From Arbacia lixula (lineage: Eukaryota; Echinodermata; Echinoidea; Arbacioida; Arbaciidae): 64,000 nucleotides of DNA. The stretch lies in the NCBI GenBank assembly GCA_963669155.1, contig OZ022593.1:12658296-12722295 (forward strand), given 5' to 3'. The notes beneath the pieces were generated by a model. It was not told the DNA's origin. It did not search any database and saw only the letters and a program-made list of their open reading frames with translations. The first letter of the stretch is position 1. The number at the start of each line of letters is the position of its first letter. Positions 1 through 64,000 of the stretch are shown here, piece by piece. The position numbers and the translations under genes were made by a program.

Positions 1-6082
<6,082 letters not shown>

Positions 6083-8429
6083 TTATTCATGGATTATTGA
6101 AAATTAAACGATTTGCGGCATTGACGCCGAATTGCATACGATATAATGTACATATATTGAGAGGCATTACTTAAAACATTCAAACATTTACATTTGAATA
6201 TTGAAAATAATTCCTCAATTTGAGAATATATGGAATGCATGGTGTGATGATTTAAAACAACCTTATGATCATGTTCATGATAGTAAGCACTTTGTATTAT
6301 AATACACATTTACTGTATGTATGACTTAATTGGTGTGTTATGAAGTGAGTTCGTATAAACCTATGAACTTATGTTTTATGTTTGATTATTGCTTAAAAGT
6401 AATTATTTTCTTGGTAAAACTCTACGGATACTATTGTATTAACTATATTTGTTGCATTATTTGGGCTGATAAGAGCCTGCTCACGCTCATACCACTTCAT
6501 CGGGTATAACGTTATATGAAGCATGAACATCACAATGCTGCCAAAAGTTACACTTCCGAAAGAGCAAGCGCTTATAAATCATGGTGCTTCATTCTTCCAT
6601 CATAAGCCGTTGAATTTCGGCTCCAGGTATAGAGTGTTATGCATTAGCATGAGGTCAAGACTAATTGTTCGTTGTGCCCCCTCAAAGTGGTATGTTAAAT
6701 GGAGCTTGCAAATCCTTCTATGTTAGACTATCAATATCCAGTCGTTTTGTTGGTGTTTCTCCCATTCTTGCGGGGTACCATCTCTGAAAACACACTCTGA
6801 CCTCAGAGTAAACTCGTGGTTGCAGAAGCCATTGCAGAGGGTAAATAGAGCGAAGTAGTAGCGAAATATTTGGGTCGTTATTAGGTGTTTGTTGAAAATA
6901 CAATCACTTGTAATAATTGGTGCTCTTTGATGCCAAACTTTGATCTTTTCTTTTGGGGTATTTTTGCTTTCCCACCGACGTGGGTAGGCGTCTGCAATTT
7001 TGTTAACGTTTTTTTGGTTTAATTATTGGAAACAAAACTATTGTTGTTTTTTTGTTAGAGGAAGTGAATCCTTACAATGTCCACCAAAAAGCCACAATGA
7101 AGTGATTTGTGGATTCATGCAAAACAGTCGGTGACCATGGAAACTATCACGATTGTGTAGTATATGATAAGCTAATAATTGGAATATTGTTTGACAAACA
7201 ATTAGGCCTATATTATACCCAGATGTTCGATAAATGAATATCAACGGTTCGCTACTCTCATGTTTCGAAAGGGCCAGATGGTTCGGATTTTTGTTACGAA
7301 ATATATGACTGACATATGATCATTTTCATCTTCATTAAACAATAACAATAAACATTTTGCTAACTAACAGTGGATATGAAATTATTTAAAGAGAAAGCAA
7401 TCTGAGGTAGTTTAACTGTGTACCTACGACTGTCAGAAGTATGTAGCAGTAATGCACACGATATGAATTCAAACTTTAACAACTTTATAGACTCAATAAT
7501 TCAATATTGCAGTACTTCAAGCATTGTAACAATGTATGAGTGCACGTGTCCTTTTGAAGACACTACTCGCACTTACAAATCTTGTCTGACTGATTTTACA
7601 TTAATACCAGTGAATATATAACAATGGAAATCACACATATTTGCAACTGGTTATGATTGTTTTTCAGTCAAATTTTGCGGGTTTTTTCTAAACTATAAAG
7701 CGCCTGATCAATTACGATTTTTTTTTCATGTCGTTCATGGAATATGATATTCTAGCAACATTTACATCAGCTCTACATGCTATTCGACATGTTGGATGAT
7801 GTCGTGGTAATCCTCATGTAACGGAACACATTTAGGGTAGAGCAGATATCCATTCCTCTGTCACGCGAGAGATAAAGATAAGTACACGAGTGAATTATAT
7901 TCATGAATCCCCGGCCTTGCCCCAAAGCCCCAGAAACTTAAGTTTTGCATTTAGATTGAAAACTGACATATCTACCTACGCATGAGTGAAATTTAATCAC
8001 CCAGCAGGTAAACATGAAGAAGATTTAATGTTGTTGTTTTTTTCACAGATTCTAACTTTTTAGAGTACGTTCCTCGGAATAAAATGTTGTTGATGTATCC
8101 ATTTCCGGGCATGATGAACCTAAAAACTGTAAAAGGAACATCGTATTCTGATACATAACCACGAAAGGTGGTTGACCAAGGAAATGATTTCAAAATCACG
8201 TACTAACTGTTTTTGATCCTGCACGGCATCGATTTCGGAAGAAACATCGCAATTTTTTATCACCTCATTATGATGCTTGTCTTAGAGATTATGTTCTTGT
8301 AACATCATAACTATGTTGTCAACAGGTACATTAATAGTGCACGAAGGAATTTTAAAAAATGACAGAAAGAAGGATACTACTCTACTGGAATGATAAGAGG
8401 ATGGAGAAGAATCATGTCATGTCTTTCTT

Positions 8430-8615
8430 TTTCTTCTTTCTTATTTATGCATAACATGAGAACAAAAAGAACGAGGACAAGAAGAAGAAGAACAAGAACA
8501 AGTGGGTAGAGGAGAAGAGAACCTTTGAAAGAGAAGGAGAAGTCTGAGATAAAGAAGATGAAGATAGAAGAGGAGGAGGAGGAGGAGGAGGAGAAAGAGG
8601 AGGAGATGAACAACA
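8430..8615. repeat. Purine-rich (GAA/GGA) tract
   Basis: The + strand is almost only A and G, with (GAG)n/(GGA)n in the centre at about 8568-8607. The long low-complexity frames on both strands (poly-Ser/Leu, poly-Glu) are artefacts of this composition. Confidence 0.85.
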
Positions 8616-9374
8616 AGGCTCAACTGATTGGGAACAAATTGGGAAAAATAAGCTCAAATCAGCGCGGTAATGCCATGTCTATACGAATCACATTATTTTT
8701 AAAAAAAGTACCTTTAAATCTACAAAGTTAAACGTAATTTGCCGACTATAAACTTGATATGATAATTATGTTCTGACAGGAAATGACCTCCATAATGTCC
8801 ATTGGAAATCATCTTCACATACATGACTTACGATGCACGGTTTGTGAATAACACAATCGCATCGCATGTAATACCATGAACCCTATGGTAATACGATGTA
8901 TTACGCGCAGTTTTGGTGTCATGCATATCGTTAACATGATAGCATTCTTTACATTCTAATAAATGTGAAGCCAGAGAAGGATGGACACTAACATCACCAT
9001 GATCATGTCAATACCGTCTACCATCAATCCCTAAATATAGATTTATAAGTTGAAAAACTTGGAATTATCATTTAGGTGTTTCGTGATCATGGTAATGGTG
9101 TCTGTCTACGGTCATAACGGTACCGGATCTGAGGAGATCTTTGTCTGGTTTGGTGAATGACAGTGTTACATTTGATTAAATATTTGATAAGAACGGTGTT
9201 ACCATTAATTCTACTAAAGGTCTATGACACACTGCACATACTACTAATTAAAGCTGAAGTACATTTCTCAACGGTATTCGAATCCAGTTGCGGAACTTGT
9301 TGATAATTCACGTTCATAAATAATGAAATAGCATGACCTAATATCAAATATGTTTCCTCATGAGTGTATGGAGA

Positions 9375-9494
9375 AGGACAGGGGGAGAGAAACAGTGAGA
9401 CAGAGACAGAGAGACAGAGAGACAAATACAGAGACAGATAGGGAGAGTGAGTGGTAGATGGGAAGAGGGCCGGGGGAGGGGGGGGGGGGGGGTG
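9375..9494. repeat. GA-rich tract ending in a long G run
   Basis: GAGACAGA-type simple sequence ends in an almost uninterrupted G run at about 9470-9492. It is a microsatellite with no coding signal. Confidence 0.85.
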
Positions 9495-9939
9495 CTATAC
9501 TAGTCAACATCGGGGTTGTCGTTATATCAACAGATTATCGTGATTTTACCGTCATCAACCAAAAATTAAACCTACCATGGAAAGACAACTAAATCGACAT
9601 GATATTCAAACTTCATCACTTCAACAAAATAGACGACAGGAGTTTGTTTGTATTTGATGAATATTTGATTGCCACAAGCACCGGATGTCATTGTGTACCC
9701 ATTCTGGTCAGTGTTCGTTTTCCATTTCTCCCCGCATTCCATCAATGACTTCTCTCTCTCCATCGCCACCACTTCGTGTGCGAATCAAAATGTCATTCCA
9801 AGGAATTGAAGAGCAAGAGGAAATCATACGAGGGACCTAAGTGTCCCGCGACCAGCCTAGATCAATCAAAAACCACTTGTGTAGTATTTCAGAGTCCATT
9901 AGAACTCGAGAGACCCTCACTGCCTTTGTGTGTGTCTTC

Positions 9940-10250
9940 CTGTTGCGTCTTTTAAACCACCCCACTTAGCAGGCGAGTAGCGGGACCACTTTAAAAATAC
10001 GCGCGTCATGTGGCATGTCAATGGTGCGCACGTTGTGCGCGGAGCGGACGCCTGTAACCGAACACCGGGGAACCGCACGCGCGCCTGCGACAGGAACTCC
10101 CGCCTTTGCAAAGAAAAGGTGACGAAAACCTGTTAGCAGGGATCGAATATTGTGGGAGCGGGTAGCCTGCTGCCATTCCGCCTGCGCCAGCCGTCTGGGA
10201 GTACAATACAAACCCGACCACGGCGTGAATAAGAGCATAATCCCACGCCA
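9940..10250. other. GC- and CpG-richer unique block inside the Pitx intron
   Basis: This block is clearly GC-richer than its flanks, with many CpG dinucleotides and no repeats. It carries a 90-codon minus-strand frame (9966-10238) that I do not recognise and that has no matching splice context I can defend. It could be an enhancer, an alternative promoter or a non-coding exon, or a decayed mobile element. The sequence does not decide. Confidence 0.2.
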
Positions 10251-11469
10251 GGCCCTTATTTACTGATCAATTTTATCTTTATTGAGAGATCTCAGTGCTG
10301 TTTCTTGATAATCCCTGTTGATTCTGATGTGAAATAATGCGTTCTTTTGAGGTCAATATGATAAACAAATAGACATGTACCAGCTCGATATATCGCTGTA
10401 AGAATTACATAGTGTTCTTTGCATCGTGACCGCAAAGCATTTATAATTACTACTGTAATAAATTTTACCAGTGACATTGCTACATGAAATAAAGCAGTGG
10501 ACACGGTTCACGCAGTTTATTTACATTACACCCCCCCCCCCCCCCCACGCAACCTCAAATCGGTTAAGGAAAGGGGAGGGGGGAGGGACTATTTTCGAAC
10601 TTATCCCAGGCATAGGTTCACTCACAAGTGCACACACATCCTTTCCAAGCGCACACCCGACCCTTTCCATTGTACAGACGCTTATTGTCAGCACTAGTAA
10701 TCGTTTGCTAATGAGGATACATTCTTTGCTATTCAGTTATGTAGCATCCGAGGTAAATACACCATTTTAGTGGACTGCTCCCCAAAAAGTGAAACCACGA
10801 GGATGTAGCACTCGTAAATTGGCGAAGGTTGAATGTTACTCCCTTATTACCCTTTCCCAGATAAAAAATAGTTCTAGCCGGAAGATTTGGAATAGGCAAG
10901 GGACTGATTCGGAAGAAGTTGCTGCATGGACATGTGTTTTCAATCACCGGCCTCCGTCTCTCCCTGCATATAATGCCTGTCTGTCTGTCTGTCTGTCTGT
11001 CAGTCTCTTTCCATCTCTTGATTCCACTCTCTCTCTCTCTCACCAGGTTCATATGCCCATCACATGCTCTACCAGGTAGGAGAAGCTTTGAGATAAGTTA
11101 CGGAGAAAACATATCTTGCTTCTATAAAGTCATTGTCAATGACGCTTCCCAAACTGCCTGAAACCAAGTGAAACATAAAACAAGTAATTTTTTTTTGTAT
11201 TTAAACATGTCGGCTAAAGCTGAGCGGCACTAATGACCACATGAGGAGCTCAACGGAGAATGAAAGAGTGGGCATGTAAGCTCGCTATTTATGCTCATTC
11301 TAAGGTCACATTACGTAACATGCTCAATCATTCACGATCATACCACTTGTTCGAGAACGAAGAGGAATCCCACTTGCTGCATTTCTACAAAAATAGATTG
11401 AGTAAAGCGCGTCCACATGATTCGGATGATTCGTGTACAAATAATTAGTTTATCTACCATCATCAATTA

Positions 11470-11620
11470 TTGTTCTAACCAAGGATGTATGAATCATTGT
11501 TCTCACCATGGACCCCCCATGTTCTCACCAAAGATTCGCACATCCTTGTTCGAACCACGGACCTACTAGTAGGGTCCATGTTCTAACCATGGACCTAGGT
11601 CTATGTTCTGACGGACAGAC
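11470..11620. repeat. Degenerate 'TGTTCTAACCATGGACC' repeats
   Basis: Variants of 'tgttctaaccatggacc' recur about five times at irregular spacing of roughly 20-40 bases. The set includes self-complementary segments such as 'ggacctactagtagggtcc' (about 11567-11585). It is a short degenerate tandem repeat with palindromic parts and unknown origin. Confidence 0.5.
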
Positions 11621-11844
11621 GGAGGGAGGGAGGGAAAAGAGGAGGGGGAAGTTTATCTTGCACATTTCCTCTTAAAATCGGTCAAGCGTGACGTTGTCCA
11701 AGCGGGTCCAGTTTCTTCAGTGATTGACATTGATTGACGGAGTCATATCACTCCAGAGTATGCTCGTTCCTCCGTCTTGTTCATCTCACGCCCCACGGGG
11801 TTAGCCTAGTTTCCAGACTTTTGGACATGTCAAATTAAAACTTC

Positions 11845-12343
11845 AAGGGAAAGTTCACCCTGAAATTATTTTGGTTTCAATAAAAAGAGACAAATGAAAG
11901 AAACATATGAGTGAAGGTTTGACGAAAATCGGTCAAAGGAAACGAAAGTTATTTGATTTTAAAGTTTTGATTTTGTGACGTCACGTGCGAGGTGCTCTCC
12001 CATATGTTGTGTACAAAATAAGTTGATAAATTGCTTTTTCCCTGTTTTTGACAACGGAATATTTTTTTTTCGTACAGGTATGTGTGTAAAAACGTACTTC
12101 TGATAATGTATCAAACGCACGAGTAAAAGGATGCATATCCTTGTGAGAAAATGCACATTTTCGAAAAAAATTGTACACAACATATGGGAGAGCACCTCGC
12201 ATGTGACGTCACAAAATCAAAATTTTAAAATCAAATAACTTTCTTTTCATTTGACCGATTTTCGTCAAACCTTCACTCATATGTTTCTTTCATTTGCCTC
12301 TTTTTATTGAAACCAAAATAATTTCAGGGTGAACTTCCCCTTT
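11845..12343. mobile_element. Palindromic MITE, family B ('AAGTTCACCCTGAAAT' arms)
   Basis: The left arm from about 11845 (AGGGAAAGTTCACCC...) is repeated in inverted orientation to about 12343 (...GGGTGAACTTCCCCTT). The arms are about 170 bp and highly similar, and include a TTTCAATAAAAAGAGRCAAATGA-type segment. Each arm carries a TGACGTCA palindrome (11976-11983 and 12204-12211). The central part holds 'gtatcaaacgcacgag'-type sequence. There is no coding capacity, so it is a non-autonomous foldback-like MITE. The right flank reads CCCCTTTAA, which allows a TTAA target site as in piggyBac-type elements, but the left flank (TTCA) has diverged. A second copy of the family lies at 60936-61394. 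Confidence 0.85.
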
Positions 12344-12670
12344 AAAAATAAAAGTTTATTCACAACTTCATAAGACTAGTTACTCTGTGAATTCTCCTAG
12401 ATGCAACCTCAGAACCGGAATAGGAATTGAGAATAATATTATTACTCTACTGCAGCAATACATGTTAAATGAATAAATGAGTTAAAAAAGAAAATGTCCA
12501 GCAGCATGGACGTCAGGTTACACGGGGCAGGTGGCAGAGATTGGACCAATGAGCAATCATGACACTTGTCTAATCACGCCCATCTCTTCCACTCCCTTAC
12601 GCATATGACTGCAACCTTGCTTATCTCGTTTATCTTGACCACTTCCCGCAACTCTTACATCTCTCATTAG

Positions 12671-13125
12671 CCCCGTTCATATACCATATACCGCTATTAT
12701 TACCGATGCACATCGGTAAGCAAGTTTCCAGCGAGCCGCAAAAGCACCGTTCATATACACCCCAAAAGCCGTAATGTTGCGGTGTTTTGGAGAGCGGGAC
12801 TCTCTCCAAACCAATGGTGACATGCTCCGCTCAGCCATACGAGCGGTAGGATTAGCGACCAACAGGCCAGAGCGCGATGCTAAAGGCGCAACATTTACGC
12901 CTATTTTGCGGACGCAGTTTATAAGATTCGCTTACCGCAATATTGCGGTATTATTACTAGGTCTCGATCCGCGAAAAAGCCGCAAAATAAGCGCAAAAAA
13001 GGAGGAAGCAAATACCGCTTTATTTGAGTGATTCCCGTTCATATACGCAGCTATCGGTAATGCATCGGCAAAATTGCCGCAAATGTTGCGCCTTTTTCGC
13101 GGATAGGCGGTGTATATGAACGGGG
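12671..13125. mobile_element. Palindromic MITE, family D ('CCCCGTTCATATA' ends)
   Basis: It begins with CCCCGTTCATATACC and ends with GGTGTATATGAACGGGG, with further internal inverted similarity ('accgatgca' / 'tgcatcgg', 'gccgcaaaa' / 'ttttgcgg'-type strings). It is much GC- and CpG-richer than its surroundings and has no long convincing frame, so it is non-autonomous. The flanks (ATTAG / TTATT) do not show a clear target duplication. It is a different family from the AGGG...CCCT elements. Confidence 0.75.
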
Positions 13126-14914
13126 TTATTCAAAGAAACACTGAAAAAGAAAACAGCTACACGCGAGACGGCTCGCTCAGCTAGCCTAGGATTTAGGCTG
13201 AAAAGTGTGTTTATTCATGATGCAAAACAAAGTCTGGACGGATAGGCCAATATTTTCTCCCAAGCGTACATATACATTATGATACGAAGCTTACGTGTCT
13301 AGACTCGGTTGTGATAAGAGTAGTTAGTCTGTGAGTTCCATTCACGCAGTGTGTCCGCGCATCTCGCGGCCTAGATCCTAGACTACGCTCAACAGGCTGC
13401 GCGCCGTTATCTTAATTACAATGGCGGGAAATTCTCGGATGAAGTGGATGCTGAAGATGGGAGGAGATGCCAAGTCAGGTGGGTAAACAGGCGAGACCAA
13501 CCAGGCGAGTTTCCTCGTTATCTCCTTCAGCAAAATACAAACAAATTCCTACGGTGGCTGAAAAACACGCAAAATAACAGTGGTAGGGTCCATGCAATGA
13601 CAAACTCGTTGATGCGATGCTGGTGTCTTTTGATTTCAAACGAAAGTATTATACACTGTATATATAGATATAAAAAAAAAGTACAGTAACCCATGACACT
13701 AACAACCTTTTATGAACAGGATCTCTGTGAATCGTTATTCCTAACAAATTTCATGCTAACAAGGCATGGCATAATAACACAAAATGCACCTACTGTGATT
13801 ACTTTCCAAACCTAACCACTAAAACGAACACATTGCGCCATACGGGACAGGTGTAGATTACATACAATATACCATTATATTATATATACTATTACTATAT
13901 ACTACATACTATTACCTCTTATCATTTTCGGGAACCTTTTTCACATTTGCCCCTGGTTATGACAGAAGTTGGCCACTTTGATTTGATTAGCTGAGGGTGC
14001 TTAAAACAATAATTAATCCTTTGTGTGCGAGACAAACGTATTCTTTATGAGATTTGTGTGCATTAGAATTTAACATATACATGCAACTACACGCAGTTAG
14101 GATTGTACGAGTTAAAAACGTATGTCTAATAATGCGCGAATCAATTCTAACAATAGTTACGTAGATGAATGTAAAACACATCAACGTAAAATTAAATATA
14201 GCACACGTCAAAACGTATGTCCCCATAACTGTGTGGTTTCTAATTGTAAGCGTTCGTTATATTTATCAGACTGTCTAATCATTGGTTTAGCGAGGGATTT
14301 GCTGATGAACTATAGACTGTCTCAACGCCGTGTGAGAGAAAAGCTGATGAGAAAGTCTTTAAATTTAATATGCTGACCTAAATATTACGGCCTTGTGAGG
14401 CATAGTAGAAAGCCCTCCAAATCCAGCTTCCTTGAACGACTAAATTCCTTAGTCACGGGCCGAAAGTTCAACAGTACCACCGAACAACAACAACAAAAAA
14501 AAAACCACCAACGTGCAATCACGAAATGAAGCTGAAGCTAATATTCATGATTTTAGCCGGGAAAATTGGCCAGAAATAGACTAACAATTTAGTGCACAGA
14601 ATGTCGATTCTACCGTTGAATAACTAATAAGCCTAAACAAAAGGAATGTGAGCTTTAATATCATGATAAATTATGAGGAAAGGAAGAAGAATATCCCTTC
14701 AAATTTCCGCTGAATAAGTGACTTTATTAACGGTCTTATTCAACTCTTTATGCGCTAATTAGTGTGTATAGTTGAACAAGGCATGCACGTAAATTGCTTA
14801 GTAAAGACATTTGTCAGGCAGACAAAGGTTTAAAATAAACGGATTCGTAAAGTGCATAACAAGTAAAACGATTAATATCTTTAACAAATGGAAATGAAAG
14901 GTCAAATTAAAATG

Positions 14915-15240
14915 ATACAGTGCACCCCTTTTGCAGACGAAATTAAATCCTGTCAAACTTTGCATGAGGCACCAGTATAACATGAAAGTCCAGTTTGTTG
15001 ACATTGACAGCGACGTAAAATTCACATAGGCCTATAGCACAACAAACATAATTTTACGCAATTCACCCCTCAGATTTTCCTTTTCACATGCAAAGTGATG
15101 TTGGATTGATACATGTAAGCGTCAATTTTCCTATTTATAACCATCCCTTATAATGAAGCTGACAAGAAACGTCTCTAAAAAAAAATCTGATTGACTTTCT
15201 TAGATTGCAATGTTTAAAACAACATTTTTCAGTTCAATAG
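14915..15240 (+). repeat. Dispersed repeat copy 1 ('CCCTTTTGCAGAC')
   Basis: The core from 'cccttttgcagacgaaatt' to 'gacgtaaaattcac' (about 14928-15026) matches 43280-43385 in the same orientation. Weaker similarity continues downstream ('gattgactttcttagattg' against 'attgagtttctcagattg'). It is an old non-coding interspersed repeat of unknown class. Confidence 0.55.
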
Positions 15241-17888
15241 TCTGCACGCACTGGACTATAATTTTAGACGACCCGACAAAAAATCAAGATAGATTCTAAT
15301 GGTCAGCTGAAACCCATTTGAAATCTCTTTTGAGTTCGTATATTTAAGTATAGTGTCTTTAAAGATAGCTCGTTCCTTTTACAAATATCTGCAAACTTCG
15401 TGAAAGTTTGCACATATTTAGCACGTATCTGTGAAATTTTAAGGTCAGAAGTATTACAACTCTCGTAAAATGAAATGAAAATCTAACTAGTTTTCACTGA
15501 GATCCAATTGATCGCCGACCAGGGACACAATTTGAAATTACGACTATTTTTCGAGGTACGAAAAAAGAAAGCTCCATCAATTATCGACGATAATTTCCTA
15601 AAAACCGAATATCACGCTTTGTCGATTCCAGGGAAAGGTTATGTAGCCACTCTCTCTCAAAAAATGATGACGAAGTCTGGGAACTCTCAGAATTAGGTCA
15701 GCAAAAAGGGACGGGCTACCTTTAAATAGTATTTCCTTCCAATGACAATTGAATGTACTGCACTTCATTTTATTATTTTGACCTGCACATAATCCCTTTA
15801 ACTATTTATGACAGAAGAACATTTCATGCAACTTGTGGGAATGATGAGAAGATTTAATGATTAACTTGATAATAGACTGTTTTGGGAAGAAAAATGAGAT
15901 ATTTCCTTCGTAGCTATCGAATAGTGAACGTGTAGCTGTCGAAAGTTTGACGCTGTAGGCGCACTTCATGAAGATACGGAGGGTAACTAAAAAAACTGTG
16001 CTTTTCTCTAATACTGACCCCAGCCTGCGTGCACTGCCGTGCAGTAATTATTATCTTTAAGAATGTTCAGTTAACTATCTCAGTACCATGGGTTTGTAAA
16101 AATATACAATGACTCAATGGGGTTTCACAGGATAAAGAGCTGATATGGCTATTTCTAAACAAGAATGTCCATGTATATAGGTTCGAGCCTATAACAGATA
16201 CCGTTAGCTCTTGGTCTAAAATAACTATCTTGTGTGAAGGTATTGCGTTTAGGATAAATCTTATGTGAATTTATTACGCACTTGTATTGTATTGAGACAG
16301 TATCAATTATGCGATATAAGTTAAGAAGCCCACAGGCACCTGTTAGTAGTCAAATTGTATTTATTCTCTTTATGTTTCACTCTTGCAATTTGGATCAATA
16401 AACCAGGGAGTTGGGAGCACTCCTGAATAAACTAATAGTGGTCGTAAATCGGGCGTGTATACAACATCTTTTCTGGTAAATCATATATTTTTCTTGGATA
16501 TGCTTTGCAAGAAATGAAAGGAGTACTCTATGGAGATGTATGGGTTCTCATGGTTTGAGAGAGAGATTGTCGGAAAAATGTCGTTTGGATAAAAGAATGT
16601 CCCAAATGAGACGGTTAATCCTGTCTAGGGTGGGGAGTGGAGCTGGTAGAGGATGAGTCCCGTTCAACATGACATCCTAATCTCCTAATTATGTCATTGA
16701 AGTGGATAATCCGATCCATGTTGGTCATTTTGTTTGAAAACAAAACTAAAGACGCGATCGACGCGTGACATTAAGCGCATACGATTAACGTGATAAAAAG
16801 CACAATGCTCGGCTGACGAATCTTCGATATCGATTATCGATTCATGTGACCAAGCTTCGCACGCTCTATCTCCGACATTCATACATGACAGACCTAAGCA
16901 TCGATTAACCATCTATGTGCTAATATCACATTAATGCACCAGCCATACACACATATCTTATTACGTAACATTTTGTTGAGCACATAACGAGCCCAAGGTC
17001 CCTATGTACAACATGTTCAGGATCTGGTAGGCACTACGAAGCTAATTGTGCGAGTAACCATCATTTTTTTTTTTATTGAGTACCGTTTGATCATAAAGAC
17101 GGTATTAGGGTATTACTGCGAGCACTCCAATGCAGCGTTTAAACACAACATTATATTGTAAAGACCTATTAGCATAAGTTCATTCTTCTTGCGTGAATGT
17201 TGCTGTTTACTATCACCGTGTTAAGTGACGTACGCAATAAGGCAGTGCTGCTTGTGTTTTCGGAGTAAGAATCACACATTAAACATGTGTAATTCATTGA
17301 GCAGCAGACAAAGAAGACAGTGTAAAAACCGAAATGAAAAATAAAAACACCCAATGTCAAGTCCTATATCGAAACAATTCATTTCAGACAATAGAGTATT
17401 GTTCCATTATATAGCTAGAACATGAATCTCAAAACTTGATAATTATTATCTACCTGATGATAAAAGTAAAAATACAAACACAGTGTATGATAATGATGAA
17501 TCAAGCGGCGCATCACGGTTGAATTATCATCTTTATACTGCCAGCACGGCCCATTCAAACCAGTTTACATCCAGGAAACATGTTTTACAAAGGCATGCAC
17601 ATGAAGCCAAACACGTTCACAAGAGTTAATGTACTTTAACAACCTATATTCGTTTTAAAGTTGTTGGTGAATTTGCATTTTTATTTGTCGGTGAGCTTTC
17701 CCGGTGAAGTTCATATTTGTTTTCACCTGAATTTTTTCTTTAGCTATCCCTGTCATGCCGGTATGAAAAGTGCATCGAGATCGAGAGACAAACAAATACT
17801 TTATATGACTGTAAGAATAACTAAAGCAGCTAAATAAGTTAACCAACCACAGAAGTACATGATTTACCTACTCACTAACATACTAACT

Positions 17889-18098
17889 AGATTTCTGACT
17901 ATAAAACAATGCTTTGAATCAAACTGAACTAATAAAAATAATTATCAAGATAAATCCTAGATTTCTGACTAGAAAACAATGCTTTGAATCAAACTGAACT
18001 AATAAAAATAATTATCAAGATAAATCCTAGATTTCTGACTAGAAAACAATGCTTTGAATCAAACTGAACTAATAAAAATAATTATCAAGATAAATACA
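17889..18098. repeat. 70-bp tandem repeat, three copies
   Basis: The unit starting 'agatttctgacta' at 17889, 17959 and 18029 is repeated three times with a period of exactly 70 bases and almost no differences (a T/G change in the first copy). The near identity indicates recent expansion. It is AT-rich and non-coding. Confidence 0.95.
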
Positions 18099-19455
18099 AC
18101 AAATAAACAAACAGATTGTAGAACTACATACAAAAACCCCATCATCCTTGATAAATAGAAAAAAAAAGGAGAAATATCTAATCGAGTAATAATCAAGCAA
18201 ACTATTATAATTGCTGTTTGCAGTTCCCACTAACCGAGTAAAGAATGACTAGTTGACTGACAAACACAAACATCGTTCAACAATGCCTCTCTTGGTCAAT
18301 TCTTCTGATTTCATCCTTTGTCAAAACTTGGGACTGTCCTTGGTGAAAGACAAAATCATGAATATGCACATTAATAAAGCTAATCCTTCCCTTTTACTTT
18401 TAATTATACCCCCATCACTCTCCACCCCACCACCACCGTGTGTATCGCAGTTTCAGATCATATCGGTGATCTTGTCTATCAGTTGTCTATCATGTCTATA
18501 TTTAGAGATGTCAATCAAATGAGTTGATTAACTGATATCTAATGATGATTGTTAACTACATTTGTGCTGACGTGGGTGAGTATCAATATCACACAACGGT
18601 TGTTTCATTACATGTTTTCTTAGTATATCATTGTTTGGTTGTGGTCTTCATTTTTCGTAAATAAAATGGTAAATAACGATAATTTGAATGTGAACAACAT
18701 CATTATACCGAATACGACATAATCTTGTTGGATTGCCCTGATTTTACCTAATAATATGACGTTGAATAATGAGCATTTATCACATGTTTTCAACGTTACA
18801 TTCCCTAATAAACGTCGTGTTTACCAGTTTCAGTGGTGTGATTGTGTTTATCGAGTGGAAATTGGAACAACATAGAACGCTCAACATGATTATCGTCATT
18901 GCGTTGTATTGTATTGCAAATCATGTTTTGTAGCAACCTAACCGTCTTGTTGATATCATTGGGTTAGCTTTCGACCTCAATTCGCTTCCACAACGGTGAT
19001 GTTAAGTATGTACTTGATTTTAGTCAGTTGTGTACATTGCTAAGCTGAAAGTTACAAGGTATGCGCGCATGAAGACATAAACAACAGCATACTTGGGTGT
19101 TAGACGTTTTGGGGATATTTCAATGTTGATTGCAGTGCCATACACCCAGAGATAGCATTCCTAGAGCACACCATTTGTACAGCATAGCGAGACGGTATGC
19201 ACTTGCGCTTGTTGTCCATATCATGTATGCAGGTTCCTGTTTCACCTGCATGCAGTCAGTCCGACCAAAGTAGGCAACACTACTTCAGAAAACACGATGA
19301 AATGCGATCATAGTGCATTGACTTTATCTATGTCACGTTGGATAAGTTTGAAATAGTTACAGTTGTAGCAGGCATATCAGTCGTGACAACATTGACAATG
19401 GTAGTTATCATGGTTATATGCCAACGATAAAAACAAAGCACGAAGCAACATATTC

Positions 19456-19508
19456 ACGCACTTTCAAACATCCATATGACGCACTTTCGAACATCCATAT
19501 GACACACT
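19456..19508. repeat. 23-bp tandem duplication
   Basis: 'acgcactttc(a/g)aacatcc' plus 'atatg' occurs twice in succession with a period of 23 bases, followed by a partial third copy ('acacactttg'). Confidence 0.8.
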
Positions 19509-19619
19509 TTGTGTTTTGATCTATCTGGAGCGAAACCACGTGTGGTTGGTATCATTTCAGATGCAACGAAACTTGCACACACAAAAATGAGGAATTATTA
19601 GTTGGTATAATATACACAA

Positions 19620-19748
19620 CAAGACCAAGAGAGAGAGAGATGAAGGAGAGAGAGAAGGGAAGACAGAGGGAAGATTAAAATAATACAGAGAGAGAGGAAG
19701 AAGGGCAGATAAAATGAGAGAAAGAGAGAGTGGAGGAGAGAGAAATTC
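19620..19748. repeat. GA-rich tract just inside the Pitx exon 1 donor
   Basis: The + strand reads mostly (GA)n with some GAAG and AAAATAA. On the minus strand this is a pyrimidine-rich (CT)n tract beginning within about 10 bases of the exon 1 donor. Long frames continuing past the donor into this tract are spurious. Confidence 0.8.
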
Positions 19749-19752
19749 TCAC

Positions 19753-19939
19753 CTGATTTGTTCGAGGTGTGGTCCAAAGTTGGCGAATGAACGTGCTGGC
19801 TCCGCGAGTGAGGGGGTACGTCGATAGAACGCTGGGCCGCTACGCTCCCGATGCCAGCAGACACGCGTGCCGACTCCGTGGCCACCAAATCCTCCAACGT
19901 CGAGAGTGGGCCGTGCCCATGCCCGTGTATCGCATTCAT
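19753..19939 (-). CDS. pitx: Pitx transcription factor, first coding exon (N-terminus)
   Basis: Minus-strand exon with ATG at 19939-19937 encoding 62 residues plus one base: MNAIHGHGHG..., a Ser/Thr/Val-rich region and an HSRSQHVHSPTLDHTSNKS tail. The start is supported by a purine at -3 (aacATG) and by an in-frame TAA only 12 bases upstream. The donor CAG followed by GTGAG is at 19752-19748. The left-over base is G (phase 1), which joins GT at 6045 to give Gly and continues in frame into the Asp-rich linker and homeodomain. The N-terminus of Pitx proteins is poorly conserved, so identity rests on the in-frame join, orientation, coding composition and the CpG-rich upstream region rather than on a motif. 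The His-Gly run is a local oddity. Additional 5' non-coding exons or alternative N-terminal exons, as in vertebrate Pitx2, cannot be excluded. Confidence 0.82.
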
Positions 19940-20860
19940 GTTCCTTGATTAATTGCTCTCGTTAATTAGACAAAGAAAGCTCAACGCCGGGGACAGAGGG
20001 ATGAGATAAGAAGACGGCTGAGATCTTCAAGTGTGTGATTCTACGCGAGGAAGATATATTAGATGAGGATTTGACCCCTAGATTTACCTCATGTGTCACC
20101 GAGCGGTAGCTAGTTTTTCTCCCGTTTTTTTCTCTCTTGACGCGGTCGGTGTAAATCCCTCAGATTGTGCGTCAATCGCTGGGAGGGGTGAAGGGGGAAA
20201 CTCACGGCGGAGGCGACCGGTGGCAGCGCGCTGACTCAAGAGGTGAGACGGGCGCTAAGCTGCATTGAGTGGATCAGCGATGAGGATCAGACGGGATAGC
20301 GGCGGGTTAGCGAGTCGTGAGCTACCGCTAGACGATGAGAGTTAAAAAACCGAGAAGGGGTAAAAAATCGATATTTGTGAGGGGGAAAAGAGGTCCGTCG
20401 CTGGCCGAATCACAGACTCTCGGGGAAGTTTACACTTTCACTTCAAGGTATCGTGCTCACACCTTGCGTATCCGTCTTGGTGATCAAGATAGAGTCTCAA
20501 GAAAAAAATGAGGTAGCGGAAAACAAATATCGGCGCTCATTTATTGTGAGCTAGTTGGCACACGGCTTAGCTGGTAATACATTGCCGGCACGGGATCAGG
20601 CAACTAAAGAAAGACGGGCCTATAATTTGAGGTGGTTCGGCTATCAATGAAAAAACGAAGAATGTTCTTTTCCCCGTCGGTGTCATCCCCTCTCGCCTTT
20701 TGCACTCTTTCCTAAGCCCCTCTACGCCGATTGGTAGAACCACTCAACCGGGGCACTCATTCATGACGTCACACAGTCGACACTGTTGTGAGCGAGTTTG
20801 GGGGATTTAGTATGCACACCGTCAACGCGGTGCGAGTTCGGCCCGGTCTGCTCGAGTTGA
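19940..20860 (-). promoter_or_regulatory. pitx: Presumptive Pitx 5' leader and promoter region
   Basis: The region upstream of the Pitx ATG (minus strand) is distinctly GC- and CpG-richer than the surrounding 30 kb and free of simple repeats. It contains a perfect CRE-type palindrome TGACGTCA at 20764-20771. An A/T-rich 'ctataatttgagg' at about 20619-20631 could be a TATA-like element, but no transcription start can be fixed. The call rests on position and composition. Confidence 0.45.
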
Positions 20861-22408
20861 GGGCTCATGGGTGCATATATGCCGCCAGGGTGGGGGTGGG
20901 GTGAAGCCAGAGTGGGGGAGGGGTACGGTTGCAACTAGAGGGGAACCTTGACACATGCACTAATACAAAACAAATCCACATAATGATATACAACACAGGG
21001 ATAACGCTCAAGAAATCATGGCTTAGAGTATAACTGAGAAGTGAGGATAAAGGTTCATTTTCAACCATGTACAACACGGCTTTGGCTAATGTTGTTCCAT
21101 TGAGCCATTGATGTACAAATACTAAATATAAACCATGAGTTTCCTCACGCCTAGCATTCCTTACACGTTCTACGTCTCCAATGATTCGAATCAATTTCAC
21201 AACAACTCATCTTTCCCGGTATGCATAATGAAAACTATATTATTGAAAATTAATATTCATGAGTGTTTTCAGGAGAGAGAGAGATTACTTTATATTCTGA
21301 ACTTCGGAGTCAACTTCCCTTTACACGCTAGGGTTCCTACACAATTGAAATTAGCTAAATGTAATGAAATTCCTGCACATCACGCAACTGTGTTCAAAAA
21401 TGTTGGCAATTCAAAATCATGCAAACTGAAATCAAACTTACAAGTCAGGACCCTTTTTTTCTGGTAACGCGCGTGTTGAAACCGGAACAATGATATGAAC
21501 AAGTATGCCTTGTTATTGTGTATAGGGATTGTAGTTACAATTTTGAAAATTATGTCACATTCACAATGATAATGTCGTTTCAATTTGCTGTGCTTGCAAT
21601 GCTATGGAACTACTGATCACCCATTTCATACTGCGAATCCTCCGCAAAACAATTAAAAGGTGGAACATTTAACGACTACAGTTATGATAATCTTACGAGA
21701 TCTTCAATTTACGTCCAAATACAAGCTCGACTTGATTGCGCTGGATTCGACAATACTCCGGAGTCATAAAGTCATAAGGTATACAGCAGTTGGCATGGCG
21801 AATAGTAGTTGGGCTACTTTAAACTATTTCCCTTTTCACGATGAATATCGTGGGGCTTTAAAGTCCGCAATTACCATCTTGGAGCCTTTCAAACCCTCAA
21901 AGTATACTCATTATTTTTTTTCAACAATATTTTTCCTTTCCATATACTTCATCTTCATCCATAAATACACTTTTAACATGACCACTACCCATGGTTAGAT
22001 TCGATGAAAGGACTACTGAAAGCACTAACACTTGCTTCACCATTGGTGCTTTATTACACGAATAATATACCAAATACCATAAAGTAGCAGTTTATCTGGC
22101 ACTCAAACTGTGTGTTGAATCTATGCTACCGTTGAATCGTTTCAAGTAGACGTGGCTACGTTGTTACCACCGAAGCTGATTTGTACATTATTTCTATTAC
22201 ATCATTGTATATATTTACCTTCTTTCAATAATTATTGCTGTCTTTTAATATTACTATTACTACTGCTACTATATAAATTTCTACTTAACTACAGTCACTT
22301 TCACAACCACGACTTCTGATACTAACACATTATACTCCTACTATGTTCACCCTATTACCAACCACTTTCGTTTTTGTTAGCGCTACCAACTCGGAGTGGA
22401 CTTCTTCA

Positions 22409-22416
22409 TGTGTATG

Positions 22417-22448
<32 letters not shown>

Positions 22449-22467
22449 CGTCAGAGAGAGAGAGAGG

Positions 22468-22564
<97 letters not shown>
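22409..22564. repeat. Compound (TG)n-(AG)n microsatellite
   Basis: (TG)n at 22409-22448 is followed directly by (AG)n to 22564, with rare G or A insertions. Frames through it on both strands encode repetitive peptides and are not genes. Confidence 0.97.
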
Positions 22565-22786
22565 CACAAAATAAAATAAAGAAATAGAAATACAGAGTGG
22601 TGCATCGTACCTTATCCTCTTGTACCAAACTGATACAATATAATTATCTTTATCACTTTGTTTCTAGGAAACGCTTTTGAAAACGAGCTTCTTTCAGTAT
22701 TCTTCCTTTTGTGAACAATAATAATGGTATTACTATTATTAAACAGGCGCGTGTGTTCTTGTGTCCTGGGTGGTATTTAATGTAAG

Positions 22787-22788
<2 letters not shown>

Positions 22789-22822
<34 letters not shown>
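22789..22822. repeat. (TG)n microsatellite
   Basis: Uninterrupted TG dinucleotides of about 34 bases. Confidence 0.95.
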
Positions 22823-22823
<1 letters not shown>

Positions 22824-23519
22824 TGTGGATGTATGTGTGTGTCCGTGTATATATAAAAATGTATCAATTTAAATATGTATCTGTGTCACAGTATTATAAC
22901 GCTGAGTGCGAAAGTAATACTAAAGTCGTATGCTCTTCACCATATTAGCTCCCCCCCCCCACCTCTCACTATACACATGCACACACTTTACACAGTCATT
23001 GTATTCGAACAGAAATGAGAACAAAATGCAACTAGGAATATAAATCTGTAAATCGGTAATTATGGTTATGAAATATATGCTACTTGTAGTGTTCTCAGGC
23101 AGAAAAATGCATGCACTTCCTGTTTTCCCCTTTTTAATGTGGTGCCATCGAATGTTGTTTCTACAAGCCCCATTTCAACGCTTACAAAAGTCCTGAACGT
23201 TGGGGGCGCTAGACCAAATATGACTGAAATACAGTTGCAATTAACATTGTTTAATTTTGAAAAGATCTGGAATGACCTGTGTAGGCTTGTTACACGCATC
23301 CCGAGCCTATTGAGATAGGTCTAGTTTAAGAATTCAATGCATCAATAATTGTCAAATTCTAACTAAGATTGTCATATTTCTGAAACTCATAAAGAATGGT
23401 CATAACAACCATCCATCCAAACATTTTGATTTTTTTCACACCCATCCCGTCTGAATTTCCTTTTGTCTTTGTAAAACTCCAGACCTTATATTTTCCCTTT
23501 TAATTCTCTTTTTGTTTTG

Positions 23520-24128
<609 letters not shown>

Positions 24129-25221
24129 CCCACCCCCTCACCTCCTTTTCTAACCCTGTTATCACGAAAAATACTCGCTTTCCTTTAATTCATATTTACT
24201 TCATTCTCCTCTCTAGTCATGTGCTTCCACCATCAAAACACCACAACATACTACTGAATATATTATACCCCAACGTCAAAACAACATTAAGGTTGATATA
24301 ACACACCATGGAAGCAGTTTTTTCTCCAAAAGTGGTTAAAAAGAAGAAAAACAAAACAGCACCACCGTCCTCCCGTTCGGCTTAATCTCCCCGATTATCG
24401 TCATTATGGCGATTAATCCTTTCATCTTTGTCCCTGGCTGCAGACAACAATCCATTAAAGTTTTTAACATGTCTAACTTCACTTCAACAGTGCCCCCCAA
24501 ATCGTGGGTGGTTTATACCCAAACCCCCATTATTCTCCAACCTCCAACTTACAATAACCACTTTCCTCTTCACGCTCAATTGATGTATTTTCCCGCGAGT
24601 AACACACGCGTAAGCCATAGACGAGCGTTATCTCTGGTAGGCAGAGGGTTAATATATATTTAACACGAAGGGATATGGAAGACTGCAGACAGTCTGTCAA
24701 GGAAACATGTGCGACATAAAACACGAGCGCACAAAAAAATAACTTGTGGTTTGTTTCGTATTTTTCGTCTTGAAAGTGCGTTTTTTTTTCTATTTTGTTT
24801 GACTTGCCCTAGAAACATGCATTGGTAGAATTAGTCTGCTTCTCATCGGTCAGATACGCAATGTCGGCCTTAAACATTATACAAAAACAGTGAATTATTT
24901 TGGCCTCGTTCGGCTGCTTGACTTACGTCTTTTACATAAAAGTTGGCTTACCTTCTTCGCTGCCGTTCAAACTGCTGCTTCTTTTTATTTTGTGTGAAGT
25001 ACTAGTGCGAGAAATAAACATTTGTATAAAAGGTGTCAATATAATAGGAACAGAGGGTAAAATACCCAAGGCAGATTGAAGGAGAAGGCAAAATATATTC
25101 CCTATCTTTGTTGTTTCATACTCTGTACAAATTACATAACAACATTTAATTAAATCACAACAAAATCACAACGTTTCGATTGACCCATATTTTAATTTCT
25201 GATCATAGTGAAAGGAGGTAA

Positions 25222-26345
25222 CCCCCCCCCTACTTACCTCCTACCGCTTCGCCCCCCCCCCCCCCCCGCCTCTTCCCCTTTGCAGTGCGCAATCGAGAAA
25301 ACCTGGAGCGCGAGAGAGCCAGAACACATTGGCATATTTATTCATGAAGGAGGGGAGGGCAGACTCGAAGGGATTTCGATCTAAAGAGCATTTTAATGAT
25401 GCTACTCTTCAGTTTTACCACTGTCATTTCGCTGCTTCCCCTGTGGACGTGTAATTCTACCGCGCTCGAGGCCCGGAGGGGGTGCCGCGTTTCCTCGGGA
25501 TGCTCCAACACGCCATAGCAATACCGCCCTCTTCGGCATAAGGCATCATGTCACTGATTGTTCAAAATCGATTTAATAATTGATATGTGTATGCATTGGG
25601 AGATATTCTGCATATTGAGAAAATATCAAACGCCATGAATGAGTATGCATTATATGAGCGAGCTTTCAAGAGGTCAGATTTGATATTACAAATACAATGA
25701 CTTAGTACGTTTATGCGATTTTGTCGGAAATGCTTGATATCATGACATACTGCCTTTAGCAATTATTTAGAGCGGATGGAAAGTGAACCCGAAAAATGCA
25801 TGCAGCAACCATTTGAAGCAGGTACCAAACGGCGCGGATTTCGTGTTTAAATACATCCGGGAGGATTTGTGGCCATTATCGTTTGAAATTGAAAGTAAAT
25901 ATGCCACCCATTAATTGGGGCTTATGGCGCGCGAGCGCTGGACACGACCAGTGCGTGAAAACGTAAACTCGCATCGTCGAGATCGTCTGCGCATACCGGG
26001 AGCGGAGACTTCGTGCCTCTCCGCGGGGAATAGACACGGCAGCTCGCCGGTTCGGTCGCGGGGTCCTCCGGGAGCGCGCGGGACAGGGATTTCATCCCGA
26101 AACGCCTCTTGCTATTTTATTGATCGGGGTGTTGTGATACAAGGTAGAATAATAAGCGGTGATGTATCGCTCTTAGCCGGTCCAATGATCAAAAAGCGAC
26201 TCCGGGTAATAGAGCTATGGTCGAGTGCTCTAATAACCATAATAATTGAGCTGTCAAAATGTGTGCTCACTGCCGCGGCTTCAAATTTTCAGGACAAGTG
26301 CGCTTTTTACCCGTTATTACGTTTACTTCTGGATGAACATTAGAC
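25222..26345. other. Unique, CpG-rich block: candidate control element or alternative exon
   Basis: After two poly-C runs (25222-25231 and 25252-25267) comes about 1.1 kb of complex repeat-free sequence. The 3' half (25900-26150) is CpG-rich. Several ATGCAT-type octamer-like motifs lie at 25590-25810, and a near-palindromic 'cccattaattgggg' lies at about 25907-25920. A + strand frame from ATG 25924 to 26343 encodes 139 residues without any motif I recognise and without low complexity. It might be chance in GC-rich DNA. Lying about 6 kb upstream of the Pitx start, a distal enhancer or alternative promoter is a fair guess. Confidence 0.3.
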
Positions 26346-26384
26346 ATGTTAGGCGGCTACATGTACGCACCACCAGATGCCAGT

Positions 26385-26722
26385 TCTTTTTTTTCTTCTT
26401 CTTCTCCTCCTTATCTCCCTATTCTTCTTCTCCTTCTTATTCTTCTTCGTCCCCATTTTCATCATCACTTTCTTCTTCGTCTTCTTTTTTTTTTTTTTTC
26501 CTTCTTCTTCTTCTTCTTCTTCTTCTTCTTCTTCTTCTTCTTCTTCTTCTTCTCCTTCTTCTTCTTCTTCTCTTCTTCTTCTTCTTCTTCTTCTTCTTCT
26601 TCTTCTTCTTCTTCTTCTTCTTCTTCTTCTTCTTCTTCTTCTTCTTCTTCTACTTCTTCTTCTTCTTCTCCTTCCTCTCCTTCTTGTACTTATGGTTCTT
26701 TACCTTCTTTTTCTTCTCCCTC
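26385..26722. repeat. Long (CTT)n / (GAA)n tract
   Basis: About 335 bases are almost pure pyrimidine on the + strand, mainly CTT triplets with CTC and poly-T interruptions. The three + strand frames translate as poly-Ser, poly-Leu and poly-Phe and are not genes. Confidence 0.97.
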
Positions 26723-27179
26723 TTCAAAATAGTCTAATTATTTGAAATTATGTCATCCCCTCCTTCTGCTTCGTTATTTCGCAAAGTTCGAGGGAAAAAA
26801 AAACAGGAGAGATCATTTCCGTTCCTATGTTTACTTAGGAGGGGATCTCGCCACCTTCATTTGTTCTTCTCTAGCGATGATCCAAGGATAGCCCTGGGTA
26901 GTTGATTCACACACCGTGGTGTTTACATCGTGTATACATCTATCTCATCCGGGTTATCATACAGATGTCTTCAATGAGACAATGCGAACGCGTATTATCT
27001 CGTCAATCGCTGTTATACCTGATTGATTGATAATTATTTGTTTACCCTTATTTCTGACCATAGTTCATGACAGAATCAAAGTCATGTCTACAATCAAGGA
27101 AAGCATAGACATGATTATAAGTCAGAATGATTGATAATCATTAGTTCTGTTTACACTTTCCCCATTTTTGTTTGCTTTA

Positions 27180-27507
27180 GCCCCCCCACCCCCTCCCCGT
27201 GTCTTTAATGATTGGTGTTATGGTTGTAAGGGGGGCGGAGGGAGGGGAGGGGTGTCTTTGTTCACTTCTTGTAGTAATCATTGTTTACATCCTGTCTTAA
27301 TCTTCTCATTGCTGCTATTTCTCCTTGTTTCTATATGATCTTAACATATGCCCCATGACACTAATGCATTCAGCAAAGCGCCACGCTGAGGCAGTGGCCT
27401 AGATAGGTCTTCTGATCTGGGGGAGAGGGCGCGGGGAAAGAATGGGGTGGGGGGGGGGGGGGGGCAACTGCGAGGGGTTAGAGGGGATGCTCCCCCCCCC
27501 CCCCCGC
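27180..27507. repeat. Paired poly-C and poly-G runs
   Basis: C-rich 27180-27198 is matched by G-rich 27229-27252. A run of 16 G at 27449-27464 is matched by a run of 14 C at 27492-27505. Each pair is self-complementary. Confidence 0.85.
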
Positions 27508-27961
27508 CGTAGAGAGATTTTGTATTTTCGACCTGTTAGAGAGTTCCTGTCGTGCATTTAAAATGGATTTATCTCATGTAATAAACACACCCCAAAAGTT
27601 TAGAATATCCTAATTAAGTTCACATCGGTCCATATTATTACAATTTCTGTCCGTCTCATATGATGTCGGCTCAAAACTTAACGTCACATATGTATGAACA
27701 AGGGATGTCTCTAATAACGTGGTATTTTCAATTTGTAGCTAGGCGCTTCCGAAGACATGCATCAAAGTTTATTATTTTATCACGAACAATAGAATTCCTT
27801 TTGAGATCCACTCCCAGTCATTTACATATTTTCTCTCTCAAAGTAAAAATTAAAAAATATGATTTTAAACGTTTTAAAACTTGGACATCACTGCTTTGTT
27901 TATTGATAATACAGTAAAAATATCTCCATATAATGTTTATTAATAACACTAACACTGAAAA

Positions 27962-27963
27962 GC

Positions 27964-27991
<28 letters not shown>
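27962..27991. repeat. (TG)n microsatellite
   Basis: TG dinucleotide repeat of about 30 bases. Confidence 0.95.
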
Positions 27992-27996
<5 letters not shown>

Positions 27997-28059
27997 TCTG
28001 TATGAAGAGATGCACTGAGGCATCAAAACAGCCCCATCACCCAAAATTAAATGCAATGA

Positions 28060-28300
28060 ATAACTGAGGCAATATCACAGCCAAATTCGGCCCTGCAAAT
28101 TGCCAAGCGGCAGGCGTATTTTCATATCGATGAGTTAAATGAAGGTCCCAGATTGATCGGCGACAATTGAATCGGGAGACGACGGGGTTGTTTCATAAAG
28201 GAAATGCCACTTCCTTCCGTTATTACGATATTCATGAAACACCCGTGCGATGCACTATGGGATGCGTGATTGGCACTGTTTGAAATTGGCGCAGGGTGTA
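28060..28300. other. Complex unique block, candidate conserved non-coding element
   Basis: Repeat-free sequence with mixed composition and AT-rich homeodomain-like words ('attgatcgg', 'gatgagttaaatg'), no frame with splice context and no resemblance to the repeats around it. The claim is based only on texture and on position upstream of Pitx. Confidence 0.15.
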
Positions 28301-28639
28301 TGGGAAAGCGTGACAGATATATTTACCGAAACGAAAGAGTGAGCGGCATTATAAATGCAATGGCAGCTTGGTGTGGAAGAGAAACGATTTCTATGAAAAT
28401 TGCAGTGACAAATCAAAGTCCGCATACGTTTACTAACATTCTACGCACTATTGTAAAACAGAATACCATACGACAAAACCTGTATTTTATTGAAAAGGCT
28501 TTCTGGGGTAATTTCAATTTTGAAAGGAAATTTATAAGCAAATGCACTCAGTAGTGGTAAAGATAGCGTGCCCCATCCTGTAAAGGAATAAGTAGTAATA
28601 GTACACGTCTACTATCAGGCCTAATACTATTACTGATAC

Positions 28640-28640
28640 G

Positions 28641-28698
<58 letters not shown>

Positions 28699-28743
28699 CT
28701 TATACTACTACTACTACCACCACTACTACTTATATTACTACTG

Positions 28744-28837
<94 letters not shown>

Positions 28838-28870
28838 CACTGCTACTACTAGTACTATTACTACTTCTAC
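28640..28870. repeat. (ACT)n trinucleotide repeat
   Basis: About 230 bases of CTA/ACT triplets with few interruptions. It is the reverse complement of the (AGT)n arrays at 39-43 kb. Confidence 0.97.
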
Positions 28871-28979
28871 TATTACTCTCAATTTTGCTTCTGCTGCTTG
28901 TACCAATACTACTGATACTTTAGATAATAATAATAATAATGCGTTAATAAACCTAATATAGCCAGATCAGCGTTAACAC

Positions 28980-29470
28980 TGCTTTCCATACCGGTCATGC
29001 ATTGTCATGAATGTAGCGACCCTTTAACATTATAATGATATCGTTGGAAAACGCACTGTGACAAAATGTGAACGGCTGATTTATCGCTTTGCTCAATAAT
29101 CTTTTGAATGCGTCTTTAACACTTTGCGTGCCAGATTAATTGATCTTCCATCGGTTTGAATCTATTACCTGTGTATGAATATCCCAGTGGCCAACACAGG
29201 GTTAATAGCGTCCCTTTTCAGTGCCAGGCTCAAACAGTGCATTGACCTCTCTCAGAACGTGTTCACGCCATCTGAATTTATGTGCGGCCTGGTGAATATG
29301 AATGTTAATTGCTGCTTTAAAATTGCGTTTCAGTCATAGATAAGTGTGCACGGTGCTGAGGTATACGGCTGCAGCACTGAATTGAATATGTCATTTGATC
29401 AATCCTTTGACCAACTTCCGTGCTCAATTTCCAATAGGAAATTGTGCCAAATGCACTGGTAATTTAGAAT
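28980..29470. other. Complex unique block, candidate conserved non-coding element
   Basis: About 490 bases without repeats. Features include TTAAT/ATTAA words, 'gtgaatatgaatgttaatt' at about 29290-29308 and 'caaatgcactggtaattta' near 29447, and no supported coding frame. The look is that of developmental non-coding DNA, but only alignment could show conservation. Confidence 0.2.
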
Positions 29471-30884
29471 TTAATAGTCCGTCTGAGAAAAGCAGTCGTT
29501 TTTGTTTCTTTGGAGGGAAAGCAGAGTTCCATTTTTGATCGAATTGTTTAAGTTCATACAATCTTTTTCGTAAGAAAAGACAAAGACATTTCCACTTACA
29601 TTTGTGTCAATGAAATAAAGGTAAATTAACGTGAATAAAGATAGATTAAGGCATTTATTTATCATGTACACAAAGCTGCCCGGTCCGACTTCTAATTTTA
29701 CTACAATGTGCCATGAAAATAATCGACTTTGCACTCGAATGCCCAAATTTTATGTCAGGTCATGAAAACACATTTTGAATTGTTTCAAATTGTCACATAC
29801 ATGTTTTATTCGAGCCTTGAAGATATAACGGATTTCAAAATGGCAAGCAATGCATTCAACGTGTAGAGGTGAATTCTATCATTGTTTCCGCGACACATCG
29901 TTTGCAGCTAAGAAACGTAGATGGCGGTAGTCTGTTTCATTTGTCGGGTAGCCATTGGATACGGCTTGTTCGTGCTCCTTACACGTCAATGCCCGGAGAT
30001 TTAGTGCGCTAATCGCGTTGCACAGCTGCATACCTTGCCGTTACAGTACAATATACGAGTTTCATCACAATATTTGATAAATAACCGTATGCTTGCCAGC
30101 TACAATGACTGCGCGACAAAACAAGCATTAATCATACATCATATCCTGTCAGTCAGTCATAGACAAAGGAAAGGCAAATCTACCAAGCAATTACACGGAC
30201 CAAATCTGTCCAGACTTCCTTAGAAAAAGCACTATCCTTAGAAGAAGCAACATAAAATATTACAAATGACAGCACACACGTATGAATCGGATGAATGCTT
30301 ACTGTATGTAATTCCGTCATATGTATCACGCGTGTGATGTATAAAGACAAAAAGAACAATGGAAAAATTTATGAGTAATTCCTCTAATGACTATTTGGGC
30401 AAATTGGCAAACCCTTTCAAAATATGTGCAGTAGGGTTTCCTCAAATTGGCACAACATTGCTTGATATGGTTACTTCCAACATTATGTAAACTGTTATTA
30501 CTTATGATGATTTTCATTGAAAGAATGAGAACAATTGATAACAAATAGTGTTGTGAGTGAGGTTCCCATTTTACCCTAAAAAGGTCATAATTGTGAAAGG
30601 ATAATTAAACTTGTGTACTAGTATTGAAGAAAAATGATTACACAAAGTGATATGTGATTAAGTAGTGGTCTTATTCTTATTTACGTGGTGATGGCATGGC
30701 TAGACTACATCATTCAGAACGGCAGATGGCGCTCAGCTATTCTATCTGTCGTTTGCATTCCAGGAATAATAGGAGAAATGGCGACGGAAATTTACATTAA
30801 CATGGATGTGGGTAAAGATAAAAGAGTCAGTACAAAATGAGAAATAGAAGTTGAGTTATAAAGACATAGGTAGACAGGCGCATG

Positions 30885-30951
30885 AAGAGAGCGGGAGAGA
30901 GAGACAGAGAGAGAGAGTAGGAGAGACAGAAAGAAAGAAAGAGAGAGAGAG

Positions 30952-31001
<50 letters not shown>

Positions 31002-31015
31002 AAAAAAAGAGGCAG
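30885..31015. repeat. (GA)n microsatellite
   Basis: GAGAGACAGA-type sequence grading into perfect (GA)n at 30953-30998. The frames through it are repetitive. Confidence 0.95.
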
Positions 31016-31512
31016 AGCGAGACATACTTCTGGACAAGTATAAGGTGGACTGTATTGGCAAAGTCATACACAGACATTGAATGGTAAATGCACGGTGACA
31101 CCATGGACCTTCAACGGTGACACCATCTATTCATAAGAAATCAGATACAACGCTCACGAAAGCTCATAGCGCTCCTACAACATACTAATAATTGCAAAAT
31201 TTCACCGGAATGGTCCCGTGTATGTGCAAACGAAATGTATTCAATAGACATTTTTTAGATAAAGGGGCAAAAGAAAAAAATTGAGAAAGAAAATCTCAAA
31301 GCGAAAGACAAAGTGAGGAATGATGAAAGACTTGTAAATTGCATATTCTCGAATTAACCCTTACATTACCAGACCATGAAAATCACATTGGCTTGCTACA
31401 CATCTTCATGCCAATGCTATGAGGGTTATATTAAGGGTATAAAGGAAATTTACCAGGAGAGATTACAAGAGTACATCAACCCACGATGTCTTTGTACTCG
31501 TAACATGCCCAC

Positions 31513-31536
31513 TTTTTTTTTTTTTTTTTTTTTTTT
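31513..31536. repeat. Poly-T run
   Basis: A run of 24 T residues on the + strand, read as a poly-A run on the minus strand. No adjacent element with a retrotransposon structure was seen. Confidence 0.9.
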
Positions 31537-31739
31537 ACAAAAAAAATGCCTAAACGGCTAAAATTGTATGGCAATACTAACAATGATGTATATAGATATG
31601 ATGAAAACAGATTTATACACATAAACTGTACAGGACTATTTTTGTAGGCAATATTGTAACTTTTCAGTATTACCAGAGCGCCCTCTAGGGGCGGAATACA
31701 TTTGGCAGGTTAATGTCGTCTAGCCTATACTGATTCTAC

Positions 31740-32395
31740 GGGGAAAGGAGAGGGAATGAAAAGATGGGAGAGAAGAGAACTAAAACGTGGGGGAGAGAAA
31801 GAGAAAGAGAGAAAGAGAAAGATATATATATATATAGAGAGAGAGGGACACAGAGAGAAAGAGAGAGAGAGAGAGAGAGGGAGAGGGAGAGAGGGAGAGA
31901 GAGAGCTATAGAGAGAGAGAAAAAAAGGAAGAAAGAAAAGGAGAAGAAATAAAAGAAGAAAATACGTTTAGTCCTACTATTAATACTGATACAATGACGA
32001 TTAAAAGGAATTACAAGAGAAGCAGTTTAAGGAGAAGAAGCAAGAAGTACGAGGATGAGAACAAAGGTAAAAGAAAAAAAAACGAGAAGCGAAGCGGCGA
32101 AAAAAAGAAAAAAAGAAAATTGGAAAAAGATATACAGCAGAGAAATTGAGAAAGAGAGGCAGAGAATGAAACAAAGAAAGAGGGAGGGAAAGAAAGAGAG
32201 ATAGAAGAATCTTAAGTGGAAAGAGACGGAGAAGGACAAAATGCAGAGTGAGGATAAAGCGAACAACACGCGGTTGGATTGTGAAGAATTCCAAGAAACT
32301 TTGGAAAGTCGGAGAAAGAAAACTAACAATCGAGATGGGTAGAAATAGGAACAAGAGATAAAACGATCAAAACGAAGAAAGTGAGCGAGAGAGAG

Positions 32396-32443
<48 letters not shown>

Positions 32444-32497
32444 ATTAGAAAGAGTGTCAGATAGATAGATAGATAGACAGATAGACAGAGAGAGAGA

Positions 32498-32554
<57 letters not shown>

Positions 32555-32650
32555 GGGGGGCAGAGAGACAAAGAGAAAGAAGGAGAGATATAGAGAGACA
32601 ATGAGAGAATGAGAGACGGGAAAGCCAAGAGATTAATGGAAGGGGTGGAA
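31740..32650. repeat. 900-bp nearly all-purine block
   Basis: From 31740 to 32650 the + strand is overwhelmingly A and G, including (GA)n at 31855-31918, 32400-32438 and 32484-32550, a (TAGA)n stretch near 32459-32485 and a G run at 32553-32560. Minus-strand frames of up to 118 codons are Ser/Leu/Phe low complexity. Confidence 0.95.
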
Positions 32651-33747
32651 AGGAACATTTCTAGTTGACAGTCATTCATCGATTCTAATCCCTGTCTAAC
32701 TCGACCTACGACTGAAACAATACGTGTTTATTTCCCCCATTGACAGTGATAAGAAGTAAACACATTTTCTATCCCCTTCCAACGCTCACGACAAAGAGGA
32801 TAGCTGCTTATCAACTCATTATTCTTCAAGAGCGAAAGAAAGAGTGCCGGTAGGGAATACAAACAATAACAGCGCCGACAAGATTCAAGAAAGGGTAATA
32901 GTTAGTTGGTAAATTAGATAAAGTAAATGTACAATTTGCAGTGGATTGATAGAACTCCCCCGTGTAATGGTTTATTATAGTCTGTTTCCTGTAGACATAA
33001 GCACAGAAAAGCGTTATTCTTCTGGAATAAACAGGACATGGCGGAATGAGTCTTAAAAGAACATTTCCAGGAATCCTTCTCCCCAGTGCCCCTTACGAGA
33101 CAAAGTCCATCCTGTGTGTTACCGGGTGTAATGGTTGAATGTAAGTGTGCTTGTCCGAGTCACGATTTCGAATAACTCCCACAGCGTAGGGAGATGGTGG
33201 AAAAGATTAATCAGTTCCATTTCTTTGTTTTTCACATTTTAGAAGGAAACAATCAGTTGCATTAACTTCATTAGTACGTTATTGGAGCAGCACCCCGTAT
33301 CGACTAGGTAAGCATCCTTAAGAGAAATTGACATCTAAGAATGTTTTTGAGTGTTAATGCAAAATGCCCACCTATAGTGTTACACTAATAACAATAGTAT
33401 CAAATAAGCACAAATATTGTTAAACTGGCTCCAATGCCCAATGGCGTTTTCTACTTGTCAAAGAACGAGTTTAAGGCTTTACCTCATGTTATGATTTCAA
33501 AACAAAGTTGAAGACTAGGGTTTAAAAAAAACGTGCCACTGTAATGTTCACGTACCACGTTCTTCCTAGCGTAGATTTCCGTATTCTTTATTTTCGGTAT
33601 ACACGTGAAAACATTGGTGTTGCCTATGCCCAACATTATATGAACTGCATTGTTGCTTACCCATCAACCGCTATCCTAGGTACTATACAAGAGGCATACG
33701 GGCTCTCAACAAACATAACTAAGTTTGGAGACGCAGACTAGCCCACG

Positions 33748-34312
33748 AGGGTTACTAAATTAGACAAATAAGTTCCCACTAATCTATTTAAAATTATCCC
33801 CTAAAAACGAATTTCACATTTTTTGCCGCAATAAAGTCTCATTTTGACGAAAATTTGAAAAAAAAAACAAAAAACGCACGCCTCCAGTGACGTCAGAGAA
33901 ATCAAAATGCCATAGTATGTACGGAAGTCAACAATAGACCATTTTCGTAATGTATTCACAACTTTCTACCTACCTGCGTAGTAACGCGTTATTGCATTCA
34001 CCTGTATCTTGTCATTCAGCTTCAATGGATGGAATGCACTTTGAATCTATTAGTTGTTGCTACTCGGACAAACCTCGGACAAGCGTTGGGGTTCCCATTG
34101 GTAACGTATTGTTTGAACGGCGTGAATAAAATATATAAATCACGCTGTTGGCATTTATGGAATTTTTACTTCTCTGACGTCACTGGAGGCGATTTTATTT
34201 TCAAATTTTTGTCAAAATGAGACTTTATTGCGGCAAACAAATGTGAAATTCGTTTTTAGTGGATATTTTTACATAGATTAGTGGGAACTTATTTTTCGAA
34301 TTTAGTAACCCT
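33748..34312. mobile_element. Palindromic MITE, family C ('AGGGTTACTAAATT' ends)
   Basis: The left arm from AGGGTTACTAAATT at 33748 reappears inverted, ending AATTTAGTAACCCT at 34312. Shared arm segments include 'aagttcccactaatctat', 'aacgaatttcacatttt' and 'gccgcaataaagtctcat'. Arms are about 150 bp, with a TGACGTCA palindrome in each (33888-33895, 34175-34182). The right flank is TTAA and the left flank is CACG, so the target site is only half preserved. The centre shows no coding capacity. Confidence 0.85.
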
Positions 34313-34654
34313 TTAACGACTAAGTACTTCTCTGCCAGACTCGATAAAACATGGCTCTGATGTGTATTACCAGTAAAAGTTACACCAACGGCTCACACAG
34401 ATTTAAAAGGGGTGTAGCCTTTGTGTCCAGATTTAGTTGCAATTGCTGCAGTACACCATGAAGCGACATAAACATGATCAAGCACTCTACAGCCTGAACT
34501 TTGCATGGATGCCTAGCTTTTGGTAGCGCAACATCGTGACATGGAATCATAGATGTACTTGTTAACAAGCTGGCGCCATGAAACGACTTTCCCATGCATT
34601 CAGTGCATTCTGAAAAATCTGCGAAGTAGGTGATAGAGAGATCAGGGAGAAACG

Positions 34655-34670
34655 GGGACAGCGAGGGAGG

Positions 34671-34721
<51 letters not shown>

Positions 34722-34789
34722 GGAGAGAGGGAGAGAGAGAGAGAGAGAGGGAGAGAGGGAGGGGGAGAGAGAGAGAGAGAGAGAGAGAG

Positions 34790-34878
<89 letters not shown>

Positions 34879-34900
34879 CAGACAGAAAGAGAGGCAGACA
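34655..34900. repeat. (GA)n microsatellite
   Basis: About 245 bases of (GA)n with GGGA interruptions and two 'gagcatggagag' segments at about 34787 and 34831, which suggests an internal duplication of roughly 44 bases. Confidence 0.95.
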
Positions 34901-36359
34901 GATAGATGGAAAAAAAAAACAAGAGATACATAGAACACGAGAAAGAGAGAAAGTGAGATTATAAGAGAGAGAGCGAGAAAGGGGAAAACAATAATAGGAG
35001 ATGGAGAAAAGAAGAACACAAGGATGGATTGAGGGAGATCGAAAAACAGGAACATGGAGACATTGTGTAAAGTGAGACTGATAAAGTGGCCACAGAAATC
35101 AGAACTACAAATGGAACTCCATTAGTACGTCTGCTTTCTCTCTACCGAGTTCTATTTTAACAGGAAAAGAGAACATAGATAAGACAAGATGAAAAAGATC
35201 TTGAGCATGAGAGGACAATAAAATGAGTGATGAAGGGATCTTTTAATAAAGAGAAAGAGAGAGGAAGAAAGAGACAGAGTGATGAAATATTACAGTAAGA
35301 ATGTGAAACAGATATCTGTATTTAGAGAGAGATACAAACGGAGGCTGTTAGGGAGACAGACACACCGAACAAAAATAAAGACAGAGAGAAGATAAAAGGC
35401 GAAGGGGGGAGAAACATATAGATAGAAACACCCGGCCGGCTGTGAAGACTACCCCAGAAATTGGAATCTTTTTACCGATTTTTCGATCAGATGATCCGAA
35501 ATGCTAATGTCTTAAAACCCCTCTTCGTTCACTTATCCCACATCACTCGCATGACCTGTTCAAACTCCAGCCACGAGAAGCCAACCGTTCGTCTTGGTTT
35601 TAACCTCAATGTAGAACTTTCGCTGTCATGGCTCTATCACTGCATTCTCATAACCAAAGATGGTGAACACATGCCATGCCTGTACGTTAAACTAGGTAGA
35701 CGACTAACTAACCAACCCTCTAACCTGTCTAATTAACCAAATGAATTAACTAGTTGATAAAATGTATTACTCAATAGATACTTGTCTAACCGAACTCATT
35801 GGGATAAAACTGAGCTCATAACAAAAGCTTTACATGATGTAACCAGGAAGGTGTTATAGCTGGAGTCGGTGCGAAGAGTAATTATTCCTACACCAGTTGC
35901 GTTAATTGATAGCACAATAGAATATTTGATGCGTTTGGTTCTTCGATTTCATGTGCGGAGATGTCCGAAACAGTTACGGACCAAATTCTTTCTACAATTT
36001 TATCAAAATGTCCTTTCGCTCACTTCAATCTAATTGCCAAGTATGTGTAATAAGATCATCTATGAACTCCCAGCGAAGGCTGACCGGTTGACATATTTCT
36101 CAAACCAGATTTCCTTTTGTTAGCGTATTGTTTGAAACACCTGAATGTCTTGAACTTTTATGAGGCGGCGGTCATCTTAAATCAAAGGAATTCTATCCGA
36201 GAGCAGTCCATGATGAAACGTAACATTTACTTGGGTACATTCCCATGAGACCTGAAACGAAGTCACTCCTTTTTTCCTTCTCCACTAATCCTCACTCCTT
36301 TTTCTTTTATGTAACCTCCATTTGCCATTTGTTCTCATTCCTCCGTTTCCTTCATGGTT

Positions 36360-36429
36360 GCTCTCTATCTCTCCCCCTCTCTCTCTCTCTCCCCTCACTC
36401 CCTCCTCTCTCTTTCTATCTCTCCTCTTC

Positions 36430-36508
<79 letters not shown>
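36360..36508. repeat. (CT)n microsatellite
   Basis: Pyrimidine-rich on the + strand, almost perfect (CT)n at 36445-36502. Frames through it are low complexity. Confidence 0.95.
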
Positions 36509-37087
36509 TTGTCTTGACAACATGTTCATATGACGACACCACTTCGGTATTCTATTGGTCTTTGTAAGCAGATAGTATTAATGTAAGTCTAAATGAAAAA
36601 CGGTGTTCCAGAGAAAAAAATGAAGGCTTTATTAACAGGTGGTCTACATATACAGATCTCAATGAAAAAATGTTCTTGGGAGACAAACAAAAACGCGTCT
36701 GAATTAACTATGTTAACAGGTGGTCTATCTGTCCACGTGGTCGCTAGAAAGGTTTCACTGTCTGCATATTTCGTTCACTCCATTCGTCATAGTGTATTTT
36801 TTGTATACAGATCTCAAATTCGTTGTGTGTTCCTCCCTTTGCTCCTCGCCAGTGTGGTCATCTCTGTCTAAAACACGCAAACATTCTATTTCATGACATC
36901 CTGTGCGCCCAATGTGACTTACGAGATGAGGGGAGAAAGTAAAAAAAAACAAAAAGTCAATGTCGACAAAATCAACCACGCAGCCAACTACAGACAGAAT
37001 TCAGAAGAAATGATTCAGGAAAGAGAGAAATATATTTCTTGATTACGCATAGTGTTTAGGGGGATAAAGGGAGAGAACTCATTTTTA

Positions 37088-37316
37088 GTCATAAGGAAAG
37101 AAAGAGAAAAAAGTGAAATAGAAAGATGAACAAACATAAATAGAAAAAGAGGGAGAGAGAGAGAGAGAGAGAGAGAGATAAACAGAGAAAACGAGAGAAA
37201 AATAAATAAAGAAAAAGGGAAAGAGAGAGAGAGAGAGGGAGAAAAAAAAGGAAGGGAGAGGAAGAAAAGAGACGAGAGAGGGAGAAATAGAAACAGAGAA
37301 AGAGAGAGACAGACGT

Positions 37317-37362
<46 letters not shown>

Positions 37363-37390
37363 GGTCAAAAAGAGATAGATAGAGACAGGG
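37088..37390. repeat. GA-rich tract
   Basis: Purine-rich + strand with (GA)n cores at 37152-37178 and 37321-37360. No gene. Confidence 0.95.
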
Positions 37391-38780
37391 AACATATCGG
37401 AAGGGAAGGAAGTCTCTGGGAGAACATGCTACCTTGAACTTGTTTCAGAAGGGGAACATATAAATGATTCAATACAATATATTCGTGTTATATACACAGG
37501 CTACATTCCACTCGAATATTGCTTTAATTGACATGATTGGGCGCTTTCGAAAACCAATTCTGCTCATTCTGAACCAATTGTGGTGTATGCTTGCAATAAC
37601 AGTCGGAAGGTTTCTAAGGGTAAATTGCATTTCATGGCCACGGTGATGATGCTAATACTACGCTAACCTCAGCAAGACTAGCGAAGACTTTTAAATACAC
37701 TCTCCCAACTTTCAAGAGTAAGATGTATTTCGAAATGGTGCTAATGACATTTATTTTCAATATTTTTTATATGGTCATGGGAAGCGTTTATTTTGTGTTT
37801 TCTTTTATAGTTGATCAAACGTGAAATGTACGATATTGCGAGGAGAAAAGTTTCGATTTTAGACCGAAATAGTCAATAACACCCTATGGTCTCTCTTCTG
37901 CTATCTGGTTCAAGGGCAATCTAGGCCCGATCATATTACCCTGACGAATAATACTCCGCAATCTCTAGGTTTTCAGATGCCAGCCTATATGCATGTCCGG
38001 CTGCATCTGATCGGGGTATCGTATTGCACTACTGCACTTTTCACCACCTTCTTCCGCATCCACTTTGATGAAGCCATCGCCATATCCACGACATGGAACA
38101 TAGAATGAAGCGGGAAGCATATGCTATATAATACCACCATACCCTTTTACTGATGGAGGAAGAAACATATTTCTAAGAATGAAGTTATTCACTGTGTGAA
38201 TTGCATTCACCAATAACCATATCCTAGAAAATTTGGAAACATATCTAAATAAAATTATACTGAGCAAAAGCACTGGAATTCCCTCAGCCTCAATATCGTT
38301 GATACGGTATCAACAAATAATATTAGTATAGGCTGATAGACATCATTATGTTACATCATTCTTACATAATTTCATACGGGGTCCAATATTTGCAAGCCTT
38401 GTTTCCTTCTGGCCCCTCCACAACAAATATTGATCTTATGAATGAATTGTGTTTAGAATGTTTTTACTTGTTGTTTATGTCCATTATACCTAAATTCACG
38501 CATTGTTGTTCTCGTTCTCTTGTTGAAAAATACATTGAATCTTGAGAAAGTCTTGAAAAAGTATCTTGGTATAACCAATTTATCATGTGAACTATTATGG
38601 TAAAGTTGATCTATTGTGTATAATCTTTTATTTTGGTGTTATTCTCCGTAGGAATAAGATTGATTTATCAATCAAGTTATTTAGGAACTAATACCCAAGG
38701 TTTCCCTTCTCTTGCCTATACATATTCATTTGTCCCCAGTATTGAAATACAAGTATTTCCTTTAAAAAAATGCATGTTAA

Positions 38781-39116
38781 AGGGAATATACTGTCCTGGG
38801 AAGACAAAAAAAAACTTCAAAAGGTGATCGTGAGCAATCTTCTTGCCAATAGTCTTCAATTCATGTATTGTCCATTTTAGAAACTTACTGAAAATTATTT
38901 TCATTTAAATGATCTACATTTGGAGTGATAAGTAGTTACATCACAAAACCTCAAAGTGTTCGGGCAAAACATTTTGAGGATTTGTGCTTTAATCAACGAG
39001 TACTCCAAATGTGGATCATTTGAATGCAAATAACTTTCAGCAAGTTTATTGGCTAGAAGATTGTTCATGATCACCCTTTTGAAGGTTTTTTGTCTTCCCA
39101 GTACAGTATATGCCCT
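38781..39116. mobile_element. TTAA-flanked palindromic MITE, family A copy 1
   Basis: Runs from AGGGAATATACTGTCC to its inverted copy ending ...CAGTATATGCCCT. Flanks are TTAA (38777-38780) and TTAT (39117-39120, one change from TTAA). The arms are long and include 'gcaatcttcttgccaa' and 'cattttagaaact'-type segments, meeting at a central 'tgttcgggcaaaacatttt' palindrome remnant. It is 336 bp and non-coding. Termini next to TTAA are typical of piggyBac-type MITEs; no transposase is present here to confirm this. Confidence 0.88.
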
Positions 39117-39425
39117 TTATTTTGGTTATTGCATTGGCGCCATTGTAATGATTGGACGCACTTTCTTAATAAATGTAGAAAAAGATCTGTATTCCATTGA
39201 AATGTAAAAGCAATGCATGTGAGCTATGTCAGCGTTGTTCGTGTCTGATGTTAATGGTATAAGATTCAAACGTCAATGTGGTCCCTTGAGTAATAGCATG
39301 GATAAAGGGAGCAAGAGAAACGGAAACGGGGCAAAAACAGTATCAGCGGAATTGAGACAAACTGGGGAATTGGGTCAGAAGGGAAGAAAACGAATACTAA
39401 GTGAGAAAGGTATGAATAAGTGGCA

Positions 39426-39556
39426 GGGGCAATAGTTATAGTAAAGTGCGAGGAAGAGTAGTAGCACAACACCAGTAATGGTAGTATTGATAGTAGGTAT
39501 AATCGTAATAGTAACATAAATACTACCACTAGAAAAAGTAGTGGTAGAAGTAATCT

Positions 39557-39611
<55 letters not shown>

Positions 39612-39624
39612 AGTAGTAGTAATG

Positions 39625-39672
<48 letters not shown>

Positions 39673-39703
39673 TAAGTAGTAGTAATAGTATATGTAGGAG
39701 CAA

Positions 39704-39764
<61 letters not shown>

Positions 39765-39900
39765 TGTGGTAGTATTAGGAGTGGTACTGATTATAGTTAT
39801 ATAAGTAATATTAACAACAACACTATCGAACAGGAGTAGAAAAGGTAGTGACGAGTAGTAGAAGAGCAGAAGGGGTTGTAATAGTATTGCCAGGATTAAT
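39426..39900. repeat. (AGT)n trinucleotide array 1
   Basis: GTA/TAG triplets, nearly perfect over 39557-39770, with degenerate flanks. The 145-codon minus-strand poly-Leu frame is an artefact. Confidence 0.96.
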
Positions 39901-41009
39901 TCAAGTAGTAGGACACGTAATTATTGACAGGTATAGGAAAGGAGTAAGATAATTTGAAGTATCAATAAAACAAGAAATGATGGGCAAGGACGCAAGTGTC
40001 TAAATTCGTGCTCTCAGTTTTATTCAAAGCGAGAACAATTATAATATTTTATCGATATTTCAAATATACATTTACTTGACGAGATGTTTCACAGTTATAA
40101 ATAAATTCTTCAAAAACTCTTTCTTACATCTGTCAAACATTTTATCGGAATATTTGAATAGAACATAAATGTAATGTTAAGCACTTGATTGCGATCGCCC
40201 TAGCTGTCTACATGAAAGAGCTGATATACAATAAAAATATGCTGAAATATCAAGGGCCCCATTTCGTACAACTCCACAATCGATATTACTTTTTCTTATG
40301 CGTGAACTATGGGAACGACCACAATGCCCATACCTCATTGGGCGTTTCCATAATAGTTACGCTCTTTGTACTATCAAAATGTGTTAATGATTGTAGAGCT
40401 ACCATTAAAATGACGCTCATACACACGGGGAGAAAAAAAAATGATTATAAACTTTAAAGATCACAACCCACAATAAAATTATTATTCAAACAACATTAAT
40501 CTACTATGAAGTATCTCCCGCTGACCGTGACATCATGAACACGACTTAAACACATGTCGGGCTGATCTGCCAACAAGAACAAAACAGTTAAAAATTATTT
40601 CCATATGAAAACTCATAACAAATTATAAATGTCGCATAACTTCATCTGAAATGCCATTTATCACAAACACGTCATACAAACATATTAAACAATAAAAGTG
40701 GCGCGGCAGACGACGCAACATCACCATGGCAACTATTCATTGTACTATCCGCATATTCCATGGACAATAAAGCGTAAAAATGTTCGTCTTGTTAACTCTT
40801 GGGCGTAGCCTTACATCACAGGGCACATCATTATTTCACGTGATAGTAACCAAAAAATACACACGCTCAGTCAGCATAAGACGTAACCAAGGAAATCGAC
40901 ATACATGTAGATTATCATTGCTGTTGTTTTGTTTGCAGTTCAACTCTTTATGCGCCATTGAGGCATTTTGCACGGGTAATACACACCATTCCCGTATGCC
41001 TGCACGGTA

Positions 41010-41463
41010 CTATAGTACAATAGTAGTAGCCGTAGAAGAAATATCAGTAGTAGCAGTAGAAGCAGCAGTAACGGTAGAAGCAATAGCAGTAGTAACAGTA
41101 GTAATATTGGTATAAAAAGTAGTAGTAGTAGTACTACTAATAGGAGTAGTAAGAGTAGTAAGAGTAACAATAGTAGCGCTAGTAGTAAGTAGAAGTCGTT
41201 GTCGTCATAGTAAAAGCAGCAGCACTAGTAGCAGTGGTGGTATTACTATCGGTAGTAGTAGGAGAAGTACTAGTGGGAGTAGAAATAGTAGTAGTAGTAG
41301 TAGTAGTAGAAGAGGTACTATGAGTAGTAGCAGTAGTCGTAGTCGTAGTAGTAGTAGTAGTAGTAGCAGTAGAAGTAGGAGTTGAAGTAGTAGTAGTAGT
41401 TGTTGTAGTAGTATTAATTACAGTCTGCAAAAACAGTAGTACTATTGAAATGCGTAGCAGTAA

Positions 41464-41511
<48 letters not shown>

Positions 41512-42445
41512 CAGCAGCAATACAAGTACCAGTTATTGTAGTAGCAGTAATATTGGTGGTAATTGTATGAGTATGAGTCTTAACATATTCATTAGTGGCA
41601 ATGTTTTTGTTATTAACATTGCCATCATTATCAGCAATGGCGATAGCTGTATTTACTTACATGCTGATGTATATTTTTTTTACACACGTACGAGTGAACA
41701 GCAACATCACTGGACGTAGTAGATGTCGTACTAGTGAAAGTACTAGAGTACTAAAGTACTAAAGTACTAGAGTTCGTAACAACATCATTAGTATTATAAG
41801 TAATATAAGTAGTAGAAATAGTTCTTGTAGGTATTGTAGTAACCACATTTGTATTAGTAGTAGAGGTGCCGGTAGTAACAGTATACATAGAAGAAGTAAT
41901 AGTAATAATTATAGTAGTAGTAGTAGTAGTAGTAGTAGTAGAAATAGTAGTAGTGGTAGTTGTGGTGGTAGCATTGATAATGATAGAGGTCGTAATAGCA
42001 GCAGAATAGCAAATCGTAAGCGTAATGCTAGTCGAAGCTGTACCGGTATTTACTGCAGCTAATTGGAACAGTAGTACATGTTGTTGTAGAAGTAGTAATA
42101 GTAATGATAATAATATCACCAGCAGCACAAAAAACAAAGTATATGGTTATAGCTTGAGGTCAACAATGATAATTATCCAAGATCAGTAGTAACAGTATCA
42201 TAATCATGAAATGTATTAAAAAACATAACATGAATAGCACAGGCAGCACTTATCTAGAAGTGTAATTTTGATTAAGAATTATGATGATGGATATTATGAC
42301 TGTTATCTATTCAATAATGGGTAATAGTGGTAGTAGTAAATGTATAAACAACATTGGTAGTTAACGTAGTAGTAGTGATAGTATTAGCAGTCGCGGTCGT
42401 AATTGACAATAGAAGTAGACGCTATGGTATAAGTAGTAGTAGTAA

Positions 42446-42497
<52 letters not shown>

Positions 42498-42644
42498 TGT
42501 AGTAGAAGTAGAAATAGTATTATCAGCAGGAATGGTATTAGTCGTCGTGTCACTTGAAGTTGTTAAAATGATAGTAGAAAGAGCAGCAGGAACATCAGTA
42601 GTAGGAGAAGTAGTAGTCCATGAAGTAAAAAAGATAGTAAAAGT

Positions 42645-42695
<51 letters not shown>

Positions 42696-42718
42696 GAGTA
42701 GTAGTAGCAGTAGTAGTA

Positions 42719-42751
<33 letters not shown>

Positions 42752-42821
42752 TTTGTAGCAGTAGTAGTAGTAAAGGTAGTAGTCATAGTAGTAGTAATAG
42801 TAGTAGAACTAGTAGTAGTAA

Positions 42822-42871
<50 letters not shown>

Positions 42872-43160
42872 ATAGAAGTGTTACTGGTAAGAGTAGTAGT
42901 AGTAGTAATACTTGTAGTTGTAGTAGTAGTAGTAGTAATACTTGTAGTTGTAGTAGTAGTAGTAGTAGTAATAGACATATAGTAGTTGTAGTAGCAGCAT
43001 CACCATCATCAGCAGTAGCAGTAGTAGTTACAGCAGCAGCAGGAGCAGCAGAAATCGTAGTTGTAGTAGTAGGAGTAGTAGAAGTAGAAGTAGTAGTAGT
43101 AGTAGTAGTAGTAACAGTAGTTGTGTCAGCAGCAGTACTAGAAACATCAGCGGCACCAAT
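41010..43160. repeat. 2.1-kb degenerate (AGT)n array 2
   Basis: Long AGT/GTA arrays with dense cores at about 41290-41400, 41464-41518, 41920-41960, 42430-42500, 42640-42880 and 42895-42970, joined by variant triplets (AGA, AGC, GTT, CGT). Substitutions mostly keep the three-base register, so unusually long frames survive on both strands, up to 219 codons (42532-43191 +) and 204 codons (42783-43397 -). They encode Ser, Val, Leu or Thr runs. I do not regard them as genes. The interval 41525-41750 is less repetitive. Confidence 0.93.
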
Positions 43161-43279
43161 AGCAATATTAGTAGTTTCACATCTCATGTAGATCGCTGAT
43201 TTCCGCTTCGTGGCAAATTTCCTGTATGTGTTTTGACAAAATACGAATATCGCAGAACAGCTTCTCATCTTAAACAATA

Positions 43280-43560
43280 GTTTAACCCTTTTGCAGACAA
43301 AGTTAAATATTGCACTAACCAGATGTACAAAATAAAGGCCCAGCTTGTGTAATCTGAAACTTGATAGTGACGTAAAATTGAAATACAAAATGATCAATCA
43401 ACTCCTTTGGAGTTTGCGTCCCAGGATTAGTTTTTTTTTCATTAAACAATAAAGTTCGAGTAATCCATGTAATCATTAATGTCTTTTAGTCATACCTTAC
43501 AACACTCCTTGATAATAGGAATTGAGTTTCTCAGATTGTGATGTTCATTTTTCCTCATTG
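43280..43560 (+). repeat. Dispersed repeat copy 2 ('CCCTTTTGCAGAC')
   Basis: 'cccttttgcagacaaagtt' to 'gacgtaaaattgaa' (about 43287-43383) matches 14928-15026 in the same orientation, with weaker similarity downstream. It is an old interspersed repeat of unknown class. Confidence 0.55.
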
Positions 43561-45360
43561 CAAGAGTCGGCGTATACCATATTTCAATGTTAGCCGACAC
43601 AGTTAGATTTCCAGGTGAAATGCAATGGTCGGTACAAACCCGTTCAAAGTAATTTTTGTTATATCATTGTGAGGAATGTTCTTAAACAATATGTTCTTCC
43701 CCTTACCTTGCTAAAAAATAACCTGCAAATGGGCCACACTCCTTCTAAATCCACACGTTCAATAATTGGCGAAACCTGCACTCTAGTCTTATACTGTATA
43801 ACATGCCGAAACAGTACACTAGCTATACATATTTTTCCCGCACTCTCTTCTCAGAGAAAAGGAGAGCTGGACTGGTACCCATGAATTCAATAAATACAAC
43901 ACTAATGAAATAAATAAATTCAAAGAACAGATAGAAAGAAAAAAACTACTCATACATCAAACATGATGTTATGGTCATTTGTTGTACATTTGCAAAGTTT
44001 TAAAAGTGTTTCCATCCGTATTCACTCACATGTTCAAGCACGAGACAACATGATCTCTTGAAGGAAACCTCATAAGTTACGAGGCCATTTCAATTTCCCG
44101 ATCGTGTCTAAGATAGAGCGGATCCACGTCATGTATCGGATGTTTTATTCAAATATATTAATAGTAAAGTGAACTAATTATATTATCTAAACGAAAGTTA
44201 GTATCACAGGAGTAATAGGATAAGTTAAACCTTCATGCGCCATTGTTGCGTTTTTGCACATAAATCTTATTAAGCAGGACTTTGACTGGCACACGAAGGA
44301 TAAATTTTGTCCCAATTTTTTTTCTTACTTTGTTACGCACTCCGGGACGTGACATCAAAATAAATCGTTATGTTCAGAAAGAGATTTTTATCATTTGTAA
44401 CAAATTGCAACAAGTACAAACGAATGCTGTCTGGCAACGTGATTTAACCCGCTACGTCCCACTACCGCTTCCTTGCGCAGGTAACACACATATACCCCAT
44501 GGGGAATAGTCATGTCTGACACGGGGCAGGGTAACGTGTGACTGAGGTGAACCCGCATTGACTGGGCACTGACTTGTAACACTTCCCCCCGATAATTGTA
44601 TGTGTACGTGGAAATCAATCTTCCCGCCAATGTCAGGTCTTCAGAAGATGGGTAAAACATTCAGGGCAGGAGGGGAATCAGATAGTGATGATCGCCTCCG
44701 GGGTATTGTACGTCCCAACCTCCTCCTTGACTTTACAAGGAAGTTGGCTTTTCGATCACATTGTCTCCTGCAGGCGAAGCGGGGGATTTCCAGATGAACA
44801 CAATGCCTGGTGTAATGATTCACTATATATGCTTTCTTATCACGCGTACGTGTCTCCTCTAGCAATTACGTAAACCCACAAGTGCTGTTTTTTTTTCTTG
44901 GGACGTGGAATAAACATTTGGAGTGTGCGAAAGCTTCTTTTAGACCGTACGTTCACACTGACGTCATCTTAATCGCTAACGACACAACCGTTACATGAAC
45001 TACACGGGATATTCAAGAGAAACACTTTCGCTGAGCAGGGGAGATGTTTGACAGCATATCCATTAAAAATGTGCTGTACTTTGTTTGAGGAGCTACCATA
45101 TGATGAAATGTTCTAAAAAATCATCATCGCTGCTTTCTAAAGATGAAATGAGTACAAACTTTTTCAACAGGAATATTAACAAAAATAACAATTTCAGAGT
45201 ACATGAAATAGTAGAGAGTGAGGGGAACCGAAACCAACACGGACATTATTTTGGTGAGAGATAAACGGTACAATGACATTTATGTGCCCGACTATCACTT
45301 TCAATCTGCCTTATACGCCATGTACGCGAAACCCAACTAACAAGCTGATTTAGCCTTTAA

Positions 45361-45725
45361 AGGGCATATACTGTACTGGGAAGGCAAAAAAGCCTTCAAA
45401 ATGTAATTGTTAGCAATCTTCTTGCCGATGGTTTTAAATTCATGTATTACCCATTTTAGAAACTTGCTGAAAGTTATTTGCCCTCAGATGATCCACATTT
45501 GGAAAAATTAATGATTATCAATAAAATCCTCCAAATGTTCGGCCCGAACATTTTGGGGATTTGTGATTTAATCACTAATAACTACAAATGTGGTTCAATG
45601 GAGGGCAAAATAACTTCAGCAAGTTTCTAAAATGGGCAATACATGAATTTAAGACCATTGGCAAGGAGATTGCTCACGATCACCTTTTGAAGACTTTTTT
45701 GTCTTCCCAGTACAGTATATTCCCT
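45361..45725. mobile_element. TTAA-flanked palindromic MITE, family A copy 2
   Basis: AGGGCATATACTGTACTGGG at 45361 is repeated inverted, ending CAGTATATTCCCT at 45725. Exact TTAA lies on both sides (45357-45360 and 45726-45729). A central palindrome 'atgttcggcccgaacattt' lies at about 45535-45553. It is 365 bp, closely related to copies at 38781 and 54438, and has no coding capacity. Confidence 0.93.
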
Positions 45726-46731
45726 TTAATGTGCATACATGACATGACTGTATGATAAAATACATTTCTAAAATCAACATTCGCAGAAATATTTGATGTG
45801 CCTCGCGGTCCTTAGCTTGTCACATGTTAAAGTGTGTTCACACAGTGCATGTATGCGGGTGTCACGTCAACGAATCAAATTACTTTCCCCAACCACATAG
45901 TGACAGAGTTTCACCTTGAGGTGGACGGGCAGCGGCATAACATGTCAATGTGAACGGCGCCATTAGGCAAACCTAGGACCTCGAGTGTCAAATCGGTCGT
46001 AATCATGAGACAAGCTACTTGAATTACTTAAATTGCTTTATGATAATCGTTTAAGATAGGGCGTTACAAATGTAAATAATGGATATGACATTGTTTATGA
46101 GGACATCAATCCTTATTTCACGATTCCATGAATTTAACATAATAATGCTTAGAAAGTCGTCGTGATGTTAAAGCCTCTCGTACCCTCAGGACATTAGGAC
46201 TTGTTTATACGAGGCGACTTTTCGCGGTGATTTTTCGGACATAAAAGTTGTTCTCACACACACCATGTATACCGGGCAGCAGTTATAAGCTCTTCACATG
46301 CAACGAGTGTAGTACTTCACAAGTAAAACTTCACCAGCACTGCTTCTCATAGAGATGCCTAGCACAGGAAGGTGTAATAAACCGTAATACTGTCTTCATT
46401 TTTGTTCAAATGAAAACTAGATAAAAGACAGCATTATGCATCATGCAATACGTATGCTAGCACTTGAATGTAAAATGCTGTCCTTAACAATGTTGGTGAT
46501 GTAATGTAATAAAAAATATCATTAAGGTAGGAAACTATAAGGTATTGAAACAAAACATGCTTAAACTTTTACGAATAGAATACATCATGTCAGAATAGCT
46601 CTTTCGACATGGCGCATGGAAACAAAATCGACACACATAATTTATATAAACATTGATATAGGATGTGAAAATAAGAAGTGAAGTGGTGGGAAGCAACAAA
46701 ATAATTCCATGAAGGATTAAAATCACGATGT

Positions 46732-46737
46732 TTATTT
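46732..46737 (-). terminator. Candidate polyadenylation signal of the receptor gene
   Basis: AATAAA on the minus strand about 620 bases downstream of the receptor stop codon. It is a plausible 3' end for the transcript, but a hexamer alone is weak evidence and other AATAAA matches exist further downstream. Confidence 0.3.
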
Positions 46738-46739
46738 CA

Positions 46740-47357
46740 ATACTTCACATGCAATCTGAGTGCGGAGTCACGACTTCGATTCCTGTAGAATTAGTGAGCC
46801 CGTAATCCTTACAGGAATGAGTCTTCTCCAGGAGGAATTTATGCAGAATCCTGCCTCTCAACCAGGGATTTCCCTGATTGCATACGTAGGAATCCGCAGC
46901 TTTTCAGCAGAAATCCGCGCTCGAGGCCACTGTCCGATTGTCCGTCTTCCGAGGAAAACAGGAGTGTCTGTAGCTTTGAGAAATCTTGCGCAGTTCACCT
47001 CATGTGCCAGCACATTATCATTAATGCGCTATAATACTCGCCAATTTTGACCGGGAACAATTTAAAATGTTTAATCACATTCATGCGGGTTAACGATGTG
47101 AAATCCCTGGCAAAATCGCGAGTAATGATTTGTATATAGACGAAACCACGTGTGATGTCGTGATATTGAGACCAAGATAGTATGGGGGTCTTTAGCCGAA
47201 TTGCGTGAGGTCATGGCTCAAAACGCGAGGGATCATGATTCGAATGACGTGGGGGCATTTAGTCCAATCATGAAGACGTTTATGATCCAATCACGTGAGG
47301 TCCTCGGTGACATCATGCAGCGTCCCGGGCGAAACCACGCGCCGAACGCGTGCGCGG
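46740..47357 (-). other. Presumptive 3' UTR of the receptor gene
   Basis: Between the stop codon and the first good AATAAA the sequence is unique and moderately GC-rich. It has short degenerate repeats around 47195-47310 ('cgtgaggtc', 'gatcatgattcgaatgacg', 'gatccaatcacgtgaggtc'). The 96-codon + strand frame at 46760-47050 has no recognisable motif. Confidence 0.35.
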
Positions 47358-47586
47358 TCACATGGTATCCTCAGCAGAGTCACTGGCGGACGTGATGCCG
47401 ACTGAAGGCATCCGGTAGGACACAGTCCGGTGATCCTTGCCGTTGACGATGCGCTGGCTGCACATGTAGTTGGTGGTGTTGGTGGCGCCCGAGCTGGCCG
47501 GCGTGTTGGCACCCTGTTGCTGGCTATAACCCTTGATGCGGATCGGCAGCAAACAAAGGAACACCCTCTTAAAGCCGTACCGGAAT
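47358..47586 (-). CDS. Tachykinin-receptor-like GPCR, terminal exon (C-terminal tail)
   Basis: Minus-strand last exon. The acceptor (pyrimidine-rich tcctttcctctgtag, exon begins at 47586) supplies one base that completes the Arg codon left open (AG) by the exon at 58830-59026, giving NDR followed by FRYGFKRVF. This is the helix 8 region that follows TM7 in tachykinin receptors, where the vertebrate genes also have their last intron at the same Arg. Then come LCLLPIR (a cysteine suited to palmitoylation), a Gln/Ser/Thr-rich tail with an NTTNYMCSQR segment, and the end SASDSAEDTM with TGA at 47358-47360. The tail is 76 residues including the shared Arg, with many Ser/Thr that could be phosphorylated during desensitisation (family knowledge). 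The exon is 229 bases and GC-richer than its flanks. Confidence 0.9.
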
Positions 47587-49929
47587 CTACAGAGGAAAGG
47601 AGACAAAAGAGGTTGTCATTACTGTATTTAAATCACGTTCTTCAAGAATGATTGACTGATCGCGCTATAAGGGCGACAAGGAGAGAACATGAAAGTCAGG
47701 CGGGGGTTGAACTTGCTCCACTGGATTATTCAGCAATATTGGCCACCTGCGGCTAAATTCAACATTAACACATACTAATCCAATATCGCAGCATTTTATC
47801 GGTACACCAAAATTTAAAGGGAAATTAAACGTTTCTGATAAACTGATTTGACTAAAACCGAGAAGCGTTATCAAACTTAATCGAAATCGGGCAAACTAAC
47901 AATTTCCAAAAAGGTAATGATTGTCTTTAAAACTGTGAACGAGGAACTCTGCTTTAAGAGTTGATGCATTTCAACAAAAGTTGAATTCTTCTGAGAACCA
48001 GATAAAAATTTAACAAAACCCGATAAATTGAACAGCTTGTACTTTGGCAAGCCCATTTTTACCTTTCATGATATCCCAACAAGAACCATGGTATAGAAGA
48101 TTTTTAGAGACGGGGCTTTTATAGCAAGTGCTTAAAAAATAAATGATATAGAGTAACATTGAACAGTTAGCGATTTTGGAATATGCATACATGTATGCAT
48201 CAAGATAAGTCAACACGCAAGTCACTTGAAGTAAGACACCAAATTGTGAAAACATTATTGAGACAATGTAACCATGGCAACACCTTCGATTCAGCAGAGC
48301 GGAAAATCTGAATTTCAAGCTCTAGGAAATACCTTCATGTACTCTACACTCTGAGCGACAAAGATTTATGAAGAAATGTACTGCTTACCACATTCAGTAG
48401 AAATGCAAAGTTAGGTTTTGAATCTCAGTTTTGTATTGCCTTTTCTGTTCATTTGAAACTCTGGAGTGCATGGACCTTTTGTGTGCTCGACATAATGGTG
48501 TTGTGTGAATATGTGTCTACATGTGACAAGAAAGGAATTAACCCTATCACATGGTTTCATCACTCATGTACATGTATCGCAATGAGCAACACTGTGTCTG
48601 ATACGCACAGGCTTAACTACACCAGTCACACATTCTTGCTTTCTCGTAGTCTACCTTAAAATATCGCAAAAGATGTGATAGTGTGTTTGTTGCTTATGAC
48701 GTAACAAGGTGAACGAACGGTAGGATACCTGTAAGTTCCAGACACGGCTATATAGTTAGCATCAGCAAGTCGTAAAGGCACTTCCGTTTTGCGATGGGGG
48801 AACTTTGATGTTAGTCAACCCGAGTCAACGTGGCGCACACTCTAGAAAATATTTTAATTTAATCGCTCCAGATAGTGCACCGGCAGCGCAAATGTATTAT
48901 ATTATTGCATATTTAGATTAAAAATAGAACATTAAAGTGCGCATTAACTCACTGTGGTCAACGTGTGCCCCCTTTTCACAAGTAATACATACATGAGAGT
49001 ATCCTCCTATCACATTCATTAATATTCAGTAAAGTCCGCCCAAGGGACAATTCGGCTACATGTTAGTGAAAAAAAAATCATTGGGTAATTTTAATCAGGA
49101 AATCAATTTCAGACATACACCCATTAGTAAGAATAACGTGCTCTATCTTATAACCGAATGATCAACTAATCATAAAATGATATATGTTTGTTTGCTTAAC
49201 GGCGCACTCGTCCTTTTTAGAGTTTTCCTTCTCTCCTACAGATTTAAATAAATTCTTTTTGTACCGGAAAAATGACCGCTCTAAGGGATTTTTGTGATTA
49301 CTTGTGGAAGGATACACCATTGCGCACAAAAAGTTAACCCAATTATAACGAAAGTTACATCGTCTGTAGAAAATCATGAGTGCAAATCTGGTTATAACCT
49401 GAACAGCCTTGAATGTCTGAGTTGACATGGCTAGTTTTTATCTGCTGTCGGTGGGATGGAGCACGCCGTGCCTCTATCGTTTCAGGTTTAGGGAGCGGCA
49501 GAGAGACACAATGTCTCTCAGGCTTGAAACATAACACGTGATGATGGATGTAACAATATTAGCTTCGGGACTCTACAGGAAGAAATAATGCGATCGGCAC
49601 ACAGGAGACTACAGGACGAGGATTATCGGGAAAAGCGGTTTGAAATGAAGGTAACAACTGCACAATTGAATAAAACATCGTGACAATTGTTGTTTTAGGA
49701 ATTGTAAAGCTTATCAGCAAAACAAGGGGGAAGGACTGTCGTACTAAGCAAGACAAGAATGTGGTGAAGACAAGAACAGACTAAGAAGAAGGAGCAGATG
49801 TACAGAAAAGAGAGTGGGATGGATGAAAGAAGGTGTCCATGAAACAACCATCACTGTCCGTGAATGGATGGTATATGAATGACATTAGTTGGAACAGTAC
49901 AAGCGATATTAGTGACAATAAGAGACTGA

Positions 49930-49948
49930 GAGATGAAGAACGAGAAAG

Positions 49949-49992
<44 letters not shown>

Positions 49993-50215
49993 GAGACGAT
50001 AGGGAACATGACATATGGAGAAAGAAGGGCATTGTGAGACTATGGAGAGAAAGGGAGAAAGTGGAAATACATATTAATAAAGAAAAGAAGAAAGAGAGAG
50101 AGAGAGGGAGAGAGAGAGAGCGATAAAGGGTGAGAGAGAAACCAAAGACAAAGACAAATACATGGTATAAAATGGAAGGAAGGGAAAGGGAGGTAGAGAG
50201 AGAGAGAGAGACAAG
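49930..50215. repeat. GA-rich tract
   Basis: Purine-rich + strand with (GA)n cores at 49961-49990, 50095-50122 and 50196-50210. The frames are Arg/Glu or Ser/Leu low complexity. Confidence 0.93.
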
Positions 50216-51044
50216 AAAATGCACATTGCATCACTTGTGTACGTTTAATTTCCAGAACAGGATTACAAAGCAGGTAATCAAATATTTGAAAGAAACCATT
50301 CGATGTGATATCAAACCGGGAGCTTTAAGTTTTGAAACAACGTCATTCTCCTCGGTCAAAACCTTTCATTATCTGTTTCTCTTATTCTATCAAATCAAAT
50401 TTGTTATAAGGAATCCATCTACCTTTTAGTTTGAGCAATCAAAATTTCATGCTGGTTAAACATAGAAATAAGAATAAAAATTGATGCTCGTATTATCTGT
50501 CACCAATTGGTTGTTATCAGTATGTGGGAGTGGACAGAAACGTCTCGTCATGGCACACTCATTTGATAAATGTTAATGGGTCTGTCAGTCTGTATCTGAA
50601 TACAAGGGCAAACAGAGTGACAAAGACTTGGCGTTCCATATTGTACCCCTCAGCCTGCCATCATGGAAATTCAACGAATCCAGTGGCACGAAAAAATACC
50701 ATCCTTTGACATATTCCAGTGAAATAACAGGTTCTTATCATCTCTATTTACACGTCATGTCAGCATTCCTGCACAACATACAATGTAATAACATGGAAGG
50801 TCTCTTATTAACTTTCATGGTCATGTACTCATGCCGTGTTAAGGGGTACCTTGTATCTTTAATTCCCGATACCTTGATTTTATTTATCTAATAACCAACA
50901 ATTACAGCAAACAATTCTAACATTTATCGTCACACGTGTATTATTGTGTCTGTGCTCTAAACACGTTCTTTCCCTTCTAAATGTGTGGTAGACAAAAGGA
51001 GTGTATGGAAATAGAAATAGAATGTGGCATACACACATACAGAC

Positions 51045-51085
<41 letters not shown>

Positions 51086-51087
51086 GG

Positions 51088-51126
<39 letters not shown>

Positions 51127-51235
51127 TCGAGAAAGAAAGAAACAGTTGGAAAGATAAAAGTAGACCAAAAAAGAGGGGGCGTCGGAGAGATAGAATGACA
51201 AGGAGTAAGATGAAATCAAGTATTGAGAGTGAGAG
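51045..51235. repeat. (GA)n microsatellite
   Basis: (GA)n at 51049-51083 and 51094-51126 with a purine-rich extension. Confidence 0.93.
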
Positions 51236-54202
51236 AGATAGGTCGGGTAAGGGGTGGGGTGCCGGCAGAAACAAAATGGGATAAATACGGAACATACAAA
51301 GAGAGAATGGCGCACACTTCACTGTCATTAACGGGAAATGACACTATTCTTCTCCTCGTGAACCTCATTTCCCCTTCCTTCTCACATAGATATTTGGGTG
51401 ATTGGCATTTCAAATCGTACTTTGCTCCTGAAAATGTGTACATTAAACTCGATCACGGCTTTGGAATGGGTATCAATTATTTCCCCGTGCATAATCAAAG
51501 ACGATAGTATCTTCGGAGGCCCGTGGCGCCAATTTTGTCAATTGCTACACATTTCATCATTGAAAGAGTACTCCAATCTACAGTAAGCGAATTGAATAAT
51601 ACTGTGATAGTACGCCGTAGCGAGAAATACAACTAACATATCCCTATATCATGTACATTCCCCTCCGTCATGTCTGTCGCTCTTCACCTTCTTCTTTGCT
51701 TTACCCCCCTCTCGTACTTTCTCTCATTCTCTTTCTCCACTCTCTGCCTACTTTCAATTTCCTCTCCTCTGCCCTTTACCGACCTTTTATAGGCATCATT
51801 CATATGCTCTGATTGAAGTCCCTCTATCTAGAATATTTCCTGGAGCTCAATCTCAAGCCTGGAGCATGAAACAGTTGACAATGGTTTGGAAACTAAAATC
51901 GTGAAGACACCACTTCAGGTTAGAGCCATTGGCTCGTATTATTATGTCTGCTGTAACTTTAGAGGCCGTAGATCAAAATGGTATTGTCCTACTATCATCC
52001 CACTGCAAACTCATAATTCTGTTCCGTGAAGTATAGTCAATTTGTCTCATATCTTAAAGTTTGATTGTGTTTCATCACGTTTCATCTTGCAGCCTAAAGG
52101 ACGCTATGAAAGTAAGATTTAAACTATATCCATGCTTAAGAATGAGGCCAATGTGTACAATCTATTGATCAGTAACCGACATTTCTCGGTGACTTAAATG
52201 AACCAGAAGTAAAATACATGTATTCATTTGAAGACAGATGTAGCATTCTACAGAGGTGATGTATGATTTACACAAATAATATAAGATGTACAATTTATAT
52301 AAAGTACTATGAATGCTATTCATAATATAAACGTTATTTTCATATTCAGTTATAGTGCAATCAGTAACTGAATTGCATTATATAGCAAACTCAGTATCAC
52401 AAGAGGCATTTCACGAAGTGTCGTTGATAGAAGTAGTTCTCGATTCAACGCGGCGGTAATCGCTAGCGGCAAAATTATGGGCGACGGTAACGGCGTAGCA
52501 CTTCCATGTATATGCATACTCTCCATCATATGAATGTCAATAGTGATAATGTGTTCATATACACTTCGCCCACATCGTCGTCATGTTGTGTACATGCTTC
52601 CATGCAAAATTTGATAAAATCAATCATTGTTCCCGAAGTCTAATGTCATCCCACTTCTGTTTGCATTGACCATGCCTTTTTGTGGCATACCCGAAGAACG
52701 AGGCGTCGAATATTGAGCTGGAATCCGTCATTTCCGCGCCGTAATCAGAACGCACTCGTTAAAGGGCAATGTGCGTTTTCTTGTGAAATGTTTAATCAGA
52801 GTACAGTTCACCATATCGACAAATCTTTGTCGATGTATATATACTTGATTTTCATTTCGAAAAAATGGACGCCATGCGGGCAAATAGAGCGGAGGGCTAA
52901 AGGACAAGGCAGTGTTCTTAATATCTTTCTCCCCTTCCCCCCTCGCCTGTATTTACGTTTGCCTGTCTCTGTTTGTCTGTCTGTCTTTCTGTTTCTTTAA
53001 CTCTCATTTTCCTCCCCTCAGAATTTTTGCCCATTCCTTCATTGAAACTAGAAAACGCGGGAATGATCATCACCAGGATTGCATTGATGCAAGGGCGCCG
53101 CAGAGGTACCGGAAGGGGGTTTCCCGTCTGGAGAGAATGGCGACGCCCTAATAGAAATTCTTATCATGAAACACCCTCCCGCCCCTCGCCTCTGGGTAGA
53201 AACGGAGAAACACATTATCATGTCTTCACCTTGACCTTACATAAGATCACTCTATAACGGTTTGCTCCGCTCCCCTCCCTCCCTACTCCTAACAACTTTC
53301 CTAGCTCACATGCAGACACCTAGCTGGGATTTTCAATCCAAACTCGCTGGTAAACGGGCTTTGCTGAGGTTGCCTAATAACTCGTCGGTCTTTTTCTTGG
53401 TCGATATAAAGGAAAAAATAAGAAGATCACGAGAATAATGTACAGGCAATTTGTTTTGTGACTTCGAGATTATTATCTAGTTTGGACGAGAAATATAAGC
53501 AAGACGGCCATGAACCTGTCATGACCTCCTCGACCTGTCTTTCGTATACCTGTATACAAAGAAGTTAAACCACAATGCACACATTTCTTTTCATTTCGAC
53601 TTGAACATGTTGAACAGGCCGTATATTTTGGGGACAAGAAAGCCGCAGGGGCGTGTTTCGATTACATGCTAATTTTATATTTTGTTTCAATGTGGATTCC
53701 ATTCAATTTTTCCGCAATGGGTATCAATGTTTGTTCTCCGGTCATGTTCAGAAAAAAACATGCTCAAGATTATGTGCGCACTTGGTTTCGATGCATGTCG
53801 TATCAAGCATTCCAAAGATTTTAACTGACACTCGCCAAAAATATTCCTTGCGTTACTCTCTTTTTTCTATCTCTCTCCTTTTCTCACCCCCTCTCTCTCT
53901 AGGTTTCTTTTTTTGTTCTTATCATTATTTCACACAAAGAAAGAAAGGGACAAGGTGAAACATTTGGAGAAAGAGGGAGGGAGAGAGACAGAGAAACTTA
54001 AAGAGAGGTGGTGGTAAGGTCATGAAAATTGGTGAGAATTTGAGAAATTAATACTATATACGATTACTTGCTAGCGGTGTTTTGGCAATCAAGATCGTTT
54101 CATTCGTGTAATAAAAATCCATACTACCTTACGTAAGTGTACATTGCACACATTGAGTAGGATAGAAATAATTTGCTGAATTTCACGAGTGAGGGTCATA
54201 TG

Positions 54203-54292
54203 GCAAGCCGTTTACCATTTATTCCTATTTCTTGATATCAAGAAATGAATTCTTGATATCAAGAAATAAGAATAAATGTTAAAACGGCTTGC
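54203..54292. repeat. 90-bp near-perfect palindrome with nested palindromes
   Basis: GCAAGCCGTTTACCATTTAT... is mirrored by ...ATAAATGTTAAAACGGCTTGC. Within it TTTCTTGATATCAAGAAA, itself a perfect 18-base palindrome, occurs at 54229-54246, and TTCTTGATATCAAGAAA follows at about 54250-54266 around a GAATTC centre. The structure can extrude as one long hairpin or two short ones. Origin unknown; it could be a very small foldback element. Confidence 0.93.
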
Positions 54293-54437
54293 AATACGGT
54301 CAGCCTAGCTTGAAATCACTCATTTAAACTCACTGCTTTACCGAGCGACAAACAACTTGTTTGTTGATATGAGGTGACAAACTATCATTAACAAAACCCT
54401 TTTCGCCATGGAACAAATCTCATCATGACATCCTTAA

Positions 54438-54801
54438 AGGGCATATACTGTACTGGAAAGCGAAAAAGCCTTCAAAATGTAATTGTTAGCAATCTTCTTG
54501 CCAACGGTCTTAAATTCATGTATTGTCTATTTTAGAAGCTTGCTGAAAGTTATTTACCCTCAAATGATCTACATTTGGAGTAATGAGTGATTAAATCACA
54601 AATCCTCAAAATGTTCGGCCCGAACATTTCCAGGGTTGAATCATTAATCATTAATTACTCCATATGTGGATCATTTGAGGGTAAATAACTTTCAGCAAGC
54701 TTCTAAAATAGACAATACATGAATTTAGAACCATTGGCAAGAAGATTGCTAACAATTACATTTTGAAGGCTTTTGTGCCTTCCCAGTACATTATATGCCC
54801 T
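54438..54801. mobile_element. TTAA-flanked palindromic MITE, family A copy 3
   Basis: AGGGCATATACTGTACTGG at 54438 is repeated inverted, ending TATATGCCCT at 54801. Exact TTAA target duplications lie at 54434-54437 and 54802-54805. It has the same central 'tgttcggcccgaaca' palindrome as copy 2, is 364 bp and is non-coding. Confidence 0.93.
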
Positions 54802-54959
54802 TTAAGATAAGGTGAAGAGGGAGACCGAGACCGGGACGAGGCAACTTGTCATGAAATTACATGTGAGTGAAAAGACTTTCTGCTGTAATTCAAATTTGAA
54901 GACTTTTTTTTATGCATTGACTCATTAGTAAGGATAAAATAAATGGAAAAGAAATCAGA

Positions 54960-55045
54960 GCAAAATCTCGGAACCAGAAGGACTTGAACCGGCAATCTAC
55001 TTCATACTAAGGAGCGACTGAATCAACAAGCTGGTCGACAGATTA
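54960..55045 (-). repeat. tRNA-like SINE head remnant
   Basis: On the minus strand GGTTCAAGTCC (54984-54994) is an exact match to the RNA polymerase III B-box consensus. It follows about 50 bases after an A-box-like 'agcttgttgattcagtcgc'. The cloverleaf stems do not pair well, so this is not a working tRNA; a tRNA-derived SINE remnant is more likely. No poly-A tail or target duplication was identified. Confidence 0.35.
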
Positions 55046-55120
55046 AGACAGGATAACATAGTAATTAATCCTTGAATTATTCATATTGCTCACGAATGGT
55101 TCCGATTTATAAATGGTGGT

Positions 55121-55346
55121 CGATATATCGGTTACAGTTCGATATTCCGAAGGTTCGTTTATTCCTAAGGTTCGTTATTCCGAAGGTTCGTAATTCCGAA
55201 ACACGTAAATTGCCTATACCTCGGTGCTCGTTAGTCCGAAAACGAAAAAGAGCTCGTTAATCCGAGCATTGTTCGCGTAACGTTCGGAATAACGAACCTT
55301 CGGAATAACGAGTGCTTCCTGATATATCGCTGGTTCAATATCGCTG
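55121..55346. repeat. Inverted array of 'TTCCGAAGGTTCGTTA' units
   Basis: On the left the 16-17-base unit 'ttccgaaggttcgtta' is repeated about three times (55144-55200). On the right two units appear in the opposite orientation (55281-55310). Between them are 'ctcgttagtccg' and 'ctcgttaatccg' variants. 'gatatatcg' flanks both sides (55122-55130 and 55321-55329) in a roughly symmetrical arrangement. It is probably a small non-autonomous mobile element built of palindromic micro-repeats. Confidence 0.7.
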
Positions 55347-56279
55347 GTATACGGTGTGCTACAAAGTGCCGTCAAGCGCAAAGGTCCGAATTGCCCATAT
55401 CTGCTGACCAAACAGGCCCTTTTATGTAGGAGTAGGTGCTTGTGTGTTTATGAGAAGGCGGGATGGGGACACATACCTCTAGCTTGGTGGCCCCGTGTCC
55501 ATTATTGCAGTAAAAGACTAATGCAATAGTGACAGCTTTTACTTCTCCCCATTAATCGTCTGGTCGATGTTCTCCAGAGAGGGTTAATCATTCGGATAGC
55601 GCTGTAGCACATCCACTGATGGCGAGCGTCGCTGTATGAATGGACTATTATAGGCCATTACCACGGAGCCAGAGCTCAGTGCGTACGCATTCATCATCTT
55701 GATTGCACCTTCGGCTTCACTTGTACAGGCAAAGTGCTGTCCTTACAGATATACATAGATCTTCTTACGACACAGACGATGTTACAAAACCATTTAAGAG
55801 GTCAATCGTGTATTCAGTATATGAACATTACTTTCATGTATTTTTTTTAGAAGTTTTGAGGAATGGGTTGAAAGGATATTCAGTGCTATAACGTGAGGTC
55901 TTCGACCGACGTCTTGATATGTCTTTGTTCTTAAAATCGTATTTCCCAACATTCGCTACCCAACCCTTGGGATTTGTAGCTTTCAAAGAGATAGAATGTT
56001 TTATATTCCACATACTAAGAATGTAGCTATATGATTGGTCAAGAGTTGATCACGTGATGAGGCGTAGTTTTTCCTATCACATCACCTGAGAATAAAAGTT
56101 CGTTACACTCTAGGTGATAGTACTTTTTGGTTTCGCTGATCTCTTCACTCCTCACAGGTCTAATGCGTGATTAATATTTTGAGTACGCGCTAAATAGAAG
56201 TGCGTTACACTCGGATTATCAGTTTTAGCTCGAAGCAGACGACGCCGCGGTTTGCAAATTTATGGTTATAGCGCGCTGT

Positions 56280-56900
56280 ACCGCGCGCGTACGTACAAAG
56301 CAGTGCATGCAAGCCTTCCATTTATGCATTTCCCCCACACAGTATTTCACCAAAGCAAGTGTGCAATTCTCTACTATCTCGTACCAAAATTGAACTAGAA
56401 TTTCACTTTCCTGCATTTTATTAGAATTATGAAGGGTATTCTCGGAGGATCTATGTTCTCACCGATACCGCACAGGTAAGCGAATTTCGATTACTTCTTG
56501 CTTTTCCGACAAAATCTTACGAATTAGCGTCACTATGGCATAGTGTTCGTTGGAATTTGTAGAGTCTATATTGCAACGTGCACAAAGGCGTGTGTACGTA
56601 TGTACACGTACTCGCAGTGCAAGCCTTCCATTTCTCGGTACATTTCCCCACACAGTATTCTACCAAAACAAGTGTGCAATGCTCTATCACCTCGTACCAA
56701 AATTGACCTAGAATTTCACATTCCTATATTTTATATGAATTATGAAAGGTATTCTCGGAGGATCTATTTTCTCACCGATACCGCACAGGTAAGCGAATTT
56801 CGATTACTTCTTGCTTTTCCGTCAAAATCTTACGAATTAGCGTCACTATGTCATAGTGTTCGTTGGAATTTGTAGAGTCTATATCACAACGTGCACAAAG
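56280..56900. repeat. 310-bp tandem duplication
   Basis: Two direct copies with a period of 310 bases ('aagccttccattt' at 56311 and 56621). Identity is very high over the part containing 'ttctcggaggatctat', 'ctcaccgataccgcacag' and 'gtgttcgttggaatttgta'. Both copies keep 'gcacaggtaagcg', which resembles a strong splice donor, but no reading frame is maintained across both copies. It is probably part of the same mobile or structured unit as the foldback that follows. Confidence 0.93.
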
Positions 56901-56995
56901 TCAATTTGCTTCCGGGTTTCGGAGCGTCGCGTGAATATGAAACCAAAATGTACGATCATGTAGCCGCACCGACCTTTTGTATGTTAAATTGTCAT

Positions 56996-57228
56996 TTATT
57001 TCATAGATTGTTGGTATCAGATGTGGAATATAAAGCAAATAATCAACTTTTGGTTTCAGGCAATGGGACGAACTATCACTTCCTTGGCGGTCTGAATGTA
57101 TACGCTATCTTTCCTCAGCTAAAAGCTTCGGAAAGATAGCTACATCCAGATCGCCTCGGAAGTGATAGTTCGTCCCATTACCTTCACCGACGTTGATTAT
57201 TTGCTTATTAACTATATGAAATAATCCA
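56996..57228. repeat. Foldback (hairpin) sequence with about 100-bp arms
   Basis: 'aagcaaataatcaac', 'aatgggacgaactatcactt' and 'gctatctttcc' on the left (to about 57114) are mirrored on the right (57131-57228) around the loop 'tcagctaaaagcttc'. The 22-base AATGGGACGAA...CACTTCC stretch is perfectly complementary between arms. If transcribed it would form a long double-stranded hairpin. No coding capacity. Confidence 0.92.
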
Positions 57229-58829
57229 TTCCAATTTTAAACATTGTTGCTATGTCAAACGTGTCATCTTCAGACTTGTTTTGTAATTGTTTCCATGAAG
57301 TTCTTGATTCACTGGAGGTCGTACAATGGATGGATAGTAGGGAAACCCTATGAAGTAATGAAATAACCATTTTTACCTGATTATATGACTGAGAAAAACC
57401 TTACATGTATGATTATGAATTGATCACTTCGCGGTATTAAAACGTACATAAGTAATTCTTACCCAGACAAAACAGCAAAAGGTTCGACAGGAGAATCAAG
57501 TGTTGTGTAAGACTTGTATATACAGAGAAATGTTACAATGTCCCACAATCTTTAACCCATTTGTGTGTCAGATATACTGATGCTCTACGGGCATTGTGCG
57601 TGTCGCTGGTGAAAAAGGGGGGGGGGGGGCGCAAGTTGCTATGGGGTATTAAACAGGTGCATCATCTTTCCTAGAAATTTCTCTCAACATCTCTTGTAAA
57701 AGTCCAAAGGATCGACTTTGGATAAATCCTGCAATAGAACGCGAAGTGTTTCACCGAACTCTTAATCTAGTTATTTTTTTTTCTAAATGCGGTAAATTTC
57801 TTGTAAGTACTTTTCTGTATGTACTTCCGTGCTCAGAGATAAACGTACTTTCTGTGTGCATTTACGTACTTAAGTACTTCTGTATGTTTTGTTTTCACCT
57901 AGCAACATTTCATACAAACATATTTTTAAATCATGCCATCTTATTTTCTTTTGTAGATGAGACGTCGTCCTGAAGCTCAAAAACCTTTTAACAATTACAC
58001 ATTAACATCGAATAACAAACTTAATCATGTGGCATGATAATAATGTAAAGCGGTTGTTGACGTATTTCAAAATTCCACTGTTGTCTATAAGAAAGGGAGT
58101 CACAACCATATATCCACATGAGCCTAATTAAATGTCGTTTTACGTCATACGTTGCTCCTTATCTTTCAAATAATGTTATAGGATATTTTCCTTTAAAAAA
58201 TATTACTTGAGCCTCTTATCATGAGGATTTTTTTCTTAAAATGTTCTTTCGTTGATTCTAAGCACATTAATCTTCATAGTACAATTAAATTAACGAGCAG
58301 TAGAGAGGCAATGTGATGTTAAATGGTAACCATAGTGACACGCTGCTTTGATGGATCTTTCTAATACGTCAGATCCTTCATGCCGGATTATGACGATAGC
58401 ACGTCGTGTCATTCTAGGCGTACATTCTACTTTGAATCGTTACCAAGACATGTGGTAGATATGAAATGAATACAGCTATTGTTAAATTTCCTCGTACCTT
58501 GACAGGAACGAACTAGATGAGGTCGAAGTTATCATACGATGAAATGCTACGTTGATGAATATATCACCTTTTCTAAAGGCTTATGGCCCAAACAATATGT
58601 TTGCTGACTACGATGTTTTTTTTATTGATTTCTTTGTATTTACATTTTCTTTTACAGCGCCATCAAAAAATCTAATTTATATAAAGGTATATACCATATC
58701 ATTTTGCTTTATTCGTGTGATTATTTTTTTGCAATTTGACCATCAAGATCATTCTTACAATTCTCGTCACGATTTCAGATACCATGGCCAGTATTAATAG
58801 TTATAATGCAAGAGGGAAGTCATTAATAC

Positions 58830-59026
58830 CTGTCGTTCAGCCAGCAGTAGATGAATGGGTTATACATTGAACTGCTCATGGCCACCAACCAGATGGCGAT
58901 GTATATGTGACGACTGCCCCTCACCATCAGCGCCTTGGGGTTGAGATACGTCATGAAGTGGTAGGCGTGGAGGGGCAACCAGCAAATTGCAAACACCGCT
59001 ACCACTATCACGATCATTTTCACGAT
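58830..59026 (-). CDS. Tachykinin-receptor-like GPCR, TM6-TM7 exon
   Basis: Minus-strand exon of 197 bases (acceptor cccccttacag, donor AG followed by GTATTA at 58829-58824) encoding 66 residues including the shared Arg. It begins IVKMIVIVVAVFAICWLPLH, which is TM6 with the CWLP toggle motif of class A receptors. A short third extracellular loop (NPKALMVRGSRH) follows, then TM7 with IYIAIWLVAMSSSMYNPFIYCWLNDR containing the NPxxY signature (NPFIY). The exon begins and ends at the same positions as the corresponding exon of vertebrate tachykinin receptors and has the same number of codons. The 'LAMSxSMYNPxIYCW' style of TM7 points to the tachykinin/natalisin receptor group; neuropeptide FF, NPY or orexin-type receptors are less likely alternatives. 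Exons for TM1-TM5 are upstream, to the right, and none was found in this window. The product would sit in the plasma membrane and couple a neuropeptide to G proteins (family knowledge). Confidence 0.93.
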
Positions 59027-59402
59027 CTGTAAGGGGGTTGGTAGGGGGAGGGGGGGGGGGGGGCGTGGAAGAGAGATTGGAGAGAGAAAAAGAGTAAAGG
59101 CAATTGAATGTTTGTCATCATGTGTGTGTGTGAAAGAGGTCAATATATATATACTTGAAGAATATTATCCTTGTATATATAGTGCTCAATGTCCTTCACA
59201 GGGAAACCTTTAAAATAATAATACACACGTTCCAACGGACTGTATGTTCATCAGGTTTATTGCCTCCAAACGTAGTTGCCTCTGAGCAATAAACATGATG
59301 ATCCCACTGTCATCCGTGTGAACTTGTATCGCTTTTGTACTATTTTTGTATATATATATATATGTATGTATATATATATATTTACATCTATTCATCGAGG
59401 GC

Positions 59403-59442
59403 GAGAGAGAGAGAGAGAGGGAGAGAGGGAGAGAGAGAGAGA
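59403..59442. repeat. (GA)n microsatellite
   Basis: GA dinucleotides with GGGA interruptions, just outside the outer end of the large inverted repeat. Confidence 0.93.
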
Positions 59443-59536
59443 AGGAAAATATCAGGAGGAAGAGAGAGTATTGGGGTTAGAGTGAAGCAAGATAGGGTAT
59501 ACCTTTTTTAAAATTCACTAAGCACTAAGCACGAAC

Positions 59537-59670
59537 GAACAGATTACAACATGTATGAAATATGAGAATTATAGCTTCACGATACTTTTCGGGAACAGTG
59601 AAAACTATACTTCCTGAATCTGTTAAAGATTATAGCTTAAGCAAATAAATCAAATGTAAATGATAGCAAA

Positions 59671-59708
<38 letters not shown>

Positions 59709-61485
59709 TGCAGGTATCGAGCTAAATAGAGATGTGGGGAGGGGGAGACATTCAAATGTAAATGTCTATCTAAAAATTTAAAAACAGGGTAGCCCTTTTC
59801 TAAAATTTATGAAACTGAGCATGTAGGAACATTTTATCCTGACAACAGAATGTATGACATATCACAATCATACCTTCTTGGACCTTTTCAGGAGAAAAGA
59901 AAAACTATACTTCTTAAACTTGTTAACGATTGAAACTTTCAAAATAGATCAAATGTATGAATGTAAATGATAGCGAAAGAGAGATGATGTAGATATCGAG
60001 TTAGATAGAGATGCGGGAAGGCAGAAACATTCAAATGTAAATGTGTTACAAAAAAAAGATAGGGAAGCCCTTTTATAAATTTCATGAAAGTAAGGATGAA
60101 TGAGCAGTTTACCCTGACAACAAGATGTATGAAATATCACACTTATATCTTCATGGACTTTTTCAGGAGAAAAGAAGAACTATACTTTTTTAAACTTGTT
60201 AACGATTGAAACGTTCAAAATAGATCAAATGTGAATGTAAATGATATGGACAGAGAGATGATGTAAATGTAAATAAAAACAAAATTCAATAAAATTCAAT
60301 ATGTAAGGTGAAGAACAGAGATGAAACAAAGCAATATAGATAAATATGAGTTGATGAGCGATTTGGAAAAAACCCGTGAAGTATAAAATAAGGGAAAACA
60401 CAAGGAGGGAGAGAGAGAGGGAGAGAGAGATAGAGAGAGAGATAGCGATGAGAGGAAAAGAAAGCGAAATGAATAGATGCCATGAGTAACATAAACGAGA
60501 AGCAGAGAGAGTGAGAGAGAGAGAGAACAAATCCCCGAGGAAAAGCAAAAATCGTTACGAAGTTTTGTTTTCAGTTGGATATGGACCAACTCGGAAAAGG
60601 TAGTGGTTATCTCTTAGGGTAATCTGTCAATGTCATGTACTAAAGCGAACAATGGCATGTTTTTATTTCATCAATTATATTATTCATTCCATTTGCTTAT
60701 AATAAAAAGTAGCTCAGCAATATGGACAAGTAATGTTTTCATGGTTTGGGGATAAATCCGTGCCGTCGCTGCCGGTGCGCCAATAGCATGGCTTAATTCT
60801 TTGCGAGCCAAATGAAGTGCTGCTCTCTGGCTTTTATGTGTTTTACCTGTGCAAAAAGCGCACGTCGAGCCCAAAGGGTTACTGCATGTTTCATGCTTGC
60901 CACCACCAGTCCCAAATGCGTGTATGTGTTCACGTAAAGGGGTAGTTCACCCTGAAATTATGTTTGTTTCAATAAACGAAGGCACATGAAAGAAACATAT
61001 TAGTGAAGGTTTGATAAAAATCCGTCAAAGGGATAGTTCATCCTGAAATTATGTTTGTTTCAATCAACGAAGACATATAAAAGACACATGTTAGTGAAGG
61101 TTTGATGAAAATCCGTCAAAGGGATAGTTCATCCTGAAATTATGTTTGTTTCAATAAACGAAGACACATAAAAAAAGCATATTAGTGAAGGTTTGAGGAA
61201 AATCCGTCAAAGGATAAGAAAGATTTTCTAAAAAAAAATATGTATCCTTTCACCTGTGCATTTGATACATCATTTACACAAATGCATCTATGGAAACAAA
61301 TTAAAAACAATTTATGTACTTATACTGTACACACTGTTTCTTTCATGTGTCTACTTTTAATGAAACCAACTTATCTCAAGGTGAACTATCCCTTCAAATC
61401 ATTGCACCGCCTGATTACAGGGCTAAATGATGAAAACTCTGTACGTCAGTGACGTATTTTGCAGTAATACCATGAAAATCCCACC

Positions 61486-61533
<48 letters not shown>

Positions 61534-62500
61534 TTTATGTTACCCATGTCATCTATTCATTTCGCTTTCTTACCCTCTTATCGCTATCTCTCTCTCGTCA
61601 TCCTTTTGTTTTTCCCTTATTTCATACTTCACTGGTTTCTTTCCGAATTGCTCGTCAACTCATCTTTACTTCTCTTTTTTGTTTCATCTCTGTTCTTCAT
61701 CTTACACATTGCATTTTATAGTATTGTGTTTTTATTTACATTTGAATGAATCCCCATTCCCGTATCTCTATCTAACTCGATACCTACATCATCTATCTGT
61801 CGCTATCATTTACATTCACATTTGATCTATTTTTAAAGTTTTGAAACAAGTTTAAGAAGTATAGTTCTTCTTTTCTCCTGAAAAGGTCCATGAAGGTATA
61901 ATTGTGATATTTCATACATCTTGTTGTCAGGGTAAACTCTTCATACGTCTTTACTTTCATGAAATTTATAAAAGGGCTTCCCTATCTTAACATTTTTTTG
62001 TAACACATTTACATTTAAATGTTTCCCACCTCCCGCATCTCTATCTAACTTGATATCTACATCATCTCTCTTTCGCTATCATTTACATTCATACATTTGA
62101 TCTATTTTGGAAGTTTCAATTTTCAAAGTTTAAGAAGTATAGTTTTTCGTTTCTCCTGAAAAGGTCAAAGAAGGTATGATTGTGATATGCCATACATTCT
62201 GTTATCAGGGTAAACTGTTCATCCATGCTCAGTTTCATAAATGTTAGGAAAGGGCTGCCCTATCTTTAGATTTCTTTTGTAACACATTTACATTTGAATG
62301 TCTCCCCCTTCCCGCATCTCTATGTAGCTCGATATCTGCGCTCTCTCTCTTTTGCTATCATTTTCATTCACATTTGATTTATTTGCCCAAGGTTTAATCG
62401 TTAAGAAATTTAGGAGGTATAGTGTTTCACTGTTCCCGAAAAGGATCGTGAAGCTATGATTGTAATGTTTCATACATGTTGTCGTTAGGGTAATCTGTTC
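59537..62500. mobile_element. Large foldback structure: about 1-kb inverted arms built of tandem units
   Basis: The left arm (59537 to about 60528) and right arm (about 61487 to 62500) are inverted copies of each other. From the outside inwards each arm holds about three related 240-280-base units containing 'gaacagattac', 'catgtatgaaatat', 'ttttcaggagaaaagaa', 'aactatacttct', 'tagatcaaatgt', 'gatatcgagttagatagag' and 'gggaagcccttttataaa'. These are followed by a unique inner part ('gaagaacagagatgaaac', 'gaaatgaatagatg', 'cataaacgaga') and a (GA)n tract. The loop is about 0.96 kb and contains a separate MITE. Long inverted arms made of tandem modules fit a foldback-type transposon; such elements (the TU family) have been described from sea urchins. 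No transposase or clear flanking duplication was seen, and an inverted segmental duplication is an alternative. Confidence 0.85.
60936..61394. mobile_element. Palindromic MITE, family B copy 2, with 91-bp terminal triplication
   Basis: The terminal segment starting AAAGGG(G/A)TAGTTCA at 60936, 61027 and 61118 is repeated in tandem three times with a period of exactly 91 bases. The element then runs through 'gtatcctttcacctgtgc' and ends with an inverted arm '...aaggtgaactatccctt' at 61394. The central sequence is in the opposite orientation to that of the copy at 11845-12343. Flanking TTAA is degenerate (GTAA / TCAA). Non-coding. Confidence 0.9.
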
Positions 62501-63201
62501 TTTCTGAAAAGGTATCTCAAAAATGTACACATATCCACGGATTCAAATGCACATTCTCCTCCCTCTTACAAACACAAACACACACACAAACACACACACA
62601 CATAACGTACAAATATACAATATGCACATTAACTTATACAATGAAAAAAAATTACAAAGAGCATTGTACGGGGAAGAATGAAATAAAGTAGTTGTAATGT
62701 TTTGAATGCAGCCTTTTCAAGCCCCACAGCAATGCAACATCCACACCACTTTTCAAGGTAAGGGGAGAGAATAGGCATGCCACTTGATTTTCCTCTCATC
62801 CTTTCTTTTCTTTTGCTGTACATACATACACGCAAATCTCTCCCACAAGGTGAGGAAACCGACTTGACGCATCTGGGAGACTTTAAGTCCCATTTGGCCG
62901 TATCTAAAGAAGACTGACTTCATGATCAGAGCATCCTGCGGCGCATCTGTCCATCACACCCACCCCTCTCGCGTCTTATTCTCACATCGGTTGCTTCATC
63001 ATATACAACGTACCGCGCATCTTTCTTCGGCCAACAACTCTAGAGTAGCTCTGACTCTGTCTTTCCAAGCTCACTTCTTTCTTTCTTACTCTCGCCTCTA
63101 TATATCTCCCTCTCCATCTACTCGTTTCTCCCTGTCTATTTATGTATTTGAAAATTGCCACCTCGCTTTTATTTCACTATCTCTCTTCCCCTTTCTCCCT
63201 C

Positions 63202-63243
63202 TACACACACATACACAGACATCCACGCACACACAATGCACAG

Positions 63244-63296
<53 letters not shown>

Positions 63297-63300
63297 TATA
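63202..63300. repeat. (CA)n-(CG)n-(AT)n compound microsatellite
   Basis: (CA)n with interruptions to 63276, then (CG)n at about 63277-63290, then 'cacatatata'. The alternating purine-pyrimidine run is suited to Z-DNA. Frames through it are repetitive. Confidence 0.95.
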
Positions 63301-63819
63301 TCCATTTTGTAGTCCACCACATCACACCGTGTTAGACAATAGTAGAGTCTATCATTATTTAAATACTTCAAGTAATTTCCCAAAACGATTAATTTTAATT
63401 CTACACGGTAACAAGTCGTGCCACGGATAACAAAAACGCATCCTCCCATAAACTCCTAATCTAATTTTGTTTGAATTAATATTAACACAATTTTCTTTCC
63501 TGTATAGCGTCTCGCTTTGACTTTTTTGTTCCCTCTTGTCTTGTTATGGTTCTTGGAATTTAATGGTAAGAGGGTATCCACTCCAAGCGTCTGATCTTAG
63601 AACTTAACTCTTGTCGCCTTCGTAGTGTACCTTCTGTATGACACTTTCGTCATGTTATCATTATAAATAGATTGCAGCATTTGTTTTTTTATTTTATTTG
63701 ATTATGAGCGATCAATAATGTTCATATGTCTATAAGAAACAAAAAGAGAGTACACGTTTTAAATGAAATAACATTGAATTGAATATGTTTTTGTGCAGAG
63801 ATGTTCTTTGAGACGTGAT

Positions 63820-63953
63820 TGAGATAAAGAGGAAGTGAGAGTGAGAGAAAAAAAAAATGAGAGAGAGTGAGCAAGAGAAAGAGAGAGAGAGGGGAAAGAG
63901 AGAGGGAGAGGGGGGATTGAAAAGGGAATGAAATAGAGTAAGGGAGAGAGAGC

Positions 63954-64000
<47 letters not shown>
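63820..64000. repeat. GA-rich tract at the window edge
   Basis: Purine-rich + strand, perfect (GA)n at about 63958-63990, continuing to the end of the window. Confidence 0.95.

Follow-up and report, generated by a model that had tools for sequence, protein, structure and literature searches.

The window, by which we mean the whole 64,000-nucleotide stretch of Arbacia lixula DNA analysed here, contains a 3-kb foldback that was probably built where it stands, by local tandem and then inverted duplication of MITE-derived DNA, and that appears to be single-copy and most likely lies in an intron of a receptor gene; we put the probability of this reading at roughly 0.65. A sequence-only reading had proposed two inverted arms of ~1 kb, and self-comparison confirms these at ~59489–60526 and ~61503–62507, the foldback being real and its left limit corrected outward from 59537 to 59489, with the right end at ~62507. 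A single BLAST alignment joins 59546–60526 with 62482–61503 (81% over 1032 columns, gaps included), and in a global alignment of 59527–60526 with the reverse complement of 61503–62507, 848 of the 935 ungapped columns are identical (0.907). The arm-to-arm local score of 1133 compares with a best score of 274 and a median of 24 when 300 pairs of ~1-kb stretches, drawn at random from approximately positions 1–59060 of the window, are aligned in the same inverted sense.

Each arm is modular, as had been described, with three tandem units followed by an inner domain of ~230–260 bp that carries a GA tract at its end (Table 1). The earlier count of about three units per arm holds, and the unit size, given before as 240–280 bases, is refined, the period lying nearer 278 than 240; the right-arm units are spaced at 278 and 280, and those of the left arm at 275 and 299. 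Unit L3 is shortened by a 42-bp deletion relative to R3, which does not have it, and the divergence between the arms is even along their length, with an identity of 0.885–0.922 per segment. None of four open frames overlapping the foldback that were compared with Pfam passes a curated cut-off, with the sub-threshold matches in these frames, to zf-C2H2_7 (E = 0.069) and RecU (E = 0.029), both weak, and tRNA and Rfam scans of the whole window gave no hits.

Table 1. Parts of the foldback and the neighbouring receptor exon, in window coordinates.
Feature	Positions	Strand	Remarks
GPCR exon (TM6-TM7), tachykinin-receptor-like gene	58826..59029	-	foldback upstream, most likely in intron
Unit L1	59489..59775	+	begins at position 5 of MITE 5' end
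Unit L2	59776..60055	+	begins at MITE position 1 (59777)
Unit L3	60056..60264	+	begins at MITE position 4 (60055); 42-bp deletion relative to R3
Left-arm inner domain	60265..60526	+	ends in GA tract; 60262-60404 matches both arms only
Loop, left part	60527..60935	+	no counterpart in right arm
Nested MITE-like element	60936..61395	+	AGGG-type termini; left terminal ~91 bp three times in tandem
Loop, right part	61396..61502	+	
Right-arm inner domain	61503..61733	-	CT tract inward
Unit R3	61734..61990	-	MITE terminus at 61988
Unit R2	61991..62277	-	MITE terminus at 62268
Unit R1	62278..62507	-	MITE homology from ~position 40-47; outermost bases missing

The unit sequence, which had not been recognised from the letters alone, is now about half resolved, with the opening ~150 bp of each unit found to be the 5' end of a MITE-like family dispersed in the same genome. 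Searching the left arm against the whole assembly (607 Mb, 590 contigs), with the best 40 of 842 candidates scored, gave at least 55 matches, two being the arms themselves. At least 28 of the 55 represent a MITE piece of ~90–150 bp outside the window, at 73–81% and on at least 16 contigs, and the other 25, one of them in the window, lie in GA-rich parts of the query. A sharp left edge (consensus TTTAAAGACAGGG) is common to the 20 dispersed matches that were fetched and aligned, these being the first of the 28. Ten of the 20, picked for their long pairwise matches and aligned over the whole element, yield a 471-bp consensus with TIRs of 26 bp (92%), the 3' end being recognisable in eight. Against this consensus, L1, L2, and L3 start at positions 5, 1, and 4, and R1, R2, and R3 at positions 40, 3, and 5, and the units track it to position 136–183 at an identity of 75–82%. 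Unit-to-MITE scores are 110–166, whereas 200 shufflings of R1 never exceeded 62.

The termini of the family are purine-purine (AG), with the consensus AGACAGGG/CCCTGTCT and short TIRs, and single copies vary. By eye in the alignment, TTAA stands beside the 5' end in five of ten copies, beside the 3' end in three of eight, and at both ends in two of ten. These features offer a lead, and a lead only, to the superfamily of the MITE that supplied the units, whose pattern appears Kolobok-like. A TTAA target with AG/AGGRR-type termini is the pattern given for the Kolobok T2-MITEs of Xenopus (PMC6004289), and both this family and the second one described below may be likened to these elements by description alone. 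Among the literature listed, no title concerned this locus or the MITE family, and the family may still be published. A further fragment of the main family, corresponding to consensus positions 322–416 at 69%, lies at 43618–43710 of the window. At another locus (L025), a pair of inverted MITE copies separated by 1.6 kb was considered as a second foldback and rejected; the two copies show different similarities to other loci, and are therefore read as independent insertions.

The order in which the structure was assembled can be read from the identities of its units, with all 15 unit pairs aligned in the same way for comparison. Over ungapped columns, the corresponding pairs L1/R1, L2/R2, and L3/R3 are 0.893, 0.917, and 0.921 identical respectively, compared with 0.797–0.872 for the six within-arm pairs and 0.796–0.868 for the six crossed pairs. 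Corresponding units are thus closer than neighbours, as had been claimed, with three pairs at 0.893–0.921 against twelve others at 0.796–0.872. The inner parts, compared between the arms, are 0.898 and 0.909 identical. A FastTree tree of the six units groups L1 with R1 (0.999) and L3 with R3 (0.981), with a weaker deeper split (0.763). In a six-way MAFFT alignment the corresponding pairs reach 0.807, 0.914, and 0.837, however two values run against the tidy pairing, with L1/R1 (0.807) falling just under R2/R3 (0.814), and L2/R3 tying with L3/R3 at 0.837; we attribute these exceptions to R1 being ragged at its outer end and to the deletion in L3. That corresponding units are the most alike implies that the tandem array predates the inversion, and the like-for-like unit identities agree with the earlier proposal that the inversion is the younger event. 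The even divergence along the arm means that a single inverted duplication, following the tandem expansion, suffices as an explanation.

Two parts of the arms outside the MITE homology were searched for in the assembly, and both were matched at this locus only. For the other half of the unit (59915–60062), all six matches in the 607-Mb assembly are the six units here, and for a 143-bp piece of the inner domain (60262–60404), both matches in the assembly are the two arms. The search detects ~75% identity at this locus, having recovered a unit at 78% as well as the MITE copies, and it passes over simple repeats and words that are very common, so very diverged copies may escape it and their absence is unproven. 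Matches of the inner end elsewhere proved to be GA microsatellite in the six stretches fetched, which take in seven of the twelve such matches outside the window, and where the non-GA core of the inner end scored 32–39, compared with 102 in the right arm. An origin of the units in a tandem satellite was rejected because the unique half of the unit matched the six local units only.

The foldback is most likely intronic in a tachykinin-receptor-like GPCR gene, as the sequence-only reading had suggested, with receptor exons on the same strand on either side of it. The open frame enclosing the TM6-TM7 exon (58826–59164) matches Pfam 7tm_1 (E = 1.3e-12), the exon is closest to the substance-P receptor among solved structures (E = 7e-19), and a splice acceptor was identified by eye at ~59030. 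An exon for TM1-TM4 lies ~40 kb upstream on the same strand, outside the window at window coordinate ~98,970 (L032:5265–5942), and again matches 7tm_1 with the substance-P receptor closest; no exon for the TM5 part was located, and we infer that both exons are part of one gene.

On the reading we prefer, a MITE-like element with a TTAA-like target and AG-type termini would have left ~150 bp of its 5' end beside ~130 bp of other DNA; the MITE homology of the units is observed, and the order of events is our proposal. The resulting composite of ~278 bp would then have been multiplied in tandem to the three units now seen as repeats, presumably by slippage or unequal exchange. The array, together with the GA-ended inner domain, would subsequently have been copied in inverted orientation ~0.5 kb away, probably through a template switch during replication, after which the arms would have diverged by ~9%; the greater age of the array is supported by the unit identities, and the template switch is our suggestion for the route. 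Lastly, the second MITE-like element, which is present in the loop, would have entered it. Since this element interrupts the loop, the loop would beforehand have been ~0.5 kb.

The termini of the nested element are AGGGGTAGTTCACCC and, inverted, AGGGATAGTTCACC. With AGGGRWAGTTCACCC-like termini, it belongs to a second MITE-like family that has two members in the window, at 60936–61395 and 11842–12347, the latter having single termini and in itself forming a near-palindrome (81.5% over 520 columns).

The foldback transposon suggested by the sequence-only reading is not supported. Dispersal of the unit's unique half and of the 143-bp inner piece, and terminal duplications, were sought and neither was found, and for this reason we do not class the structure as such an element. 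There is no sign of the 3-kb structure having moved as a unit. Whilst both termini would be expected of a transposon that has ends of its own, the left arm attains the MITE terminus at 59489 and the right arm begins ~40 bp inside it, the MITE homology starting from 62507 (~position 40) with short gapped resemblance at most outward of this point. At the flanks, where a target-site duplication was sought, the longest shared word is of four bases, which is equalled in 74% of 500 random pairs. A related possibility, which we regard as less likely than local duplication, is that a non-autonomous foldback transposon with tandem repeats in its long arms survives here in a last, decayed copy, sharing its ends with a MITE moved by the same transposase, an arrangement proposed for Tetris and DAIBAM (PMC4079207). 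The modular arms and the relationship of the units to the end of a MITE family are consistent with such a relic, as are the precedents for ~210–220-bp tandem repeats, with about three per arm, in TIRs of ~1.2–1.7 kb (PMC3573991, PMC4079207). The anatomy as a whole, with tandem-repeat arms, an inner domain, and ends shared with a MITE, is that of real foldback transposons and speaks against a local rearrangement; with just three structurally complete copies of Tetris, one survivor of a small family is conceivable, and R1 could have lost its outer ~40 bp through a deletion at some later time. A relic is however disfavoured by the lack of any second copy or fragment of the unique half of the unit or of 60262–60404 among the assembly matches, by the missing terminus at the right end, by flanking words at the level of chance, and by the position of the MITE terminus at or close to the start of five units out of six, and not just of the outermost ones.

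It seems very unlikely that the inverted repeat is kept for a hairpin transcript, whether giving small RNAs against the MITE family or affecting splicing of the receptor. The receptor-sense strand is predicted to fold with 851 arm-to-arm pairs at an MFE of -1476, compared with -835, -680, and -522 for three window stretches of the same length and unmatched base composition, and the arms share 11 perfect runs of at least 21 bases, so that a long hairpin would be expected to form if the foldback were transcribed within the receptor pre-mRNA. However, any inverted repeat of such likeness folds in this way, and the even spread of divergence leaves no part that appears protected. An assembly artefact is more improbable still. 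Inverted repeats can be mis-assembled, and to that extent the structure might be a product of assembly, however the arms have different flanks and different deletions, and their ~9% divergence is, we infer, too great for a mis-assembled duplicate.

The TU elements of sea urchin are another case of long inverted repeats of modular build in the genome of an invertebrate; they differ in that their outer domains are made of short tandem repeats and in being dispersed. The nearest anatomical match to the foldback is Tetris of Drosophila virilis (PMC4079207), with long inverted arms of up to 1,735 bp that carry ~220-bp tandem repeats, an inner domain, portions of the TIRs in common with the MITE DAIBAM, and a non-coding middle. 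Tetris has three copies that are structurally complete and several that are rearranged, with 8–10-bp target-site duplications, along with many repeat units elsewhere; in contrast to this multicopy element, the parts tested here are single-locus, and a MITE terminus lies at or close to the start of five of the six units. Subfamily F of Galileo in D. mojavensis is similar in its 1,264-bp arms with up to three ~210-bp tandem repeats, and differs in belonging to the P superfamily and in having many copies (PMC3573991). In coral CMITE arrays, TTAA-target MITEs and the intervening DNA are multiplied in tandem, which is ascribed to replication slippage (PMC2872659); the tandem growth together with adjoining DNA is alike, however whole MITEs are involved there and no inverted duplication is described in the accessible part of that account.

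To our knowledge, how DNA transposons gain long, tandemly repeated inverted arms is not settled. A single-locus foldback anatomy derived from a MITE end represents one concrete route, by duplication in situ that is first tandem and next inverted. Failing that, the locus illustrates that foldback shape is not by itself enough to make a mobile element. An unlikely extension of the local-duplication reading is that a foldback element has been caught at birth, with a MITE end, fused to host DNA, tandemly multiplied and inverted in place before any transposition, so as to produce a foldback transposon's modular arms with the MITE termini facing outward. On this view terminal tandem duplication is seen twice at one site, the nested element of the loop having its own terminal 91 bp tripled. 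Were this true, long modular TIRs would be a product of local rearrangement, and not of transposon evolution.

Several other features of the window may be recorded. Three copies of a ~350–380-bp repeat, at 38770–39119, 45357–45736, and 54434–54808, match one another on both strands at 75–87%; as the repeat matches itself on both strands, it is probably a palindromic MITE. A direct duplication of ~280 bp (56308–56587 and 56618–56900) is 91% identical, and a tandem array with a ~70-bp period at 17887–18095 is probably recent, given its ~99% identity. Long trinucleotide-rich stretches at 39000–43200 are open in several frames as poly-S/T/L/V; these frames are of low complexity and unlikely to be genes. 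On the minus strand, a homeodomain exon at 5795–6082 (Pfam Homeodomain, E = 2e-15) looks, by eye, paired-like and of the Pitx/Otx type.
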